NCBI GenBank assembly: GCA_029007785.1 | Contig: JAQXIM010000102.1 | Coordinates: 1-64,000 of the forward strand | Origin: Clostridiales bacterium | Lineage (GTDB): Bacteria; Bacillota; Clostridia; Lachnospirales; Lachnospiraceae | Length of the DNA stretch: 64,000 nt | Direction of reading: 5' to 3' | Part shown: positions 1-64,000 of the stretch, in pieces | Layout of the letters: each line of letters starts with the position of its first letter | How positions within the stretch are numbered: position 1 is the stretch's first letter | The notes under the pieces: generated by a model | The model's input: the letters and a program-made list of their open reading frames with translations, nothing else | Told to the model about the DNA's origin: nothing | Databases searched by the model: none | Program-made: the position numbers and the translations under genes

Positions 1-12
1 ATAATAAGTAGT

Positions 13-26
13 CACACATATGTGTG
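13..26. repeat. 14-bp perfect palindrome
   Basis: CACACATATGTGTG reads the same on both strands. It lies just before the IS21-like repeats. It could be an operator or the end of a gene lying outside the window; nothing in the sequence decides this. Confidence 0.4.
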
Positions 27-50
27 CCGTCTTTATTATAGGATAAACGG

Positions 51-120
51 AGTGCTCAACACACCGGAAAGGTTGCTCTCAATCACCGGAACGGTTGCTC
101 ACATTGACCGTGCAACGTGC
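51..120. mobile_element. Possible IS21-family terminal repeats (remnant)
   Basis: A 17-bp motif, CACCGGAAAGGTTGCTC, sits at 62-78 and again with one change at 84-100, a period of 22 bp. Partial copies flank it (GTGCTCAACAC before, TTGACCG...GTGCTC after). Spaced repeats combining CCGGAA-GG with a G-TGCTCA core resemble the multiple terminal repeats of IS21-type elements of Firmicutes. No transposase is present to the right, so the element either lies to the left of the window or is a remnant. The family name is inference. Confidence 0.35.
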
Positions 121-272
121 TCTGCGGCTCCGGAATATACAAGAGTCAATATGTGAGATTTCCGGAATCACTATGGAATATTTCCCGGTATTGTTGTAAA
201 ATAACCTGGTATAACGAAGGAAAAAGAAGTAGAATCATTGTTGAAAAACAATAGAATACAAGGACGAAATAC

Positions 273-305
273 AGGCTGTCGCAAGAGGGGTTTTGCGGCA
301 GCCTC
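273..305 (+). other. Leader hairpin before azlC
   Basis: GGCTGTCGCAA pairs with TTGCGGCAGCC (one G-U pair) around a short loop. It resembles a clostridial terminator stem but lacks the U tract, so it is either a decayed terminator of an upstream unit or a leader structure of azlC. Confidence 0.45.
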
Positions 306-334
306 ACGTACGTAAAAAAGATGAGAGGGGTATT

Positions 335-1081
335 ATGAAAACACAAGAATTGTATTCATGGAAAGACCGGACAAATCGCCGGGTTTTCAGTGAAGGGATG
401 AGGGATGGGATTCCCATCGGACTGGGTTATCTTGCCGTGGCATTTTCTCTGGGAATTGCCGCACGAAATGTGGGAATCACCGCTGGACAAGGTTTCCTGA
501 TGAGTCTGTTATGTAATGCATCTGCCGGTGAATATGCCGGAATTACTTTGATTGCAGCCGGAGCCAGTCTGATCGAGGCAGCTGTCATGACGTTTGTGGT
601 AAATGCCAGATATCTGTTGATGAGCTGTGCCATGAGCCAGCGAATGCAGCCGGGAACGTCGTTGGTTCATCGTCTTGCCATGGCATTTGATATTACAGAT
701 GAACTATTTGGAATAGCCATTTCCCGACCCGGGTATTTGAATCCATACTATACATATGGTGCCGTTATAACAGCAGCACCCGGATGGGCCATTGGAACTG
801 CTTTGGGATGTATTGCCGGAAATATCATGCCGGAAAGAGTTGTCAGTGCTCTTAGTGTAGCATTATTTGGTATGTTTCTGGCAGTAATTATTCCTCCGGC
901 GAAAAAGGATAAAGTGGTTGCCGTTCTGATTGTCCTCAGTTTCGCCGCCAGCTATGCCGCATCGGTGCTTCCCGGAATTTCGTCAGTTTCGGGAGGAACG
1001 CGTACAATTGTTCTGACAATCGTACTGGCTGCAGGCGCAGCAATACTATTTCCAAAAAAGCAGGAGGAAGAAGCGGCATGA
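335..1081 (+). CDS. azlC: AzlC family branched-chain amino acid exporter, large subunit
   Basis: Integral membrane protein of 248 aa with about six to eight hydrophobic segments. It begins with the AzlC pattern of a short basic N-terminus followed by EGMRDGIPIGLGYLAVAFSLG, and also carries the family-typical segment around GEYAGITLIAAGAS. AzlC pairs with AzlD and is known to export branched-chain amino acids and analogues. The ATG at 335 is chosen because GAGAGGGG lies just upstream at 323-330; an in-frame ATG at 293 lacks a ribosome site and falls in the leader hairpin. The stop overlaps the start of azlD by four bases, so the two are translationally coupled. The substrate is not shown by the sequence. 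Confidence 0.9.
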   Translation: MKTQELYSWKDRTNRRVFSEGMRDGIPIGLGYLAVAFSLGIAARNVGITAGQGFLMSLLCNASAGEYAGITLIAAGASLIEAAVMTFVVNARYLLMSCAMSQRMQPGTSLVHRLAMAFDITDELFGIAISRPGYLNPYYTYGAVITAAPGWAIGTALGCIAGNIMPERVVSALSVALFGMFLAVIIPPAKKDKVVAVLIVLSFAASYAASVLPGISSVSGGTRTIVLTIVLAAGAAILFPKKQEEEAA

Positions 1082-1386
1082 GATATTCGACGTATTTGTA
1101 CATTTTTGTAATGGCAGGGGTATCCTATTTGATTCGAATGCTTCCCCTTACCTTGATTCGGAAACCGATTAAAAATACATTTATTCAATCCTTTTTATAC
1201 TATGTGCCCTATGTGACTCTGGCGGTTATGACATTTCCTGCCATTGTAACGGCAACCGGTACTCCTGTTTCCGGTGCCGTTGCCTTGTTGGTGGGAATGG
1301 CAGCAGCCTGGTACGGAGCCAGTCTGCTCCAGGTAGCGGTATCCTGCTGCGTTATTGTTTTCATTATCGAGATGATTTTATTGTAA
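1078..1386 (+). CDS. azlD: AzlD family branched-chain amino acid exporter, small subunit
   Basis: A 102-aa protein with three to four membrane segments, including the AzlD-typical start YLYIFVMAGVSYLIRMLPL and the later FPAIVTATG segment. It is the small partner of AzlC and starts in the ATGA overlap with azlC, which fits a two-gene operon producing a hetero-oligomeric exporter in the cytoplasmic membrane. Length is normal for the family. Function is inferred from family membership and pairing. Confidence 0.9.
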   Translation: MRYSTYLYIFVMAGVSYLIRMLPLTLIRKPIKNTFIQSFLYYVPYVTLAVMTFPAIVTATGTPVSGAVALLVGMAAAWYGASLLQVAVSCCVIVFIIEMILL

Positions 1387-1500
1387 AAGAATCAGCCATT
1401 TTTCGCAGAAAAATGATCGGATTTCGAGAGTGTGAAGCGCAGAAAAATCTCTTTATATCATGGGGTCAAATCCTTTTGCCCTAAACATCATAATATAAAA

Positions 1501-1552
1501 GCCGGATTGCAAGCTGCCGAAATCTCAGATTGTGATCCGGCATTAATTTTAG
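1501..1552 (+). terminator. Hairpin between azlD and the esterase gene
   Basis: GCCGGAT (1501-1507) pairs with ATCCGGC (1535-1541) around a long loop, followed by ATTAATTTT. It could end azlCD transcription or act in the leader of the next gene; the U tract is interrupted. Confidence 0.35.
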
Positions 1553-1609
1553 TTGAAAAAGCTGTTGAATCAGCAGTAAAATCAACAGAAAAATCAACAA
1601 GGAGAGATA

Positions 1610-2635
1610 ATGAACAACCAGTTTCGAACTGACACATCAAAAAAAATAAACGGCAAATATATGGAAGAAATCATCAGAATAAGCGGCAGAACATGCCACA
1701 TACTTACAAAAGAATCGGAATTTCGTCAAGACGACAACATGGGAGCGGCTCATGGAGAGAACAAACAATCATTCCCCGTCATTTTATATTGGGGAATCGG
1801 TGCCCATGATGCAGAGCATTGGAGGGAAATGCCGGAGTATCTGGAGCAAATAGCTCCCAGGCAGAAATATATTCTGGTGGCCTATGAATCGGAAAACTGG
1901 AATCTTGATTTTTCACCCTGGGAAGCTCCCGCTGCCTTTGGCAAGGATAATTTTGGCGGAGGCGGAGAGAAGACCTTGCTGTGGCTGACAGAAGAATTGA
2001 TTCCTTTAATAGAGAAGCGGATCAGAGATAAAAATCGGGATTTCTCCGATATTCAGCTTTCATCGCGTCACATATTAGGAGGATATTCCCTGGCAGGATT
2101 GTTTTCCCTTTGGGCTTTGGCCGAAAAGGATGTTTTTTCCGGTGCTGTCTGTGCATCCGGTTCACTCTGGTTTCCTGGATGGACCGAATATGGTACCAGG
2201 CATTCCTTTTCATGGAAAGACGACCGGGAACCGGATTATTGCAAAATAAATGAGAAAAAAGAAAGTGATAGGAAAAAAGACACGCAGGAAAAAGATGATT
2301 TGAAAGAGTCGAATTCGGGAAACAACGATCCAAAAGAATGTGATCCAAAAGAATGCGATCTAAAAGAATGCGATTCAAAAGAGAAGGATTTTGAAAAAAG
2401 AAAACGTGCCGTATACTTGAGTTTGGGTGATCGGGAAGAGAAAACGAAAAACTTCATGATGGCTCGGGTGGGAGATGCCACCCGTCGGCAGGCAGAGCAA
2501 TTGGCTCAGGACTCTGAGATTCAGAGTATTCTCGAATGGAATTCCGGAGGTCATTTCAAGGAACCTTATCAACGAATGGCCAGGGGATTTGCATGGATTC
2601 TGGAACAAATTTCGCAGATGAGGGATGGTCAATAA
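1610..2635 (+). CDS. Alpha/beta-hydrolase esterase with low-complexity insert
   Basis: A 341-aa cytoplasmic hydrolase. The nucleophile elbow GGYSLAG places Ser160; Asp274 in SLGD and His315 in SGGHF complete a likely catalytic triad as in the putative esterase (esterase D-like) family. The fold is interrupted between about residues 203 and 266 by a charged insert rich in Lys, Glu and Asp that contains four five-residue repeats of the type DPKEC. A good ribosome site (AGGAGA, 1600-1605) fixes the ATG. It stands alone between the azl pair and the chromate genes. The substrate cannot be read from the sequence; related proteins hydrolyse short acyl or siderophore esters. The insert looks like a slippage expansion, not a domain. 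Confidence 0.75.
   Translation: MNNQFRTDTSKKINGKYMEEIIRISGRTCHILTKESEFRQDDNMGAAHGENKQSFPVILYWGIGAHDAEHWREMPEYLEQIAPRQKYILVAYESENWNLDFSPWEAPAAFGKDNFGGGGEKTLLWLTEELIPLIEKRIRDKNRDFSDIQLSSRHILGGYSLAGLFSLWALAEKDVFSGAVCASGSLWFPGWTEYGTRHSFSWKDDREPDYCKINEKKESDRKKDTQEKDDLKESNSGNNDPKECDPKECDLKECDSKEKDFEKRKRAVYLSLGDREEKTKNFMMARVGDATRRQAEQLAQDSEIQSILEWNSGGHFKEPYQRMARGFAWILEQISQMRDGQ
2327..2386 (+). repeat. 15-bp tandem repeat inside the esterase gene
   Basis: Four consecutive 15-bp units with starts at 2327, 2342, 2357 and 2372 and the core GATCCAAAAGAATGC keep the reading frame and encode (DPKEC)-like repeats. Three units contain a cysteine, which is unusual for a solvent-exposed charged insert. Confidence 0.9.
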
Positions 2636-2653
2636 TGTAATAACATGAAAAAA

Positions 2654-2703
2654 ATCCCGGAGACCGTGAAGGGAAAGTGATGCCCTTTTCGGTTCTCCGG
2701 GAT
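2654..2703 (-). terminator. Terminator of the chromate transporter operon
   Basis: ATCCCGGAGACCG pairs with CGGTTCTCCGGGAT around an inner AAGGG/CCCTT stem. On the minus strand the hairpin is followed by ATTTTTTC, so it terminates the minus-strand chr pair converging on the esterase gene. Confidence 0.75.
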
Positions 2704-2841
2704 AAGCAATTATGAATCCGGAATAATAGCCATGAACTAAGAAATACACCATTGCGAATTTAATAACAGATTATTCTTAATCCGGAAAGAACAATCGCGA
2801 ATCCGGTAATGGCTAATTATAAACCAGCTAATAAACAAGGA

Positions 2842-3399
2842 TTAAAGCTGAAAAATGAGTCCAATAACAGCTCCGCTGACGATCCAGAAAAAAGGATGCA
2901 GTTTCTTCAGTTTCTTTATGTTCATAAGAACAAAGAAAATGATGCAAAGCAGGATAGAAAGGATCGGGAACTGGAAATTTCCATTGGCATCGGTAAAAAT
3001 TGCTGTTTCAAAAATGCCGAGAACCGCGGTAAGAATCAAACCGGTAACGGCAGGACGAATGCCCCAGAAAGCAGATTTTACGTACCTGTTTTCACTGAAA
3101 TTGTTCAGGATTTTCGCAATAATTACAATAACAATAATGCTGGGAAGTACCAGGGACAGGGTAGCCGTGATTCCGCCGGGAATACCTGCAGCATGATATC
3201 CTGCATAAGTGGCCATATTTAAGCCGATCGGTCCGGGGGTACTCTCACTGACAGCCAGCATATTGGCCACATCGGCGCGGGTGTACCAGTTTCTTCGGTC
3301 TGCCAGATCCATCAGGAAAGGAATTGTGGCAGGGCCGCCTCCTACGGCAAAAAGACCAATCTGAAAGAATTCGATAAATAATAAGAAAAATACATTCAT
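2842..3399 (-). CDS. Chromate transporter family protein, subunit B
   Basis: A 185-aa membrane protein that is half the length of classical ChrA. It has the CHR motifs FFQIGLFAVGGGPATIPFL near the N-terminus and STPGPIGLNMATYAG at about residues 53-67. Short CHR proteins work as pairs; the partner gene overlaps it by four bases upstream. Known members export chromate, but in gut anaerobes the real substrate is often unknown. It is the distal gene of the two-gene minus-strand operon that ends at the hairpin 2654-2703. Confidence 0.88.
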   Translation of the reverse strand: MNVFFLLFIEFFQIGLFAVGGGPATIPFLMDLADRRNWYTRADVANMLAVSESTPGPIGLNMATYAGYHAAGIPGGITATLSLVLPSIIVIVIIAKILNNFSENRYVKSAFWGIRPAVTGLILTAVLGIFETAIFTDANGNFQFPILSILLCIIFFVLMNIKKLKKLHPFFWIVSGAVIGLIFQL

Positions 3400-3938
3400 A
3401 CTTTTACTCTCCCCAATTTCATCATCAAAACGCCAAATGCACCAGATATAATTACCAGAAGTACAGTGGGAATGGGGGAGAAAAAGGCAAGTACAAAAGC
3501 AGCGATGGCAATGCCGGCACAGACTGCACTGACCACACTCTTTTTCGCCATGGTAATGACAGTATTCAGCATCAGAGCGCAGACAATAATTTTGATTCCT
3601 GCTACAGCATGGGTTACATAAGGATTACTCATAAATGCATCCAAAAACATGGCCAGAATTGATACGATGATCAGGGACGGACTTACCATTCCCAGAGTAG
3701 CGGCAATGGCACCAGGGATTCCCTTGCGTTTGTATCCAACAAATGTTGCCGTATTGACGGCGATAATGCCGGGGGTACACTGACCCACCGCATAGTAATT
3801 AAGCAGTTCCTCTTCTTCAACCCAGTGTTTTTTATCGATCAGTTCGTATTTCAGCATCGGCAGCATGGTCAGTCCGCCGCCGAAAGTCAGTCCGCCGATT
3901 CGAAAAAAAGTACAATACAGCTGCAGTAATTCCTTCAT
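3396..3938 (-). CDS. Chromate transporter family protein, subunit A
   Basis: A 180-aa membrane protein, the other half of a split CHR transporter. It shows FFRIGGLTFGGGLTMLPML and QCTPGIIAVNTATFVG, homologous to the motifs of its partner, which is how short CHR subunits are recognised; the two are homologous but oppositely oriented in the membrane in studied cases. The ATGA overlap with the downstream gene shows coupling. The ribosome site before the start is weak. A promoter at 4086-4114 gives a leader of about 140 nt. Confidence 0.88.
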   Translation of the reverse strand: MKELLQLYCTFFRIGGLTFGGGLTMLPMLKYELIDKKHWVEEEELLNYYAVGQCTPGIIAVNTATFVGYKRKGIPGAIAATLGMVSPSLIIVSILAMFLDAFMSNPYVTHAVAGIKIIVCALMLNTVITMAKKSVVSAVCAGIAIAAFVLAFFSPIPTVLLVIISGAFGVLMMKLGRVKV

Positions 3939-4029
3939 AGAAATATATCGTTCCGTTTTTTAGAAAGAAATGGATATAATGTGTTTCATGTTCTCTCACA
4001 AAAACGGATGGTCTCCTTTCTCACCAAAG

Positions 4030-4052
4030 GGAAATCGGAAAAAAATCCGATT
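4030..4052 (-). other. Leader hairpin of the chromate operon
   Basis: ATCGGA and TCCGAT flank a homopolymeric A stretch (T on the minus strand) within the leader between the promoter and the first chr gene. The loop is a run of U in the transcript. Role unknown. Confidence 0.35.
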
Positions 4053-4085
4053 GGCAGATTTTGCATTCTGTTTTACATCCTTTTT

Positions 4086-4114
4086 GTTATATAAAATATG
4101 TCATATTCTGTCAA
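4086..4114 (-). promoter_or_regulatory. Sigma-A type promoter for the chromate genes
   Basis: On the minus strand TTGACA (4114-4109) and TATAAC (4091-4086) are separated by exactly 17 bases. The start should lie near 4079, about 140 nt upstream of the first start codon. Confidence 0.7.
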
Positions 4115-4124
4115 GAGTCAAGAT

Positions 4125-4205
4125 GGATTCCAGCGGATATTTATAGTATATGGATTCCCTCGGATATTTATAGTGTATGGACTCTGTTGGATTTTATATA
4201 GAGGA
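4125..4205. repeat. 27-bp tandem repeat, about 2.5 copies
   Basis: GGATTCC...CGGATATTTATAGT recurs at 4125 and 4152, with a decayed third start (GGACTC) at 4179. It lies just behind the chr promoter. No coding potential. Confidence 0.75.
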
Positions 4206-4295
4206 CTTATAGATAATTTGTAGATACTTTTTAGAGATTTCATGCCGATTCTTACGGAAGATCGATCTGAGTAATTACCACCAGCTTCAGAAACT

Positions 4296-4428
4296 AAGGA
4301 AAAGTAAAAAAGAATGGAAAGAAAAGTGTATAATTATATGAAAATATTGCATGACAGGCAAAGAAGTTGTATGCTAGAAAAGTGAGAGATACAATATTAA
4401 GAATATTGTGACTGTTTTACTTTTCCTT
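4296..4428. repeat. 133-bp element with 14-bp perfect inverted ends
   Basis: AAGGAAAAGTAAAA (4296-4309) is matched by its exact reverse complement at 4415-4428. Inside are a perfect 8-bp hairpin ACAATATT/AATATTGT (4391-4409) and a further GCATG/TATGC pairing. No ORF fits. It may be a MITE-like remnant or a structured RNA. It lies in a stretch of about 1 kb (3939-5014) without a gene. Confidence 0.55.
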
Positions 4429-4584
4429 CATCGGTCAAATATCATATAGAGCAGTGTGGGAGCATAAAACTGGAAGATTAATCTGGAAGATAAAACGGAA
4501 AGTGATGCCGCAGAAGGTAATACAGGAAAACAAATGTCATAAAAGAAAATAAACGAAAACAATTACGAAGATGGCACAATGAGA

Positions 4585-4800
4585 AAGCAATTATCATAGA
4601 GCGTAACACTATAGAAATCAATTTCCAAAGTAAGTAATACCGAAGAAAATACTATAAAAAGCAATTGCCAAGCAGTAGTCCTGAAGAAGATACTAAAGAA
4701 AGCAATTACCAAAGCAAGTAATACCGAAGAAAGAAATACCATAGAAATCAATACTATAGAAATCAATACCCAAAAGCAAATACCGTAAAAAGTAAAAAAC
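4585..4800. repeat. Degenerate purine-rich repeats
   Basis: Irregular units built from words such as AAGCAATTACCAA, GTAATACCGAAGAAA and ATAGAAATCAATAC recur several times. Open frames across it on the minus strand are low-complexity Phe/Ser/Ile-rich and are not credible genes. Confidence 0.6.
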
Positions 4801-4874
4801 TACATTTGAGATGAAAAGAAATACAATCAGTGGTGGGTTCCTTTTTATAAATAAATGTATGGGGGAATCAAAGA

Positions 4875-5000
4875 AGATATAAGAAACATAAGAAATGCAA
4901 GAAAATGCATGAGAACACAAGGAAACGCAAGCGAATAAAACAAAACACAAAAAACATAAGAAAAAATGAGAAAATATAAGAGAATGAAAGATAATGTAAG
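4875..5000. repeat. Short A/G-rich degenerate repeat before the ybjQ-like gene
   Basis: Units of 8 to 11 bases of the type AACATAAGAAA and ACACAAGGAAA run up to the ribosome site at 5001. It forms the leader of the downstream gene and has no coding potential. Confidence 0.5.
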
Positions 5001-5014
5001 AAGGAGGGAAATGG

Positions 5015-5335
5015 ATGATTATGTCAACAACCCCTACGATTGAGGGAAGAAGAATTACGGAATATCGAGGTGTTGTATTCGGAGAAGTAGTAGCCGGTGT
5101 GGATTTTGTGAAGGACTTTACTGCAAGTCTCAGCAATTTCTTTGGCGGACGCTCTGGTACATATGAAAAGGAATTGATTGACGCAAGAAGAAATGCCCTG
5201 CAGGAAATGGAACAGCGGGCACATCAGCTGGGAGCAGACGCAGTGGTAGGAATTGATATGGATTATGAGGTTCTTGGTGCAAACAACGGTATGTTGATGG
5301 TTCTGGTAAGCGGAACGGCAGTGAAACTGGATTAA
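5015..5335 (+). CDS. YbjQ/UPF0145 family protein
   Basis: A 106-aa cytoplasmic protein matching the YbjQ (DUF74) family: an N-terminal strand with the [17 protein letters not shown] motif, a central helix with [14 protein letters not shown], then [13 protein letters not shown] and a final strand. Members form pentameric rings and are sometimes called heavy-metal-binding, but no biochemical role is settled. AAGGAGG at 5001-5007 is seven bases from the chosen ATG; an in-frame ATG at 5021 is an alternative. It is a single-gene unit with its own terminator. Confidence 0.88.
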
Positions 5336-5390
5336 CAGCGTTTTGAATCTGTTGTCAGATGAAGTGACGTGATTCACATCAGGATGTTTC

Positions 5391-5449
5391 AAAAAAGACG
5401 GTGAATGGGTACCTCCGGCAGGATGGCATTCTTCCGCCGTCTTTTATTT
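5391..5449 (+). terminator. Rho-independent terminator after the ybjQ-like gene
   Basis: AAAAAAGACGG pairs with CCGTCTTTTATTT around a loop that holds a smaller ACCTCCGGC-type pairing. U-rich tail on the plus strand. Confidence 0.75.
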
Positions 5450-5476
5450 ATACAATCTGCACCATTCTGATGATCC

Positions 5477-5728
5477 GGTGATGGCAGTTTGCGAAAGCAG
5501 TCGATCACAGGATCAGGATCGGTGATGGCAGTTTGCGAAAGCAGTCGATCACGGGATCAGGATCGGTGATGGCAGTTTGCGAAAGCAGTCGATCACAGGA
5601 TCAGGATCGGTGATGGCAGTTTGCGAAAGCAGTCGATCACAGGATCAGAACCGGTGATGGCAGTTTGCGAAAGCAATCGATCACAAGATCAGGATCGGTG
5701 ATGGCATTTGTGAAAGCGGTAGATCAGA
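5477..5728. repeat. 44-bp tandem repeat, five full copies plus a decayed sixth
   Basis: Units start at 5477, 5521, 5565, 5609, 5653 and 5697, each beginning GGTGATGGCAGTTTGCGAAA and ending with GATC-rich sequence. Copies differ by one to three bases; the sixth carries a deletion. Each unit holds about three GATC sites and a near-palindromic TTTGCGAAA. There are no unique spacers, so it is not a CRISPR array. It lies upstream of the DUF1287-like gene. Confidence 0.95.
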
Positions 5729-5828
5729 AGAAAAGATTTCATGGTTTCATGCAGGGATAGGGAGCAAAAAGCAGGATTATCATGGAAACCATGAAGTATA
5801 CAATAGCATAATAGAACGGGAGGAATAC

Positions 5829-6584
5829 ATGATAATGAGAAGATCCGGAAATGAGGTCTGGGAAAGTAATGGATACATGACGGGGGAAAGTACGGATAGG
5901 ATAACAGGGAAAAGAACAAGAAGAAAAAGAAAAAGCCGAAACCGAAAATGGATTCTTCTTATATTGGTGCTCATTCTGGCAGGCGTTGTGCTGTATTTGC
6001 TTTATCAAAGAAACTATATACCGCACCGTAAGTATGCGGGGAAGGATTTTGGAATTACAACCTATGTCAGTTCGAAGGATAAAGACAAGGACGGAATCGA
6101 TGATCAGACCGATATTCTGGAGAGTGCCAGAAAGTATGTGGAAACAGAACCAAAATACCGGAGTCAGTATTACGAAGGAGGATATCCCGACGATGGATAC
6201 GGTGTTTGTACGGATGTAGTTGCTTTTGCATTGCTGGGGGCAGGATATGATCTGCAGAAATTAGTGGATAAGGATCGGAGAAACAATCCGGATAATTATG
6301 AACAGGAAGAGCCGGATCCCAATATTGACTTTCGTCGGGTTAGGAATTTACAGGTGTATTTTTCTCACCATGTTCAGTCCCTTACCCTTGATCCGGAAGA
6401 AATAGAAGAATGGCAGGGTGGAGATATTGTGGTATTCAGTCATCACATTGGAATTGTATCAGATGTGCGGAATAGTAAAGGAATTCCCTTTGTGATTCAC
6501 CATGGAAATCCTTATCAGGCCAGTTATGAGGAAGATATTCTGGAAACCTGGGGCCAGATTATTGGACATTATCGGATAAGCTGA
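5829..6584 (+). CDS. DUF1287-like membrane-anchored hydrolase
   Basis: A 251-aa protein with a basic N-terminal tail, one membrane segment at about residues 41-59, and an extracytoplasmic domain. GVCTDVV places Cys127, and SHHIGIVSD plus VIHHG give candidate histidines, matching the DUF1287 pattern of papain/NlpC-like Cys-His enzymes of unknown substrate. A DKDKDGIDD stretch at residues 84-92 resembles an EF-hand calcium loop. GGGAGG at 5818-5823 supports the start at 5829; a second ATG at 5835 is possible. It stands alone downstream of the 44-bp repeat. A role at the cell wall is inferred from fold and location only. Confidence 0.72.
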   Translation: MIMRRSGNEVWESNGYMTGESTDRITGKRTRRKRKSRNRKWILLILVLILAGVVLYLLYQRNYIPHRKYAGKDFGITTYVSSKDKDKDGIDDQTDILESARKYVETEPKYRSQYYEGGYPDDGYGVCTDVVAFALLGAGYDLQKLVDKDRRNNPDNYEQEEPDPNIDFRRVRNLQVYFSHHVQSLTLDPEEIEEWQGGDIVVFSHHIGIVSDVRNSKGIPFVIHHGNPYQASYEEDILETWGQIIGHYRIS

Positions 6585-6811
6585 AAGAACAAGACGAATA
6601 TCTGAGTAATCAGAACGAATCGATATATCAGAAGATATCCGCAGGTGATGTATATCAAAGACATCAGAATGTATCCGGAGGCAAGATGAATCAATGGACC
6701 AGAATGTATCTGCAGGTATGGGGAATCAATGAAAGAAGTATTTATGGAATCAGAGTATACCTGAAAAACAGGATGTGTTAATAATGGAGTGTCTGCAATA
6801 AGGATGTATCA
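6585..6811. other. Spacer with degenerate repeats
   Basis: Words such as ATCAGAATGTATC, GAATGTATCTGCAGG and AGGATGTATCAATGA recur. No ORF or clear terminator. It forms the leader of the ABC-like unit. Confidence 0.4.
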
Positions 6812-8218
6812 ATGAGAAAAGAAGAATATATCAGGGTGTTTCAGCTCAAGAAAAAAGTACGGGAAAATCAGATTTTTGAATTTCTTGATCTGACGGTTTA
6901 TGCCAGAGAAACGGCAGGATTAGTGGGCGATGAGAACTCCGGTGTGGATCATCTGTGTCGTATTTTTGCAGGTGAGTCGGGGTATCAGTCAGGACGCCTT
7001 TACATAAAAGGAAAAATCCAATCTGTTTGGCAGCAGAAGGATGCCTATCGGGAAGGGATTTATCGGATTCATCGGAAAAGTCAGCTTCTGGAGACCATGA
7101 ATATTGCTGAAAATCTATGTCTGATTCGTCGATGGAAAGAAGTTCCGTTGTCAGAACGTTGGAAAGTCAAGGATTTCCGGCTTCATTTGCTGGCTTCCGA
7201 GTATCTGGAAGAGTGGGGGATGAAAATCGATACCAGAAAATATCCGGGAGAGTTGACCGCTGCAGAACGGTTGATCATTATGATTATTCGGGCCGAAATG
7301 TGCGGCTGCCGATATTTGATTCTGGATCATGTATGTGCAGCAGCCATTGAAGAAAACGCAGAATTACTTAGTTGGATTCTCCTTTGTCTCAGAGAAAGGG
7401 GGATTGGAGTTCTGACGGCGGAAAGCCGCCCGGAATTGATTGAAAAATGTGTGGATCGGATGATTATTATGAAAGAAGGTCAGCTGGTCGGTGATTATTA
7501 TGGTGACGAGTATCGCCCTCAAACGGTTCGAAAGCTTTTGACAGGAACTATTGTTCAGACCGGGGACAGGAAAAAAAATGCAGACCGGAAAAGATGGAGC
7601 CGAAAATTAAGGCAATGGATGGGAAAGGAACCTTTAACTCTATCTGCCGGAGAAATACTGGGAATTCAGACGGAAAATGGTTGGAAAGCTTTTCTCTCGA
7701 ATTATGATGGCATCCGGGAAGAAGGAGAGAAAACGATGAATCCTATTGCTCTGATGCTGGGAGAGAGCCGACAGTATGGGCTTCATGAGGATTGGAGTCG
7801 ATGTGAAAATCTGGCCCAATACTCGTTCCCTCAAGTTCGTAGTAGGGTTGGAATTCTCCCCATGCGAGTGATGGAGTATTTATATCGGAAGTCCTGGAAG
7901 GGGACAAAAGAAGAGGACAAGGCCTGGGAGACCCTGGAGGGAATGAGCAGCGAGGACAAATTTTGTCTTGCCTTGGAAAGTTTGCGGATTACTCAGCCAA
8001 AAGCCATTGTGATGGTGGAAATCAGCCCGGATATGGATGTGGTACATCTGGAGACGTTTTGCAGGAAAATAAAAGAACTTTCCAGTGAGGGGATCTCTGT
8101 TGTTTTTCTGGATCCGCCCCAGGCGTTGGTACGGAAAATCTGTCAGCGACTGCTGAAAATGAAAGGTACGGAAGTTGAAAGAGAATACAGCAGAGAAGAA
8201 ACTCAGAGATTTTCGTAA
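6812..8218 (+). CDS. Degenerate double-domain ABC ATPase (sugar type), likely inactive
   Basis: A 468-aa protein with the length and two-domain layout of MglA/RbsA-type sugar ABC ATPases, but the catalytic motifs are lost. Domain 1 aligns GLVGDENSGVDHL (36-48) with the Walker A loop: Lys is Val45 and the Ser/Thr pair is Asp46-His47. The signature is reduced to GELTA (146-150), Walker B keeps Asp172 but the catalytic Glu is His173, and the H-loop His is Ser205. Domain 2 has no P-loop, and its Walker B region reads IVMVEISPDMD. Structural landmarks such as MNIAENL and KCVDRMIIMKEGQLVGDY remain, so it is not a random decayed gene. It precedes a binding protein, permease and two-component pair. 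It may be a structural or signalling subunit. The ribosome site is weak. Confidence 0.75.
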   Translation: MRKEEYIRVFQLKKKVRENQIFEFLDLTVYARETAGLVGDENSGVDHLCRIFAGESGYQSGRLYIKGKIQSVWQQKDAYREGIYRIHRKSQLLETMNIAENLCLIRRWKEVPLSERWKVKDFRLHLLASEYLEEWGMKIDTRKYPGELTAAERLIIMIIRAEMCGCRYLILDHVCAAAIEENAELLSWILLCLRERGIGVLTAESRPELIEKCVDRMIIMKEGQLVGDYYGDEYRPQTVRKLLTGTIVQTGDRKKNADRKRWSRKLRQWMGKEPLTLSAGEILGIQTENGWKAFLSNYDGIREEGEKTMNPIALMLGESRQYGLHEDWSRCENLAQYSFPQVRSRVGILPMRVMEYLYRKSWKGTKEEDKAWETLEGMSSEDKFCLALESLRITQPKAIVMVEISPDMDVVHLETFCRKIKELSSEGISVVFLDPPQALVRKICQRLLKMKGTEVEREYSREETQRFS

Positions 8219-8253
8219 GAAGTACAAAACAAATAGAAGAAGGGGATATTGCA

Positions 8254-9285
8254 GTGAAAAAGAAAAGATGGCTGTGGACGCTCCTGGTGTTGTTGATCAT
8301 CCTGCTCTGTCTTGGCAGCCGATACGGAGGCCGGGAAAAGGACGGAGTAACGGTGGGTCTCCTGGCATCTGAGTTTTCCAATGAATTTATGATTGCCATG
8401 CAGAGTGGTTTTGTTGATCGGGCAGAAGAACTGGGCTTTCAAGTCGTTATGAAAATCAGTGGAAGTCATACAGAAACACAACTGAATCAGCTGCAGGATC
8501 TTTTGGTCCAGGACGTGGATGCCCTTGCGATTCGTGTCAATAATGAGACGGGGGGAAGGGAACTTTTGGAAGCAGCCGCAGAGGCCAATGTACCGGTATT
8601 CCTTTACGATACCAAGCCAAGTACCGACAAGTATGTCAGTCTGATTACAACAGATAACTATGAAATTGGCTGTATTGCAGCCAGAGCCATGGGAGAACGG
8701 ATGGAAAAAAAGAAGCAAAAGACCGAAGGAGGAAAGATTGTTGTATTTTCCGGTTCGGAGAGACTGAGTACCCATTCTGACAGAGCAAATGGATTTCTGG
8801 ATACCATAGCAGAGGAATTTCCTGAAATAGAGGTAGCAGAGGTTTGTAAGACTTTTCGTTCTGAGGATACTCTGGATACCGCTCAGGATATACTGAGCAA
8901 GTATGGAGAAGAACTGGATGGAGTCTATCTTGTCACCGACTATATGACAACGGTGGTCCTGGAGGCCATTGAGAGAGCCGGATACGAGGCATGGACCGAA
9001 GAAAAGGAAGGGATGATAATCATTGGTACCGACGGAAATCCGGATATGATTCAGGCACTTCGGGAAGGACGGATTTCGGGAGATGTTTCCCAGAATGCGG
9101 AACGTCTGGGGGCCGATACGGCAGAAATCATTGCCAGATACCTGTCAGGCCGATCGGTGGAAGACGAATATCAGATTCCTACCATGTTGATTACTCCGGA
9201 AAATGTCGATTCACCGAAAGTACGAAGATTTGGACTTTGGGCAGATTCTTATGAAGAAAAATATGGAAACAGGAAGGACAAGTAG
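8254..9285 (+). CDS. Sugar-type periplasmic binding protein (LacI/RbsB fold)
   Basis: A 343-aa exported protein with a basic start and hydrophobic helix at about residues 5-20. There is no clear lipobox (ILLC is a poor match), so it may stay anchored by an uncleaved helix. The mature part follows the RbsB/Peripla_BP_4 pattern: VTVGLLASEFSNEFM, QLQDLLVQDVDALAIR, YVSLITTDNYEIG and IIIGTDGNPDMIQAL. It starts at GTG 8254 with AGAAGGGG upstream. It lies between the degenerate ATPase and the permease, in the usual order for sugar importers. The sugar or other ligand cannot be told from the sequence. Confidence 0.85.
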   Translation: MKKKRWLWTLLVLLIILLCLGSRYGGREKDGVTVGLLASEFSNEFMIAMQSGFVDRAEELGFQVVMKISGSHTETQLNQLQDLLVQDVDALAIRVNNETGGRELLEAAAEANVPVFLYDTKPSTDKYVSLITTDNYEIGCIAARAMGERMEKKKQKTEGGKIVVFSGSERLSTHSDRANGFLDTIAEEFPEIEVAEVCKTFRSEDTLDTAQDILSKYGEELDGVYLVTDYMTTVVLEAIERAGYEAWTEEKEGMIIIGTDGNPDMIQALREGRISGDVSQNAERLGADTAEIIARYLSGRSVEDEYQIPTMLITPENVDSPKVRRFGLWADSYEEKYGNRKDK

Positions 9286-9315
9286 GTCTTCAATCAAAAC
9301 ACAGGAGGACAAATA

Positions 9316-10290
9316 ATGAAGGGGAGATATCCATATTGGCGGAGGCAGTGGGCAAGTCTTATGCCAATATGTCTGGCGATTATCATATTGGCATTATTTA
9401 TAGGATGGAACAGCAGTGCATTTTTCACTCTCAGAAACCTACAGAATTTATTTATGAAAGCAGCATCTGCTCAGATCATGGCCTTTGGCATGACCATGCT
9501 AGCCATTGCGGGCCGCCTGGATTTGTCAGGAGCGGCAGTGATGGGATTATCACTGCTCCTTGGATTGTACGGCAGCTCATTTTTTCAGCTGCCTGCCTGG
9601 TTAACCATTCTGATCATTCTGGGATTGGGTGCTTTGATGGGCGGTTTGACCGGTTTCTTTGTGGCGAAAATCCGCATGCCTTCTTTGTTGACAACCATGG
9701 CCATTCTTCAGATTTTCCGGGGGCTCTTTTTGAGAATTAATGAGGGAACCAGCTATACAGAAATGGGCATCAGTTTTCGGTGGCTGGGGAACGGCTATAT
9801 AGGTGGTCTTGTTCCGGTATCCTTTTTGCTGGTTCTGGTGCTTATGGTGGTTTTCCAGTTTCTTTTGAGAAAAACTGTGTGGGGGTACCATATTCGGGCC
9901 ATTGGAGAGGATGATCAGGTTGCAAAAGCCGCAGGAATTCCCGTGGATCGATATGTATGGAAACTTTTTGTTTATGCCGGTATCCTGTATGGACTGGCGG
10001 CTGTAGTTTTGGCAGGAAGAATCGGTGTGGTGGATTCTTCTCTGGCAAATGGCCAGGAGTGGACGGTTTTGCCTGGAATTGTATTGGGAGGCTGTTCTTT
10101 ATATGGAGGAAAAGGCAGTTTTTTGGGCAGTTATCTTGGAATCCTGCTGTTATGTATGTTGGATAATGGGTGCAATCTGATGAATGTTTCTTCCTATTGG
10201 ACCCAACTGATACAGGGATTGATTATTTTTGCTGCAGTTTTCATGGATACATTGCCGAAATACTGGAAAGAGAGGGGAGCAGAGGAATGA
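9316..10290 (+). CDS. RbsC-like sugar ABC permease
   Basis: A 324-aa membrane protein with about eight to ten hydrophobic segments of the BPD_transp_2 family. It shows the family pattern AGRLDLSGAAVMGLS in the first third and the coupling-helix region AIGEDDQVAKAAGIPVDRY, the site where the ATPase normally docks. The loop is well kept, which suggests that binding to an ATPase-like partner is still selected even though the partner in this cluster is degenerate. AGGAGG lies before the ATG at 9316. The stop shares ATGA with the response regulator gene, so permease and regulator are co-translated. Confidence 0.87.
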   Translation: MKGRYPYWRRQWASLMPICLAIIILALFIGWNSSAFFTLRNLQNLFMKAASAQIMAFGMTMLAIAGRLDLSGAAVMGLSLLLGLYGSSFFQLPAWLTILIILGLGALMGGLTGFFVAKIRMPSLLTTMAILQIFRGLFLRINEGTSYTEMGISFRWLGNGYIGGLVPVSFLLVLVLMVVFQFLLRKTVWGYHIRAIGEDDQVAKAAGIPVDRYVWKLFVYAGILYGLAAVVLAGRIGVVDSSLANGQEWTVLPGIVLGGCSLYGGKGSFLGSYLGILLLCMLDNGCNLMNVSSYWTQLIQGLIIFAAVFMDTLPKYWKERGAEE

Positions 10291-11873
10291 TATCGGTATT
10301 AATTGCAGATGATGAATTGGCAGTATGTCAGCTGGTCAATCATTTGATTGATTGGGACGGGCTGCAGATGGAGCGGCTGGATTATGCGTCCAATGGTTTG
10401 GAAGCCTTGGAAATGATAGAAGAACAGCGGCCGGATATTGTAATCACAGATATCCGTATGCCGGGACTCAGTGGTTTGGAACTGATCAGAAAAACAAGAG
10501 AACAGAATATTCCCGTTTCCTTTATTATTATCAGCGGATATCGTGAATTTGAATTTGCCCGACAGGCGATCCAGTATGGGGTTGAGGATTATTTGCTGAA
10601 ACCCATTCAGGAAAAGGAACTGAACAGTCTGCTCTATCGTCTCGGCAGTCAGATTCAGAAAGAGAGAACTCAGAAATCGGAAGAGATTTCTTCTTCGGAT
10701 TACCAGACAGAGGTAGAAGCATCGGTAAGAAAACGATGGCTGGATCAGATCTTTCGGGGAGAAATTCTCGGTCTTGGAAAAATTGATGATATCAACCGTC
10801 AGTACTCCTATCATTTTTGTCAGGGTGATTTTGTTGTATGGAAACTTCGCATCTGCAGCCAAGAACCTAACCAGGAGAGTTCGGTTCCTTTGCTTCTTCC
10901 TCCACTGATAGAAAGCTTTAAGGAAACCATGAGCTCATTCTTTGTGGAAATGGAAGGAATATTCGATGAGAATCGTGGACATTTTCTGGCAAATGCCCTG
11001 GACAGTGACGGAAGAAGAGAAGAATTGTGGCATCAGGCGGCAGAAGACTGGAGAGAAAAGCAGCAATCCAGGTATGGTGATTTTTTAATTACTTTAGCCG
11101 GCAGCCGGAAGTTTTCCAATCTTGCCGCATTCCGGGATGCCGACCGGGAGACGGAAAATTCCATCTGTAAAGGTCTTTGGCTGGGGATGGATCACTATTT
11201 CCGGGGAATCGGCATATCCTCCGAATCCATCTGGAATTCCTCACTGGAAAATCAATTGGAGAAGGTTTTTCTCTCATTGGATCGGGAGAAGACAAAGAAT
11301 GAAATCCACAGGCTGGTGGATCATCAGGGAAAACAGGATCCGGAGAATTATCTGGCCCGTTATGAGGTACTGAATTTCTGTATCAGTACCCTGGAACGAT
11401 GTGTAAGTCAGATGGCAGGGACAGAAACCGAGGAAAACAGAAATTTTCGTTTTCTCTGCAAAAAATGCTCTTCCTGGAATCAGATTATAAAAATATCGGA
11501 AGCTTACCAGGAGGAATTGCTGGAACAGGCCATTTCTTCCCGAAAAGTTCAGGTGGCTCTGCCGATTAGAACCATTCAGCAATATATGAAAGAGCATTAT
11601 GCGGAAAAGCTGACCCTGGAAGACATGGCCGAACTGGTGCATCTGAATCCGGCTTATGTCAGCGGTTTATTCAAAAAAGAAGTGGGAATGAACTTTTCAG
11701 ACTATCTCACGGATCTTCGGCTGGAGCAGGCAAAGGTGTATTTGCGTCAGGCAGAATGGAATCTTTCGGAGGTGGCTGCCCTGGTGGGTTACAGCGATGT
11801 TCGCTATTTTAGCCGAACATTTACCAGGGTGGTAGGAATTACTCCCAAAGAATATAGGAGGTTGCATCGGTGA
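10287..11873 (+). CDS. Response regulator with AraC-type DNA-binding domain
   Basis: A 528-aa regulator. Residues 1-120 form a receiver domain: acidic pair D8-D9, phosphate-accepting Asp55 in ITDIRMPG, and the lysine of YLLKPIQ. A middle region without known motifs follows, then two AraC helix-turn-helix motifs over about the last 100 residues (LTLEDMAELVHLNPAYVSGLF and the typical VGYSDVRYFSRTFTRVVG). This is the YesN type that pairs with LytS/YesM kinases. The ATG at 10287 is chosen because the receiver domain begins there, overlapping the permease stop. It probably controls its own operon or sugar genes elsewhere. Confidence 0.92.
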   Translation: MISVLIADDELAVCQLVNHLIDWDGLQMERLDYASNGLEALEMIEEQRPDIVITDIRMPGLSGLELIRKTREQNIPVSFIIISGYREFEFARQAIQYGVEDYLLKPIQEKELNSLLYRLGSQIQKERTQKSEEISSSDYQTEVEASVRKRWLDQIFRGEILGLGKIDDINRQYSYHFCQGDFVVWKLRICSQEPNQESSVPLLLPPLIESFKETMSSFFVEMEGIFDENRGHFLANALDSDGRREELWHQAAEDWREKQQSRYGDFLITLAGSRKFSNLAAFRDADRETENSICKGLWLGMDHYFRGIGISSESIWNSSLENQLEKVFLSLDREKTKNEIHRLVDHQGKQDPENYLARYEVLNFCISTLERCVSQMAGTETEENRNFRFLCKKCSSWNQIIKISEAYQEELLEQAISSRKVQVALPIRTIQQYMKEHYAEKLTLEDMAELVHLNPAYVSGLFKKEVGMNFSDYLTDLRLEQAKVYLRQAEWNLSEVAALVGYSDVRYFSRTFTRVVGITPKEYRRLHR

Positions 11874-12730
11874 TGGGATTTCATTGGAAAAACTGGTGGA
11901 ACGGCCAGCGGTTTCTGCGGGCTCTTCGCAGTTTGGGTGTGGATTTCTCTCAGGTGAAAGAAGAGCCGGACTCAGAAACCTGGGTAAAAAAGGTGCTGGA
12001 ACAGACAGCCTGGGCTACAGATTCGGAATATTCTTCCAATTTACTGCGAACTCAGGCTCAGATTAATGCACTTCAAAGTCAGATTAACCCCCATTTTCTG
12101 TACAACACCCTGGAAATGATCCGCGGACAGGCTCTGGATCGAGGTGTTCCGGAAATTGCAGATATGACAGAAATTCTCTCCAATATGTTTCGCTACAATG
12201 TAAGTCAGTCAGAGAAACTGGCCACCTGGGAGCAGGAAATGGAAAATGTCCGGAACTATTTTCAGATACAGCAATATCGTTTTCAGGGACGTTTTATCCT
12301 TCAGGAAATATATGACAGGAACGATCCGGAACTGATGAACTGCAGCATTCCCAGGCTTTCTCTCCAACCCATCGTAGAAAATGCTATTTATCATGGATTG
12401 GAACCGAAAATGGGAAAAGGAACCGTCCAGATCCGTGTCTTTCTGACTGACGAAAGAGTTGTGATCCGTATTTCCGATGACGGTGTGGGAATGTCTTCGG
12501 AGACAGCAGAAAAGCTTCGGTATGCCCTTCGCCAGGGCGGTTTTGAGAGCAGCGAGCATTCCGGCGGGAAACGAATTGCTCTCGTCAACATCAATCAGCG
12601 GCTGAAATTGTACTACGGTGCAGAATATGGCGTTACCTTCAGCAGTGCGGAAGGTGAAGGTACCGTGGTGGAAATGACCGTACCGCACCAGGTGCCAAAG
12701 GGATCAGATCAAATGAATCAAAAGGAATAA
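11870..12730 (+). CDS. LytS/YesM-type histidine kinase without a sensor domain
   Basis: A 286-aa kinase. The phosphoacceptor is His75 in SQINPHFLYNTL; the ATPase domain has the N box QPIVENAIYHGL, G1 box SDDGVGM and a weak G2 box around KRIALVNINQRL. YesM-type kinases normally carry two membrane helices, an extracytoplasmic sensor and HAMP, about 570 aa in all. Here only about 60 soluble residues precede the His-kinase domain, and no membrane segment is seen. Start is GTG 11870 or ATG 11873, both just after AGGAGG at 11856-11861, overlapping the regulator stop. The signal must therefore come from a partner, most simply the transporter-like proteins of the same operon (inference). Confidence 0.88.
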   Translation: MMGFHWKNWWNGQRFLRALRSLGVDFSQVKEEPDSETWVKKVLEQTAWATDSEYSSNLLRTQAQINALQSQINPHFLYNTLEMIRGQALDRGVPEIADMTEILSNMFRYNVSQSEKLATWEQEMENVRNYFQIQQYRFQGRFILQEIYDRNDPELMNCSIPRLSLQPIVENAIYHGLEPKMGKGTVQIRVFLTDERVVIRISDDGVGMSSETAEKLRYALRQGGFESSEHSGGKRIALVNINQRLKLYYGAEYGVTFSSAEGEGTVVEMTVPHQVPKGSDQMNQKE

Positions 12731-12780
12731 AAAGAAAACTCCCGGGGGATTCTAGTTTCAAAAAGAAAAGAGGTTTTTTT

Positions 12781-13212
12781 ATGAATCAGGATACCAAATG
12801 TCTGCTCAGGGAGTGTAATTCCGGATGCAAAATGGCAATTCGTAGTATGGATCAGGTCAAGGAATACGTCCGCGATGAGAAACTGGAAAGGATTCTTGGC
12901 CAGTACAAAAAGAAACATGAGGATCTGGAGGAACGTTCCTCTCAGATGCTTCGGGAAGGAAATACGGAGGAAAAGGAGCCGGGACCCATGGCAGCAGCTG
13001 TTTCCTGGCTCACTGCGGAAGCCAAACTGATGCTTAAGTCTGACTGCTCTCAGATTGCCAAATTGATGATGGATGGCAGCAACATGGGGATTCAGACCAT
13101 TTCTGCCTGTCAGAATAAGCATTCCGAAGCTTCCCGGGAAAGTATGGATCTGGCCAGGGAACTGGTGAAAATCGAAGAATCCTTTATGGGAGAGATGAAG
13201 GCATTTCTCTGA
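12781..13212 (+). CDS. Hypothetical helical protein, possibly ferritin-like (DUF2383-like)
   Basis: A 143-aa predicted soluble, nearly all-helical protein. Acidic and His residues recur in helices (KKHEDLEERS, NKHSEASRESMDLAREL), and the architecture of four amphipathic helices resembles small ferritin-like or DUF2383 proteins, but no complete metal-binding motif can be confirmed. The ribosome site (AGAGG) is modest. It follows the kinase gene after 50 bases and may be read from the same transcript. Function unknown. Confidence 0.65.
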   Translation: MNQDTKCLLRECNSGCKMAIRSMDQVKEYVRDEKLERILGQYKKKHEDLEERSSQMLREGNTEEKEPGPMAAAVSWLTAEAKLMLKSDCSQIAKLMMDGSNMGIQTISACQNKHSEASRESMDLARELVKIEESFMGEMKAFL

Positions 13213-13278
13213 ATTCCTTGAAACGATGCAGCATACTGACTGGAAAGTCCCGGAAACATATTCCCGCATTTTATTTGC

Positions 13279-13307
13279 TTCACAAATCCGGAAAAATACT
13301 ATATACT
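13279..13307 (+). promoter_or_regulatory. Promoter for the Nif11-like gene
   Basis: TTCACA and TATACT with 17 bases between them, 35 bases upstream of the start codon at 13342. Confidence 0.5.
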
Positions 13308-13341
13308 TTTTTAAGAGGATCTTCTCAAAGGAGGTAAGACC

Positions 13342-13635
13342 GTGAATGTAGTAGAAAGTCTGGAAGAGTTACAGGTAAAGGCAATGCGGGATCCGGATTT
13401 GCGGCAGATGCTGTTGAAAACCAGGGAGGAAAACGATCCCCTGGAAGCATTCTGCAAGAAATGTCAGGAACTTGGGTATGAAATATATCCCATGGAGCTG
13501 ATTGTTGCCGGTGAGGAATTCTACGCCGCTTATCGCCGCAGCACCAACGGAGGCGGGGAGAATTCTCCCAAACTGCTGGGCGAGGATGATTTTTACGAAA
13601 TGTTTATTGCCAATCTGGAAAGCATGGGCAAGTAA
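13342..13635 (+). CDS. Nif11-like small protein
   Basis: A 97-aa soluble protein. The first half, with LQVKAMRDPDLRQMLLKT, a short acidic linker and CKKCQELGYEIYPMEL, follows the Nif11 domain pattern of a helix pair ending in a 'LGY-I---EL' motif. The C-terminal half (RSTNGGGENSPKL, DDFYEMFIANLE) is outside the Nif11 core. Nif11 domains occur as leaders of RiPP precursors and in nitrogen-fixation regions, but no modification enzyme or nif gene is near. It uses GTG with an ideal AAAGGAGG site seven bases upstream and has its own promoter and terminator. Function unknown. Confidence 0.7.
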   Translation: MNVVESLEELQVKAMRDPDLRQMLLKTREENDPLEAFCKKCQELGYEIYPMELIVAGEEFYAAYRRSTNGGGENSPKLLGEDDFYEMFIANLESMGK

Positions 13636-13720
13636 CAGGAATTACTGAGAACGCGTGCGGCAATAGAATATCAGAGAAAAGTCAGCAAAAGATAAACAAA
13701 ACTCACAATGAAAAAAGAAG

Positions 13721-13773
13721 AACAGCTGTCCCTCTATGATTCGAACTCGATCATAAAGAGACAGCTGTTTTTT
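13721..13773. terminator. Bidirectional terminator between nif11-like gene and carB
   Basis: AACAGCTGTC-CTCTATGAT pairs with ATCAT-AAAGAGACAGCTGTT, followed by a T run on the plus strand and T-rich sequence on the minus strand. It serves the two converging genes. Confidence 0.85.
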
Positions 13774-13797
13774 ATCCGTTTTTAACCGGAAGAATTA

Positions 13798-16700
13798 TTA
13801 TTTATCGGTAATGGAAGCATGCAGTTCCTGAAGGGAAACAACATCACCGGTACCTTTTGCTTTAACCGCTGCGATACCTTCTGCGGTAGCACGGGCTGCA
13901 GCCATGGTGGTCATATAAGGAACTTTTGCCTTGATGGCGGCCTTTCTCAGATAGCTGTCATCGTGGGCACCCATTTTTCCTTTCGGAGTATTGACAATGA
14001 GCTGAATCTTTCCATTGGTAATCAGATCCAGGATGTTGGGACGGCCTTCGTAAAGTTTCTTGACTTTTTCTGCCGGGATGCCGGCTGCCGTCAGCTGGTC
14101 ATAAGTTCCGCCGGTGGCAAGAATCTTAAATCCATCGTCGATCAGACTCTGAGCAATCTCGTTCAGTTCTGGCTTATCTTTATCATTTACAGAGATCAGT
14201 ACAGTTCCGCTCAAAGGAAGACGAGTCTGAGTCGCTTCCTGGGCTTTGAAGAAGGCACCGCCCACAGACGAAGAGAGACCGAGAACTTCTCCGGTGGAAC
14301 GCATTTCCGGTCCGAGAATCGGGTCGACTTCCTGGAACATATTGAAGGGGAATACTGCTTCTTTTACACCGTAGTAAGGAATATTCTGCTCCTTCATATC
14401 CGGAACGGGTGAGGGACGTCCGGTCAGTTCCGAAGTGATTATATCGGTAGCAATGGGAACCATGCGGATGTTGCATACCTTGGAAACCAGCGGAACGGTA
14501 CGAGATGCACGAGGGTTCGCTTCCAGTACAAATACTTTGCCGTTTTCAATGGCGTACTGCATATTCATGAGACCGCGAACATGCATTTCCTCTGCAATTT
14601 TTCTGGTGTATTCTTTAATCGTTTCCACGTTTTCCTCAGAAAGGTGACGGGAAGGAAGAATGCAGGCAGAATCTCCGGAATGAACGCCGGCCAATTCGAT
14701 GTGTTCCATTACAGCAGGTACAAAGGCATGGGTACCGTCGCTGATGGCATCGGCTTCACACTCGGTAGCATGGCTCAGGAAACGGTCAATCAGAATCGGA
14801 CGGTCCGGAGTTACACCAACGGCAGCTTTCATATACTCGGTCAGGCTTGCATCATCATATACAACTTCCATGCCGCGTCCGCCGAGAACGTAGGAAGGAC
14901 GAACCATTACAGGGTAGCCGATTTTTGCAGCGATGGCCAATGCTTCTTCTACGGTGGTGGCCATACCGGATTCCGGCATAGGGATTTCCAGTTTCTCCAT
15001 CATAGCACGGAAGAGGTCGCGGTCTTCAGCCAGATCAATAACAGAAGGAGAAGTTCCCAGAATACGGACACCGTTCTTTTCCAGCTCGGAAGCCAGGTTC
15101 AGAGGAGTCTGTCCACCGAACTGAGCGATTACGCCCATGGGTTTTTCTTTTTTATAAATACTCAGAACATCTTCCAGAGTCAGAGGTTCGAAGTACAGTT
15201 TATCGGAAGTATCGTAGTCTGTGGAAACAGTTTCCGGATTACAGTTTACAATAATGGTTTCAAATCCCAGTTTCTTCAGAGCAAGAGAGGCATGTACGCA
15301 GCAGTAGTCAAACTCAATACCCTGGCCGATACGGTTGGGGCCGCCGCCAAGAATCATAACCTTAGGTTTGTCGCTGTTTACCGGATTCTTGTCTTCTTTA
15401 TTATTATAGGTAGAGAAATAGTAAGCACTGTTCTCGGTTCCACTTACATGAACGCCTTCCCAGGTTTCTTCCACACCCAGTTCAATTCTTCGGCTGCGGA
15501 TGTCTTCTTCCGGAATTTCCAGAATCTGGCTCAGATACTTATCGGAGAAGCCGTCTTTCTTGGCAGCGATCAGAGCTTCATCGGAAGGAAGACTTCCCTT
15601 GCTGGCAGTCAGCTGAATTTCTTCTTCTACCAGTTCTTTCATCTGTTCGATGAAATAATGTTTTACCTGAGTCAAATCATGGAGCTCTTCGACGGTAGCA
15701 CCTTTCTTCAGGGCTTCATACATAGCGAAATGTCTTTCACTGTTGGGAGCATGGAGAAGAGTGAAAAGCTGTTCTTTGGACATGGCTTCCAGTTTTGCCA
15801 CATGTCCGAGACCGTAACGGCCGGTTTCCAGAGAACGGATGGCTTTCTGGAAGGCTTCTTTGTAGTTCTTTCCGATGCTCATTACTTCGCCGACGGCTCT
15901 CATCTGGGTTCCCAGCTTGTCCTCAACGCCTTTGAATTTTTCAAATGCCCAGCGTGCAAACTTAATAACAACATAGTCACCATCGGGAACGTAGCGATCC
16001 AGAGTACCGTATTTTCCGCAGGGGATATCTTTCAGGGTCAAACCGGTAGCCAGCATAGCAGATACGAGAGCGATGGGGAAACCGGTTGCTTTGGATGCCA
16101 GTGCGGAAGAACGGGAGGTTCTGGGGTTAATCTCAATAACGATAATTCGATCGGATACGGGATCATGGGCAAACTGTACGTTGGTTCCGCCGATTACCTG
16201 TACGGAATCTACAATGCGGTAAGCCTGTTCCTGAAGGCGTTTCTGCAGATCTTCGGAAATGGTCAGCATAGGAGCAGAACAGAAGGAGTCACCGGTATGT
16301 ACACCTAAAGGATCGATATTCTCGATAAAGCATACCGTGATCATATTACCTTCCGAATCGCGGACAACTTCCAGCTCCAGCTCTTCCCAGCCGAGAATGG
16401 ATTCTTCAACAAGAACCTGTCCAACCAGGCTGGCCTGGAGACCTCTGGCGCAGACGGTCTTCAGTTCATCCACATTGTAAACCAGTCCGCCGCCGGCTCC
16501 GCCCATGGTATAAGCAGGACGAAGAACAACGGGATATCCCAGTTTGTCAGCAATAGCAAGAGCTTCTTCCACGCTGTAAGCAACTTCGCTGCGAGCCATT
16601 TCAATGCCCAGCTCGTTCATTGTTTTCTTAAATTCAATACGGTCTTCGCCTCGTTCAATGGCGTCAACCTGAACACCAATAACTTTAACTTGATATTTAT

Positions 16701-17025
16701 CCAGAATACCTTCTTTTGCCAGCTCAGCGCAAAGGTTCAGACCGGACTGACCGCCAAGGTTGGGCAGAAGAGCATCCGGACGTTCTTTGGCAATGATCTG
16801 CTCCAGACGCTCTACATTCAGTGGTTCGATGTAGGTAACGTCGGCAGTCTCCGGATCTGTCATAATGGTAGCAGGATTGGAGTTAACAAGTACGATTTCA
16901 TAACCAAGTTTTTTCAGGGCTTTGCAGGCCTGGGTTCCTGAGTAGTCAAATTCACAGGCTTGTCCGATAATAATAGGACCGGAACCGATAATGAGAACTT
17001 TATGGATGTCTGTACGTTTTGGCAT
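13798..17025 (-). CDS. carB: Carbamoyl-phosphate synthase large subunit
   Basis: A 1075-aa cytosolic enzyme making carbamoyl phosphate from bicarbonate, ATP and glutamine-derived ammonia for pyrimidine and arginine synthesis. It has two homologous ATP-grasp halves: GSGPIIIGQACEFDYSG and GGGPNRIGQGIEFDY begin them, VRPAYTMGGAGGG and VRPSYVLGGRGME are the nucleotide loops, and an MGS-like allosteric domain ends the protein (TGGTYDQL). The start at 17025 has AAGGAGGAGG upstream on the minus strand and gives the classical MPKRTDI start; an ATG eight codons earlier has none. The glutaminase subunit gene carA is not adjacent, which is uncommon, so it must be elsewhere. Confidence 0.97.
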   Translation of the reverse strand: MPKRTDIHKVLIIGSGPIIIGQACEFDYSGTQACKALKKLGYEIVLVNSNPATIMTDPETADVTYIEPLNVERLEQIIAKERPDALLPNLGGQSGLNLCAELAKEGILDKYQVKVIGVQVDAIERGEDRIEFKKTMNELGIEMARSEVAYSVEEALAIADKLGYPVVLRPAYTMGGAGGGLVYNVDELKTVCARGLQASLVGQVLVEESILGWEELELEVVRDSEGNMITVCFIENIDPLGVHTGDSFCSAPMLTISEDLQKRLQEQAYRIVDSVQVIGGTNVQFAHDPVSDRIIVIEINPRTSRSSALASKATGFPIALVSAMLATGLTLKDIPCGKYGTLDRYVPDGDYVVIKFARWAFEKFKGVEDKLGTQMRAVGEVMSIGKNYKEAFQKAIRSLETGRYGLGHVAKLEAMSKEQLFTLLHAPNSERHFAMYEALKKGATVEELHDLTQVKHYFIEQMKELVEEEIQLTASKGSLPSDEALIAAKKDGFSDKYLSQILEIPEEDIRSRRIELGVEETWEGVHVSGTENSAYYFSTYNNKEDKNPVNSDKPKVMILGGGPNRIGQGIEFDYCCVHASLALKKLGFETIIVNCNPETVSTDYDTSDKLYFEPLTLEDVLSIYKKEKPMGVIAQFGGQTPLNLASELEKNGVRILGTSPSVIDLAEDRDLFRAMMEKLEIPMPESGMATTVEEALAIAAKIGYPVMVRPSYVLGGRGMEVVYDDASLTEYMKAAVGVTPDRPILIDRFLSHATECEADAISDGTHAFVPAVMEHIELAGVHSGDSACILPSRHLSEENVETIKEYTRKIAEEMHVRGLMNMQYAIENGKVFVLEANPRASRTVPLVSKVCNIRMVPIATDIITSELTGRPSPVPDMKEQNIPYYGVKEAVFPFNMFQEVDPILGPEMRSTGEVLGLSSSVGGAFFKAQEATQTRLPLSGTVLISVNDKDKPELNEIAQSLIDDGFKILATGGTYDQLTAAGIPAEKVKKLYEGRPNILDLITNGKIQLIVNTPKGKMGAHDDSYLRKAAIKAKVPYMTTMAAARATAEGIAAVKAKGTGDVVSLQELHASITDK

Positions 17026-17068
17026 TGTGTGCCTCCTCCTTATTGTCAATATATAAACTGCGGAACGT

Positions 17069-17085
17069 CTGTCATGCTCCGACAG
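17069..17085 (-). other. Small hairpin in the carB leader
   Basis: CTGTC and GACAG pair around a seven-base loop about 45 nt upstream of the carB start. No PyrR-type consensus was recognised. Confidence 0.3.
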
Positions 17086-17149
17086 TCGTGTTTGGTGATC
17101 TCTGAACCCATCGGGATCCGTTGATTTTTTTACACCATAACAGGGAAGA

Positions 17150-17171
17150 AAAAAATACTGGAGTATTTTTT
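17150..17171. terminator. Perfect A/T palindrome in the carB upstream region
   Basis: AAAAAATACT-GG-AGTATTTTTT. It may act as a weak attenuator in the carB leader. Confidence 0.35.
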
Positions 17172-17207
17172 GCGTCGAAAAAAATCGCGTCTTCTCACCC
17201 CATTACC

Positions 17208-17235
17208 ATTATATAGAATAATCTCCAAAAAGTAA
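17208..17235 (-). promoter_or_regulatory. Possible carB promoter
   Basis: TATAAT on the minus strand at 17213-17208, with a moderate TTACTT about 16 bases upstream. This would give a leader of about 180 nt. The rest of the 500-bp spacer 17026-17552 shows no gene. Confidence 0.4.
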
Positions 17236-17451
17236 GAGGGAAAATGCAAAAAAATGTATTTTTTTGATGATAAATTGTGTCGAAATTGATGTGAGAAATT
17301 TTTCCGATCCTTCTCTGAAAAATATCCTGACAGATCGATTTGATCCATAACCTGGCAGAAAGTGTTTATCGTATCAAAAATATCAGTTTTTTTCGATTTT
17401 CCATGGTAATTTCAGCGGATGGGCTGTTATAATGGGATAAATAGACTGCAG

Positions 17452-17520
17452 ACGAAAAAACAGACGAAAAAACAGGCGGATAAAACAGGCGGATAAAACA
17501 GATGGATAAAAAGATGGAAA
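17452..17520. repeat. 13-bp degenerate tandem repeat before trmO
   Basis: Units of the type AAAACAGGCGGAT repeat about five times with changes (CAGACGAAA, CAGGCGGAT, CAGATGGAT). Confidence 0.6.
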
Positions 17521-17552
17521 GATGTGCCCTTGTATAAAGGAGAGGAAAGATA

Positions 17553-18245
17553 ATGGCAGAAGAAATATTCATGAAAAAAATTGCAGCCATTCATACAGAC
17601 TTTGGAAGTAAATTTGGGATCCCCAGACAAAGCGGACTGGTGGAAGATCTGGAAGGATATATTGTATTTGAACCGGAATACCGAAATCAGGAGGCCCTTC
17701 GGGGAATGGATGGATTCTCCCATCTATGGCTGATCTGGCAGTTTTCTCAAAGTGTGAGGGAAAACTGGTCGCCTACCGTGCGGCCGCCCCGATTGGGTGG
17801 AAATGTGCGAATGGGAGTATTTGCTACCCGGTCTCCTTTTCGCCCCAATGCCATAGGTCTGTCCTCCGTTCGTCTGTTGGATATTCTTTGGGAAGCAGAA
17901 AATGGACCGGTGATTCGGGTTGCCGGAGCCGATCTGATGGATGGAACTCCGATTCTTGACATCAAACCTTACCTTCCCCATGTGGACAGTCATCCGGAGG
18001 CAAAGGCAGGTTTTTCAAAGGAACACAGCCAATACGAGGTAGAAGTAGAATTTCCAGGGGATCTTCTGGAACAGATCCCGGAAGAGAAAAGAAAGGCTTT
18101 GATTGGTGTATTAAGTCAGGATCCCAGACCGGCTTATCAGCAGGATCAGAACAGGATTTATGGGATGGAGTTTGCCGGCTGCAATATTCGTTTTCAGGTA
18201 AGGAATCAGATACTGACGGTTTGTTCTGTAGAGAAAATAAAATAG
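17553..18245 (+). CDS. trmO: tRNA (N6-threonylcarbamoyladenosine(37)-N6)-methyltransferase TrmO
   Basis: A 230-aa protein of the TsaA/TrmO family, which methylates t6A37 in certain tRNAs with S-adenosylmethionine. Family marks: HTDFGSKFGIPRQ at the N-terminus, GMDGFSHLWLIW, the highly conserved FATRSPFRPNAIGLSSVRL stretch, and GTPILDIKPYLP. The C-terminal extension (QDPRPAYQ, GMEFAGCNIRF) is also typical. AGGAGAGG precedes the ATG. It is followed after 24 bases by an acyltransferase gene that is probably co-transcribed but unrelated in function. Confidence 0.93.
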   Translation: MAEEIFMKKIAAIHTDFGSKFGIPRQSGLVEDLEGYIVFEPEYRNQEALRGMDGFSHLWLIWQFSQSVRENWSPTVRPPRLGGNVRMGVFATRSPFRPNAIGLSSVRLLDILWEAENGPVIRVAGADLMDGTPILDIKPYLPHVDSHPEAKAGFSKEHSQYEVEVEFPGDLLEQIPEEKRKALIGVLSQDPRPAYQQDQNRIYGMEFAGCNIRFQVRNQILTVCSVEKIK

Positions 18246-18269
18246 AGTGTAGAAAGTGAAATACAAGAT

Positions 18270-19337
18270 ATGGCAACAAAGGAAAGATTATTCGGTCTGG
18301 ATCTGGTTCGGGGAGTGGCTGTTTATTTTGTAATCAGTATTCATTTCTTTTTGAATAATGGATTCTACAATCAGCCGGTGGAGGGTGCAGCCATGTGGAC
18401 GGCAGACTGTCTGCGCGGGCTGGTTTATTGCTGCGTTCCCATGTTTATGCTGCTTACCGGTTATCTGAAGGGGAACCGGGAATGGAAACCCGGATATTAT
18501 CGGGGGCTTCTTCCAATTCTGATATCCTGGCTGATGATTTCATTGATTTCTATTTTGTTTAAGATTCTCTATTATAAAACCATCATGTCCCCGGTGGAAT
18601 GGCTGGGAGAAATTCTGGATTTTAAGGCAGCCAATTATTCCTGGTATATTGAAATGTATATCGGATTATTTCTGATGTCGCCGTTTTTGAATACAGCATT
18701 CCATGGAATCAGAAATCCCGGCTACCATAAGGCGATTCTGGCAGCCATGATTTTTATTACTTTCCTTCCCTCCGTTTTATGCGGATGGGAAGCGGGAGAA
18801 ACCGTACTGAACTTTGTTCCTAATTATTGGACCGCTTTGTATCCCATTACTTATTATTGGATTGGCTGTTATATAAAAGAGTATCAGCCCAAAATTCCCC
18901 TTCGGTTTCTTCTTCCGGTACTGGCAGTCCTGGTGATCGGTCAGGGAACGTTCCATTATTTCACTGCCAATGGGGGCAAATTCCATGAAGGACTGGTTTA
19001 TGGTTATTCGGGATTGTCAGTGGCGGCCATTAGTGTCTGTCTTTTTCTGATAATGTATCGGGCTGAGTGCCGGAATCGGGTCATTAAGAAAGGGGTGGGA
19101 TTTCTGTCGAAGATTTCTATGGAAGTTTACCTGATGTCCTGGTTTTTTGATAAGCTTTTTTATGAATATGCAGCAACTCAGGGGATTCTTTTGCCGGAAA
19201 ACTACTGGTGGTGTTATCCATTGATGACTCTTTCCGTTCTGGTTTGTACCTGCATACCGGCGTGGCTCGTTCATGCGGTTTCCCGAAAGATGTCCGAGGC
19301 CATTCTGGCTGAGAGAAAGAAAGGAATATCTGCCTGA
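18270..19337 (+). CDS. Acyltransferase family 3 membrane protein
   Basis: A 355-aa protein with about ten membrane helices. The start GLDLVRGVAVYFVISIHFF carries the R-x(8-10)-H pattern of OafA/WecH-type acyltransferases, and CVPMFMLLTGYL fits the next conserved helix. Such enzymes O-acetylate surface glycans or other extracytoplasmic acceptors. No glycan synthesis genes are nearby, so the acceptor cannot be named. The gene sits 24 bases after trmO; the ribosome site before ATG 18270 is weak. Confidence 0.85.
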   Translation: MATKERLFGLDLVRGVAVYFVISIHFFLNNGFYNQPVEGAAMWTADCLRGLVYCCVPMFMLLTGYLKGNREWKPGYYRGLLPILISWLMISLISILFKILYYKTIMSPVEWLGEILDFKAANYSWYIEMYIGLFLMSPFLNTAFHGIRNPGYHKAILAAMIFITFLPSVLCGWEAGETVLNFVPNYWTALYPITYYWIGCYIKEYQPKIPLRFLLPVLAVLVIGQGTFHYFTANGGKFHEGLVYGYSGLSVAAISVCLFLIMYRAECRNRVIKKGVGFLSKISMEVYLMSWFFDKLFYEYAATQGILLPENYWWCYPLMTLSVLVCTCIPAWLVHAVSRKMSEAILAERKKGISA

Positions 19338-19377
19338 GCATGGAAACGCCGACAGGTTTTGTATTAAACAAGAAAAT

Positions 19378-19500
19378 ATAAACGTGACGCGTGAAGAAGA
19401 AACGCAGCGAGAGAAGAAGAAACACCGTGAGTAAAGAAAAAATACAGCGAGTAAAGAAAAAACACAGCGAGTGAAGAATCACAGCGAGTAAACAAGAGAA
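19378..19500. repeat. Degenerate A/G-rich tandem repeats before dtd
   Basis: Units of about 20 bases of the type AACACAGCGAGTAAAGAAAA recur five to six times with variation. They occupy nearly the whole spacer between the acyltransferase and dtd. Minus-strand open frames over it are low-complexity artefacts. Confidence 0.75.
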
Positions 19501-19526
19501 TGAGAATGATTTTGGGAGGATAAAAA

Positions 19527-19973
19527 ATGAGAGCAGTTGTAACAAGAGTCACAGAGGCATCCGTAAAAATTGACGGAGTCGTTCGCGGAAAAATCGGAAA
19601 AGGATTCCTCGTTCTTCTGGGAGTTGCACCCGGGGATACACAAGAGCAGGCAAAGAAACTGGCAGATAAGATCTGCGGCCTTCGGGTTTTTTCCGATGAA
19701 GAGGGCCGAATGAATTGTAATCTGGAAACCGTGGGGGGAGATTTGCTGGTGGTTTCTCAGTTTACGTTATTTGCCAATTGCAGGAAAGGGAACCGACCCA
19801 GTTTCATAGGGGCGGCAGGTCCTGATATAGCCGTGCCTCTCTATGAAAAGTTTATGGAACTTTGCAGAAATAAGGGCTTTCATGTGGAACATGGAGAGTT
19901 TGGAGCAGATATGGCCGTATCCTCTATTAATGATGGTCCGGTTACGATAATCATGGATACCGATGAATTATAA
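19527..19973 (+). CDS. dtd: D-aminoacyl-tRNA deacylase
   Basis: A 148-aa dimeric cytosolic enzyme that hydrolyses D-aminoacyl-tRNAs (and Gly-tRNA-Ala). Diagnostic motifs are SQFTLF at about residues 77-82 and the C-terminal NDGPVT with the cross-subunit Gly-Pro pair. The start MRAVVTRVTEASV is standard. GGGAGG lies upstream of the ATG. It is a single gene ended by a terminator at 19987. Length is normal. Confidence 0.97.
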   Translation: MRAVVTRVTEASVKIDGVVRGKIGKGFLVLLGVAPGDTQEQAKKLADKICGLRVFSDEEGRMNCNLETVGGDLLVVSQFTLFANCRKGNRPSFIGAAGPDIAVPLYEKFMELCRNKGFHVEHGEFGADMAVSSINDGPVTIIMDTDEL

Positions 19974-19986
19974 TATGTTTTGAATT

Positions 19987-20034
19987 ATCAGGGACAGAAC
20001 AGCAGAAAATGTTGATTTGTCCCTGATCTTTTCC
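19987..20034 (+). terminator. Terminator after dtd
   Basis: ATCAGGGACA pairs with TGTCCCTGAT, followed by CTTTTCC. Confidence 0.75.
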
Positions 20035-20238
20035 GGAAATGAACTGTCTCCAAGAGTCAGAGTAAAAATCCAGGGATGTGAAGCTGTTTCATAAATTTCT
20101 GTCATTTTATCGTCTGTGGAAATAAGTCCATGGAATGCTTCTTTCAATCTGGTTACATACAAGAGGACATCTGTTATATGAAATGAATGTCAGATACTAT
20201 TTTTTTTATTTTTATTTCAAAAAGAGATGAGATGGAAA

Positions 20239-20267
20239 TTGTAAACAAATGAAAAATATGTTATGAT
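20239..20267 (+). promoter_or_regulatory. Promoter of the uracil uptake operon
   Basis: TTGTAA and TATGAT with exactly 17 bases between. The start would lie near 20272-20275. Confidence 0.65.
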
Positions 20268-20269
20268 AA

Positions 20270-20333
20270 CGACAGAGTGCGTACACTTTCCCCAAAAAAC
20301 AAAGGATAACAGATGGCAGCAGTGCCTCTGTCG
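20270..20333 (+). other. Possible structured leader of the uracil permease gene
   Basis: CGACAGAG (20270-20277) is the exact complement of CTCTGTCG (20326-20333). Inside lie GGCA/TGCC (20315-20326) and a weaker CUUU/AAAG hairpin, giving a three-way-junction-like layout just before the ribosome site GAGGAGG. No known riboswitch or PyrR site was recognised. The promoter start may cut the left arm. Confidence 0.35.
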
Positions 20334-20359
20334 GGGAACAACGTGAGAGGAGGAGAATC

Positions 20360-21751
20360 ATGAACGAAGAAGCAATTCGTGATGCAAGGACACTGGGAAT
20401 TCCAAAGATGCTGCTGTTGGGGCTTCAGCATATGTTCGCCATGTTTGGGGCGACGATTTTGGTTCCCTTGTTGGTTGACGGATATTTCCATGGAGAAGGA
20501 CTGTCAATCCAGGTTACCTTATTTTTTGCCGGTATAGGAACTCTGTTTTTTCATATCTGTTCCAAATTGAAAGTTCCGGCATTTCTGGGATCTTCATTTG
20601 CATTCCTGGGTGGTTTCGCCACAGTGGCAGAACTGGATACCGGAATCTTTGCAAATATGACTTATGGAGAAAAGCTCCCTTACGCCTGCGGCGGTATTGT
20701 GGTAGCGGGTCTTTTGTATCTGATCCTGGCTCTGATTGTAAAACTGGTAGGTATTCGAAGAGTTATGCACTATCTGCCGCCGGTGGTTACGGGACCGATG
20801 ATTATCTGTATCGGTCTGAGCCTGGCTCCCTCTGCTGTGGCCAATGCATCTACCAACTGGCTGCTGGCACTGATTGCTTTGTGTGTGATTATTGTATTTA
20901 ATATTTGGGGAAAAGGAATGTTCAAGATTATTCCTATTCTCATGGGTGTTGTGGTTTCCTATGCAGCTGCTGTCATTCTTCAGGCTATGGGAATGACGAA
21001 TCCCGATGGAAGTGTGATTCTCGATTTCAGCCGGGTTGCAGCTGTAAGCTGGGTCGGACTTCCTGATTTCCAGTTATGCAAATTTGACCTGACTGCCATT
21101 CTCGTAATGGCTCCCATTGCTCTGGCTACCATGATGGAGCATATTGGTGATATGTCTGCCATTTCTGCAACGGTAGGCGAGAATTTCATTGAGGATCCCG
21201 GTCTTCATCGAACCATTATTGGTGACGGTCTTGCTACTTCCATTTCCGCTTTGTTTGGCGGACCTGCCAACACAACGTACGGAGAAAATACCGGTGTTCT
21301 GGAGCTGAGTCATGTTCATGATCCCCGGGTGATTCGGATTGCTGCCTGCTTCGCCATCGTTCTTGGTTTGATTCCCAAGATGGCAGAGGTAATCAGTTCT
21401 CTTCCTCTTTCCATTGTAGGCGGTATCAGTTTTATTCTTTATGGAATGATTTCAGCCATCGGCGTTCGTAATGTGGTGGAAAATCGTGTTGATTTCACGG
21501 AATCCCGGAACTTAATCATTGCTGCAGTAATCCTCGTATGCGGCCTTGGTTTCAGCAGTGGTCTGACTTTTACCGTGGCAGGCACTTCCATTACCCTGAC
21601 CGGTCTGGCCATCGCTGCCATTGTTGGTATTCTGTTAAATGCCATCCTTCCCGGCAACAATTATCATTTCGGAGAGAATCTTTCCGGTGATGTAAACCGT
21701 GGAATCGGAATCAATCCGGTTCCCATCAAAGATCATAAGAAAGAGGTATGA
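20360..21751 (+). CDS. uraA: Uracil permease (NCS2 family)
   Basis: A 463-aa membrane protein of the nucleobase:cation symporter-2 family with about 14 helices. The start [19 protein letters not shown], the middle segment [20 protein letters not shown] and the downstream [17 protein letters not shown] are the uracil-specific family marks. It imports uracil for salvage by the UPRT encoded immediately downstream. GAGAGGAGGAG precedes the ATG. The promoter and possible structured leader lie at 20239-20333. Confidence 0.95.
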
Positions 21752-21753
21752 TA

Positions 21754-22383
21754 ATGGAAAATGTAACGATATTGACACACCCGCTTCTTCAGCATAAAAT
21801 ATCAATTCTGCGAGATAAAAATACAGGAACCAATGAATTCCGTAAGCTGGTGGAAGAGATTGCCATGCTGATGGGCTTTGAAGCACTGAGCGATCTTCCC
21901 ACCGAAGACGTGGAAGTAGAGACTCCCATTGAGACCTGTATGACCCCCATGATTGCCGGCAGAAAATTGGCTATTGTTCCGATTCTTCGGGCCGGTCTTG
22001 GAATGGTCAGTGGTATTACTGCCCTGGTTCCCACAGCCAAGATTGGTCATATTGGTATGTACCGTGATGAAGTAACTCATGAACCCCATGAGTATTACTG
22101 CAAACTGCCCAGTCCCATCGAAGAGCGTTTGATCGTGGTAACGGATCCTATGCTGGCTACCGGCGGTTCTGCCATTGATGCGGTGGATCAGATCAAAAAA
22201 CATGGAGGAAAGAACATTAAATTCCTTTGTATTATAGCCGCTCCGGAAGGCCTTCAGCGTTTCCATGAAGCCCATCCCGATGTACAGATTTATGTGGGAC
22301 ATCTGGATCGTCAGCTGAATGAAAATGCTTATATTTGCCCGGGTCTGGGTGATGCCGGAGATCGTATTTTCGGAACAAAATAG
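21754..22383 (+). CDS. upp: Uracil phosphoribosyltransferase
   Basis: A 209-aa cytosolic enzyme converting uracil and PRPP to UMP. The PRPP loop reads [17 protein letters not shown] and the uracil-binding C-terminus [17 protein letters not shown]; the length matches characterised enzymes. The ATG at 21754 is seven bases behind GAGG; an in-frame ATG at 21748 that overlaps the permease stop is too close to it. Permease and enzyme form a salvage operon. Confidence 0.97.
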
Positions 22384-22402
22384 CAGAAAACTAATTTTCT
22401 GC
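22383..22402 (+). other. Perfect 8-bp hairpin overlapping the upp stop
   Basis: GCAGAAAA-CTAA-TTTTCTGC. It could protect the 3' end of the uraA-upp transcript or be part of a terminator lacking a U tract. Confidence 0.4.
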
Positions 22403-22418
22403 CGCCGAAAGGAAATAC

Positions 22419-22453
22419 ACGGGCGTGTACTGCCAAGAGCAGTACGCGCCCGT
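22419..22453 (+). terminator. Strong GC hairpin after upp
   Basis: ACGGGCGTGTACTG pairs with CAGTACGCGCCCGT (one G-U) around a seven-base loop. No U tract follows, so termination is uncertain. Confidence 0.45.
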
Positions 22454-22546
22454 AACCTATGTTGTTATGCCTCCGCCGGAAACTGCCTTGAGCAGGTTCT
22501 GTCGGTTTTGTCAGGAGAATTCCTGCAGATGAAATGGAGATACGTT

Positions 22547-25410
<2,864 letters not shown>

Positions 25411-25456
25411 ATGGGACAGGGACCTGCCGGCAGCAGGTTTGAAGGAGATTTAATCA

Positions 25457-25945
25457 ATGGAACGGAGAGACAAAATCAATTATTATTTGGATCTGGCAGA
25501 GATGGTATCCCAGAGAGGAACCTGTATCCGGCGTAATTATGGTGCCGTCATCGTAAAGAATGACGAGGTAATATCCACCGGATATGTGGGAGCCCCCAGG
25601 GGAAGAAAGAATTGTTCGGATATGGGAGTTTGTATCCGACAGAAAATGAAGATTCCCAGAGGAGAACGGTATGAATTGTGCCGCAGTGTTCACGCGGAAG
25701 CCAATGCCATTATTTCCGCCTCCAGGGACAAAATGATTGGAAGTACCTTATATCTGGTAGGCGTGGAAGTGAATGACGGAGGATATGTGAAAAATTCCTG
25801 CAGCTGCTCCATGTGCAAACGTATGATTATTAATGCAGGAATTGAAATGGTAATTATCCGGGACAGCCGGGATGAATACCGAATCATTCCTGTAAAAACC
25901 TGGGTAGAACAGGATGAGTCTCTGGAAGGAATATTTGGATATTGA
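25457..25945 (+). CDS. Deoxycytidylate deaminase-like zinc enzyme (ComEB family)
   Basis: A 162-aa enzyme of the cytidine/dCMP deaminase superfamily. The zinc site is formed by HAE in CRSVHAEANAI and by the CSMC pair; the N-terminus YYLDLAEMVSQRGTCIRRNYGAVIV is ComEB/dCMP-deaminase-like. It probably deaminates dCMP to dUMP; an alternative nucleotide substrate cannot be excluded. GAAGGAG lies before the ATG. It may be co-transcribed with glpK and the downstream YgjV gene, whose TTG start overlaps its stop. Confidence 0.88.
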   Translation: MERRDKINYYLDLAEMVSQRGTCIRRNYGAVIVKNDEVISTGYVGAPRGRKNCSDMGVCIRQKMKIPRGERYELCRSVHAEANAIISASRDKMIGSTLYLVGVEVNDGGYVKNSCSCSMCKRMIINAGIEMVIIRDSRDEYRIIPVKTWVEQDESLEGIFGY

Positions 25946-26463
25946 GTACATGGTGTATATTTTTTCAGATTCTGGGAGTCGTTTTTGTTCTGGCGGCAGG
26001 ATTATGCCAGAAAAAGAACGGGATTCTTTTTCTGACTTTCTGTGCCAATGTCTGCAGCGTTCTTGTCATGTTTCTGGCAGGAAGATATGATGGGGTGGCT
26101 GCGACCGTCGTATGTACGTTGAGGGCATTTTTGTTTTTGTTCCGCGATCGGGCGAAGAGCAACTGGATTTACTGGATCAGTACAGGTGCACATCTGATTG
26201 TGGGAGTTTTGGCATGGCAGTCGCCTATGAGTCTGCTGATTATTCTGGCTCCCATGGTGATTTGTACGGTAAACTGGTTTGGTAATGTGGAAACCATCAA
26301 ATGGGGCACGATAGTGTCTGATTGCTGTTGGGCTGTTTTTGATTTTTCCTGCGGTGTATATATTGAAGGGATGAGAGATCTGGCAGAGACCTGCGCCAAT
26401 GTGATTGGTCTTTGGAAAAGCCGTCAGAGCAGAGGGAAAAGAAAAGGGCGTCAGTCGGGATGA
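25942..26463 (+). CDS. YgjV family membrane protein
   Basis: A 173-aa protein with five to six membrane helices, matching the YgjV (Imp-YgjV) family of unknown function: FQILGVVFVLAAGLCQKK, ICTVNWFGNVETIKWGTIVSDCCW. Translation apparently starts at TTG 25942, coupled to the stop of the deaminase gene (TTGA). The C-terminus is short and basic. The terminator hairpin overlaps its stop codon. Confidence 0.78.
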   Translation: MSTWCIFFQILGVVFVLAAGLCQKKNGILFLTFCANVCSVLVMFLAGRYDGVAATVVCTLRAFLFLFRDRAKSNWIYWISTGAHLIVGVLAWQSPMSLLIILAPMVICTVNWFGNVETIKWGTIVSDCCWAVFDFSCGVYIEGMRDLAETCANVIGLWKSRQSRGKRKGRQSG

Positions 26464-26482
26464 TCCGGCTGGCGCCTTTGTT
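26443..26482 (+). terminator. Terminator overlapping the end of the ygjV-like gene
   Basis: AAAGGGCGTCAGTCGG pairs with CCGGCTGGCGCCTTT around GATGAT; the 3' arm runs into TTTG. Confidence 0.7.
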
Positions 26483-26560
26483 CAAACTCTTTTTTCAAAT
26501 TCTTTTCCTGCATCTCGGATATAGGGAATCGGGAATAAAGAAGGGAGTTTTCCTGATTAA

Positions 26561-26603
26561 AATCGGGAAAAATTACTGATAATAATCGGGGAAAATTACT
26601 GAT
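26561..26603. repeat. Duplicated 20-bp segment at the trpS 3' end
   Basis: AATCGGGAAAAATTACTGAT (26561-26580) is repeated with one change at 26584-26603, where it contains the trpS stop and last codon. A small local duplication of the gene end. Confidence 0.8.
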
Positions 26604-27678
26604 ATTTTTTAGACTGCTCTGCAATCAGGGCAGCATCGTTGAAATAATCAATTTTCATAGCTTGTTTTACTTCGCTGAGAGTCTTGGCAGCAGCAGCTTC
26701 TGCCTTTTTGCTGCCTTCCCGGAGAATTCGATATACTTCAGGAATGTCTTTTTCAAACTCCTTTCTGCGGTTGCGGATAGGCTCCAGTTCTTCCTGAATT
26801 ACCTGATTCAGGAATTTTTTAACTTTTACGTCTCCAAGGCCGCCGCGGCTGTAATGATCTTTCATTTCCTGGAGACAGGAGTAATCCGGGCAGTAACGCT
26901 CAAAATGCTCATCACGGCAGAAAGCGTCAAGATAGATAAATACAGGATTTCCTTCCACCTGACCGGGATCCTGAACGCGAAGATGATTGGGATCGGTGAA
27001 CATACTCATGATCTTTTTCTTTACATCTTCCGGAGTATCGGAAAGGTAAATGCAGTTGCCGAGAGATTTGCTCATTTTCGCTTTGCCATCGATGCCGGGA
27101 AGGCGGAGACAGGCTTTGTTGTCAGGGAGAAGAACCGCGGGATCCACCAGAGTTTCTCCGTAAACAGAATTAAATTTATGAACAATTTCCTTGCACTGCT
27201 CCAGCATGGGAAGCTGATCTTCTCCGACGGGAACGGTGGTCGCCTTGAAGGCAGTAATATCAGCTGCCTGGCTGATGGGATAGGTAAAGAAACCAACCGG
27301 AATGCTGGCCTGGAAACCACGCATCTGGATCTCACTCTTAACGGTGGGATTTCTCTGCAGACGGGAAACGGTAACCAGATTCATGTAATAGAAGCTGAGC
27401 TCGGTCAGTTCCGGTATCTGAGACTGAATGAACAGGGTGGATTTGGCAGGATCCAGACCACAGGAAAGGTAGTCTAAAGCAACTTCGATAATGTTCTGAC
27501 GAACTTTTTCGGGATTGTCTGCATTATCAGTCAGTGCCTGAGCGTCAGCAATCATAATGTAAATCTCATCGAATTCACCGGAATTCTGCAGCTCAACTCT
27601 TCTTTTTAAAGAACCTACATAGTGGCCAACATGGAGTTTTCCGGTAGGCCGGTCACCAGTCAGGATAATTTTGCTCAT
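26596..27678 (-). CDS. trpS: Tryptophan-tRNA ligase
   Basis: A 360-aa class I aminoacyl-tRNA synthetase that charges tRNA-Trp. The HIGH-like motif is in [12 protein letters not shown] at about residues 12-23 and the KMSKS loop in [11 protein letters not shown] near residue 205. [13 protein letters not shown] and the C-terminal QSKKY ending are normal. It belongs to the longer clostridial type with an insertion, compared with about 330 aa in Bacillus. GAAGGAC-type ribosome site upstream. No T-box consensus was found in the leader. Confidence 0.96.
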
Positions 27679-27857
27679 GGGTTTGTCCTTCTTTCATGTT
27701 GTGGTGTTAAAGGGAATTCATTTATCAGTTTGCATTGGTCGTCCTTCCCTCATATTTTGTATCCCCAGAGGAGAGAAACGGTTAATGTGTGAATAATTTT
27801 CTGTTTATTTACCCTTGTATTCTATTATTTTATCTGATTTTTCGAAAAAGGTCAATA

Positions 27858-27970
27858 AAGAACATGACTCCATTCCGCTGAAGGACATAGTTTCAAATAT
27901 GTAAGAACATGACTCCATTCCGCTGAAGGACATAGTTCCTAATCTGTAAGAATATGACTTCATTTCCATC
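27858..27970. repeat. 45-bp tandem repeat, about 2.5 copies
   Basis: Units start at 27858, 27903 and 27948 with the core AACATGACTCCATTCCGCTG; the first two are nearly identical over 35 bases and the third is partial. It lies in the 550-bp spacer between trpS and the 46-aa ORF, which otherwise shows only a possible promoter. Confidence 0.9.
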
Positions 27971-28046
27971 TATAGGGAAAGCATTTTGTATGAATGAAAA
28001 GAGGAGGATGGCAGCGAATCCGGGCGAATGATGCGGAAGAAATGCC

Positions 28047-28075
28047 TTGCACAATCAACTCGTTTATTATAATAT
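28047..28075 (+). promoter_or_regulatory. Possible promoter before the 46-aa ORF
   Basis: TTGCAC and TAATAT spaced by 17 bases, with about 150 nt of leader before the start at 28233. Confidence 0.4.
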
Positions 28076-28232
28076 AAATAGGCACGGAAACCGCCGGATT
28101 CATGAGGGGAGATTTTTTTGAATTCCTAAGACGGCATACTGTGAACAGGAACAGAATTTTTGCTTTGCCGATCCGCGATAATCATTTAATGATAGGGAAT
28201 TTCAGTCAAGGCATTACAAGGAGGAAAAGCAA

Positions 28233-28373
28233 ATGATTAATTTTGAAGAAGAATTAAGCAAATTCCGCCCCAGTAAGGAAGTGGAACAGGCAGAGGATGC
28301 CATTGTTAATATGAATTTGAAAGATATGACAGATATTATGCTGGAAATTTTAAAAGAAAAGGAGCAGCGGTAG
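28233..28373 (+). CDS. Small hypothetical protein, 46 aa
   Basis: A 46-aa acidic helical protein: begins MINFEEELSKFRPSKEVEQ, continues through AEDAIVNMNLKDM and ends KEKEQR. It has a textbook AAGGAGG site eight bases before the ATG and ends one base before the next gene's start, so it is a coupled leader gene of the zinc-ribbon/TPR protein. Codon use matches its neighbours. I do not recognise a characterised homologue. A functional link to the downstream protein is inferred from tight spacing. Confidence 0.75.
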   Translation: MINFEEELSKFRPSKEVEQAEDAIVNMNLKDMTDIMLEILKEKEQR

Positions 28374-28374
28374 A

Positions 28375-29925
28375 ATGATCTGTTACCAGTGTGGAAGTCA
28401 GCTGGGCTCGGGACATATATGTCTTCGCTGCGGCGCCGACGTGTCGATTTATCGAAAGATTGTTCGGGCCTCCAATGGATTTTATAATGCAGGCTTGGAG
28501 AAAGCACGTCTTCGTGATCTGACAGGTGCTGTGGAAGCATTAAGTAAAAGTCTGCAGCTAAACAAGAGGAATACCAATGCCAGAAATCTTCTGGGTTTGA
28601 TTTATTTTGAGATGGGAGAAGTGGTGGAGGCTCTTTGCCAGTGGGTTATCAGTAAGAACCTGCAGCCGGAAGATAATCTGGCAGATGAATATCTCCGTAT
28701 TCTCCAGGAAGATCGGAATAGTCTGGAAAGTATGAACCAGGCGATCAAGAAGTTTAATCAGGCTTTATATCAGGCTAAAAATGAAGGACGGGATCTGGCA
28801 ATCATTCAGCTGAAGCGGGTTCTGAAGCAGCACCCTCATTTGCTGAAGGCATATCAGCTGTTGGCACTGCTGTACATAGAGGACCAGGATTATTCCAGAG
28901 CAGGCCGACTGCTGAAGAAGGCTTTGAAGATTGACCAGGGCAACACCCTTTGCTTGAAATACAGCAAGATGATCCGCGGCAAGCTCAGCAAACCTGGAAA
29001 AGAAAGCCGGGATGAGATGCCCCCGTCCATTCTGGATCTGGAGGAAGCGGATACACCGGATGTGATTGCTCCAAGATCCCGGCAGAAATCAGAAAAAGTC
29101 AGATTGTTTCTTGCCGTATTGGCAGGTATGGCTATTGCCCTGTGTTTCTATCAGTTTGTTGTTCTTCGGACAATAAACCGGAATGCAAATCTTCAGGAAA
29201 ATCAGGAAATCGCCGCTTATGATAATAAATTGGCAGACAAGGAGCTGGAGATACAGACTCTGCAGTCTCAGGCAGATCAGATGGAGAAGGAACGGGATGA
29301 TCTGTCGGCGAAGCTGAACAGTTATCAGGGCGATAATGGAATCCTGACCCAGTATGATGCGCTGCTGGAGATTGTTGATATGTATATGCAGGAAGATAAA
29401 GATACTGACAAGCTGGCAGAAGAGTTCAATAAGCTTCAATCAGATTCGGTTCAGTCCCAGGCTTATCAGGATGTCTATGCTGCCATGAAACAGTATGTCA
29501 TGGTAGATCGGGTAGAAGAGGTGTTCCGTGAAGGTCAACAGCTGGTGGATACCGATTATTATACTCAGGCCATTCCTGTTTTTGAAAGATGTCTGGAGAT
29601 GAATCCTGATTTTGATAAAGCGATTTATTATTTAGGTGTTTGTTATGAGCATCGTCACGACATTGAGACAGCCAACACGTATTTCCAGCAGTTGGTAGAT
29701 AATTATCCCAACAGTGAGTATTACGATCAGGCTTTGTCCAGGGATGGAGTTTCCGAATATCCGGGACGTACACCTGGAACGGGCGAAGGCAATGAAAATC
29801 CTTTGGGTGGGGATAATAATCCCACGGGCGATAATCCGACAGGAGATGATTCCGATGGGGTCTTGCCGGAAGGAAATGATCCGGAAGGAGAAGAACCGGA
29901 CATGAACGATCCCGATGTTCAGTAA
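28375..29925 (+). CDS. Zinc-ribbon, TPR and coiled-coil membrane protein
   Basis: A 516-aa protein. Order of parts: an N-terminal zinc ribbon (CYQC at residues 3-6 and CLRC at 16-19), cytoplasmic TPR repeats up to about residue 205, a membrane segment at about 243-263 (LFLAVLAGMAIALCFYQF), an extracytoplasmic coiled coil at about 275-320, further TPR repeats (YYTQAIPVFERCLEMNPDFDKAIYYLGVCYE), and a disordered Gly/Asn/Asp/Pro-rich tail. Single-pass layout puts TPRs on both sides of the membrane, suggesting a scaffold. The gene sits directly after the 46-aa ORF and before the spoIIA operon, and ends before a terminator. Function unknown; a role in spore or envelope assembly would be speculation. 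Confidence 0.82.
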   Translation: MICYQCGSQLGSGHICLRCGADVSIYRKIVRASNGFYNAGLEKARLRDLTGAVEALSKSLQLNKRNTNARNLLGLIYFEMGEVVEALCQWVISKNLQPEDNLADEYLRILQEDRNSLESMNQAIKKFNQALYQAKNEGRDLAIIQLKRVLKQHPHLLKAYQLLALLYIEDQDYSRAGRLLKKALKIDQGNTLCLKYSKMIRGKLSKPGKESRDEMPPSILDLEEADTPDVIAPRSRQKSEKVRLFLAVLAGMAIALCFYQFVVLRTINRNANLQENQEIAAYDNKLADKELEIQTLQSQADQMEKERDDLSAKLNSYQGDNGILTQYDALLEIVDMYMQEDKDTDKLAEEFNKLQSDSVQSQAYQDVYAAMKQYVMVDRVEEVFREGQQLVDTDYYTQAIPVFERCLEMNPDFDKAIYYLGVCYEHRHDIETANTYFQQLVDNYPNSEYYDQALSRDGVSEYPGRTPGTGEGNENPLGGDNNPTGDNPTGDDSDGVLPEGNDPEGEEPDMNDPDVQ

Positions 29926-29984
29926 AACTTTTGGATCATGGGGTCAGGCCCATTTATCGGGTAACTCATAGAATATAGTAAGTA

Positions 29985-30036
29985 AAAGGCACACCAGAAG
30001 AAATGCGAAGACGTATTTCTTCTGGTGTGTCTTTTA
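29985..30036 (+). terminator. Terminator between the TPR gene and spoIIAA
   Basis: AAGGCACACCAGAAGAAAT pairs with ATTTCTTCTGGTGTGTCTT, followed by TTTATT. A long, near-perfect stem, so the spoIIA operon needs its own promoter; no clear sigma-H match was found. Confidence 0.88.
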
Positions 30037-30073
30037 TTACGATAATCCAGAGAAATATCAAGGAGGAATCAAA

Positions 30074-30442
30074 ATGCGTGGAATGTTATGGGAGAAGAGA
30101 GGGGATCGCTTGATTATCCATCTTCCGGAAGAATTGGATCATCATACCAGTCAGAAAATTGCACGAGAAACAGAAAGTCCGGGAAGAATGGCAGGGGTAC
30201 ATCGTATTGTTTTTGATTATACGAGGACTCAGTTTATGGATAGTGCCGGGGTGGGAACCATTTTGGGATATTACAAAAGAATGCAGAAAATCAATGGAGA
30301 TATTACGATTTACGGAGCCAGCCGGAGAGTACTTCGTCTTCTGGAGATAGCGGGAATACATAAGCTGGTTAAAATATATGATTCTGAGGCTGATGCCATA
30401 GGAGAAGATAAAAAGAATGCGCCCAGCGCAGAGAGGAGATAA
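30074..30442 (+). CDS. spoIIAA: Anti-sigma F factor antagonist SpoIIAA
   Basis: A 122-aa STAS-domain protein. Ser57 in FMDSAGVG is the residue phosphorylated by SpoIIAB; when dephosphorylated by SpoIIE it binds SpoIIAB and frees sigma F in the forespore. AAGGAGG lies ahead of the ATG. First gene of spoIIAA-spoIIAB-sigF. The tail after residue 108 is somewhat longer than in Bacillus. Confidence 0.96.
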   Translation: MRGMLWEKRGDRLIIHLPEELDHHTSQKIARETESPGRMAGVHRIVFDYTRTQFMDSAGVGTILGYYKRMQKINGDITIYGASRRVLRLLEIAGIHKLVKIYDSEADAIGEDKKNAPSAERR

Positions 30443-30444
30443 AA

Positions 30445-30906
30445 ATGGAAAAGAGAGACGAGAAAAAAGGTGAAAAAATGAGTTTGCTTCTGGAAAGCCG
30501 TTCCCAGAATGAGGCATTTGCCCGGGTGGTGGTCGGAGCCTTTATGGCCCGGCTGGATCCGACTTTGGAAGAAGTGGAAGATGTGAAGACAGCGGTTTCG
30601 GAAGCGGTTACCAATTGCATTATTCATGGATATCACAATCGACCGGGAGAGATTTCCATTGAGGCATCCATAGAAGGCCGCACGCTGACGGTAAAAATTG
30701 AGGATCATGGAGTGGGAATCGAAGACATTGAACAGGCAAGAGAACCTCTATTTACTACCCGGGCCGACAGCGGCAGATCCGGTATGGGATTTTGTTTTAT
30801 GGAAGCTTTTATGGATCAGGTGGATGTGGAATCCGAGTTGTGGAAGGGAACCACAGTAACCATGAAAAAAGAACTCAAGGAGCAGAGACGGAATGGAGTG
30901 GGATGA
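30445..30906 (+). CDS. spoIIAB: Anti-sigma F factor and kinase SpoIIAB
   Basis: A 153-aa GHKL-fold kinase that holds sigma F inactive and phosphorylates SpoIIAA. The N box reads VSEAVTNCIIHGY, the G1 box EDHGVGI, and the lid/G2 region GRSGMGFCFMEAF. The start at 30445 follows AGGAG; an internal ATG at 30478 (MSLLLESRSQN) is another possible start and matches the usual family beginning better. It overlaps sigF by 14 bases. Confidence 0.96.
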   Translation: MEKRDEKKGEKMSLLLESRSQNEAFARVVVGAFMARLDPTLEEVEDVKTAVSEAVTNCIIHGYHNRPGEISIEASIEGRTLTVKIEDHGVGIEDIEQAREPLFTTRADSGRSGMGFCFMEAFMDQVDVESELWKGTTVTMKKELKEQRRNGVG

Positions 30907-31624
30907 GAATCTGAGACTGCTGGCTGCATGGAATGAAGGCGACGAAACAGCCAGAGAGCGTCTTGTTCTATCCAATGCAGGACTGATCTGGAGTATTGTA
31001 CATCGTTTTCAAGGCAGAGGGTATGACAGGGAAGAACTCTTTCAGATAGGAAATATCGGTCTCCTGAAAGCCATTGATAAATTTGACTTTTCTTTTGATG
31101 TACGGTTTTCTACATACGCAGTGCCGATTATTACCGGCGAGATACGGCGTTTTCTCCGGGATGACGGGCCCATCAAGATCAGCCGCAGTTTAAAGGAACT
31201 GTCATGGAAAACACGGCAGGCAGAAGATAGATTGGGAAATCGTCTTGGTCGGGAGCCTACTCTGTTGGAACTGGCAGAAGAGCTTGGGATGGATGCCGAA
31301 GAGGTAGCAAGTGTTCTGGAAGTGTCACAGGATGTGGAATCCCTCAATCAGCCGGTTTATCAGAGTGACGGAAAAGAAATTCCGTTGATGGATCGGCTGG
31401 AAGAGCCAGAAAACGAGCAGGAAAAACTGCTGAACCACATGGTTCTGGATGATATTTTTACTCAGCTTAGTCCGGAAGAAAAACATCTTGTCTCTCTGCG
31501 TTACGTTCAGGGAAAAACACAGATGCAGGTGGCCGGAGAATTGGGAATGTCCCAGGTTCAGGTGTCACGATCGGAGAAACGGCTGCTTCAGAAAATCCGG
31601 AGAATCTGGACCATGGGTCAGTAA
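30893..31624 (+). CDS. sigF: RNA polymerase sigma-F factor
   Basis: A 243-aa sigma-70 family factor of the forespore. Region 2 is seen as YDREELFQIGNIGLLKAIDKFD and FSTYAVPIITGEIRRFLRDD, region 3 around GREPTLLELAEELG, and region 4 as the helix-turn-helix KTQMQVAGELGMSQVQVSR. Third gene of the spoIIA operon with AAGGAG ahead of the overlapping ATG. It is controlled post-translationally by SpoIIAA and SpoIIAB. Confidence 0.97.
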   Translation: MEWDENLRLLAAWNEGDETARERLVLSNAGLIWSIVHRFQGRGYDREELFQIGNIGLLKAIDKFDFSFDVRFSTYAVPIITGEIRRFLRDDGPIKISRSLKELSWKTRQAEDRLGNRLGREPTLLELAEELGMDAEEVASVLEVSQDVESLNQPVYQSDGKEIPLMDRLEEPENEQEKLLNHMVLDDIFTQLSPEEKHLVSLRYVQGKTQMQVAGELGMSQVQVSRSEKRLLQKIRRIWTMGQ

Positions 31625-31678
31625 AGATATAATGGTTGCTGTTCCTTTTTATTGGAATCCTTTTTCGTTTCTTTTAGC

Positions 31679-31719
31679 GGATAGATCTATGGAAATTTGA
31701 AAATATGGATAGATCTATG
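31679..31719 (+). promoter_or_regulatory. Two identical palindromes upstream of spoVAA
   Basis: GGATAGATCTATG occurs at 31679-31691 and 31707-31719; the core ATAGATCTAT is a perfect 10-bp palindrome, and the copies are 28 bp apart. It might be an operator pair for the spoVA genes, or a chance small duplication. Confidence 0.4.
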
Positions 31720-31759
31720 AAAATCCGGAAATAATGAAGGAAAGAAAGAGGAGGAGAAA

Positions 31760-32557
31760 ATGCAGAGAGTATTATATGTGAAACTGCCAAAAGTGGCAGC
31801 CGTAACAACTAAAGAAATCTGTCTGGGGCAGGTGGCAGAACTCTCCAGCCAGCCGCCGGGGGATTTGGTGAAATGGCAGAAACTGATTCTTCAAAAAGCA
31901 CCGGAAGGAGATAAAAGAAGGGTGGTATGGTCCGCTTTGGATATCCAGTCCCTGATTTATCGGGTGGATTCCCAGGTGGATATTCGCTTGATGGGGGAAG
32001 TCGATGTCGTTATAGACTGCCGACCTTATGCAGATCCGAAAGCATGGAAGAATCGTTTGAAAGCAGCTTTATCTGCCCTGGTTTCCTTTATTGGCGGAGC
32101 TTTTGCCATTATGACCTTTAACCAGGATGTTGAATTAACGGATATTTTTAAAAAAGTATATTTTGCCGTAACCGGTGAGATTTCTGTAGGAAAAGGCGTT
32201 CTGGAAGCCGGGTATTCCCTGGGGCTTTTTCTTGGCATGGTCATATTTTTTAATCATCTGGCCGGATGGAAGCTTACGGAAGACCCGACTCCCCTGGAAG
32301 TCCAGATGCGCCAGTATGAAAATGATGTGGATGAGGCCATTGTAGAATATGCAGGAAATCCTCCCCAGTCCATGGCAAAGGCGCAGAAAAATGGCTCGTC
32401 CCGATCCGGCAGTCATTCCCAATCGGCAAAACAATCATCCATGAGCAGTCCATCCAACGTGAATGGAGAGTCGGTATCTGGGAGTTCCTCCAATCAGACG
32501 GAATCTTCATCTGCGGAGAAAAAACAAGACAGGGATAAGGGAGGAGACAGAGGATGA
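31760..32557 (+). CDS. spoVAA: Stage V sporulation protein AA
   Basis: A 265-aa protein of the SpoVA complex, which moves dipicolinic acid across the inner spore membrane. The N-terminal half is soluble (VLYVKLPKVAAVTTKEICLGQVA, VDVVIDCRPYADPKAWKNRLK), two membrane segments follow at about 94-112 and 142-167, and DPTPLEVQMRQYENDVDEA is family-typical. The last 65 residues are Ser/Asn/Gln-rich and disordered, an extension beyond Bacillus SpoVAA. GAGGAG precedes the ATG. It overlaps spoVAB by four bases. Confidence 0.93.
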   Translation: MQRVLYVKLPKVAAVTTKEICLGQVAELSSQPPGDLVKWQKLILQKAPEGDKRRVVWSALDIQSLIYRVDSQVDIRLMGEVDVVIDCRPYADPKAWKNRLKAALSALVSFIGGAFAIMTFNQDVELTDIFKKVYFAVTGEISVGKGVLEAGYSLGLFLGMVIFFNHLAGWKLTEDPTPLEVQMRQYENDVDEAIVEYAGNPPQSMAKAQKNGSSRSGSHSQSAKQSSMSSPSNVNGESVSGSSSNQTESSSAEKKQDRDKGGDRG

Positions 32558-32961
32558 TCCGACAGATCTTGCTTGGAATTTTCGGAATCTTCTTTGGTTC
32601 TGCGACGGCTGCCGGTGTTTTTTCCTTTCTGATTGCCATTGGATTAATTCAGAGAATAGCAGACAAGACTCAAACGATTCCCTATATTAAATGGTATGAG
32701 ACAGCTTTTGTTTTTGGCGGAAGTCTTGGAAATGTGTTTTCCATTTATTCCTTTCCACTGGCCGGCGGTCCAGTGGCTGCAGCTATAATTGGAGTATGCT
32801 ATGGGATTTTTATTGGATGCTTAATTATGTCACTGGCAGAAACTTTGAATGTTCTTCCTGTATTTACAAGAAGAATCGGTATTCGAAGCGGCCTGCCCTG
32901 GATTGTGGCGGCATTTGCTGCCGGGAAAGCGATGGGTTCTTTCTTCTATTTCTTTGGGTGA
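32554..32961 (+). CDS. spoVAB: Stage V sporulation protein AB
   Basis: A 135-aa protein with four membrane helices, including FGSATAAGVFSFLIAIGLIQR and FPLAGGPVAAAIIGVCYGIF, which match SpoVAB. Works with the other SpoVA proteins in dipicolinate handling. Starts in an ATGA overlap with spoVAA behind GGGAGGAG. Confidence 0.93.
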   Translation: MIRQILLGIFGIFFGSATAAGVFSFLIAIGLIQRIADKTQTIPYIKWYETAFVFGGSLGNVFSIYSFPLAGGPVAAAIIGVCYGIFIGCLIMSLAETLNVLPVFTRRIGIRSGLPWIVAAFAAGKAMGSFFYFFG

Positions 32962-32988
32962 AGAAGCATGACTGGAGGCGAGAATGAT

Positions 32989-33438
32989 ATGAACGAAAAA
33001 GAATATAGTCAATATATCAAAGAGATGACTCCGACCAATAATGTCTGGTTGGATAGTTTCCGGGCATTTTTGGTAGGCGGTTCCATTTGTCTGGCAGGTC
33101 AGATTCTGATGAATCTTTATGGAAGCTGGGGAATGGAAAAGGAAGACGCTTCTGCCTGGATGCTGTTGACTTTAATTGGACTCAGCGTCTTGTTTACCGG
33201 TATGAATTGGTTTTCCAGACTGGCGAAATTCGGAGGGGCAGGTGCTCTTGTTCCCATTACTGGGTTTGCCAATTCAGTGGCAGCACCGGCCATTGAATTC
33301 AAGAAAGAGGGTCAGGTTTTTGGTATTGGCTGTAAAATATTCACCATTGCCGGACCGGTTATTCTGTATGGTGTATTCACAAGCTGGGTGCTGGGACTTG
33401 TATATTGGGTGTTGAAAATAATGGGAATTGTTGGTTAA
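32989..33438 (+). CDS. spoVAC: Stage V sporulation protein AC
   Basis: A 149-aa membrane protein. SFRAFLVGGSICLAGQILMNLYG and ALVPITGFANSVAAPAIEFKKEGQ are SpoVAC marks; in Bacillus it behaves as a mechanosensitive channel for dipicolinate release. The ATG at 32989 is ten bases behind GGAGG; an earlier in-frame ATG at 32968 lacks a site. The gene is full length, but its last part (33306-33389) is duplicated at 34620-34703 and the codons after the duplicated block differ from those of the copy. A terminator follows at once and spoVAD is not next. Confidence 0.93.
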   Translation: MNEKEYSQYIKEMTPTNNVWLDSFRAFLVGGSICLAGQILMNLYGSWGMEKEDASAWMLLTLIGLSVLFTGMNWFSRLAKFGGAGALVPITGFANSVAAPAIEFKKEGQVFGIGCKIFTIAGPVILYGVFTSWVLGLVYWVLKIMGIVG

Positions 33439-33516
33439 AACAGAGCAAAATCTACTCATAAAGAGGCAAAAACAGTCAGATTAAAAAATCAGACATTTAT
33501 GGATATAAGAGTTATT

Positions 33517-33549
33517 AAAGTGGGCGTTGTAAGGATGCTCACTTTTTTT
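33517..33549 (+). terminator. Terminator after spoVAC
   Basis: AAAGTGGGC pairs with GCTCACTTT around GTTGTAAGGAT, followed by TTTT. It closes the spoVA operon at AC. Confidence 0.75.
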
Positions 33550-33595
33550 AATAAAAGGATACCCAGAGATATTTACTTTTGCTCCGCAAAATCCA

Positions 33596-33616
33596 CCTCC
33601 CTTTACACAAGGGAGG
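33596..33616. other. Small hairpin CCTCCC/GGGAGG
   Basis: A 6-bp perfect stem with a nine-base loop, just before the terminator of the inserted gene. Possibly an insertion boundary structure. Confidence 0.3.
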
Positions 33617-33624
33617 CTTATGAA

Positions 33625-33655
33625 AAAGGCTTGACCAAACGGTCAAGCCTTTTAT
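33625..33655. terminator. Bidirectional terminator of the inserted gene
   Basis: AAAGGCTTGACC-AAAC-GGTCAAGCCTTT, a perfect 12-bp stem. On the minus strand a T5 run follows, directly behind the stop of the inserted gene; the plus strand also has TTTTAT. Confidence 0.88.
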
Positions 33656-33658
33656 GTA

Positions 33659-34528
33659 TTAAGTGGGTTCAGCTTTCAAACCAGTTATTTCTTCAATTAC
33701 GGAAAGTTCGTAGCAAGGAATGTAAATTCCCCACAAGTCGTTATTGTGTTCAAATTCTAAAATGTGATAACTATTACAGATAATACAACCATAGTTATCT
33801 TCACTTAACTTATGTTGTTTGTATATTCCTTTGTTGTATTCTTCGTCTTTATTCCACTCCAGAATGCGAATGGTTTTCTTTATGGATTTGATGCCTTTGA
33901 TTGCGGATAACGGAATAGCATACTTTCCTTCTAAATTTGCTAAATACAAGTTTTCTGAGTCTGCAAAAATATGAAAAATCGGATTGATATAAGGCGCAAT
34001 TTGCAGACCTTTTTCGCAAACTTTGATGTTTTCGCCCTTTACCTTATAAAAGAAGGATAAAATATTAATCTCTTTTGCATCCTGAGGAACTTTCAGATCG
34101 GTAAGAATGGCATCGCAGGTTTTATCTAATTGATTGAATACCTGTGAACTTTCTTCCGTTTCCAACACGTCCTTTTCTTTGCGTATACTTATAAGTTTAA
34201 GAAGTGCCCAAACCACCAAACAAGCACCACCAAGCCAAAATAGCCATGAGGCGTTTCGATATGCTTCGCTGAGGGTGGGGCCGTCTTCGCCGCCTAAAGC
34301 TTTTATTATGCCGATGACAACAAGGACTCCAACCGCTCCACATATCCAATGCCCAATTCGTATGGGAAGCGGTAGTTTGCTTTTTTCAATTGTTTCTTCA
34401 ACATTTTCTGAAGAAGATTCAAGAGATTGTGTTAGTGATAAATCCGGTTTTGCTACCACAAATTCTTCCCCATTCATTTGTTTGTTTTTCTTATTTGTTG
34501 TCAGGTCAATTCCTAAAAATGGCTTCAT
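33659..34528 (-). CDS. Hypothetical two-helix membrane protein, inserted cassette gene
   Basis: A 289-aa protein starting MKPFLGIDLTTNKKNKQMNGEEF. A cytoplasmic N-terminal part with an acidic stretch is followed by two membrane helices at about residues 60-80 and 95-115, then a soluble C-terminal domain of about 170 residues (SENLYLANLEGKYAIPLSAI; GCIICNSYHILEFEHNNDLWGIYIP) that may be PH-like in shape. Similar proteins seem common in gut Firmicutes, but no function is known to me. AGGAGGG lies before the ATG at 34528; the in-frame start at 34594 falls within the promoter. The gene is opposite in direction to its neighbours, appears AT-richer than they are, and has its own promoter and terminator between two copies of the spoVAC end, all pointing to acquisition. 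Confidence 0.72.
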   Translation of the reverse strand: MKPFLGIDLTTNKKNKQMNGEEFVVAKPDLSLTQSLESSSENVEETIEKSKLPLPIRIGHWICGAVGVLVVIGIIKALGGEDGPTLSEAYRNASWLFWLGGACLVVWALLKLISIRKEKDVLETEESSQVFNQLDKTCDAILTDLKVPQDAKEINILSFFYKVKGENIKVCEKGLQIAPYINPIFHIFADSENLYLANLEGKYAIPLSAIKGIKSIKKTIRILEWNKDEEYNKGIYKQHKLSEDNYGCIICNSYHILEFEHNNDLWGIYIPCYELSVIEEITGLKAEPT

Positions 34529-34552
34529 ATAAATCCCTCCTACTCGTATTTT

Positions 34553-34581
34553 ATTATACCACGCCGCCGTTTTAATGTAAA
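34553..34581 (-). promoter_or_regulatory. Promoter of the inserted gene
   Basis: On the minus strand TTTACA (34581-34576) and a perfect TATAAT (34558-34553) with 17 bases between them. Confidence 0.75.
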
Positions 34582-34614
34582 TTTTTTTCAACACTAATGT
34601 GTCCTATATTGACA

Positions 34615-34749
34615 GCAGCAGAGGGTCAGGTTTTTGGTATAGGCTGTAAAATATTCACCATTGCCGGACCGGTTATTCTGTATGGTGTATTCACAAGCTG
34701 GGTTTTAGGCATCATATGTTGGGTGCTGAAGATGTGCGGAGTTGTATGA
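34615..34749 (+). pseudogene. Truncated duplicate of the spoVAC 3' end
   Basis: Bases 34620-34703 equal 33306-33389 of spoVAC with one mismatch in 84. Beyond that point both continue in frame as homologous but clearly diverged C-termini (ending KIMGIVG in the intact gene and KMCGVV here), each with its own stop. The 5' two-thirds of the gene is missing. This looks like the original or an allelic 3' end left behind when a cassette joined spoVAC, rather than a simple recent tandem duplication. Confidence 0.88.
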
Positions 34750-35044
34750 AAAAATGGGAGAAAGACCTTTTTTAAAAGTGGGAGAATAATGAAAACAGGA
34801 TTGGAATAAAAAAGTACAAAAAAGTGGAGACACGTTTATAAAATTAAACCGGATCAGGCAGACGGCTTAAAGATAATTAGAGAGAAAACGAAAAAAATAT
34901 TATTTTGAAAAAAAACAAAAAAGAAAATTGACGGAATTTGTAAAGTAATATGCCAAATTACAATAAAGTAACACATAATAAATGATAAAAATACTTGCGA
35001 AAACCTTCCATTTTGAGTAAATTATATTAATGGGAGGAGAAGCA
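34750..35044. other. A/T-rich spacer before the AraC regulator
   Basis: No ORF of note and no remnant of spoVAD was seen. A possible promoter, TTGCGA (34995-35000) and TAAATT (35018-35023) at 17-bp spacing, lies directly before the ribosome site. Confidence 0.4.
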
Positions 35045-37333
35045 ATGGAGAAGAAAAAGAAGAAAAGAAGTTTTTTGTCTTTTTTGCGTTTTAATAGTAT
35101 TTATCTAAAAACCCTGCTGATTCTATCCGCATTGATTTTTGTTGTTGGAATCACTTTTTTTGGGATCATGGGGCATTATTATCAGCAGCAATATGTGGAG
35201 GAGTATTTTTCCGGTTGTGGAGTGAGCCTGTCTTCCATAAGCAATAGTTTTGATACTTTTTGCAGAGAATCGGATCTGCGGTTTCAGGATTTATTCAAGC
35301 AGGAAGAATGCAACGAGGTCATCATCAGGGGCGAAACCTACCAGAGCGAAAATGCTTTCCGTGTGGTTCGTGAATTAGGCGAAATCGCAGAGGGGGAAAA
35401 GTGGATTAGTCAGATCAACATCTATGTAGCAGCGAATCATAGTGTCCTTTCATCGGACAAGTCCATAACGGATGCCAGTGAATGGATTGCTTCTGATCCG
35501 AGCAGTTCGTGGGAATCAGATATTCAAAATATGGGAAAAAAGGGGAAACTTCTTTATCGTAATGGAAATCTGTATTGGGTCCGTACACTTCCGGAGAAAA
35601 AGAATCTGTCCATTTTTTGGGTGCGGTTTGATAAGGAAGCCTTGATGAATGATCTGGCGAATGACTGGAAAGGTCATCCGGTGACTCTTTATCTGAACGG
35701 AGAAGTCCTTTTATCTCAATTGGAGAATCCTCAGCCGGAAAATGATTTGATGACCACAGATAAACATTCGCTGAATGAAGAAACCATACTATATTATAGG
35801 CCCGATGGCGGATATTATCTGAAATACAGTTCCGGTTACACGAACCTTGATTACATTATTAGTGTAGACAAGGGGGAAGTGGGAATGGTGACGAAGCAGA
35901 TGCTTCTTTTGCTGGCTCCCATTCTCCTTGTTATGATTTTATTGGTGGGAGTGGTGGCTTTTCTGCTGGTTCGTACTGTCTATCGTCCCATACATGGAAT
36001 TCTTCGGCAGCTCATGGCAGGACGAGATCTGGAAGAACTGTCGGAAGAGAAGACACATATCAATACAGAATTGGATTTAATGGCATACCTGAAAGAAGAA
36101 AATGAAAAGGGAAAGAACTCTCTTCATGAAATGCTGAGAGAAGTCAGCAGTGCTGTGACGGAGCAGATTTTTACGGAAATGCTCCATCAGGAAAGCTCAG
36201 ATATGGAGCGTAATCTGGATCTGCTTCAGCAGATCGATTCCCCTTTTCTGAAAGCAGATAAATTTCAGGTGGATATTGTTTATTTGATTTCCGGATCGAA
36301 GAATAACAATGGACTGGAATTGGAAGATATTCTTGTAGGAGAAGGAATTCGCCGCCGTGTTATTTCATTTTGGCGGAAGAAAAATGTGTGCGTCTGTGCC
36401 AAAGAAGACAAACAAAACCAGGAAACCTTTGTTTTGGGCTTTTCCGATCAGGTTTCTTCCGGCCAGATCAAGCAGTGGCATGATGAAATAGATCAGATGC
36501 TGGAGGAGGAAAGCAAAGATCTGAATGGCCGTTTGAAGTTTGGAAGCAGCAGACTTCGTACGGATCTGGACCAATTAAAATCGGCTTATGATGAAGCCGA
36601 AAAGATGCTTCGGGAACGCATGTATTATCAGATGAGGGGAGAAGACTTTTCTGAGATTTCCTTGATGGTGGAAACCCAGATGGAAAAGATTCTGAATCAG
36701 ATTTGTACCGATAAAGAGGAAGGAATGGAAGCCTACGGGCACCTTCTGGAGATGGTGGAAGATCACAAAGACATTGCCGTTTCCTGTTATCTGAAAATCA
36801 TCGATCGGTATCTGGAAAAAATGATTCGTATGTGTATTGAGTGTCCGGAATCTCTTCGAAGAAAACGTCATATTCTGGAAGCCAATACCAGTTCTCTTCA
36901 GGATTATGATGTACGGAGACAGCAGATTCGAGATTTTGGAGAAGAGGCAGCCGAACTGATTCACAAAGCAGCAGGAAAGAACCAATATCTTTATGTAGAA
37001 TCAGCAAAGAAGTACATAGAAGATCATTACGATGATGGCAATCTGTCTCTTCAGTTGGTCAGCGAAAGCTGTGGTGTCAGCTCCAGTTATCTTTCGCGTC
37101 TGTTTGCAAATTATGCATCTATGGGATTTCTCGATTATCTGAATCAATTCCGTTCCCATCAGGCTGCTCTGCTTCTGGAAAATACAGATTATACAGTGGC
37201 AGATATCGGATTTAAGACCGGATTTACCACACCTCAGAATTTTTCACGTGTTTTTCGCCGTTGTATGGGGGAAACGCCCGGACAGTATCGATTGAGAAAA
37301 CGGGAAGGGAAAAATGAAGAACCCCAGGAATAG
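35045..37333 (+). CDS. Membrane-bound AraC family regulator with extracytoplasmic sensor
   Basis: A 762-aa protein: a basic start, membrane helix at about 20-42, an extracytoplasmic region of about 230 residues that resembles Cache-type sensors in layout, a second helix near 280-305 (LLLLAPILLVMILLVGVVAFLL), a HAMP-like join, a cytoplasmic middle region, and two AraC helix-turn-helix motifs at the C-terminus (LSLQLVSESCGVSSSYLSRLF; VADIGFKTGFTTPQNFSRVF). It senses and binds DNA in one chain, without a kinase. GGGAGGAG lies five bases before ATG 35045. The next gene, which starts 49 bases on, encodes a TRAP-type binding lipoprotein, a plausible ligand-presenting partner. Confidence 0.87.
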   Translation: MEKKKKKRSFLSFLRFNSIYLKTLLILSALIFVVGITFFGIMGHYYQQQYVEEYFSGCGVSLSSISNSFDTFCRESDLRFQDLFKQEECNEVIIRGETYQSENAFRVVRELGEIAEGEKWISQINIYVAANHSVLSSDKSITDASEWIASDPSSSWESDIQNMGKKGKLLYRNGNLYWVRTLPEKKNLSIFWVRFDKEALMNDLANDWKGHPVTLYLNGEVLLSQLENPQPENDLMTTDKHSLNEETILYYRPDGGYYLKYSSGYTNLDYIISVDKGEVGMVTKQMLLLLAPILLVMILLVGVVAFLLVRTVYRPIHGILRQLMAGRDLEELSEEKTHINTELDLMAYLKEENEKGKNSLHEMLREVSSAVTEQIFTEMLHQESSDMERNLDLLQQIDSPFLKADKFQVDIVYLISGSKNNNGLELEDILVGEGIRRRVISFWRKKNVCVCAKEDKQNQETFVLGFSDQVSSGQIKQWHDEIDQMLEEESKDLNGRLKFGSSRLRTDLDQLKSAYDEAEKMLRERMYYQMRGEDFSEISLMVETQMEKILNQICTDKEEGMEAYGHLLEMVEDHKDIAVSCYLKIIDRYLEKMIRMCIECPESLRRKRHILEANTSSLQDYDVRRQQIRDFGEEAAELIHKAAGKNQYLYVESAKKYIEDHYDDGNLSLQLVSESCGVSSSYLSRLFANYASMGFLDYLNQFRSHQAALLLENTDYTVADIGFKTGFTTPQNFSRVFRRCMGETPGQYRLRKREGKNEEPQE

Positions 37334-37382
37334 CCTGACAGGATTCCTGGAAATGGGATGTGCGATAAAAGGAGAAGATAAA

Positions 37383-38522
37383 ATGAGGAGAATTGGATCA
37401 GTATGGGGGGATTTCCAAAGGAAGAGGAGTCCGGAGAGAAAAGGGGGATGCAGAGAAAACCCGCATGGAAAGGGAAGGCTCTGTGCAGTGTTTCTGGTAA
37501 TTTGTTCTCTTCTTTCTGGCATCGTGGGGTGTTCCGGTCAGACGACCTTTTCTGTATATGAACCGAAAGAAACGGAAGAGATTCAGGAGGAATCTATTAC
37601 CATTCTCTGCTCTCTGCCGGATCTGGAAGGAGGTCTTTGTGATCTGACTGCCCGGAAAATGAAGGAAGTGCTGGAAGAGGTTTCTCATGGTAAGATGAAA
37701 ATGAGTATCTATTCCAATAATGCGCTGGGAACAATTCAGGGTGGAGAACGTTCCCTGAAAGAGGGAACGGTGGAGCTTCGGATTTCCGGAACCGGCAGCA
37801 CTGTTTCCCGGATTCTTTGCTGGATGCCTTCGATTGTTGACATGACTCCGGAAGAGATGGATGATAGAATGGAAGAGGGCCAGCCCTGGAGACAGATGCT
37901 GAATGAAGAAATGGAAAAAGAATCCATTATTGTTTTGGGAGTCTGCAAACCGCGGTATCGGGTATTTACCAGTAAAACCAGGGTTGATTCGATCGATGAT
38001 TTCGAAGGACTGCATATGCGTCTGCTGGGATCCGGTGTGGGATCCGTTTACTGGGAAAATCTGGGAACGGAAATTATAACCTGTGATATTCAGGATTTAT
38101 ATCTTTATCTTCAGCAGAATGTTCTTGACAGTCAGGAAAATACTCTCGAAAATATTGTAGGTTACCGTTTATATGAACAACAGCAGTATGTCGTCGATAC
38201 CAATCACACGTTTGATCTTGATTTTCTTATGATCAATCGTGATTTCTATCAGGGCTTGAGTGAAGAGGAGAGAGGCTGGATTGATGAGGCAGCGGCAGCA
38301 GCTTTGGAATATAACAGAGAGGAAGCCGATGAATTATATGAAGAGCAGCGGCAGGAGCTGTTGGCTTCCGGTTGTGAAGAAATCATTCTGTCATCCTCAG
38401 AGAAACAGGCTTTGCGAGAAAAACAAAAGAATATTGTTTTGCAGGAATTAGGAAAAAGCTTCGGGGTAAAGGCGGTAAATGAAATCCTCCGGGAGTTGAA
38501 TATGGAGGTTCCCGTGGAATAA
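37383..38522 (+). CDS. TRAP-type (DctP family) substrate-binding lipoprotein, orphan
   Basis: A 379-aa exported protein. A long basic N-region of about 30 residues, then a hydrophobic stretch ending SGIVGC, a good lipobox. The mature part follows DctP: ITILCSLPDLEGG, NNALGTIQGGERSLKEGTVEL, RVDSIDDFEGLHMRLLG and a late YLYLQQNVLDSQENTLENI, the family's ligand-binding motif. No DctQ or DctM permease gene is near. The ATG at 37383 has GGAG eight bases upstream; an earlier ATG at 37314 overlaps the regulator gene. It probably feeds the membrane AraC regulator upstream or serves a distant transporter. Confidence 0.85.
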   Translation: MRRIGSVWGDFQRKRSPERKGGCRENPHGKGRLCAVFLVICSLLSGIVGCSGQTTFSVYEPKETEEIQEESITILCSLPDLEGGLCDLTARKMKEVLEEVSHGKMKMSIYSNNALGTIQGGERSLKEGTVELRISGTGSTVSRILCWMPSIVDMTPEEMDDRMEEGQPWRQMLNEEMEKESIIVLGVCKPRYRVFTSKTRVDSIDDFEGLHMRLLGSGVGSVYWENLGTEIITCDIQDLYLYLQQNVLDSQENTLENIVGYRLYEQQQYVVDTNHTFDLDFLMINRDFYQGLSEEERGWIDEAAAAALEYNREEADELYEEQRQELLASGCEEIILSSSEKQALREKQKNIVLQELGKSFGVKAVNEILRELNMEVPVE

Positions 38523-38569
38523 CATGAGCCAAGTGACAAATGGACATAAAAATGCATGCTTGCATCGAC

Positions 38570-38596
38570 TTTGAGAGTGCGAAGCACGAAAAAATC
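38570..38596. repeat. Dispersed intergenic motif, copy 2
   Basis: A 27-base word with the core GAGAGTGCGAAGCACGAAAA, flanked by CATCGA/TCGATG as a hairpin. A similar word (GAGAGTGTGAAGCGCAGAAA) stands at 1423-1449. Probably a dispersed intergenic repeat of this genome. Confidence 0.4.
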
Positions 38597-38610
38597 GATG
38601 AAGGGCTCTT

Positions 38611-38645
38611 TTGTCTGACAGCTCATGACATGAGTCACCAGACAA
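38611..38645. repeat. Imperfect palindrome
   Basis: TTGTCTG and CAGACAA flank the perfect inner palindrome CTCATGACATGAG. Could be a terminator core without U tract or an operator. Confidence 0.45.
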
Positions 38646-38670
38646 ACATGATGATATGAGTCAGATACAT

Positions 38671-38716
38671 GGAAGAAGCATAGAGTCGAGGAATCCGATT
38701 CGGCTTCTTCCTTTTG
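38671..38716 (+). terminator. Terminator before nth
   Basis: GGAAGAAGC pairs with GCTTCTTCC, with an inner GAATC/GATTC pair, followed by TTTTG. Confidence 0.75.
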
Positions 38717-38765
38717 ACTATATCTGGAAAGAACGAGAGATTTTTTGAAGGAAAGGAACAAAACA

Positions 38766-39401
38766 ATGACGAAGCAGGAATTAACCTTAGAAGTAATCCG
38801 TCGTTTAAAGGGGGAATATCCGGATGCCGATTGTACTCTGGAATATGATCAGGCCTGGAAATTGCTTGTCAGTGTCCGTCTGGCTGCCCAGTGTACGGAT
38901 GCCAGAGTCAATGTGGTGGTGGAAAAACTATATGATAAATATCCCAGTGTCCAGGCGTTGGCCGATGCCGGTGTGGAAGAAATTGAGGAAATTGTAAAGC
39001 CTTGCGGACTGGGTCACAGTAAAGCGAGAGATATTCAGGGATGCATGAGAAAACTCCGGGATGAATACGATGGAAATGTTCCCAGAGATTTCAAAAAACT
39101 CCTGGATCTTCCCGGTGTAGGACGTAAAAGTGCAAACCTGATTATGGGCGATGTCTTCGGAGAACCGGCGATTGTCACCGATACCCATTGCATCCGTCTG
39201 ACCAATCGAATTGGAATTGTCGATGGAATCAAAGATCCGAAAAAAGTGGAGATGGAACTCTGGAAAGTGGTTCCGCCGGAGGAGGGAAGCTCTTTTTGTC
39301 ATCGTCTTGTCTATCATGGAAGGGAGGTATGCACAGCAAGAACTCATCCCTATTGTGACCGCTGCTGTCTGGAGGATATTTGCGGCAAACAAGGTGTATA
39401 A
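38766..39401 (+). CDS. nth: Endonuclease III
   Basis: A 211-aa DNA glycosylase/AP lyase of base-excision repair. The helix-hairpin-helix LLDLPGVGRKSANLI contains the catalytic Lys, the catalytic Asp is in VTDTHCIRL, and the 4Fe-4S cluster ligands are spaced C-x6-C-x2-C-x5-C in the last 25 residues. ATG 38766 follows AAGGAAAGGAAC; a TTG start seven codons earlier is less likely. Length is normal. Confidence 0.96.
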   Translation: MTKQELTLEVIRRLKGEYPDADCTLEYDQAWKLLVSVRLAAQCTDARVNVVVEKLYDKYPSVQALADAGVEEIEEIVKPCGLGHSKARDIQGCMRKLRDEYDGNVPRDFKKLLDLPGVGRKSANLIMGDVFGEPAIVTDTHCIRLTNRIGIVDGIKDPKKVEMELWKVVPPEEGSSFCHRLVYHGREVCTARTHPYCDRCCLEDICGKQGV

Positions 39402-39466
39402 GAATGGAGTACTTATCAAATGATAGGAATCGGAAAATGAAGAGTGGACTGCTTGAAAAAGAGATT

Positions 39467-39877
39467 TCAGATCATTTCATGGAGAGAAAAGTCAGGATCA
39501 TGGAGAGAAAAATCAGGATCCTGTTTGTATAAGAAAGAATTCTCTGTATCCTGGGAGGAAAAACGACGGCAGAGACAGTATTCGTATTGAAGCTGCCGGA
39601 CAATGGACTCTTGTCCGGTGTTGTCCAATGCACGGAAAAGACGAATCAGCTGCTGTTCTTTTGGGTTCAGACAGATCTTTTCTTCAGAGAGACCCAGAAG
39701 ATAATCCATACTGACCTGAGTCAGGGATGCAAACCGGATTAAAATGTCATAAGGAGGCTCTCGAAGACCTCGCTCATAGAGGCCGTAGGCCTGGCGGGAA
39801 ATATGGAGACAGGCGGCCATTTGTTCCTGAGAAAAATATAGTTTTTGCCGCAGTTCTTTCATTCGCAAAATAGTCAT
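39467..39877 (-). CDS. XRE family transcriptional regulator
   Basis: A 136-aa DNA-binding protein. The helix-turn-helix spans about residues 14-45 (FSQEQMAACLHISRQAYGLYERG), followed by LIRFASLTQVSMDYLLGLSEE, the usual XRE layout. The ATG at 39877 has AGGA upstream; the frame continues to 40003 but without a supporting site. The C-terminus carries a seven-residue duplication (DPDFSLH repeated) that comes from a 21-bp tandem duplication at 39475-39518. It is transcribed divergently from purA and might control it, which is not shown. Confidence 0.8.
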   Translation of the reverse strand: MTILRMKELRQKLYFSQEQMAACLHISRQAYGLYERGLREPPYDILIRFASLTQVSMDYLLGLSEEKICLNPKEQQLIRLFRALDNTGQESIVRQLQYEYCLCRRFSSQDTENSFLYKQDPDFSLHDPDFSLHEMI

Positions 39878-40044
39878 AGTGCAGGTATCCTGTTTTTGTT
39901 TTAATGGAAATGAGAAAAGAGTATCTGTATGTGTAATACCATTATACAGGGCCAGGGTCTCTTGATCCACAAACAGATTGTGAGAAAAATCCGGTACAAA
40001 CATGGACGGATGGGTGATTGACGGGAGAAGATCAAAGAAACCTA

Positions 40045-40073
40045 TTGATTTTTCGACGGATTTCGTTTATATT
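40045..40073 (+). promoter_or_regulatory. Promoter of purA
   Basis: TTGATT and TATATT separated by 17 bases, with about 105 nt of leader before purA. Confidence 0.6.
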
Positions 40074-40185
40074 AGTTGCGATGTTATGCATTTCTTTACA
40101 GTATAGATTTTTATTTATTCTTTTTCTGAGTTGGAAGGAATGAAAAGAATCAGGATACTTTGCAAGGAATTCAGGAGGAAATAAA

Positions 40186-41460
40186 ATGGTAAGAGCGATC
40201 GTTGGAGCCAATTGGGGCGACGAAGGGAAAGGCAAAATTACCGACATGCTTGCGAAAGAATCGGATATTGTAATCCGTTTCCAGGGTGGAAGCAATGCCG
40301 GACACACGATTATTAATAACTACGGAAGATTTGCGCTGCATCTTCTTCCTTCCGGTGTATTTTATGATCATATCACCAGCATTATCGGAAATGGAGTTGC
40401 CTTGAATATTCCGTATCTGATGAAAGAAGTGAAATCTCTGACGGAAGCCGGTGTTCCCATGCCGAAGATTCTCGTTTCTGACCGTGCACAGATTTTGATG
40501 CCTTATCATGTTCTTTTTGACGAGTATGAAGAGGAACGACTTGCCGGCAAATCCTTTGGATCCACCAAATCCGGTATTGCTCCGTTCTATTCGGATAAAT
40601 ATGCAAAGATTGGTATTCAGGTAAGTGAACTTTTTAATGATGAGATTTTGGAAGAGCGTGTAGAGAAAATCTGCACTCTGAAGAATGTAATGCTGGAGCA
40701 TCTGTATCACAAACCTCTTCTTGTGAAGGAAGAGCTGATGGAAGAGCTTCATATGTATCGTGATATGGTTCGTCCTTATGTATGTGATGTATCTGCTTAT
40801 CTGGACAAAGCACTTAAAGAAGGAAAGAATATTCTGCTGGAAGGTCAGCTTGGTTCCATGAAGGATCCGGATCATGGCATTTATCCCATGGTAACCTCTT
40901 CATCTACTCTGGCTGCTTACGGAGCCATTGGTGCCGGAATTCCTCCCTATGAGATTAAGAATATTACGGTTGTCTGCAAAGCATACTCCAGTGCTGTAGG
41001 CGGAGGTGCTTTTGTCAGTGAGATTTTCGGCGATGAGGCAGAGGAGCTGAGAAAACGCGGCGGTGATAAGGGTGAATACGGTGCTACTACCGGAAGACCT
41101 CGTCGTGTCGGTTGGTTCGAATGTGTGGCCAGCCGTTATGGCTGTCGTGTTCAGGGAGCCACAGAAGTGGTTCTGACCATTGTGGACGCACTGGGCTATC
41201 TGGATGAGATTCCGATTTGTGTAGGTTATGAGGTAGACGGTGAAGTTCTGAAAGACTTCCCCACTACTGAGAAGCTGGATCGTGCAAAACCTGTCTGGGA
41301 TGTAATGCCCGGCTGGAAATGTGATATCCGCGGCATTAAGTCTTATGAAGAGCTGCCGGAAAACTGCCGGAAATATGTGGAACGCATCGAGACAGAACTG
41401 GGTGTTCCTGTGACCATGGTGTCGAACGGTCCGGGAAGAGATGAAATTATTAAGAGATAA
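40186..41460 (+). CDS. purA: Adenylosuccinate synthetase
   Basis: A 424-aa cytosolic enzyme joining IMP and aspartate with GTP hydrolysis in AMP synthesis. The N-terminal GANWGDEGKGKITD holds the P-loop and catalytic Asp; FQGGSNAGHTI follows with the catalytic His; TTGRPRRVGWF near residue 300 is the IMP/aspartate loop. GGAGG lies ahead of the ATG. It stands alone between a promoter and a terminator. Length is normal. Confidence 0.98.
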   Translation: MVRAIVGANWGDEGKGKITDMLAKESDIVIRFQGGSNAGHTIINNYGRFALHLLPSGVFYDHITSIIGNGVALNIPYLMKEVKSLTEAGVPMPKILVSDRAQILMPYHVLFDEYEEERLAGKSFGSTKSGIAPFYSDKYAKIGIQVSELFNDEILEERVEKICTLKNVMLEHLYHKPLLVKEELMEELHMYRDMVRPYVCDVSAYLDKALKEGKNILLEGQLGSMKDPDHGIYPMVTSSSTLAAYGAIGAGIPPYEIKNITVVCKAYSSAVGGGAFVSEIFGDEAEELRKRGGDKGEYGATTGRPRRVGWFECVASRYGCRVQGATEVVLTIVDALGYLDEIPICVGYEVDGEVLKDFPTTEKLDRAKPVWDVMPGWKCDIRGIKSYEELPENCRKYVERIETELGVPVTMVSNGPGRDEIIKR

Positions 41461-41475
41461 AAATACAGATTAAAG

Positions 41476-41516
41476 AAAAAAACTGCGGCGGAGCAACATC
41501 TGCCGCAGTTTTTTTA
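41476..41516 (+). terminator. Terminator after purA
   Basis: AAAAACTGCGGC pairs with GCCGCAGTTTTTTT around a loop of about 13 bases. Confidence 0.92.
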
Positions 41517-41757
41517 TCTGATTTCGGCAGATATTGTCAGAGGTGGGCTTATAAGGTTTTATAGTATGTATTCCGCATTTAAGAATAAAAATGGCTAAAA
41601 AAAACTCTGTATTTTGTGATGTGGGATGGAACAAGAAACTCTTTAAGGAATAGTTCAATGAAAAAAGGGAAAAGATAAAAAATTCACGATGTTGAGATAA
41701 AAAATTTCGATATTGTTAAAAAACGGAAATAAAATTTATAGTATTTTAATATTTTCA

Positions 41758-41786
41758 TTGACTCGGATAAAATATTATGTTATATT
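41758..41786 (+). promoter_or_regulatory. Strong promoter of the alanine symporter gene
   Basis: TTGACT and TATATT with 17 bases between them, in a very A/T-rich region. Start expected near 41793. The rest of the spacer 41517-41757 holds nothing recognised. Confidence 0.7.
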
Positions 41787-41795
41787 ATATTCCAA

Positions 41796-41821
41796 TAAGA
41801 TATTTACCAATAGGTAAATCT
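41796..41821 (+). promoter_or_regulatory. Inverted repeat at the transcription start
   Basis: ATTTACC-AATA-GGTAAAT with flanking AAGAT and CTTA, about ten bases after the -10 box. Position fits an operator or a 5'-end hairpin. Confidence 0.5.
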
Positions 41822-41866
41822 TAGGTGCAAGCGCGCGGCACCAGAAACGAAAAGGAGGAAAAAATT

Positions 41867-43375
41867 ATGCTAGATGCTATTGCAAGCTTTATCAATTGGG
41901 CCAATGGCTATATCTGGGGAATCGGAATGCTGGTTCTGATTGTAGGAAGCGGTCTCTTCTTTACAGTTAGATTAGGCTTTTTCCAGTTTGTACATTTCAA
42001 AGATATGTGGAAACGTATCCTTGATAAAGGTGATTCGGAATCGGGTATTTCTGCATTCGGATCTTTCTGTACAACAATGGCAATGCGAGTTGGTACAGGT
42101 AACGTAGCCGGTGTTGCTGTTGCAATTTATTCTGGTGGTCCTGGTGCTCTGTTCTGGATGATCCTTGCAGGTATGACAAACTCTGCTGTATGTTTTACGG
42201 AGTGTGTTCTTGCTGTATTGTACAAAGTTCGTATTGACGGACAGTATCGAGGCGGTGGTGCTTACTGTGCTGAGAGAGGACTTGGCTGGAAGGGTTACGG
42301 CGTATTCATGGCAACGATTCTGATGCTGGGTACTGCAATCTTCATGCCTGCAGCAGCTACATACACTATCTCTGATGGTTTCAATAATGCACTGGGTATT
42401 CCCATGTGGGTTACTGCTCTGGTTATCGCTCTGATCATGGCTATCGTTGTTATCGGCGGCGTTAAGCGTATCAGCCAGGTTGCATCCTATGTTGTTCCTT
42501 TTATGACTGCTATTTATCTGATCGCAGCTGTTGTCATCGTTATTGTTAATATCACCAGAGTTCCTGGCGTTATCGTAGACGTTGTACAGTCTGCTTTCGG
42601 TTTGAAAGCAATCTTCGGTGGTACACTTGGTATCGCTATTCAGCAGGGTGTTAAGAGAGGAACCTTCTCCAGTGCATCCGGTATGGGTGAATCTTCTCCT
42701 ACAGCAGCTGCAACTGAGACCAGTCATCCTGTAAAACAGGGTATGGCTAATGCAGCCGGTGTATGGCTGGATACCGTAATCGTTTGTACCGCATCCGGTC
42801 TGATGATTCTGTTGACCGACTGCTTCAATACCGCTGGCGGTTATGTTGGAAGCGGTGCTGCAGAACTGACTGAACTGGCTGCAAATGGTGTTGGCGGCGG
42901 TGTTATCTACGTACAGTATGCAATGCGTACGATCATGGGCGGTATTGCTCCTACGTTCGTAGCAATCATGCTTGCTTTGTTCTCTTTCACTTGCCTGATC
43001 AGTTACTATTATGAAGCTGAGACAGCTGCTATTTACCTGTTCCAGGGTGAAAATAAAGCTGGTATTCGTAAAGTTGTTACCTGGATCATGAGAATTGGTA
43101 TGCCGATCCTGATCTTCCTGTGGGGCAATCTGAATGCTGACTTTGCATGGAATCTGTCTGACCTGGCTCTGGGATCCTGTACATGGATCAACATGCTGGT
43201 AGTTCTTCTTCTTAGCCCGAAGGCAGTTGCTTTGTATAAAGACTATGAAGAACAGATGAAGGCAAAGAAAGATCCGTATTATAATCCTAACAAGCTGAGC
43301 TGGAAGGGTGTTGATGTGGAACTGTGGAACGATATCAATAAGGATAAAATTGCTGCTGATAAAGCCGGTAAATAA
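41867..43375 (+). CDS. Alanine/glycine:cation symporter family protein
   Basis: A 502-aa membrane protein of the AGCS family (sodium:alanine symporter fold, about eleven helices). GSGLFFTVRLGFFQF near the start, GTGNVAGVAVAIYSGGPGALFWM, and KRGTFSSASGMGESSPTAAAT are the family signatures. AGGAGG at 41853-41858 marks the ATG at 41867. Codons are biased to GCT, GTT and CTG as in nifJ, which together with the strong promoter suggests high expression. No glycine riboswitch was found in the leader. Confidence 0.95.
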   Translation: MLDAIASFINWANGYIWGIGMLVLIVGSGLFFTVRLGFFQFVHFKDMWKRILDKGDSESGISAFGSFCTTMAMRVGTGNVAGVAVAIYSGGPGALFWMILAGMTNSAVCFTECVLAVLYKVRIDGQYRGGGAYCAERGLGWKGYGVFMATILMLGTAIFMPAAATYTISDGFNNALGIPMWVTALVIALIMAIVVIGGVKRISQVASYVVPFMTAIYLIAAVVIVIVNITRVPGVIVDVVQSAFGLKAIFGGTLGIAIQQGVKRGTFSSASGMGESSPTAAATETSHPVKQGMANAAGVWLDTVIVCTASGLMILLTDCFNTAGGYVGSGAAELTELAANGVGGGVIYVQYAMRTIMGGIAPTFVAIMLALFSFTCLISYYYEAETAAIYLFQGENKAGIRKVVTWIMRIGMPILIFLWGNLNADFAWNLSDLALGSCTWINMLVVLLLSPKAVALYKDYEEQMKAKKDPYYNPNKLSWKGVDVELWNDINKDKIAADKAGK

Positions 43376-43396
43376 AACAATGTCCTGAATATTTTA

Positions 43397-43434
43397 GAAT
43401 CCCCCGTTTGCATCCGGCAGACGGGGGATTTTGT
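43397..43434 (+). terminator. Terminator after the symporter gene
   Basis: AATCCCCCGTTTGC pairs with GCAGACGGGGGATT, followed by TTG; a very stable stem. Confidence 0.82.
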
Positions 43435-43533
43435 ATGAGAAAAGAAAAAGACGACTGCAAGGAAGCAGCCGCCGGATTGACAAATCAATGATTCAGTGAA
43501 TGAAGGTGTATTCAATTACGGGAAGAATCGTAA

Positions 43534-43812
43534 TCAGATGTCTTTTTCGGAAGAATCCTCTTCCGTGTAATTCTCTTCTTCTTTTGGCCGACCCTTGATG
43601 GAAGGATTCAAGCTGTCGGATTTCTTCATGAGTACAGCCATGGCATACAAAAGAATCGGTACCATGATGGACAAAACCATGCTGGCTTTTAAAAGATTCT
43701 GAGCAAGAGGTGAACCAATCAACGCCAGAATTAAATTGAGCAGATACATGGAAAGCAGGATGCCTATAGCAATGAAGGCGAAAATTCGCCGGGTGTTCTT
43801 TTTCTTTTTCAT
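43534..43812 (-). CDS. Small two-helix membrane protein
   Basis: A 92-aa protein with a basic start (KKKKNTRR), two hydrophobic segments at about 10-32 and 42-63, and a charged, Glu-rich C-terminal tail. A ribosome site AAAAGGCGG lies nine bases ahead of the ATG on the minus strand. No family recognised. It lies alone between two plus-strand metabolic genes. Probably real because of the site and the clear two-helix layout. Confidence 0.62.
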   Translation of the reverse strand: MKKKKNTRRIFAFIAIGILLSMYLLNLILALIGSPLAQNLLKASMVLSIMVPILLYAMAVLMKKSDSLNPSIKGRPKEEENYTEEDSSEKDI

Positions 43813-44039
43813 AAGAAAACCGCCTTTTCTGGTGCTTTATTTTATGGCTGGGTTTCCCTGTCATAAGAACAGGAAAAACAGCAATTCTTTCTATATAATA
43901 AAAGAAGCAGCCATAGTCATTTGATGAATTATAACATTTTCGTCTTTTCCTGTAAAGAGGAGGCGATAGCGAGAAAAGCAGCTTTTTGGCGTAATTGAAG
44001 CTTTCTGATCAGTTTTTTTCATTTTTGAGGAAGTTTCAT

Positions 44040-44067
44040 TTGACATTTAATTCCCGGTGTATATAAT
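44040..44067 (+). promoter_or_regulatory. Promoter of nifJ
   Basis: Consensus TTGACA and TATAAT separated by 16 bases, about 80 bases upstream of the start codon. Confidence 0.8.
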
Positions 44068-44146
44068 TAAATTTGGATAGTTCATAAATTTGAATCGTGT
44101 GCTCTTGAAAGAGGGTACAGAAAATAATCTTAGGAGGAAAAGATTT

Positions 44147-47100
44147 ATGGCTCGTAAAATGAAAACCATGGATGGTAACAATGCTGCATCCCATGTATCT
44201 TATGCTTACACGGATGTTGCTGCGATCTATCCCATCACTCCCTCATCTGTAATGGCTGAAGTAGCTGATACCTGGGCAACTGAAGGAAGAAAGAACATCT
44301 TCGGACAGGAAGTACAGATCGTAGAGATGCAGTCTGAAGCTGGTGCAGCTGGTGCTGTTCACGGTTCTCTGTCTGCAGGCGCTCTGACTACTACATACAC
44401 TGCTTCTCAGGGTCTGCTGCTGATGATTCCCAATATGTATAAGATCGCCGGTGAACAGCTTCCCTGTGTCATCGATGTTTCCGCACGTGCTCTTGCCAGC
44501 CATGCACTTTCCATCTTTGGTGATCACTCTGACGTATATGCTTGCCGTCAGACTGGTTTTGCTATGCTCTGTGAATCCAGCGTACAGGAAGTCATGGACC
44601 TGACTGCTGTTGCTCACTGTGCAGCAATCAAAGGTAAGGTTCCGGTACTGAACTTCTTTGACGGTTTCCGTACTTCTCATGAGCTTCAGAAAATTGAAGT
44701 TTGGGATTATGAAGATCTGAATGATCTGGTTGATCATGATGCAATCGATGAATTCCGTAAGCATGCCCTGAATCCCAACCATCCTTGCCAGAGAGGTTCC
44801 GCTCAGAACCCTGATATCTTCTTCCAGGCAAGAGAAGCATGCAACCCTTACTACGATGCATTCCCTGCAGTAGTAGAAGAGTACATGAACAAAGTTAACG
44901 AGAAGATCGGTACCGACTACAAACTGTTCAACTACAATGGTGCTCCGGATGCTGAACATGTTATCATCGCTATGGGTTCTGTTTGTGAGACCATCGATGA
45001 GACCGTTGAGTATATGAATGCTAAGGGCGCTAAAGTTGGTGTTGTTAAAGTTCGTCTGTACAGACCTTTCAGCGCTAAACACCTGCTGGATGTAATCCCG
45101 GATACTGTTAAGCAGATCTCCGTTCTGGACAGAACAAAAGAACCCGGATCTCTGGGTGAACCGCTGTATCTGGATGTAGTAGCTGCTCTGAAAGACAGCA
45201 AATTCCACAATGTTCCTGTATTTTCCGGTCGTTATGGTCTTGGCTCCAAGGATACCACTCCCGGACAGATCATTGCCGTTTACAACAATACTGAAAAGAA
45301 GAGATTTACCATTGGTATCGTAGATGACGTTACCAATCTGTCTCTGGAAATTGGTGAAGATCCGGTTACCACTCCTGCTTCCACCATTTCCTGTAAGTTC
45401 TGGGGTCTGGGTGCTGACGGTACCGTTGGTGCTAACAAGAACTCCATCAAGATCATTGGTGACCATACCGATATGTATGCTCAGGCTTACTTCGAGTATG
45501 ACTCCAAGAAATCCGGTGGTCTGACCATTTCTCATCTGCGTTTTGGTAAAGACCCCATCAAATCCACCTACTTCATTTCCAAGACCAATTTTGCTGCCTG
45601 CCACAATCCTTCTTACGTTCGTAAGTATGATATGGTTCAGGAAGTTGTTGACGGCGGAAGCTTCCTGCTGAACTGCCCTTGGGATATGGAAGGACTGGAA
45701 GAGAATCTTCCCGGTCAGATGAAGAGATACATTGCTGAGCACAATATCAATCTGTACACCATTGATGGTATTAAGCTTGGTAAAGAGATCGGTCTGGGCG
45801 GACGTATCAACACCATTCTGCAGTCTGCATTCTTCGTAATCTCCGGTGTTATTCCGAAGGATGATGCTATTCGTTACATGAAAGAAGCTGCTACCAAGTC
45901 TTATGGCCGTAAGGGTGAGAAGATCGTTAAGATGAACCATGACGCTATCGATGCTGGTGCCGGCGCTTTCGTTAAAGTTGAAGTTCCGGAAAGCTGGAAG
46001 ACTGCTGCCGATGAGAGCCTGATTACCAAGGTTACCGGCGATCGTCAGGATGTTGTAGATTTCGTTAACAATATTCAGGTTCAGATCAATGCTCATAATG
46101 GACAGAATCTGCCTGTTTCCGCATTCAAGGATTATGTAGACGGTTCTACTCCCTCTGGTGCAGCTGCATACGAGAAACGTGGTGTTGCTGTAGACGTTCC
46201 TGAATGGAATCCGGATAATTGTATTCAGTGTAACTTCTGCTCTTATGTTTGTCCTCATGCCTGCATCCGTCCCGTTGCTCTGACGGAAGAAGAAGCAGCT
46301 GCTGCACCTGCAGCAACCAAGACTGCTCCTCTGACTGGTCTGGCTGGATATAAATTTACCATGACCGTATCCGCTCTGGATTGTACCGGATGTGGTTCCT
46401 GTGCAAATGTTTGCCCTGGTAAGAAGGGTGCAAAGGCTCTGTCTATGACTTCTCTGGAACAGAATCTGGCTCAGCAGGAAGTGTTCGATTGGGCTCAGAA
46501 GCTGCCTGAGAAAGAAGAAGTTGCTGCTAAGTTCAAAGCTTCTACTGTTAAAGGAAGCCAGTTCAAACAGCCTCTGCTTGAGTACTCCGGTGCATGCGCA
46601 GGCTGTGGTGAGACTCCTTATGCAAAACTGATCACTCAGCTGTTCGGCGACAGAATGTATATTGCCAACGCAACCGGATGTTCCTCCATTTGGGGTAACT
46701 CCTCTCCTTCCACTCCTTATACTGTAAATAAGAAGGGACAGGGTCCTGCATGGTCCAACTCTCTGTTTGAAGATAACGCTGAATTTGGTCTTGGTATGCA
46801 GCTGGCTCAGACTGCTCTGCGTAAAGGTCTGAAGACCAAACTGGAAGCTATCTCTGAGAAGACTTCCAATGATGAAATTAAAGCTGCTATCGCTGAGTAC
46901 GTAGCTACCTACGAAAATGGTGCTGAAAACGCAGTTGCTACCGAGAAACTGATTGCTGCTCTGGAAGGCTGCGGATGCGAAGCATCTCAGGAAATTCTGA
47001 AAGATAAAGATTTCCTGAGCAAGAAATCTCAGTGGATCTTCGGTGGTGACGGATGGGCTTACGATATCGGTTTCGGCGGTGTAGACCATGCTCTGGCTTC

Positions 47101-47671
47101 CGGCCGTGATATCAATATCATGGTATTCGATACCGAAGTTTACTCCAATACCGGTGGACAGGCTTCCAAGGCTACCAATATCGGTGCTGTTGCTCAGTTC
47201 GCTGCCGGCGGTAAAGATATTAAGCAGAAAGACCTGGCTGCCATCGCTATGAGCTATGGTTATGTATATGTTGCTCAGATCGCTATGGGTGCTGATTACA
47301 ACCAGACCATCAAGGCTCTGACCGAAGCTGAAAGCTACAACGGACCTTCTCTGATCATTGCTTACGCTCCTTGTATCACTCACGGTATCAAGGCTGGTAT
47401 GAGCAAAGCTCAGACTGAAGAGAAGAATGCAGTAGCTGCCGGATACTGGCACAACTTCCGTTACGATCCTCGTCGTGCAGAAGCTGGCGAGAATCCGTTC
47501 CAGCTGGACAGCAAGGCTCCTACTGCAGATTATCAGGAGTTCATCAAGGGTGAAGTTCGTTACACTTCCCTGGCTCTGAAGAATCCTGCAAGAGCAGAGA
47601 AGCTGTTCAATGAGGCTGAAGGAATGGCAAAAGCTAAATACGAGAAACTGGTTAAGATGGCTGAGAAATAA
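44147..47671 (+). CDS. nifJ: Pyruvate:ferredoxin (flavodoxin) oxidoreductase
   Basis: A 1174-aa oxygen-sensitive enzyme that splits pyruvate to acetyl-CoA and CO2 and reduces ferredoxin, central to fermentation here. Domain order is that of single-chain PFOR: YTDVAAIYPITPSSVMAE (domain I), the gamma part, a 2x4Fe-4S module (CIQCNFCSYVCPHAC and CTGCGSCANVCPG), and the thiamine-binding domain with SGACAGCGETPYAKL, ATGCSSIWG and GGDGWAYDIGFGG. AGGAGG at 44132-44137 fixes the ATG. Strong GCT/GTT/CTG codon bias marks it as highly expressed; that bias creates a long false ORF on the opposite strand. Confidence 0.98.
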   Translation: MARKMKTMDGNNAASHVSYAYTDVAAIYPITPSSVMAEVADTWATEGRKNIFGQEVQIVEMQSEAGAAGAVHGSLSAGALTTTYTASQGLLLMIPNMYKIAGEQLPCVIDVSARALASHALSIFGDHSDVYACRQTGFAMLCESSVQEVMDLTAVAHCAAIKGKVPVLNFFDGFRTSHELQKIEVWDYEDLNDLVDHDAIDEFRKHALNPNHPCQRGSAQNPDIFFQAREACNPYYDAFPAVVEEYMNKVNEKIGTDYKLFNYNGAPDAEHVIIAMGSVCETIDETVEYMNAKGAKVGVVKVRLYRPFSAKHLLDVIPDTVKQISVLDRTKEPGSLGEPLYLDVVAALKDSKFHNVPVFSGRYGLGSKDTTPGQIIAVYNNTEKKRFTIGIVDDVTNLSLEIGEDPVTTPASTISCKFWGLGADGTVGANKNSIKIIGDHTDMYAQAYFEYDSKKSGGLTISHLRFGKDPIKSTYFISKTNFAACHNPSYVRKYDMVQEVVDGGSFLLNCPWDMEGLEENLPGQMKRYIAEHNINLYTIDGIKLGKEIGLGGRINTILQSAFFVISGVIPKDDAIRYMKEAATKSYGRKGEKIVKMNHDAIDAGAGAFVKVEVPESWKTAADESLITKVTGDRQDVVDFVNNIQVQINAHNGQNLPVSAFKDYVDGSTPSGAAAYEKRGVAVDVPEWNPDNCIQCNFCSYVCPHACIRPVALTEEEAAAAPAATKTAPLTGLAGYKFTMTVSALDCTGCGSCANVCPGKKGAKALSMTSLEQNLAQQEVFDWAQKLPEKEEVAAKFKASTVKGSQFKQPLLEYSGACAGCGETPYAKLITQLFGDRMYIANATGCSSIWGNSSPSTPYTVNKKGQGPAWSNSLFEDNAEFGLGMQLAQTALRKGLKTKLEAISEKTSNDEIKAAIAEYVATYENGAENAVATEKLIAALEGCGCEASQEILKDKDFLSKKSQWIFGGDGWAYDIGFGGVDHALASGRDINIMVFDTEVYSNTGGQASKATNIGAVAQFAAGGKDIKQKDLAAIAMSYGYVYVAQIAMGADYNQTIKALTEAESYNGPSLIIAYAPCITHGIKAGMSKAQTEEKNAVAAGYWHNFRYDPRRAEAGENPFQLDSKAPTADYQEFIKGEVRYTSLALKNPARAEKLFNEAEGMAKAKYEKLVKMAEK

Positions 47672-47754
47672 TTCCGATGAATTACAGAGGAGAAAGGACA
47701 GAGAATGTGAACCTGGTTTGCAGATTGTTTGAGTATCCCAGGGACAAATAATTT

Positions 47755-47783
47755 TTGACCCTGCATTCTTAATATGATATAAT
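47755..47783 (+). promoter_or_regulatory. Promoter between nifJ and the C_GCAxxG_C_C gene
   Basis: TTGACC and perfect TATAAT at 17-bp spacing. The expected start (about 47790) lies inside the following terminator hairpin. Confidence 0.6.
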
Positions 47784-47784
47784 G

Positions 47785-47818
47785 GGGAGGTGCTGAAAAG
47801 CCCTCCCTTTTATATTTT
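47785..47818 (+). terminator. Terminator of nifJ overlapping a promoter start
   Basis: GGGAGG (47785-47790) pairs with CCTCCC (47802-47807), followed by TTTTATATTTTTA. Confidence 0.6.
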
Positions 47819-47928
47819 TATACAGGGATGATTGTGATGAATGAGAGAAGAGGCTGCCGGGATAAGTGTTTCAGCAGACATTCTTTTCGGTGAAGTTTTG
47901 GCTATTATAAAGTAAAGGATACAAAAGG

Positions 47929-48516
47929 ATGGATCGGGTAAAGAAAGCAGAGGAGCTTTTTCTTCAAGGTTATAACTGCAGTCAGGCTGTTTTTGGTGCA
48001 TTTGCAGATCGATATGATTTTACTCAGAAACAGGCAATGCAGCTGACCAGTACGCTGGGAGCCGGTGTTTCTTCCAGGAGGGAAGTGTGCGGAGCAGTTT
48101 TGGGAATGTCTCTTGTTTGCGGAATGGAAGCAGGGAACTGGGAACCGGTAACAGAGAAAAAAGCCGCCGCCTATGAGGCAAATCGTAAGCTGCTGGATGA
48201 ATTTCAGGAAGAGTTCGGCAGTATTGTATGCAGAGAATTATTGAATCTTAGAAAAGGTCAGACAGGACAGGCTCCTTCCGAGCGGACACCGGAGTATTAT
48301 GCAAAAAGACCTTGTCTTCGTCTTGTTCGTTATGCAGCTTCACTGTTGGAACGCTGTTATCCCGACAAAGAAGGTTTCCAGGAAGAGTATGATCTGGCTG
48401 CAAAGGAAGTGGCGGCAGAAATGCTTCTTCGCGGTGTTCCCATGGATTCCATTGCCGTATGCACGAGGCTGCCCTATGAGGTGCTGAAAGAACTGAAAAG
48501 CCAGCTTCCTTTTTGA
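47929..48516 (+). CDS. C_GCAxxG_C_C family redox protein
   Basis: A 195-aa protein of the C_GCAxxG_C_C family, named for its cysteine pattern. Visible parts are LFLQGYNCSQAVFGAF, then SSRREVCGAVLGMSLVCGM, and later cysteines in IVCRELL and RPCLRLV. The family is thought to hold an Fe-S or other redox cofactor in anaerobes; the exact role is unknown. The C-terminal 60 residues have further helices. AAAGG lies ten bases before the ATG. Probably read from the promoter at 47755. Confidence 0.85.
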   Translation: MDRVKKAEELFLQGYNCSQAVFGAFADRYDFTQKQAMQLTSTLGAGVSSRREVCGAVLGMSLVCGMEAGNWEPVTEKKAAAYEANRKLLDEFQEEFGSIVCRELLNLRKGQTGQAPSERTPEYYAKRPCLRLVRYAASLLERCYPDKEGFQEEYDLAAKEVAAEMLLRGVPMDSIAVCTRLPYEVLKELKSQLPF

Positions 48517-48546
48517 GATAGAAGAAAAACATGGAAGGAGAATGAA

Positions 48547-48723
48547 ATGGATACAGCAGAATATATTGTATTGCAGATTGATGGAGATTATGCTCATTTG
48601 AGAAGAAAGGATGATGAGACGGCGGAACCGATCCTGGTTGCCAGAGCTCTTCTTCCGGAAGAAATCCGTGAGGGCAGCATTCTCCTCCGGGAATTCCTGA
48701 TGTATACGCTTGTTGAACGGTAA
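48547..48723 (+). CDS. Small hypothetical protein, 58 aa
   Basis: A 58-aa protein with the start MDTAEYIVLQIDGDYAHL and end LLREFLMYTLVER. The 'Q-I-D-G-D-Y-A' strand followed by a short acidic loop, ALLPEEIREGS and a final strand resembles small DUF3006-type beta-barrel proteins, but the match is only visual. AAGGAGA sits seven bases before the ATG, 30 bases after the preceding gene, so co-transcription is likely. Confidence 0.65.
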   Translation: MDTAEYIVLQIDGDYAHLRRKDDETAEPILVARALLPEEIREGSILLREFLMYTLVER

Positions 48724-48911
48724 GGGCAGGAAAGGCCTGGGGAACGACATGGCTTACGAATCAACGCAGCGGATATGCTTAGGAATCAATGCAGTGGAAA
48801 TATGTAAGTTTGAGTCGGCTCTCATCGCCTGGCGGTGGGGGTCGAATTTTGTAGGTGAAATAATTTGACAATCAATGTGATCGCGATAAAACAGGATTTG
48901 GATGAAATAAT

Positions 48912-50675
48912 ATGGCGATGAAAGAAAAGTGGGTATTACAGGCCAAGAAGGGTGATTTTTACGGATTGGCAGAAAAATTTCAATTGGATCCGGTGACAAT
49001 TCGTCTTCTGATTAATCGTGGATTATCCACGGAAGCTTCCATTCGACAATACCTTTATGGCACCAGAGCGGATGAATACGATCCTCGTTTAATGAAGGGG
49101 GCAGAAGAAGCGGCAAAACAGATTCTGGAAGCCATCCGAGGCGGTGAAAAGATTATGATTGCTTCGGATTTCGATGTGGATGGCGTTTTTTCGGGTGAAA
49201 TTCTGCTGGAGGCGCTGGAAGAAGCAGGCGGTAAGGCGGAGGTTTATACACCTCACCGGGTGAAGGAAGGTTACGGTGTCAACGCTAACATGGTTCAGCA
49301 TGCCTGGGAACAGGGATTTACAACCATGATTACCTGTGACAATGGTATTGCAGCTTTTGAAGCGGTAGAGAAAGCGAAGAAACTGGGAATGCGTGTGATT
49401 ATTACGGATCATCATGAATGTATCCGCCAGATTTCGGATACGGGAGAGGAAATTCGTCTTCCGGAAGCCGATGTGATTGTAAATCCGCATCAGCCGGGAT
49501 GCCAATATCCATACCCCTATCTTTGCGGTGCCGGAGTGGCATATAAGGTGGTGGAAATATTATACTCCTTTTGTGGACTGCCCCGGGAAAGAAGTGATCG
49601 TTTTCTGGAGTATGTTGCCATTGCCACAGTGGCGGATGTTATGGATCTGGCCGATGAAAACAGAATCTTTGTGAGGGAAGGACTTCAAAGACTTGGCCAT
49701 ACGGAAAACCAGGGTCTCCAGGCATTGATGAGGGTGTGCCAGTTGGATCCCCAATCCCTTTCTTCTTATCATATTGGTTTCGTTTTGGGGCCTTGTTTTA
49801 ATTCAGCAGGCCGTCTTGACACGGCAGCCAGAGCTTTTCGCCTTCTTCGAGCCAAGGGCAGTGAAGCGGAGAAGCTGGCCTGTCAACTGAAGGAGCTCAA
49901 TGATTCCCGAAAAGAACTGACCAGGCAGGCAGCCGATTCTGCTATTGATTGGGTCAATCACCAGGAAAAACTGGATGATATATTGGTAATTCCTTTGCCG
50001 GAGTGTCATGAGAGTATTGCCGGAATTGTTGCCGGAAGAGTTCGGGAAAAATTTCATCATCCTGTGATTGTATTTACAAAAGGCGGAACAGGCTGGAAGG
50101 GAAGCGGCCGATCCATTGAAGGCTGGAATATGTTTGAAGGGCTCTTGAAGTGCCGCGATCTTCTCACTCATTTTGGAGGACATCCCATGGCAGCCGGAAT
50201 GAGTATGCCGGAAGAAAATCTGGACGAATTAAGATATCGGATTAACTTGAATACTGGTTTGACACCGGATTCGTTTGTACCTATAATAAGAATAGATGCG
50301 GCCATGCCTTTGGAATATATATCAGAGAAATTGATACAGGAATTTCATCTTCTTGAACCTTTCGGTAAGGGTAATCCCAAACCTTTATTTGCTGAAAAGG
50401 TATTTTGGATTCGCCGTGCCAGAGTATTGGGAAAGAATCACAATGTATTAAAGCTGGAAGTGCAGAATTCTGCCGGTATGAGGATGGACGCTTTGTATTT
50501 TGGTGATGTGGAAGAATTCGATCGATTGGTGCAGGAACGCTTTGGCCAAGAATCCCGGATAAATATGTACCAGGGAAGAGAGAATTCGGTTCATTTTTCT
50601 TTGGCCTATTATCCGGAAATCAACGAATATATGGGAAATCATACTATCCAGATGGTCATTTCCCATATTGATTGA
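48912..50675 (+). CDS. recJ: RecJ-like single-strand DNA exonuclease
   Basis: A 587-aa DHH-family nuclease. Motif I reads IASDFDVDGVFSG (Tyr replaced by Phe in DYDVDG), motif II includes TCDNGIAA, motif III is TDHHEC, and motif IV NPHQPGCQYPYPYLCGAGVAYK; the DHHA1 domain has GRVREKFHHPVIVF and FGGHPMAAGMSM. It degrades 5' single-stranded ends in recombination and repair. The ribosome site is weak. It is followed by apt, the common recJ-apt order in Firmicutes. Confidence 0.93.
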   Translation: MAMKEKWVLQAKKGDFYGLAEKFQLDPVTIRLLINRGLSTEASIRQYLYGTRADEYDPRLMKGAEEAAKQILEAIRGGEKIMIASDFDVDGVFSGEILLEALEEAGGKAEVYTPHRVKEGYGVNANMVQHAWEQGFTTMITCDNGIAAFEAVEKAKKLGMRVIITDHHECIRQISDTGEEIRLPEADVIVNPHQPGCQYPYPYLCGAGVAYKVVEILYSFCGLPRERSDRFLEYVAIATVADVMDLADENRIFVREGLQRLGHTENQGLQALMRVCQLDPQSLSSYHIGFVLGPCFNSAGRLDTAARAFRLLRAKGSEAEKLACQLKELNDSRKELTRQAADSAIDWVNHQEKLDDILVIPLPECHESIAGIVAGRVREKFHHPVIVFTKGGTGWKGSGRSIEGWNMFEGLLKCRDLLTHFGGHPMAAGMSMPEENLDELRYRINLNTGLTPDSFVPIIRIDAAMPLEYISEKLIQEFHLLEPFGKGNPKPLFAEKVFWIRRARVLGKNHNVLKLEVQNSAGMRMDALYFGDVEEFDRLVQERFGQESRINMYQGRENSVHFSLAYYPEINEYMGNHTIQMVISHID

Positions 50676-50750
50676 GGGGATAAGCGGTTTGGACACGAAA
50701 GGATAAAACGACTGAATATCGGATAAAAAGGATAAGAAAGAGAGGATAAA

Positions 50751-51278
50751 ATGATGAAGAAATTAGAGGATTATGTAATCAGTATCCCGGATTTTCCCAC
50801 GGAGGGGATTATTTTCCGTGATGTTACGGGAATTCTTCAGGAAGCAGAGGGACTGCAGCTTGCCATTGACAGTTTGGATGATATGCTGAAGGATGTTGAT
50901 TTTGACGTGGTAGTAGGACCGGAATCCAGAGGCTTTATTTTTGGCGTACCGGTGGCCTACAACAAGAAAAAACCGTTTGTTCCCATTCGTAAAAAAGGTA
51001 AGCTGCCTCGGGAAACGATTTCCGTGGAATATGAACTGGAGTATGGTACAGCTGAAGTGGAAATTCATAAGGATTCCATTAAACCGGGACAAAGAGTCGT
51101 TATTATTGACGATTTGATGGCTACCGGTGGAACTACGGAAGCAATGATTCGTCTGGTGGAAACCCTGGGCGGTCAGGTTGTAAAGATTTGTTTTGTAATG
51201 GAACTGGCCGGACTGAAGGGAAGAGAGCGGATTTCCGGATATAATGTGGAGAGTGCCATTATTTATGAAGGCAAATAA
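50751..51278 (+). CDS. apt: Adenine phosphoribosyltransferase
   Basis: A 175-aa enzyme converting adenine and PRPP to AMP. The PRPP loop is VVIIDDLMATGGTTEAM and the flexible loop region KKGKLPRETISVEYELEYG is typical. Starts at ATG 50751 or 50754 behind GAGAGG. In many relatives relA follows; here an RNA methylase gene does. Confidence 0.97.
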   Translation: MMKKLEDYVISIPDFPTEGIIFRDVTGILQEAEGLQLAIDSLDDMLKDVDFDVVVGPESRGFIFGVPVAYNKKKPFVPIRKKGKLPRETISVEYELEYGTAEVEIHKDSIKPGQRVVIIDDLMATGGTTEAMIRLVETLGGQVVKICFVMELAGLKGRERISGYNVESAIIYEGK

Positions 51279-51392
51279 GAGAGCTGTATGTTTCTTTTGT
51301 GAGAGTAAGTGATTCTTTCGCAGTCAGTGGAAGGACAGTGTCACAATCATGGAAGAAATCACGGGATTTTTCAAGGAAAGCAGGAAGAAAAG

Positions 51393-52175
51393 ATGATAAC
51401 CAGTGCTGCGAACCAACAGATTCGTCAGATCCGGGCCTTAATCAGTCGGAGCAAAGTCAGAAATGAAGAAAAACAATTTGTCGTAGAGGGACGTAAGATG
51501 GTGGAAGAAGCACCGGAAGAACGCCTGGTACGTGTTTATTGTTCGGAAGCCTTTTCTTTGGAAGAAAAAAATCACGATATTCTTGAGAAATATCATCCGG
51601 AGATTGTGGCGGATTCTGTCTTTAAAGGAATGTCAGATACTCAGACACCTCAGGGAATCCTGGCGGTTGTCCGTCAGAATTCCTGCCAGTGGAGTGATCT
51701 TATCCGGGAAAAAAGGCCGGTTCTTATCCTGGAATCCATTCAGGATCCCGGAAATTTGGGGACGATGATCCGTACCGGTGAAGGTGCAGGAATTGCCGGG
51801 ATTATCATGAACCGAATGACAGTGGATGTATATAATCCCAAGACGATTCGTTCTACAATGGGTTCTGTTTACCGTGTTCCTTTTTATGTTTCTGACTGTC
51901 TGGAGCAGGATATTCAGCGCCTTCGGCAGGAGGGATACCGTATCTTTGCAGCCCATCTGAAGGGACGGAACAGTTACGCCAAAGAGAATTATAAGGAAGC
52001 GTCTGCCTTCCTGATTGGGAACGAGGGAAATGGCCTCAGCGATGAAATAGCTGCCCTGGCAGATACTTATATTCGTATTCCCATGGAGGGAAGAGTGGAG
52101 TCTTTGAATGCGGCAATTGCAGCTTCTTTATTGATGTATGAAGCCCAGAGACAGCGTCTTACCGGTACGGAATGA
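51393..52175 (+). CDS. SpoU/TrmH family RNA 2'-O-methyltransferase
   Basis: A 260-aa SPOUT methylase. The N-terminal substrate-binding domain starts AANQQIRQIRALISRSKVRN and has FVVEGRKMVEEA; the knot domain carries LESIQDPGNLGTMIRTGEGAGI, the family motif with catalytic Arg, then LIGNEGNGLSDE and RIPMEGRVESLNAAIAASLLMYE. It methylates ribose in rRNA (RlmB/TsnR-like), though the target nucleotide cannot be named. AGGAAG lies before ATG 51393. Confidence 0.92.
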   Translation: MITSAANQQIRQIRALISRSKVRNEEKQFVVEGRKMVEEAPEERLVRVYCSEAFSLEEKNHDILEKYHPEIVADSVFKGMSDTQTPQGILAVVRQNSCQWSDLIREKRPVLILESIQDPGNLGTMIRTGEGAGIAGIIMNRMTVDVYNPKTIRSTMGSVYRVPFYVSDCLEQDIQRLRQEGYRIFAAHLKGRNSYAKENYKEASAFLIGNEGNGLSDEIAALADTYIRIPMEGRVESLNAAIAASLLMYEAQRQRLTGTE

Positions 52176-52348
52176 CAGAAAGAAGGGAGACAGCTAACCA
52201 GAACAGAAAGTAAATAAGACTGTAATTCTGGGCGAAATAGAAAGCACATATTAATAATAGAAAGTTTAGACTCTGATAACTTTATATTATTAAGCGAGCA
52301 AGAAGTTAGAATAAAAAGAAAATTATTAAGAATAATCAGAAATATTAC

Positions 52349-52391
52349 AGGGGGATTTCATTGATAGCAGTGAAGTCCCTTTGCTTTTTTG
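52349..52391 (+). terminator. Terminator after the methylase gene
   Basis: AGGGGGATTTCATTG pairs with CAGTGAAGTCCCT (one bulge), followed by TTTGCTTTTTT. The remaining spacer 52176-52348 is A/T-rich with no gene. Confidence 0.75.
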
Positions 52392-52480
52392 CCGAAACTT
52401 AAGGAAATTTTTGCAAAAGCTATCGAAATGGGGAATGAATCCCTTTTTTGGCACTGAAATCAGGCTGAAGTGGGGGACAC

Positions 52481-52509
52481 TTGACAAAAGTTGTTAAGAG
52501 TGGTATATT
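52481..52509 (+). promoter_or_regulatory. Promoter of the 3D-domain gene
   Basis: TTGACA and TATATT with 17 bases between them; about 130 nt of leader. Confidence 0.75.
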
Positions 52510-52644
52510 ATTTTTGTAACAATTACGTAACAAGTGTTACGGATTGTTAGCAAATGGTTTCCCTTGAAGATTACATACACTGGGTTTTGGAATTTCGCCC
52601 CGGTATAAGAAATCCGAGGAAGCCAGAGAATAATGGAGGTATTT

Positions 52645-53652
52645 ATGAACCAGAAACGAATCCGCCGAGGTATCTGCACTGTTCTTACGGCAATGATGTG
52701 CTTATTTGCAGTAGCTACCTTGGGAACTGCCAATATGAAGGCGGACGCAGCCTCTGCAAAAGTAGCCTTCGTCTCATCTGTAAAAGAGAGTGTTGAGGAA
52801 AATGCAAAGATGGCAGGCGTAACGAAAGGAACGGCAATTTCTGTCACAGATGTTTCCAAGAGTGCCAATGTATATGCAAAGAGAAATACCGATTCTGCTT
52901 TGATGGGACGTCTCTACCGCGGTTCTGCTGCCTATGTGGTAAAGACAAAAGGAAGTTGGAGTTACATTACTTCCGGTTCTCTCAAGGGTTGGGTAAAATC
53001 CCAGTATCTGGTAACCGGTAAGGCTGCCAAGAAATTGGTAAAATCCATGAATCCGCAGGTAGCAACCGTTACGGCCAGCGAACTGAATGTACGAAAAGAG
53101 GCAAGTACTTCTTCTGCCATCCTGACTTCAGTTCCCACCGATACTCAGTTTGTTGTTCTGAGTGTTAAGAACAATTGGGTGAAGGTACGTATAACGAACA
53201 GTGTAGTGGGATACATTTATAAGAAATATACAAACATTGAAAACGGTCTTTATACTGGAGTTACCAAGGAAATGGAAAACAGTATGAAGGATCTGATGAA
53301 GAATCAGCAGGAGGAAGATGAGGTTTCTTCTAATAATAAAACAGAAGATTCCGGAAATTGGGTCAGCCTTGGTAAATTCAAAATTACTGCTTACTGCGCT
53401 TGTGCAAAATGCAATGGCAGTGCCAATGCAGGAAAAACAGCATCAGGCGCCACTCCTTCCGTCGGCACTACGGTAGCAGTTGATCGTTCCGTAATTTCTC
53501 TGGGAACGAAAATTAAACTGGGAAACAGTGATAATGTGTATGTAGCACAGGATACTGGTGTAAAAGGAAATCACATTGATGTGTTCCATGGATCCCATAG
53601 TGAAGCATTGGACTTTGGTGTAAAATATCTGGAAGTATTTGTTTGTCGGTAA
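52645..53652 (+). CDS. Secreted SH3 and 3D-domain cell-wall protein
   Basis: A 335-aa secreted protein. Signal peptide to about residue 36 (KADAA cleavage), two bacterial SH3-like domains (about 65-122 and 138-196; ELNVRKEASTSSAIL, VVGYIYKKY), a short acidic linker, and a C-terminal 3D domain (242-335). The three conserved aspartates are Asp280 (VAVD), Asp303 (AQDTG) and Asp312 (IDVF). The 3D domain is the fold of MltA/Sps/RpfB-like peptidoglycan lytic enzymes. ATG 52645 follows GGAGG five bases upstream; an ATG at 52633 overlaps that site. Own promoter and terminator. Probably a wall-remodelling enzyme. Confidence 0.9.
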   Translation: MNQKRIRRGICTVLTAMMCLFAVATLGTANMKADAASAKVAFVSSVKESVEENAKMAGVTKGTAISVTDVSKSANVYAKRNTDSALMGRLYRGSAAYVVKTKGSWSYITSGSLKGWVKSQYLVTGKAAKKLVKSMNPQVATVTASELNVRKEASTSSAILTSVPTDTQFVVLSVKNNWVKVRITNSVVGYIYKKYTNIENGLYTGVTKEMENSMKDLMKNQQEEDEVSSNNKTEDSGNWVSLGKFKITAYCACAKCNGSANAGKTASGATPSVGTTVAVDRSVISLGTKIKLGNSDNVYVAQDTGVKGNHIDVFHGSHSEALDFGVKYLEVFVCR

Positions 53653-53670
53653 TCACTGGTAAAACAAAGA

Positions 53671-53718
53671 ACCAAGAAAAAGCGAATCGGTTTTCCGATT
53701 CGCTTTTTCTTGGTTTTG
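53671..53718. terminator. Bidirectional terminator with a 20-bp perfect stem
   Basis: ACCAAGAAAAAGCGAATCGG, loop TTTT, and its exact complement, followed by TTTT. Serves the 3D-domain gene and the converging deacetylase gene. Confidence 0.92.
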
Positions 53719-53730
53719 GGATTTTTCATA

Positions 53731-54666
53731 TTACTGAGCGCTGCCGTGACCTTTATGAAGAGAGAGATCTGCTTCGTAGTAATCATATAGTTCAGATACA
53801 GTAAGCAGTTCATAACCGTTTTTAATCAGCCAGGGAACAATTTCCTCCACCGCATCTGCCGTTTCACTATGGATATCATGCATCAGGATAATGTCTCCGC
53901 CTTTGACATTTTCCTTTATGTTCTGACAGGTAGCATCAGCATCTCTAGTCTTCCAGTCCAATGTATCCAGAGACCAGAGAATAATCGGAATGTCCAGCGA
54001 TTCTTTCAGGGAAGCGGTGATATCGCCCCACGGGGGCCGCATTACCGTTACTTTTCCGCCGGATGCTTCTTCAATGGAAGCAATACTTTGGCTCATTTCG
54101 TTATTGACTTCGTCTTCACTTAATTTGGAAAGAGCTGCATGAGTATTGGTGTGACTGCCCAATTCACAGCCAAGGCTGACTTCCCGCTGCAGTGCTTCCG
54201 GATTTTTGGAAGCGTTTTCTCCTACTATAAAAAAGGTAGCATGGGCACTGTTTTCTTCCAGAACATCCAGAATCCGGTTGGTGGAATCAGAACCGGGACC
54301 ATCATCAAAAGTAAGGGCTACAGCTGGTTTTCCTGTCTGAGAAAAAGTCTTGACGGTGGGATCGGATGAAGAATTTGTTTCAGACGACGATCCGGTTTTC
54401 TCATCCGAAACCGTGTCTGTCTCTTCTGTCTGGGATTCCATAATGCTGCGATATACTTCATCTCCATTCTCCAGACCGGGAATGGTGACCTTCAGAAGTT
54501 CTGTATCCTCCTCGGCAGCTAAGGAAGAAGAGTTCTCCCTCGTGTTTGCTGTCTGTTCTTCCTGGGAGGTAGTTTGAGATAATTTCTCGCTGCTTTGACC
54601 ACAGGCACTGCAGGAGGCTGCGGTTAATAGAACAGCCAAAGAAAGCCAAATACGATAATTTTTCAT
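53731..54666 (-). CDS. Polysaccharide deacetylase lipoprotein (NodB family)
   Basis: A 311-aa protein with a signal sequence and Cys at 19 or 22 in a plausible lipobox (AASCSAC), a Ser/Glu/Thr-rich linker to about residue 108, and a NodB domain. Motif 1 TFDDGP has Asp121-Asp122, motif 2 HTNTH gives metal ligands His172 and His176, motif 3 is RPPWG, motif 4 WSLDTLDW, and motif 5 LMHDIH. It removes acetyl groups from peptidoglycan or another surface glycan. GGAGG lies just before the ATG. Monocistronic on the minus strand. Confidence 0.92.
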   Translation of the reverse strand: MKNYRIWLSLAVLLTAASCSACGQSSEKLSQTTSQEEQTANTRENSSSLAAEEDTELLKVTIPGLENGDEVYRSIMESQTEETDTVSDEKTGSSSETNSSSDPTVKTFSQTGKPAVALTFDDGPGSDSTNRILDVLEENSAHATFFIVGENASKNPEALQREVSLGCELGSHTNTHAALSKLSEDEVNNEMSQSIASIEEASGGKVTVMRPPWGDITASLKESLDIPIILWSLDTLDWKTRDADATCQNIKENVKGGDIILMHDIHSETADAVEEIVPWLIKNGYELLTVSELYDYYEADLSLHKGHGSAQ

Positions 54667-54932
54667 GTTTCCTCCGGGAGCCGCATCGACGGCGGCATAT
54701 TCTTATTCATTTCTATTTACAAGATCAGATTATAGCAGACCCTTAGGAGGGAAGCAAGGAAGAAAGAATGATGGTTTTCTTAATTTTCAGCCTTTTCAGG
54801 CTATTGAACTTATTTTGTAATTGCATTAGCCACTGAAATAGAGTATGATACAGATAGTATATGTCGATGTGGGAAATGATATATGAGTTTCATCGATGGA
54901 ATTCGATGAGAGAGGTGAGGAGGTGCAGATGA

Positions 54933-55367
54933 ATGGAGCCCATTTATTGGCTGCTTATCATGGTTGTATTTCTTGTTATTGAAATCATCACTTTAGGGCT
55001 GACGACCATATGGTTTGCCGGAGGTTCCCTGATTGCTTTTTTTGCAGCATTGCTGGGAGCAGGATTATCAGTTCAGGTTGGCATCTTTGTAGCAGTATCT
55101 GTAGTACTGCTGATCTTTACGAGACCCATTGCATCCCGTTATTTTAATCGAAATACGGAAAAAACAAATGTGGACAGTCTGGCCGGGAAGACAGCGGTAG
55201 TTACAGAAGACATCAATAATCTGGAATCCAGAGGTCTGGTTCAAATGGATGGCAACATCTGGAGCGCTCGTTCGGAAGGAGATGAAGTACTGAAAGCAGG
55301 AACCCTTGTTCAGGTTGTGAGAGTAAAAGGTGTGAAATTATTGGTGAAGAGGGTGGAAGAAGCATAG
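54933..55367 (+). CDS. NfeD family membrane protein
   Basis: A 144-aa protein with two or three N-terminal membrane helices and a soluble OB-fold domain (AGKTAVVTEDINNLESRGLVQMDGNIWSARSEGDEV). Short NfeD proteins act with SPFH proteins; the SPFH gene follows at 55447. GAGGAGG lies ten bases before ATG 54933. The pair probably organises membrane microdomains. Confidence 0.92.
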   Translation: MEPIYWLLIMVVFLVIEIITLGLTTIWFAGGSLIAFFAALLGAGLSVQVGIFVAVSVVLLIFTRPIASRYFNRNTEKTNVDSLAGKTAVVTEDINNLESRGLVQMDGNIWSARSEGDEVLKAGTLVQVVRVKGVKLLVKRVEEA

Positions 55368-55446
55368 TAATTATCGATGAGGAGAAGAAAATTTTGGAAT
55401 CGGCAAGGAAACCGATTCTCCAAGAAGGATTAAGGAGGAGTCATAT

Positions 55447-56394
55447 ATGGGTAGATTGATTGGTTACTTTCTTGTTTTAATTTTAGTCTTATTTGTTTTG
55501 GCGATTCTGGCATCTTGTGTCAAAATTGTGCCTCAGGCAAGAGCCTATGTAGTAGAACGTCTGGGAGCCTATATTGGTACCTGGTCTGTAGGTCTTCATT
55601 TTAAATTTCCCTTTATTGACCGCGTAGCCAAGAAAGTGAATCTGAAGGAACAAGTAATTGATTTTAAACCTCAGCCGGTTATTACGAAAGATAATGTAAC
55701 CATGCAGATTGATACGGTAGTATTTTTTCAGATTACCGATCCGAAGGCATATGCTTATGAAGTTGAGAATCCGTTGATGGCGATTGAAAATCTGACAGCA
55801 ACAACTCTGAGAAATATCATGGGTGACCTGGAATTGGATCAGACTCTGACCTCCCGTGAACTCATCAATGCCAAGATGAGAACTCAGCTGGATGTAGCAA
55901 CGGATCCCTGGGGAATTAAGGTAAACCGTGTGGAACTGAAGAATATCATTCCGCCCCGTGAGATTCAGGATTCCATGGAGAAGCAGATGAAGGCAGAGCG
56001 TGAGCGCCGTGAGAAGATTCTGCAGGCAGAAGGTGAAAAGAAATCCACGATTCTGGTAGCGGAAGGCTATAAGGAAAAAGCAATTCTGGAGGCACAGGCC
56101 GAGAAAGAAGCGGCAATTCTTCGGGCAGAAGCAAAGAAAGAGGCAATGATCCGGGAAGCAGAAGGACAGTCGGAAGCGATTGTAAAGGTACAGCAGGCAA
56201 ATGCAGAAGGTATTCGTTTGATTCGGGAAGCCGGAGCAGATGAAACGGTTCTTCAGCTGAAGAGTCTGGAAGCCTTCGCCAAAGCAGCTGACGGTAAATC
56301 AACGAAGATTATTATTCCTTCCAATATTCAGGGAATGGTGGGCACACTTTCAGCCCTGACAGAAGCGGTGAAGGATTCCGGTGAAACGAAATAA
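55447..56394 (+). CDS. SPFH/stomatin-like (band 7) protein
   Basis: A 315-aa protein with one N-terminal membrane helix, the SPFH domain (VPQARAYVVERLGAY, KEQVIDFKPQPVITKDNVTM, MGDLELDQTLTSRELIN) and a long Ala/Glu/Lys coiled coil at about 185-255, as in QmcA/YbbK. It forms large rings that define membrane domains and bind the NfeD partner encoded upstream. GGAGG before the ATG; terminator right after. Confidence 0.94.
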   Translation: MGRLIGYFLVLILVLFVLAILASCVKIVPQARAYVVERLGAYIGTWSVGLHFKFPFIDRVAKKVNLKEQVIDFKPQPVITKDNVTMQIDTVVFFQITDPKAYAYEVENPLMAIENLTATTLRNIMGDLELDQTLTSRELINAKMRTQLDVATDPWGIKVNRVELKNIIPPREIQDSMEKQMKAERERREKILQAEGEKKSTILVAEGYKEKAILEAQAEKEAAILRAEAKKEAMIREAEGQSEAIVKVQQANAEGIRLIREAGADETVLQLKSLEAFAKAADGKSTKIIIPSNIQGMVGTLSALTEAVKDSGETK

Positions 56395-56407
56395 TGGATA
56401 GTCGTTA

Positions 56408-56454
56408 AAAGAACGGCCGGCTCCACAATGATCTTGTGGAGCCGGTTGTTCTTT
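56408..56454 (+). terminator. Terminator after the SPFH gene
   Basis: CCGGCTCCACAA pairs with TTGTGGAGCCGG, and outer AAAGAAC pairs with GTTCTTT. Confidence 0.88.
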
Positions 56455-56581
56455 ACATATAAATTCAGGAAAACCACGAAAGAAAGCGGTGGACAAAGGA
56501 AAATTTCCTTTTTGAGAGAGAAGATCAAAAGAATATGATTATTCAGCTGCTTTCAAATTCCTGGATTTCTGTTAAAAATGC

Positions 56582-56610
56582 TTGATATTTGTGGATGGAT
56601 TCAGTATGAT
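56582..56610 (+). promoter_or_regulatory. Promoter of lepB
   Basis: TTGATA and TATGAT with 17 bases between; a leader of about 40 nt to the TTG start. Confidence 0.65.
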
Positions 56611-56657
56611 AAATAATAGTGTCTGTTTCAATGGATGATTTAATAGGAGGAAAGAAT

Positions 56658-57242
56658 TTGGACGAAGCAAAGACAAAATCGTCGGTTTCAGGAAACAATG
56701 GTAAAGGTACCGCCCAAAAATCCTTTTTTCGGGAACTGCTGCCTTATCTGATTATTATAGCGGCAGTCCTGGTAATCCGTACATTTTTTTTGATCAATGC
56801 CAGTATTCCTACGGAATCCATGGAGAATACGATTCTCCCTAAAAGTCGGGTAATGGGGCTGAAATGTACGTATTGGTTTCATGAACCGGAACGGGGAGAT
56901 ATTGTGGTTTTCCATGCGCCGGATGAACCGGAGATACTGTATGTCAAGAGACTTATCGGTCTGCCGGGAGATACGGTAGAGATTATCGATGGAGTGACTT
57001 ATGTCAATGGAGAAGAACTGCAGGAAGATTATCTGAAGGAAGAAATGTATGATGAAGATTATGGTCCTTATGAAGTGCCGGAAGACTGTTACTTTATGAT
57101 GGGCGATAATCGAAATGAATCCCTGGATGCCCGTTTCTGGGAGAATACATATGTAACGGATGATGCCATTGTTGGAAAAGTATATTTTACTTACTGGCCG
57201 TCCATTCGATGGCTTGATGGAACTGCCCATTATGAAGATTAA
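56658..57242 (+). CDS. lepB: Signal peptidase I
   Basis: A 194-aa membrane protease cleaving signal peptides outside the membrane. One N-terminal helix (LLPYLIIIAAVLVIRTFFLI), catalytic Ser in IPTESMENTI, catalytic Lys in YVKRLIGLPGD, and box E MGDNRNESLDARFW. The TTG at 56658 is chosen because AGGAGG (56645-56650) lies seven bases before it; the frame is open to GTG 56619 and ATG 56631, but then the Shine-Dalgarno sequence would be coding. Normal length for the Gram-positive type. Confidence 0.93.
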   Translation: MDEAKTKSSVSGNNGKGTAQKSFFRELLPYLIIIAAVLVIRTFFLINASIPTESMENTILPKSRVMGLKCTYWFHEPERGDIVVFHAPDEPEILYVKRLIGLPGDTVEIIDGVTYVNGEELQEDYLKEEMYDEDYGPYEVPEDCYFMMGDNRNESLDARFWENTYVTDDAIVGKVYFTYWPSIRWLDGTAHYED

Positions 57243-57369
57243 GACCCTGGAAAAAAGAACAGCCAGATGTTAAAAATAGGGCTGGTACTTTTAAACAAAG
57301 TATGATATAATGGCAAACTGACTAAATGAATTTCATGATTTACCCATAGAATCAAGGAGGAAACACAAA

Positions 57370-58650
57370 ATGAGTGTTAGTGTAGAAAAGATGGAAAAGA
57401 ATCTGGCAAAATTGACCGTTGAGATTTCGGTAGAAGATATCGAAAAAGCCATGGAGAAGGTTTATCAGCAGTCCAAGGGTCAGATTCAGCTGCCTGGCTT
57501 CCGCAAGGGAAAAGCACCTCGCAAAATCGTAGAGAAAATGTATGGTAAGGATGTATTCCTTCAGGATGCGGTAAACGAGGCAGTACCGGATGCTTATGAG
57601 GCTGCATGCCAGGAAAGTGATCTGGTTATTGTTTCCCAGCCTCAGATTGAATACACTCAGGTTGAGCTGGGCAAACCCGTTGTTTTTGTTGCAACCGTAG
57701 CAACGAAGCCGGAAGTTACTTTGGGCGAGTACAAAGGACTTGAAGTGGAGACGGAAGCGGTAGAAGTTACCGAAGAAGACGTTCTTGCTGAGATCAAGAA
57801 AGAGCAGGAAAAGAACGCTACCACCAAGACGGTAGAAGACAGAGCCGTAGAAGATGGCGACATGATCGAACTGGATTTTGAAGGTTTCATTGATGGCGTT
57901 CCTTTTGAAGGCGGCAAGGGTGAAGACTTTGCTCTGACCATTGGTTCCCATTCCTTTATTGATACCTTTGAAGAGCAGCTGATCGGTGCTAACATCGGCG
58001 AAGAGAAAGAGATCAATGTTACCTTCCCTGCTGAGTACCATGCTGCTGAGCTGGCAGGAAAGCCTGCTATGTTCAAGGCTACTGTAAAGAGCATCAAAGT
58101 AAAAGAACTGCCTGAACTGAACGATGAGTTCGCAGGTGAAGTATCTGAATTTGAAACTCTGGATGAGTACAAAGCAGATGTTCAGAAGAAACTGACCGAG
58201 CGTAAAGAAGCAGCTGCAAAGACCGCAAAAGAAGACGCTCTGGTTGAAAAGGTTGTAGAAAATGCACAGATGGATATCCCGGATCTGATGGTTGAGTCTC
58301 AGGCAAGAACCATGGTTCAGGAATTTGCACAGAGACTGCAGTATCAGGGACTGAGCCTGGAACAGTACATGCAGTACACCGGAATGACTGCAGAGTCCAT
58401 GATGGAGCAGAACAAAGCTACCGCACTGAAGAAGATTCAGAGCAGACTGGTTCTGGAAGCAGTTGCTGCTGCTGAAAATCTGGAAGCCAGCGAAGAAGAT
58501 GTTCAGGCTGAGATCGATAAGATGGCAGAACAGTACGGAATGGATGCAGAGCAGATTAAGACTATGTTGACCGAAGATCAGATGGAAGATCTGAAGGGCA
58601 ATATTGCTGTTCAGAAGGCTGTTGATGTTATTTATGACGCAGCAAAATAA
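57370..58650 (+). CDS. tig: Trigger factor
   Basis: A 426-aa ribosome-bound chaperone with peptidyl-prolyl isomerase activity. The ribosome-docking loop GFRKGKAPRKIVEK is near residues 43-56, the FKBP domain around GDMIELDFEGFIDGVPFEGG, and the helical C-terminal domain ends QKAVDVIYDAAK. AAGGAGG lies before the ATG; TATAAT at 57306 is a possible -10 box. First gene of the tig-clpP-clpX-lon-engB cluster. Confidence 0.97.
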   Translation: MSVSVEKMEKNLAKLTVEISVEDIEKAMEKVYQQSKGQIQLPGFRKGKAPRKIVEKMYGKDVFLQDAVNEAVPDAYEAACQESDLVIVSQPQIEYTQVELGKPVVFVATVATKPEVTLGEYKGLEVETEAVEVTEEDVLAEIKKEQEKNATTKTVEDRAVEDGDMIELDFEGFIDGVPFEGGKGEDFALTIGSHSFIDTFEEQLIGANIGEEKEINVTFPAEYHAAELAGKPAMFKATVKSIKVKELPELNDEFAGEVSEFETLDEYKADVQKKLTERKEAAAKTAKEDALVEKVVENAQMDIPDLMVESQARTMVQEFAQRLQYQGLSLEQYMQYTGMTAESMMEQNKATALKKIQSRLVLEAVAAAENLEASEEDVQAEIDKMAEQYGMDAEQIKTMLTEDQMEDLKGNIAVQKAVDVIYDAAK

Positions 58651-58675
58651 TACATTCTAAGGATGTTTACGGCAG

Positions 58676-58708
58676 GAGATCCGGTGTGAAATATACACCG
58701 GATTCTGT
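58676..58708 (+). other. Hairpin between tig and clpP
   Basis: ATCCGGTGT pairs with ACACCGGAT around a seven-base loop; no U tract. It may set relative expression of tig and clpP or be a processing site. Confidence 0.45.
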
Positions 58709-58758
58709 CCGTTATTGGAACAAATCGCGAGAGATATTTCAGCGGGAGGTTTATAGTT

Positions 58759-59340
58759 ATGAGTTTAGTGCCTTATGTTATTGAATCCAGCAGCCGCGGA
58801 GAGAGAACCTTTGACATTTATTCCCGCCTTTTGAAAGACAGAATTGTTTTTCTGGGAGAGGAAGTAAATGATGTGACAGCCAGTCTTGTAGTTGCTCAGC
58901 TGCTGTTTTTGGAATCTGAGGATCCCAGCAAAGATATTCAGTTGTACATTAACAGTCCCGGCGGATCTGTTACTGCCGGTATGGCAATTTATGATACAAT
59001 GAATTACATTAAATGTGATGTGTCCACGATTTGTATTGGTATGGCAGCCAGCATGGGAGCATTTTTGCTTTCCAGCGGAGCCAAAGGAAAAAGATATGCA
59101 TTGCCCAACGCAGAGGTTATGATTCATCAGCCCTCCGGTGGTGCTCAGGGACAAGCTACAGAGATTCGCATCGTTGCAGAGCAAATCCTTAAGACAAAGA
59201 AAAAACTGAATGAGATTCTTTCTGCCAATACGGGTCAGCCTTTGGAAGTCATTGAAAGAGATACAGAGAGAGACAATTATATGACAGCAGAAGAGGCCAT
59301 GGCTTATGGTCTGGTGGACGCTGTAATTAAGAATCGATAA
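58759..59340 (+). CDS. clpP: ATP-dependent Clp protease proteolytic subunit
   Basis: A 193-aa serine protease subunit forming tetradecamers that work with ClpX. Catalytic Ser98 in [11 protein letters not shown] and His123 in MIHQPSGG; the Asp lies in the RDTERDNY region. GGGAGG before the ATG. It ends ten bases before clpX. Confidence 0.98.
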
Positions 59341-59350
59341 GGAGTAGAGC

Positions 59351-60604
59351 ATGGCAAAAGGATATGAGGATCAGCTGTGTTGTTCTTTTTGTGGGAAAAA
59401 GCAGGTGCAGGTTCAGAAGCTTATTGCAGGAAACAAAAAAGATGTTTATATCTGCGATGAGTGTGTAGAGCTTTGCGCAGAACTTCTTGAGGAAGAGTTC
59501 GAAGGACCTGATCATGAGAATGCAGGACCTATTGAATTGAAGAAACCCCAGGAAATCAAAGCTTTTCTGGATCAGTATGTGATTGGGCAGGATGAAGCAA
59601 AGAAAGTTCTGTCTGTAGCGGTATACAATCATTACAAAAGAATCACGGCGGAAACCAATTCAGACGTGGAGATTCAAAAGAGTAATATCTTAATGCTGGG
59701 TCCCACCGGCTCCGGTAAAACATTTTTGGCCCAGACCATTGCCAGATTGTTGAATGTTCCCTTCGCCATTGCAGATGCTACCGCATTGACTGAGGCGGGA
59801 TATGTTGGTGAAGATGTGGAAAACATTCTGCTGAAGCTGATTCAGGCGGCAGATTATGATATTTCCAGAGCAGAATACGGAATTATCTATCTGGATGAGA
59901 TTGATAAGATTACGAAAAAATCCGAGAATGTATCCATTACCAGAGATGTATCCGGTGAAGGGGTTCAGCAGGCACTGCTGAAGATTCTGGAAGGAACGGT
60001 TGCCAGTGTACCTCCCCAGGGAGGCCGAAAACATCCTCACCAGGAAATGTTTCAGATTGATACAACAAATATTCTGTTCATCTGCGGAGGAGCCTTTGAT
60101 GGTTTGGAAAAAATCATTGAGCGTCGTCTGGGATCGAATACCATTGGTTTTAATGCAGAAGTTCATGAGAAGACCGACGCAAGGATCGGAGATCTCCTGA
60201 AGCAGGTGATGCCTCAGGATCTTATCAAATTTGGGTTGATTCCCGAATTTGTAGGTCGTGTACCCATGATGGTATCTCTGGACCTTCTGGATGAAGAGGC
60301 TCTTGTTCGTATTCTGACAGAACCGAAGAATGCCATTACGAAACAGTATCAAAAGCTGTTTGAGATGGATAACGTGGATTTAGTGTTCACGGATGAAGCT
60401 ATTCGTGCCATTGCAGCCAAATCTTTCGAGAGAAAAACAGGAGCCCGCGGCCTTCGTTCGATCATGGAAAAGGCAATGATGGATCTTATGTTTACGATCC
60501 CGTCCGATGATCGAATCGGACAGTGTGTGGTAACGGAAGGTGTGATCCAGGGAGATGGAGATCCTGAATTAATTATGCGTGAGGTCAATGTACCGGCACG
60601 CTGA
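59351..60604 (+). CDS. clpX: ATP-dependent Clp protease ATP-binding subunit ClpX
   Basis: A 417-aa AAA+ unfoldase. The N-terminal zinc-binding domain has CSFC (11-14) and CDEC (35-38), the Walker A is GPTGSGKT, Walker [11 protein letters not shown], sensor region [10 protein letters not shown], and the IGF loop needed to dock on ClpP is present as NTIGFNAE. Coupled to clpP. Confidence 0.98.
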
Positions 60605-60622
60605 TCCTTCGCGGCAGATATT

Positions 60623-60641
60623 ATGCTTTCATTGAGAGCAT
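60623..60641 (+). other. Hairpin after clpX
   Basis: ATGCTTTC-ATT-GAGAGCAT, 8-bp stem with one G-U pair; no U tract. Confidence 0.4.
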
Positions 60642-60658
60642 GATGAAAATATTAGAGA

Positions 60659-60671
60659 TTTGAGGGTCAAA
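60659..60671 (+). promoter_or_regulatory. Possible operator TTTGA-GGG-TCAAA upstream of lon
   Basis: A short inverted repeat containing GGTCAAA, the half-site word of CtsR boxes, but not the full direct-repeat CtsR site. Weak evidence. Confidence 0.25.
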
Positions 60672-60715
60672 ACTTATTACGGATTGTTCCGCCATAAGTG
60701 GCTGCTGTAATCATT

Positions 60716-60771
60716 AAGATTCTTCATACTGCATTCGTAGTGTTGTGATTCGAAGCAGTGTGAAGAATCTT
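60716..60771 (+). other. 17-bp stem hairpin upstream of lon
   Basis: AAGATTCTTCATACTGC pairs with GCAGTGTGAAGAATCTT (one G-U). Followed by TTTGAC, not a long U tract, so it may be an attenuator or mRNA-processing structure between clpX and lon. Confidence 0.6.
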
Positions 60772-60830
60772 TGACTATGGGAAAATGATATGTTCAGCCA
60801 GGACTGGTAATTCAGATCTTTGGAAGAATT

Positions 60831-63167
60831 GTGCAAAAGAGGATAATGCGTATGAGAATACCTGTAGTAGCATTGCGCGGTTTAACCGTGCTGCCCAAAA
60901 TGCTGATGCATTTTGATGTGAGTCGGGAAAAATCTGTGGCTGCTGTGGAGCGTGCCATGGTTCTCGATCAAAAAATATTTATGGTTACCCAGAAGGAGGA
61001 ACAGTGTTCCGATCCCCAACTGGAAGATCTCTATGCCCTGGGAACTGTGGGAACCATCAAACAGCTTCTCAAACTCCCCAATCATGTGGTACGTGTATTG
61101 GTGGAAGGTGAGGAGAGAGCAGAACTGCTGGATTTGACGGGAAGAGAACCTTTTCTTGAAGCAGAGGTAGAATACATTCCTGTGGAACAGACGGAATATA
61201 CTTCCACAGAACGGGAAGCGATGATACGTGCTCTGCAAAGTGAAATCGAACAGTTTGGAAAAGCAGATCCTAATTTTGGAGAAACAGCGGCAAGACAGCT
61301 TTTAACCATCCAGACTTTGGAAGAACTGCTGAGTCAGCTCATGATTCGATTCCCCATGGAAGCGGCAGAACGACAGAAATTTCTGAATCTGGATTCTACT
61401 TATATGCAGTACATGGTTCTTTGCGATATGCTGGAGCGTGAAATTGAGATCAGCCGTATGAAAACGGAGATTCAGTCAAAAGTAAAGGCTCGGGTGGATA
61501 AAAATCAGAAGGAATACCTGCTTCGGGAACAGATGAAGGTTATCCGTGAAGAACTGGGTGAAGATGATCTGGAAAGTGATGTGGATCACTATCTGGAAAA
61601 AATGGAAAAACTGAAGGCCAGTACGGAAATTAAAGAAAAGATCCGAAAAGAGATCAGCCGTTTGAAAATAATGCCTTCCGGCAGTCAGGAAGGAACGGTC
61701 AGTCGTTCTTATATTGAGACTTTACTGGAAATGCCCTGGCAGAAAGTATCCAGGGAATCCCGGGATATTCATAAAGCGGAAGAGATTCTGAATAAAGAAC
61801 ATTACGGCATGGAGAAAATAAAAGAACGAATTCTGGAATATCTGGCAGTCAGAATGTTTGCCGGAAATAATAACGGATCGATTCTCTGCCTGGTGGGACC
61901 GCCTGGAACGGGAAAAACCTCTATTGCTCAGTCAGTGGCTCATGCTCTCGATAAAAAATATGTCAGAGTATGCCTGGGCGGTGTGAAGGATGAAGCCGAG
62001 ATTCGTGGTCATCGCCGTACATATATTGGAGCCATGCCGGGAAGAATTGCCAATGGAATGAAGCAGGCGGGAGTTGCCAATCCCCTGATGCTGCTGGATG
62101 AAATTGATAAGGTAAGCAGCGACTATAAAGGTGATACGTCTTCTGCTCTTCTGGAAGTTCTCGATTCGGAGCAGAATAACCGTTTTGTGGATCACTATGT
62201 GGAATTGCCCATGGATTTGTCCAAAGTAATGTTCATAGCAACGGCAAATTCTGTGTCTACGATTCCCAGACCTTTGTTGGATCGAATGGAAGTCATCGAG
62301 GTCAGCAGCTATACGGAAAATGAAAAATTCCATATTGCCCATGACTATCTTCTGGAAAAACAGAGAAAAAAGAATGGCTTGAAGCCGGAACAGATTGACA
62401 TCACCGATGATGCTCTTCGCATGGTAATCCATCGATATACCAGAGAAGCCGGTGTTCGAAATCTGGAGCGGAGAATCGGTGATCTTTGCCGCAAAGCAGC
62501 CAGAGAGATTCTGGAAAAAGAAGTGAAGAAAGTCACCGTGGAAGAAAACACCTTAGAAAAGTACCTGGGCAAGCCGAAAGTACATTTTGATATGGCCAAT
62601 GAAAAGGACGATGTAGGTATTGTTCGTGGTCTGGCCTGGACCAGTGTGGGAGGCGATACACTTCAGATTGAGGTAAATTCCCTGCCGGGAACCGGTAAGG
62701 TTCAGCTGACAGGACAGATGGGGGATGTTATGAAAGAGTCCGCCCAGACAGGAATCAGTTATATCCGTTCTGTTGCAGATAAATACCGGGTGGATGCAGA
62801 ATATTTTGAGAAACATGATATTCATATCCATATTCCTGAAGGTGCAGTTCCCAAGGATGGACCTTCCGCAGGTATTACTATGGCAACTGCCATGCTATCT
62901 GCCATTACGAATATTAAGGTAAAGGCAGATCTGGCTATGACCGGTGAAATTACATTGAGGGGAAGAGTTTTGCCCATTGGCGGTCTGAAGGAAAAACTTC
63001 TTGCAGCCAAGATGGCTGGCATTCATCTTGTTCTGGTTCCTGCCAGAAATCAGGTGGATGTGGAAGAGCTTTCTGCAGAGATCACAGACGGTCTGGAAAT
63101 CAAATACGTTTCTTCTATGGATGAGGTTCTTTCTTATAGTTTCGTAAAAGAAAAAACGGAAGAATAA
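60831..63167 (+). CDS. lon: ATP-dependent Lon protease
   Basis: A 778-aa soluble AAA+ serine protease. N-terminal LON domain ([25 protein letters not shown]), Walker [10 protein letters not shown], Walker [10 protein letters not shown], and the Ser-Lys dyad in [15 protein letters not shown] and [14 protein letters not shown]. The GTG at 60831 (GGAAG upstream) gives the longest form; ATGs at 60846 and 60852 are equally possible and AGAGG at 60838 favours 60852. It degrades misfolded and regulatory proteins. Confidence 0.96.
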
Positions 63168-63207
63168 AAGAAGGGAAAAGCTGCAAAAGCGGCAGTCAGG
63201 AGTAAAA

Positions 63208-63807
63208 ATGATCATAAAACAGGTGAATTTAGAGACGGTTTGCGGCGTTACCAGCGTCCTTCCGGAAAATGACAAACCGGAATTTGCCTTTGCCGGAAAA
63301 TCAAATGTGGGGAAATCGTCCCTGATTAATGCACTGATGAATCGGAAATCCTATGCCAGGACTTCAGCTCAGCCGGGAAAGACTCAGACTATCAATTATT
63401 ATAATATCAATGACCAGCTGTATTTTGTGGATCTGCCGGGTTATGGCTATGCTAAGGTATCTGAAAAGGAAAAAATCAAGTGGGGACAGATGATTGAACG
63501 CTATCTGAAAACCTCCGATCAGCTGAAACAGGTGTTTTTGCTGGTTGACATTCGTCACGCACCTGGTAATAATGATATTATGATGTATGACTGGATTGTA
63601 AATAATGGATACCATCCGGTAATCATTGCCACCAAACTGGATAAGATCAAACGAAGCCAGGTAGGCAAACAGACAAAACTTATCCGGGAGACTCTGGGGA
63701 TGCAAAAAGAAGATATTCTGATTCCTTTTTCTGCGGAAACGAAGCAGGGAAGGGAAGAGATTTACGATCTTTTGGAAGAGGCTGCCGGATTAAAAGAAGA
63801 AGAATAA
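63208..63807 (+). CDS. engB: Ribosome biogenesis GTP-binding protein EngB (YsxC/YihA)
   Basis: A 199-aa GTPase needed for large-subunit assembly. G1 GKSNVGKSSLINAL, G2 Thr in GKTQTINYY, G3 DLPGYGYAKV, G4 TKLDK and G5 SAETK are all present. AGGAG precedes the ATG; it follows lon by 40 bases in the conserved lon-engB order. Confidence 0.97.
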   Translation: MIIKQVNLETVCGVTSVLPENDKPEFAFAGKSNVGKSSLINALMNRKSYARTSAQPGKTQTINYYNINDQLYFVDLPGYGYAKVSEKEKIKWGQMIERYLKTSDQLKQVFLLVDIRHAPGNNDIMMYDWIVNNGYHPVIIATKLDKIKRSQVGKQTKLIRETLGMQKEDILIPFSAETKQGREEIYDLLEEAAGLKEEE

Positions 63808-63809
63808 AA

Positions 63810-63824
63810 GGCACCACAGGTGCC
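63810..63824 (+). other. Small hairpin before asnS
   Basis: GGCACC-ACA-GGTGCC, just before the ribosome site GGGGGAGGGG. No U tract. Confidence 0.4.
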
Positions 63825-63837
63825 GGGGGAGGGGCTT

Positions 63838-64000
63838 ATGCAAAGTGTTATGATCCGAGATCTGTATCGGAATCCGGAACAGTATCTGGAACAGGAAATT
63901 ACCGTATGCGGTTGGATTAGAAATATCAGAGATTCAAAAACCTTTGGTTTTATTGTAATCAGTGACGGAACTTTTTTTGAACCGCTTCAGATTGTATACG
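63838..64000 (+). CDS. asnS: Asparagine-tRNA ligase, N-terminal part (cut by window end)
   Basis: The first 54 codons of an open frame: an N-terminal OB-fold anticodon-binding domain beginning MQSVMIRDLYRNPEQYL and continuing VCGWIRNIRDSKTFGFIV and ISDGTFFEPLQIVY. The 'FGFI-ISDGTFFEPLQ' wording is that of AsnRS rather than AspRS. GGGGGAGGGG lies before the ATG. The catalytic domain lies outside the window. Confidence 0.88.
   Translation, partial: MQSVMIRDLYRNPEQYLEQEITVCGWIRNIRDSKTFGFIVISDGTFFEPLQIVY

Follow-up and report, generated by a model that had tools for sequence, protein, structure and literature searches.

The input of histidine kinases that lack sensor domains is often unknown. 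In the Bce modules (BceAB with BceS/BceR), an ABC complex without net transport senses on behalf of a kinase that has no sensing domain (PMC10314905; PMC7828314). BceA hydrolyzes ATP, and signaling is proposed to follow the BceA cycle (PMC10314905). BceS carries a HAMP domain and spans the membrane with two helices; the modules sense peptide antibiotics and have no binding protein. In Clostridia, a solute-binding protein can also work with a two-component pair, as in CuaD-CuaS-CuaR (PMC10384115). There, as in XylFII-LytS-YesN, the binding protein touches the extracellular domain of the kinase. Finally, there are the RbsABC importers, with ATPases of the RbsA/MglA/XylG type. One ATP site is degenerate across the RbsA family as a whole (PMC11466899).

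We analyzed an operon that shares something with each of these systems. It lies in a 64,000-nucleotide stretch of a contig from a Clostridiales bacterium of the Lachnospiraceae (JAQXIM010000102.1); we call this whole stretch the window. As in RbsABC importers, a protein of RbsA-like length with two fused nucleotide-binding domains is encoded next to RbsB-like and RbsC-like genes. In outline, the operon also resembles the Bce modules, with an ABC-type complex as the sensor of a kinase that has no sensing domain. (The gene linkage is observed; the contact is inferred.) Unlike BceS, the window's kinase has no transmembrane helices, and its permease is of the BPD_transp_2/RbsC type, which is unrelated to the BceB type. 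As in XylFII-LytS-YesN, a sugar-type binding protein and a YesN-type regulator are in one operon, but the kinase has no extracellular part for a binding protein to touch, and the operon also includes a permease and a pseudo-ATPase. We found no description of a pseudo-RbsA as the partner of a kinase in the literature that we searched (full text, open-licence papers only).

A double ABC protein with no recognizable ATP site

The genes are ordered pseudo-ATPase, binding protein, permease, YesN-type regulator, kinase (Table 1), and the operon does not include an intact RbsA.

Table 1. Features of the operon and of the region upstream of it, in window coordinates.
Feature	Position	Strand	Remarks
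Three 32-nt direct repeats (CAGAATGTATCYGSAGG-like)	6629..6731	+	36 and 35 bp spacing, upstream of operon
Pseudo-ATPase, degenerate RbsA/MglA-type double ABC protein	6812..8218	+	468 aa; ABC fold in both halves (predicted), catalytic residues absent
Q-loop equivalent and following segment, residues 81-112 (EGIYRIHRKSQLLETMNIAENLCLIRRWKEVP)	7052..7147	+	best conserved part within the clade
Walker B equivalent LILDHVC	7316..7336	+	residues 169-175; His173 replaces the catalytic Glu, Asp172 retained
Sugar-type substrate-binding protein (Peripla_BP_4)	8254..9285	+	N-terminal hydrophobic segment, no clear lipobox
Permease, RbsC/AraH type (BPD_transp_2)	9316..10290	+	intact by conserved positions
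YesN-type response regulator (receiver and AraC helix-turn-helix)	10287..11873	+	ATGA overlap with permease gene
Histidine kinase (PF06580 and HATPase_c)	11870..12730	+	286 aa; overlaps regulator gene

The pseudo-ATPase gene has an ATG start and an open frame. The sequence-only reading of this gene described a double ABC ATPase that had lost its catalytic residues in both halves, and every residue it cited was correct when we rechecked. The P-loop is replaced by GDENSGVDH (from residue 39), with Val45 at the position of the Walker A lysine, followed by Asp46 and His47. The signature equivalent is LTAAER (at 148) and the H-loop equivalent is LTAESRP, with Ser205 instead of histidine. The signatures are gone from both halves, and only one of the ten motif features that we scored is retained (the aspartate of Walker B). 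A competent ATP site would combine Walker A and B of the first half with LSGG of the second half, and the Lys, Glu, His, and LSGG are missing. By its motifs, the protein has no recognizable ATP site; its activity was not measured.

Some of the absent residues are also absent from intact RbsA. In the consensus of 48 intact copies, the second half has GxxGAGRT rather than GKT, with arginine in place of the Walker A lysine, and it has serine for the H-loop histidine. (The RbsA of B. subtilis also lacks the second-half Walker A lysine; PMC11466899.) So although the loss in both halves is real, these two absences do not count towards it. Measured against its own family, the first half has truly lost Lys, Gln, Glu, and His, and the second half LSGG, Asp, and Glu. 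In these losses, in its link to a kinase, and in having no intact RbsA in its operon, the window's system is unlike the RbsABC importers.

The resemblance to RbsA and MglA that the sequence-only reading had reported is also borne out. The nearest NCBIfam models are the RbsA, MglA, and YtfR equivalogs, although their scores (50-80 bits) are far below the cut-offs (586-850), and no curated cut-off is reached (the best score is 80 bits, for a model whose cut-off is 850). Pfam's ABC_tran covers only residues 25-173, in the first half (E = 3.6e-9). Nevertheless, AlphaFold, run with 40 sequences, gave a confident fold across the entire protein (mean pLDDT 87.5) and in both halves, and the second half by itself reached a pLDDT of 87.3 and a pTM of 0.84. 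In a structure search, the first half matched LptB (Z 25.0, rmsd 2.6, 233 residues), the second half matched PhnK (Z 17.1, rmsd 3.1, 198 residues), and the whole chain matched double ATPases such as DppD. (No RbsA chain was among the matches listed, which carries no weight on family membership.) Given these matches and the confident models, we predict that each half still folds as a nucleotide-binding domain but lacks the chemistry that goes with it.

As for the other genes, the binding protein is probably membrane-anchored, given the hydrophobic segment and the lack of a clear lipobox at its N terminus. The permease retains 24 of the 27 positions that are conserved in the permeases of other loci. 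The kinase has His75, the N box, and DxGxG. It has no transmembrane segment or sensor domain (the highest 19-residue Kyte-Doolittle mean is 0.63). In this soluble protein, the N-terminal stretch that would touch the complex is short, at about 60 residues, which speaks against the coupling role proposed below. The direct repeats upstream of the operon, with further 13-nt copies at 6609 and 6798, are possible sites for the YesN-type regulator.

Orthologous operons

Close relatives of the pseudo-ATPase are present in just 3 of 397 genomes of the family, only two of them besides the window's own. These two contain three orthologs: one in Cuneatibacter sp. NSJ-177, at 39% identity to the window's protein, and two in Hominifimenecus microfluidus CLA-AA-H215, at 33% identity and as a half-length copy. 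All three lack the same catalytic residues, and all four operons, from three genera, have the same five-gene order and open frames. The three full-length proteins have GDENSGVDH, GDETSGVEA, and EKDDSGMDA in place of the P-loop, and they share LILDHVC; in the half-length copy, the two sites read GSPSEERRA and VVLDSIG. The overlaps between genes, the orthologs, and the selection on the family (see below) all agree with the earlier inference that a frame open for 468 codons in a tight operon is not a decaying gene. On the strength of the open frames, the parallel loci, and the selection in the family, we also reject a frameshift or an assembly error.

Within the full-length proteins, 56% of positions in the Q-loop segment are invariant, versus 19% in the P-loop region, which is among the least conserved parts. 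By analogy with known ABC importers, the Q-loop segment is expected to face the permease. The best conserved component of the operon is the kinase, with about 61-68% identity between the full-length window-type operons.

Other searches for relatives found little. A scan of contigs with the window's protein alone found nothing, a scan with the four-row alignment found only the three known loci, and the matches listed in a plasmid search were all remote proteins of the RbsA type (about 25% identity).

We also noticed that alpha/beta-hydrolase genes adjoin three of the four window-type operons. They encode secreted lipoproteins of 565-595 amino acids (L039 10290-11987, L040 2931-4718, and L041 7128-8831). 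The window itself has only a putative esterase of 341 amino acids, at 1610-2635.

Pseudo-ATPase genes are linked to genes for kinases without sensor domains

We searched for relatives of the kinase at the family level, the class level, within the window's genus, and at the phylum level. The loci were chosen by the similarity of their kinases, not by their ABC genes. The kinases fell into two groups: short ones, mostly of 280-400 amino acids, with at most two or three hydrophobic segments, sometimes none, and no extracellular domain, and long ones, of about 600 amino acids, with sensor domains. Of 77 short kinases, 74 have a non-intact RbsA-like gene in the same orientation and no more than 4 kb away, versus 2 of 26 long kinases (Fisher p = 5e-18). 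Within 300 bp, the counts are 64/77 and 1/26 (p = 2e-13). (One of the 74, L181, was counted because of a 285-aa ABC gene; its RbsA-like gene is on the opposite strand.) In a later set, from the window's genus and the phylum level, all ten short kinases have the RbsA-like neighbor. Altogether, more than 80 relatives have the same pairing, across Clostridia and beyond, and in 19 pairs the kinase and pseudo-ATPase genes overlap by ATGA. The sequence-only reading overlooked the kinase, and found it unexpected that an ATPase paired with a binding protein and a permease should be dead. The losses remain as described, but since the window's protein is one of a family of RbsA paralogs that are linked to kinases, the puzzle is removed.

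There are variations on this arrangement. At L178 (8005-9015), a short kinase is followed directly by an intact RbsA, a permease, and a binding protein, with no adjoining pseudo-ATPase. Some kinase-linked ABC proteins are half-length (238-254 amino acids) with degenerate motifs: L041 1608-2372, L108 11289-12005, and L113 11276-12031. And L082, L084, and L106 have two permease genes, one by the pseudo-ATPase and one by an intact RbsA.

Across the family, the degree of degeneracy varies. Among 74 kinase-linked proteins, the second-half LSGG is retained in 1, the Q-loop glutamine in 6, the H-loop histidine in 15, the catalytic glutamate in 19, and the Walker A lysine in 35. Each of these residues is present in at least 66 of the 68 intact RbsAs from the same loci. 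(The intact RbsAs were selected partly by their P-loops, so their lysine count is true by construction.) Because 35 of the 74 keep the P-loop lysine, some family members may still bind nucleotides, though hardly the window's protein. According to the sequence-only reading, homologs with intact P-loops in both domains, next to the same genes, would have meant local decay. There are none in the window's clade; in the wider kinase-linked set, L094 keeps all five site residues and L101 and L183 keep four of the five. These three could be intermediate forms.

In a quick tree, all of the kinase-linked proteins are on one side of the branch that separates them from intact RbsA (support 99), and the window's clade has a support of 100. 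A caveat is that the branches are long, so the deeper order is uncertain and a single origin may be affected.

Members of the pseudo-ATPase family are under purifying selection

We estimated dN/dS for pairs with over 50% identity (28 pairs, of which the best 24 were examined). Omega could be computed for eight of the 24 pseudo-ATPase comparisons; values of 0.000 where dS was saturated are not estimates. For the four least diverged pairs (dS 0.45-1.17), omega was 0.094, 0.085, 0.053, and 0.144. The remaining four, which range from 0.101 to 0.243, are only approximate, as their dS is 1.3-3.0. The kinases in the four least diverged pairs had omegas of 0.064, 0.118, 0.076, and 0.037, and the intact RbsAs, available in three of these pairs, had omegas of 0.091, 0.013, and 0.031. 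The pseudo-ATPase is about as constrained as the intact RbsA in L108/L113, which are the half-length proteins, and four to five times less so in L104/L116 and L082/L084. Omegas of 0.05-0.14 in the least diverged pairs indicate that these pseudo-ATPases are under purifying selection. For the window's protein itself, dS to its orthologs is 2.1 and 3.0, which is saturated, and dN/dS is uninformative. With no unsaturated comparison, selection on it has to be argued from its conservation and the open frames. Thus, the proposal that selection keeps the shape without ATP hydrolysis has support from the homologs and from dN/dS in the family, but not from dN/dS of the window's protein.

We also compared evolutionary distances over 41 loci. 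Kinase and pseudo-ATPase distances are correlated (r = 0.83), and the partial correlation is 0.61 given the intact RbsA. The partial correlation of pseudo-ATPase and intact RbsA, given the kinase, is 0.56, and that of kinase and intact RbsA, given the pseudo-ATPase, is just 0.12. This pattern fits a putative chain from kinase to pseudo-ATPase to transporter. However, inheritance of entire operons would also raise the first two correlations, and the correlation of kinase and pseudo-ATPase drops to 0.34 given the regulator.

A probable signal-coupling subunit

We think it probable that the pseudo-ATPase is a non-catalytic RbsA paralog and acts as a signal-coupling subunit, with an importer-shaped complex on one side and a kinase without a sensor domain on the other.

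Alternatively, the pseudo-ATPase might be a soluble scaffold or inhibitor of the kinase that stays off the permease, while the permease and the binding protein form a transporter powered by another RbsA. The strongest gene linkage is indeed with the kinase. Also, most of the kinase/pseudo-ATPase operons include an intact RbsA too, and most have a single permease gene, whose product would serve the intact RbsA. But a soluble scaffold would not explain why the best conserved part of the protein is the segment that is expected to face the permease, or why the second permease of L082, L084, and L106 adjoins the pseudo-ATPase. Furthermore, we saw no intact RbsA in 11 operons that have a permease and a pseudo-ATPase: the window's, L039, L040, L041, L089, L135, and five from the window's genus (L131, L225, L226, L227, and L228). 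In the window's operon and these ten relatives, the importer parts are limited to a binding protein, a permease that looks intact, and the pseudo-ATPase. Some of the 11 are on short contigs, so the absence applies only to the stretch that was seen. Overall, we consider a soluble scaffold unlikely.

Could the complex still be an importer, with the pseudo-ATPase as a structural part and with a shared ATPase, or whatever nucleotide binding is left, supplying the energy? The window's permease could be driven by an ATPase from another locus, which is also an argument against a coupling subunit. The permease and the binding protein do appear intact, and many kinase-linked relatives keep the P-loop lysine. 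But the window's protein keeps just one motif feature, and in the genomes of the window, Cuneatibacter, and Hominifimenecus, six of the seven intact RbsA-type ATPases have their own permease on the same contig. (The seventh, C80, is near a contig end.) By a family search, the same three genomes contain six pseudo-ATPase operons with a permease and without an intact ATPase. Import therefore seems very unlikely to us. We give almost no credence to local decay of a once active RbsA in one lineage: close relatives are rare and the nearest ortholog found is only 39% identical, but the same losses and gene order recur in three genera with open frames, the fold is predicted with confidence in both halves, and the least diverged pairs in the family are constrained.

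The neighboring genes bear on what the system is for. Next to L131, L135, and L228 are genes for TctA, which belongs to an unrelated system for carboxylate uptake. (At L131, the binding-protein gene, 3805-4959, is broken by an in-frame stop, and the frames of the permease, regulator, kinase, and pseudo-ATPase are open.) Given the adjoining TctA and hydrolase genes, and a permease with no intact ATPase beside it, these loci are better explained by a receptor in control of some other system for uptake or degradation than by an importer.

If the pseudo-ATPase is a coupling subunit, then the membrane-anchored binding protein would capture a ligand, which we infer to be a small molecule, and dock on the permease. 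The pseudo-ATPase would be seated on the cytoplasmic face of the permease, where RbsA usually sits, and would relay a change in the permease's shape to the soluble kinase. (Its contacts with both the permease and the kinase are inferred, as is the direction of signaling.) The kinase would phosphorylate the YesN-type regulator, which would then turn on a gene set for uptake or degradation. The lack of transport is also an inference. We are evenly divided as to whether a pseudo-RbsA replaces the kinase's sensor domain across Clostridia and into other classes of their phylum, and the window-type importer is wholly a non-transporting receptor that feeds a soluble kinase.

The combination of a dead ATPase and a kinase without a sensor domain, in gut-type Clostridia, suggests a transporter that has turned into a membrane sensor. 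If this is true, then a repurposed ABC importer with a dead ATPase as its relay would be what such a kinase senses through, and a class of pseudoenzymes would be added to bacterial signaling. Many genes in gut Clostridia would then belong to receptors instead of transporters, despite an expected annotation as "sugar ABC transporter ATP-binding" proteins. How the shape of an importer is coupled to a kinase could also be studied without an ATPase cycle, and two named strains, Hominifimenecus microfluidus CLA-AA-H215 and Cuneatibacter sp. NSJ-177, carry the system.

Follow-up and report, generated by a model that had tools for sequence, protein, structure and literature searches.

We report a five-gene operon in which a non-pumping ABC importer would serve as a sugar receptor, with a catalytically dead ATPase relaying the state of the permease to a histidine kinase. 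We put the probability of this reading at roughly 58%. The pairing of the kinase with the pseudo-ATPase as a module, on which the reading builds, is well supported, and the sequences suggest that a sugar importer may have been turned into a sugar receptor in many gut and anaerobic bacteria.

The operon in the window

The window, that is, the whole analysed stretch of 64,000 nucleotides, carries a tight operon of five genes at 6812-12730, all on the same strand. The preliminary description of this DNA had named the same five genes, and they lie where it placed them, with Pfam domains to match.

6812..8218, + strand: double-NBD pseudo-ATPase with RbsA/MglA-type fold, catalytic site lost, 468 aa (Pfam ABC_tran E 3.6e-9; motif loss; AF2 model; direct orthologue in locus L163, 33% identity)
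8254..9285, + strand: RbsB-type sugar-binding protein with predicted N-terminal membrane anchor, 343 aa, GTG start (Peripla_BP_4 E 1.5e-51; 45% identity to L163)
9316..10290, + strand: RbsC-type permease, 324 aa (BPD_transp_2 E 2e-32; 47% identity to L163)
9871..9948, + strand: cytoplasmic coupling region of the permease, residues 186-211, retained (alignment of 15 permeases)
10287..11873, + strand: AraC-type response regulator, 528 aa, with intact receiver and HTH_18 motifs (Response_reg E 4.1e-25; HTH_18 E 1.5e-21)
11870..12730, + strand: LytS/YesM-type histidine kinase, 286 aa, with intact catalytic motifs and neither TM helix nor sensor domain (His_kinase E 1.3e-25; HATPase_c E 3.8e-12; 62% identity to L163, 49% to L167)
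11870..11932, + strand: N-terminal helix of the kinase, Trp-rich and basic, common to L163 and L167; candidate docking or membrane-surface helix (AF2 and hydrophobic moment)

The start of the regulator overlaps the stop of the permease as ATGA, and the kinase begins at GTG 11870 or ATG 11873. The anchor of the binding protein is predicted from a hydrophobic N-terminus read directly off its sequence; the protein scored E 1.8e-27 against the RbsB model, below the cutoff. The permease coupling loop had been called intact, and the alignment bore this out, with the K-T..G....A.G.....A...G region of pump homologues retained; we take residues 186-211 to be the coupling helix from general knowledge of ABC importers. 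A PDB search found no chain matching the permease, and the pump ATPase matched 154 PDB sequences, all of them other ABC proteins among the 60 matches listed. The three Rbs families (binding protein, permease and double-NBD ATPase) are encoded together in the window, and no NCBIfam equivalog cutoff was reached.

The exact gene order was found twice in another genus, both times with soluble kinases. Since the kinase/pseudo-ATPase pair also occurs in 82 other loci, the five-gene set is more than chance. Shared neighbouring genes gave no clue to the ligand: the esterase, DUF1287 and FGGY kinase genes of the window have no orthologues adjoining L163 or L167, the FGGY match in L167 having 25% identity.

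A sensorless kinase paired with a pseudo-ATPase

With the pseudo-ATPase as query, no close relative was found in 97 other genomes (best match 2.5e-23, all RbsA-like), and a scan of genome contigs gave no match. The first impression of a lone degenerate gene was dropped once the kinase served as the query. In the 82 short-clade kinase loci besides the window, the kinase is followed directly by a related ABC gene in 78, and the other 4 carry that gene elsewhere in the locus; L185 and L186 were fetched via their pseudo-ATPase, and excluding both leaves 76/80 directly downstream. The sensor-bearing long kinases have such an ABC neighbour in 1 case out of 26. The two genes overlap or abut in 43/78 pairs and lie within 25 bp of each other in 69/78. 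In a class-wide sample of 16 short kinases, 13 are directly followed by a pseudo-ATPase gene, in two more a degenerate ABC gene immediately precedes the regulator, and one has it on the opposite strand. Among named genomes, linkage was seen for 9/9 high-scoring short kinases and 0/5 low-scoring short ones. The module ranges over the Clostridia and was also found once in a Treponema MAG. The window belongs to it: its kinase falls in the short clade and its ABC protein, with catalytic residues lost, in the pseudo-ATPase group.

No convincing fusion of the two genes was found among the loci scanned with both profiles. The sole ORF matching both (L188) encodes a kinase of 616 aa that scores weakly as an ABC protein and makes no convincing fusion, and an 805-aa frame in genome G641 turned out to hold an ordinary kinase of 332 aa beside a separate ABC gene.

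The window kinase carries His_kinase (PF06580) and HATPase_c domains with intact H-, N- and G-boxes, as a LytS/YesM-type enzyme does. By simple patterns, the boxes were recognised in most of the 82 short kinases (window included, the broken kinase of L185 excluded): H-box 80/82, N-box 79/82, G1 80/82 and G2 81/82. The window kinase had been described as lacking any sensor or membrane part, and indeed it has no TM helix; because the stop-to-stop frame is only 290 aa, there is no hidden upstream membrane part. The kinases of L163 and L167 also lack TM helices. AF2 placed the N-terminal helix at residues 2-21, at low confidence (block pLDDT about 64-74), and its hydrophobic moment is 0.59-0.72 in the three orthologues.

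In the same 82 kinases, a simple hydropathy window rather than a trained predictor counted two TM helices in 63, one in 10 and none in 9; one of the nine, L069, is a contig-edge artefact whose kinase frame runs off the contig and is excluded from the TM argument. The preliminary description had held that a usually membrane-bound kinase would speak against it. Membrane attachment is indeed the rule, but among the 63 short kinases with two helices the hairpin loop measures 9 residues at the median (1-26), versus 261 among 24 sensor-bearing relatives, and "sensorless" therefore remains valid generally. The layout of intramembrane-sensing kinases, with two TM helices, a short loop and no extracellular sensor, is thus found in 63/82, whereas the window kinase lacks any TM helix. 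From these predictions, the kinase appears usually to be anchored by a two-helix hairpin without an extracellular sensor and to be fully soluble in a minority only. The TM-less kinases have only about three origins on the kinase tree, which excludes 12 of 109 kinases (L185 and 11 whose H-box the pattern did not recognise, 3 of these short). A permease without a pump ATPase in the locus accompanies 6/7 interpretable TM-less kinases versus 6/66 kinases with TM helices, which favours the receptor reading set out below; the small number of origins counts against it.

These loops also bear on whether the binding protein acts directly on the kinase, with the pseudo-ATPase incidental. Three-component systems of this kind, CuaDSR and XylFII-LytS, are known in Clostridia; they rely on an extracellular kinase domain to which the binding protein binds (PMC10384115). 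A median loop of 9 residues makes such contact improbable here, and in the window a cytosolic kinase without a membrane part cannot touch an extracellular protein.

Loss of catalysis and predicted retention of the fold

Motif comparison with 72 intact homologues upheld the pseudo-ATPase call. In the window protein the Walker A Lys is replaced by Val and the Ser by Asp, the Q-loop Gln by Arg, the catalytic Glu by His and the H-loop His by Ser; in NBD2 the signature Gly-Gly has become Ser-Glu and the Walker A Arg has become Trp. Of the tabulated sites, none is retained other than the Walker B Asp and one Glu of NBD2. Because the site for ATP hydrolysis is absent, Val, His and Ser-Glu standing in for the Walker A Lys, the catalytic Glu and the LSGG signature, we do not file the window set as a CUT2/Rbs-type importer. 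Walker A Lys, catalytic Glu and signature Gly-Gly are all kept in 1/81 kinase-linked ABC proteins, the window's included, versus 72/72 neighbouring pump ATPases.

The AF2 model of the pseudo-ATPase (pLDDT 83.6, pTM 0.78) resembles the double-NBD proteins DppD/OppD, with TM up to 0.76. In the four close pairs that could be measured, dN/dS was 0.10-0.20; the gene is under purifying selection and is not decaying. Heavy motif loss and fast divergence might suggest a decayed transporter remnant beside an ordinary two-component system; conservation disfavours this for the family and makes it hardly credible, given open frames of ~480 aa across wide taxonomic distance, the low dN/dS, the confident fold, near-invariant family-specific residues and a repeated five-gene order.

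The pseudo-ATPase proteins fall on one side of a branch with SH-aLRT 99, the exact place of the window protein being unsure because of its long branch. Near-intact ATPases occupy a similar position in L170 and L234, so not every member needs to have lost catalysis. Asn101 is kept in 69/81 of the group versus 71/72 pumps and Asn333 in 80/81 versus 72/72; the segment after the Q-loop that holds them presumably lies near the coupling helix, as in canonical importers. Glu5 (79/81) and Arg8 (71/81) are family-specific gains, neither conserved in pumps.

These gains, without counterpart in pumps, would also suit a pseudo-ATPase that alone regulates the kinase in the cytosol through a remodelled NBD site that takes up nucleotide or sugar-phosphate, the permease genes being mere neighbours. 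So would the Walker A Lys kept in 40/81 and the Walker B Asp in 37/81, and 8 short-kinase loci without permease or pump ATPase in the part of the locus covered, several of them ended by the contig. We consider such a regulator rather unlikely: residues of the nucleotide site are highly variable in the family and nearly all lost in the window, Asn101 and Asn333 by the coupling-helix groove are retained, and the great majority of loci have a permease.

Sequence distances bear on the same question. Partial distance correlations over 58 loci were 0.32 for pseudo-ATPase and kinase and 0.42 for pseudo-ATPase and regulator, weaker for pseudo-ATPase with permease (0.23) and with pump ATPase (0.23), and 0.00 and 0.02 for kinase with permease and with pump. 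The pseudo-ATPase therefore follows kinase and regulator more than permease, as a cytosolic regulator would. In the 18 loci whose pump lies towards the regulator, the pseudo-ATPase-permease value was 0.15 (-0.01..0.30), no better than that of kinase and permease at 0.12 (-0.08..0.29); the link between pseudo-ATPase and permease is weak and cannot be told apart from an effect of gene position. Because the permease side failed this control, the "bridge" signal in these correlations was set aside, and they are retained solely as support for the kinase/regulator link.

A proposed receptor and known systems

It had been stated that the parts that should pump lack a motor. This holds for the window type: a binding protein and/or permease with a pseudo-ATPase and no pump ATPase within the part of the locus covered recurs in 12 loci, the window included. 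It does not hold for the module at large, as an intact sugar ABC transporter ATPase adjoins it in 62/82 loci, where a role controlling that pump is equally compatible. The pseudo-ATPase and a working RbsA might compete there for the permease of the pump, with the kinase reading occupancy or uptake being throttled; there is precedent in BceS, which, according to PMC10314905, reads the state of BceAB and throttles its ATPase. As a general account this is unlikely, since the window and 11 other loci show a permease and no pump ATPase over the part covered and would require one from elsewhere. The window genome has other intact RbsA-type ATPases on contigs 64 and 80, which could in principle energise the window permease.

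In the receptor reading that we prefer, the membrane-anchored binding protein would deliver its ligand, presumably a sugar, to an RbsC-type permease dimer. The pseudo-ATPase, keeping the double-NBD fold and not expected to hydrolyse ATP, would occupy the RbsA site on the cytoplasmic coupling loops. Ligand-dependent movement of the permease would pass to the pseudo-ATPase and, by contact, to the dimeric sensorless kinase, which would phosphorylate the AraC-type regulator; we infer both the direction and the sign of this signal. In the common form of the module, anchoring the kinase would fall to the two-helix hairpin, and the neighbouring working pump may supply the permease. The window form has a permease and binding protein of its own and a soluble kinase, and there the pseudo-ATPase would have the further task of bringing the kinase to the membrane. 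The chances are about even that these modules make up a receptor class, bacterial multi-subunit ABC transceptors, in which a full ABC importer architecture has its motor converted to an adaptor that directly switches a sensorless kinase; the window would be the extreme, the pseudo-ATPase being the kinase's only membrane tether.

If true, pseudo-ATPases that resemble ordinary sugar importer subunits are signalling parts, and a great many carbohydrate ABC annotations in gut Clostridia would have to be revised. The module would also offer a clean test case for an ABC importer signalling ligand occupancy without hydrolysis, which in Bce-type systems is hard to separate from flux, and a path from working pump to receptor, with L170, L234 and L159 as apparent intermediates.

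A full-text literature search found no description of a pseudo-ATPase/sensorless-kinase module. RbsABC/MglABC (CUT2) importers share the three protein families and fold, but the window set has no working ATPase and is linked to a kinase and a regulator. SBP-LytS systems likewise combine a sugar-binding protein, a sensor kinase and a regulator in Clostridia; unlike them, the window has no kinase domain for binding the SBP outside the cell, its relatives have short loops, and a permease and pseudo-ATPase are added. Transceptors and transporter-fused kinases (S-component/5TMR, SLC5/STAC) also reuse a transporter fold as a kinase receptor (PMC11109136, PMC9100948), yet these are single membrane proteins or fusions, whereas here a multi-subunit ABC importer would act through a pseudo-ATPase adaptor. 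In BceAB-BceRS of Firmicutes, similarly, a kinase devoid of any extracellular sensor reads the state of a genetically linked ABC system. BceAB, however, hydrolyses ATP, sensing is proposed to follow its cycling, and BceS has a HAMP domain (PMC10314905). The BceB-type permease has a large extracellular domain, while that of the window is of the BPD_transp_2/RbsC type with 324 aa; here a dead ATPase of the RbsA type is linked to a LytS/YesM-type kinase, which in some loci has no TM helices.

The five-gene operon and its pseudo-ATPase

The operon consists of the following genes:

6812-8218, + strand, pseudo-ATPase (RbsA-type double-NBD ABC protein with a lost catalytic site)
8254-9285, + strand, binding protein
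9316-10290, + strand, permease
10287-11873, + strand, response regulator (AraC-type)
11870-12730, + strand, kinase (LytS/YesM-type, no sensor domain)

Along the operon, gaps of 35 bp and 30 bp are followed by two stop/start overlaps. All five proteins fell in the expected Pfam families, and the three transporter parts were Rbs/Mgl-like relatives, all well short of the NCBIfam equivalog cutoffs. The genome is a 2.35 Mb assembly of 149 contigs, and intact RbsA-type ATPases are encoded elsewhere in it, on contigs 64 and 80. Two small ORFs without Pfam match (12781-13212 and 13342-13635) lie 3' of the operon. At 35030-38522, the gene for a 767-aa AraC-type regulator with a C-terminal HTH overlaps a DctP-type binding protein gene, possibly another sensor pair.

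An alignment to 72 intact homologues showed Val for Lys and Asp for Ser in Walker A of the window pseudo-ATPase, with both side chains gone. Also missing were Gln of the Q-loop, His of the H-loop, the catalytic Glu and the NBD2 signature Gly-Gly, which completes the active site. Its AlphaFold2 model, based on 28 aligned sequences, was confident (pLDDT 83.6, pTM 0.78) and matched the fused double-NBD importer subunits DppD/OppD with TM up to 0.76. Judged from sequence and model, the protein is catalytically dead yet folded.

The same residues were compared in 81 ABC proteins linked to a kinase of the short, sensorless type or its clade (HK-linked; loci L084 and L159 and the window included, L073, L163 and L167 left out). 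Walker A Lys was kept in 40/81, and the two signature Gly positions held Gly in 4/81 and 5/81. Lys, Gly-Gly and Glu occurred together in one of them, that of L170, and in 72/72 pump ATPases, the intact RbsA-type ATPases of the same locus set. Asn101 (69/81) and Asn333 (80/81), which we take to lie near the coupling helix, were common to pumps, while Glu5 (79/81) and Arg8 (71/81) were specific to the HK-linked family. Conservation of the two Asn residues suggests that permease docking was kept, and Glu5 and Arg8 may make a contact that pumps lack, possibly with the kinase.

In the ABC tree, the HK-linked proteins sat on one side of a branch with SH-aLRT 99, a grouping that could possibly come from long-branch attraction; the window branch was among the longest. 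dN/dS was 0.10-0.20 in the four close pairs measurable at synonymous sites, and in several pairs the pseudo-ATPase had a rate close to those of kinase and regulator, outpacing the pump ATPase.

Linkage of the kinase and the pseudo-ATPase

The pseudo-ATPase used as query found no close relatives. A search with the kinase instead gave short kinases as top matches in relatives, and a degenerate RbsA-like gene lay directly downstream of the kinase in their neighbourhoods. A family-level profile search (E <= 1e-75) matched kinases in 57 of 299 genomes, and short-kinase loci were compared with a set of long-kinase loci, annotated by one procedure. Besides the window's own, 82 short kinases were surveyed, and 78 of them had an ABC gene directly downstream on the same strand. 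This conserved module bears out the preliminary description of a real signalling unit, and its existence is near certain. In the remaining four loci the ABC gene was elsewhere: first in the operon, like the window's, in L163 and L167, 3.2 kb downstream of the kinase in L084, and upstream of the regulator, as a 251-aa half protein, in L073. Two of the 82 loci, L185 and L186, were chosen through their pseudo-ATPase, L185 having a broken kinase. At L185 (G229:C21), four in-frame stops in the kinase match lie beside a full-length pseudo-ATPase, reflecting either a broken kinase or sequencing errors.

Among kinases of at least 450 aa, an ABC gene adjoined 1/26, the 565-aa kinase of L159, whose place in the kinase tree is among the short ones. 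The best 45 pseudo-ATPase matches (at least 320 bits; 20 were profile seeds, and at most five candidates were scored per genome) all came from loci that also have a kinase of the short type, broken in one case. L072 (11367-12293) and L155 each have a pair of permease genes. The pseudo-ATPase is directly followed by one and an intact ATPase by the other, which looks as though a permease were reserved for the receptor.

In the class-wide sample, 20/291 genomes gave a match at E <= 1e-80, and the kinases of the 20 loci examined were shorter than 450 aa in 16 and longer in four. A motif-less ABC gene directly followed 13/16 short kinases; a partly degenerate one lay just upstream of the regulator in L233 and L235, and in L232 the ABC gene was on the opposite strand. 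An ABC gene adjoined 0/4 longer kinases, and in L234 (485-aa kinase) a near-intact one was next to the regulator. Among 80 loci of named genomes, with short kinases split at 350 bits, a linked pseudo-ATPase was found in 9/9 above this score and was absent at five lower-scoring ones. Named loci with the module include Herbinix (L240), whose linked ABC protein still has the Walker A pattern, Tepidanaerobacter, Muricomes intestini DSM 29489 and a Treponema MAG. An ABC gene adjoined 2/66 long kinases there, another kind by size and score.

ATPases less degraded or near-intact adjoin the kinase or regulator in L170 (G198:C26, 392-aa kinase), L234 (G536:C1) and L159 (G198:C36); these loci are possible intermediates from a pump-linked sensor kinase to the sensorless/pseudo-ATPase state.

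Kinase anchoring and the closest relatives

Across 82 short kinases (window included, L185 excluded), two TM helices were predicted in 63, one in 10 and none in 9. Median length of the extracellular loop was 9 residues (1-26; n=63), compared with 261 (n=24) for the long, sensor-bearing relatives. The kinase had been described as lacking both sensor and membrane part; short kinases are indeed sensorless, but they are usually anchored.

Apart from L069 at a contig edge, the TM-less kinases were those of the window, L163, L167, L080, L089, L092, L179 and L184. The L069 frame, at the end of contig G058:C49, runs on into another sequence, presumably resembling an HflX-type GTPase, and the fusion is probably an assembly artefact. 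The L080 locus is cut by a contig end, and in the other seven a permease without pump ATPase was found at 6/7 loci (exception L092), compared with 6/66 for kinases with TM. This pattern, with about three origins on the tree behind it, fits recruitment of the kinase to the membrane through the pseudo-ATPase/permease complex.

The window kinase grouped with those of L163 and L167 (SH-aLRT 97), two loci of genome G234, which belongs to a different genus. Both loci repeat the exact order of pseudo-ATPase, binding protein, permease, regulator and soluble kinase. In operon order, identity to the window was 33, 45, 47, 37 and 62% for L163 and 30, 36, 35, 36 and 49% for L167, whose pseudo-ATPase ORF (L167:1608-2372) encodes 254 aa with a single NBD. 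The window kinase model had pLDDT 81.4 with a low-confidence N-terminal helix; in each of the three orthologues this helix is basic and rich in Trp. Both G234 operons adjoin an alpha/beta-hydrolase gene (L163:3-1718 and L167:7128-8831). The two hydrolases are similar, have low-complexity stretches at the N-terminus, and their genes are candidate regulator targets; L167 additionally has an FGGY kinase and a fucose-isomerase-like gene alongside. Five loci of the window's own genus (L077, L083, L084, L090, L091) encode binding protein, permease, regulator, pseudo-ATPase and a kinase with two TM, and no pump ATPase was seen in their examined stretch. The signalling unit first described from the window is real and its kind apparently undescribed, but the window form is a minority version.

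Proposed mechanism and known systems

Partial correlations of pairwise distances were calculated for 58 loci with all five parts. Pseudo-ATPase distances correlated with those of the regulator (0.42), kinase (0.32), permease (0.23) and pump ATPase (0.23), and the kinase-permease and kinase-pump values were about zero. The loci were split by position because the pseudo-ATPase gene often sits between the two blocks; in the 18 loci whose pump lies towards the regulator, the permease link fell to 0.15 [-0.01..0.30]. The distance correlations thus support membership of the pseudo-ATPase in the signalling block and do not establish its permease link.

Of several mechanisms, the most likely is that importer parts form a receptor: the ligand-loaded binding protein would engage the permease and the catalytically dead ABC subunit would pass the permease state to the kinase. 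Its main rivals are a pseudo-ATPase acting as a stand-alone cytosolic regulator, or one that reads or brakes the neighbouring pump. The lack of a pump ATPase at the locus of the window form speaks for the receptor.

Signalling units of this kind are apparently undescribed: no description of a kinase/pseudo-ATPase pair was found in the full-text literature searched by title and abstract start, a scope outside which most subscription papers and all preprints lie. The literature considered includes a review (PMC7828314) and a paper on S-component transceptors (PMC11109136). BceAB-S requires a functional transporter, whose cycling is proposed as the signal (PMC10314905), and the CuaDSR kinase has an extracellular domain to which the binding protein attaches (PMC10384115). 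Neither mode of signalling fits the window module.
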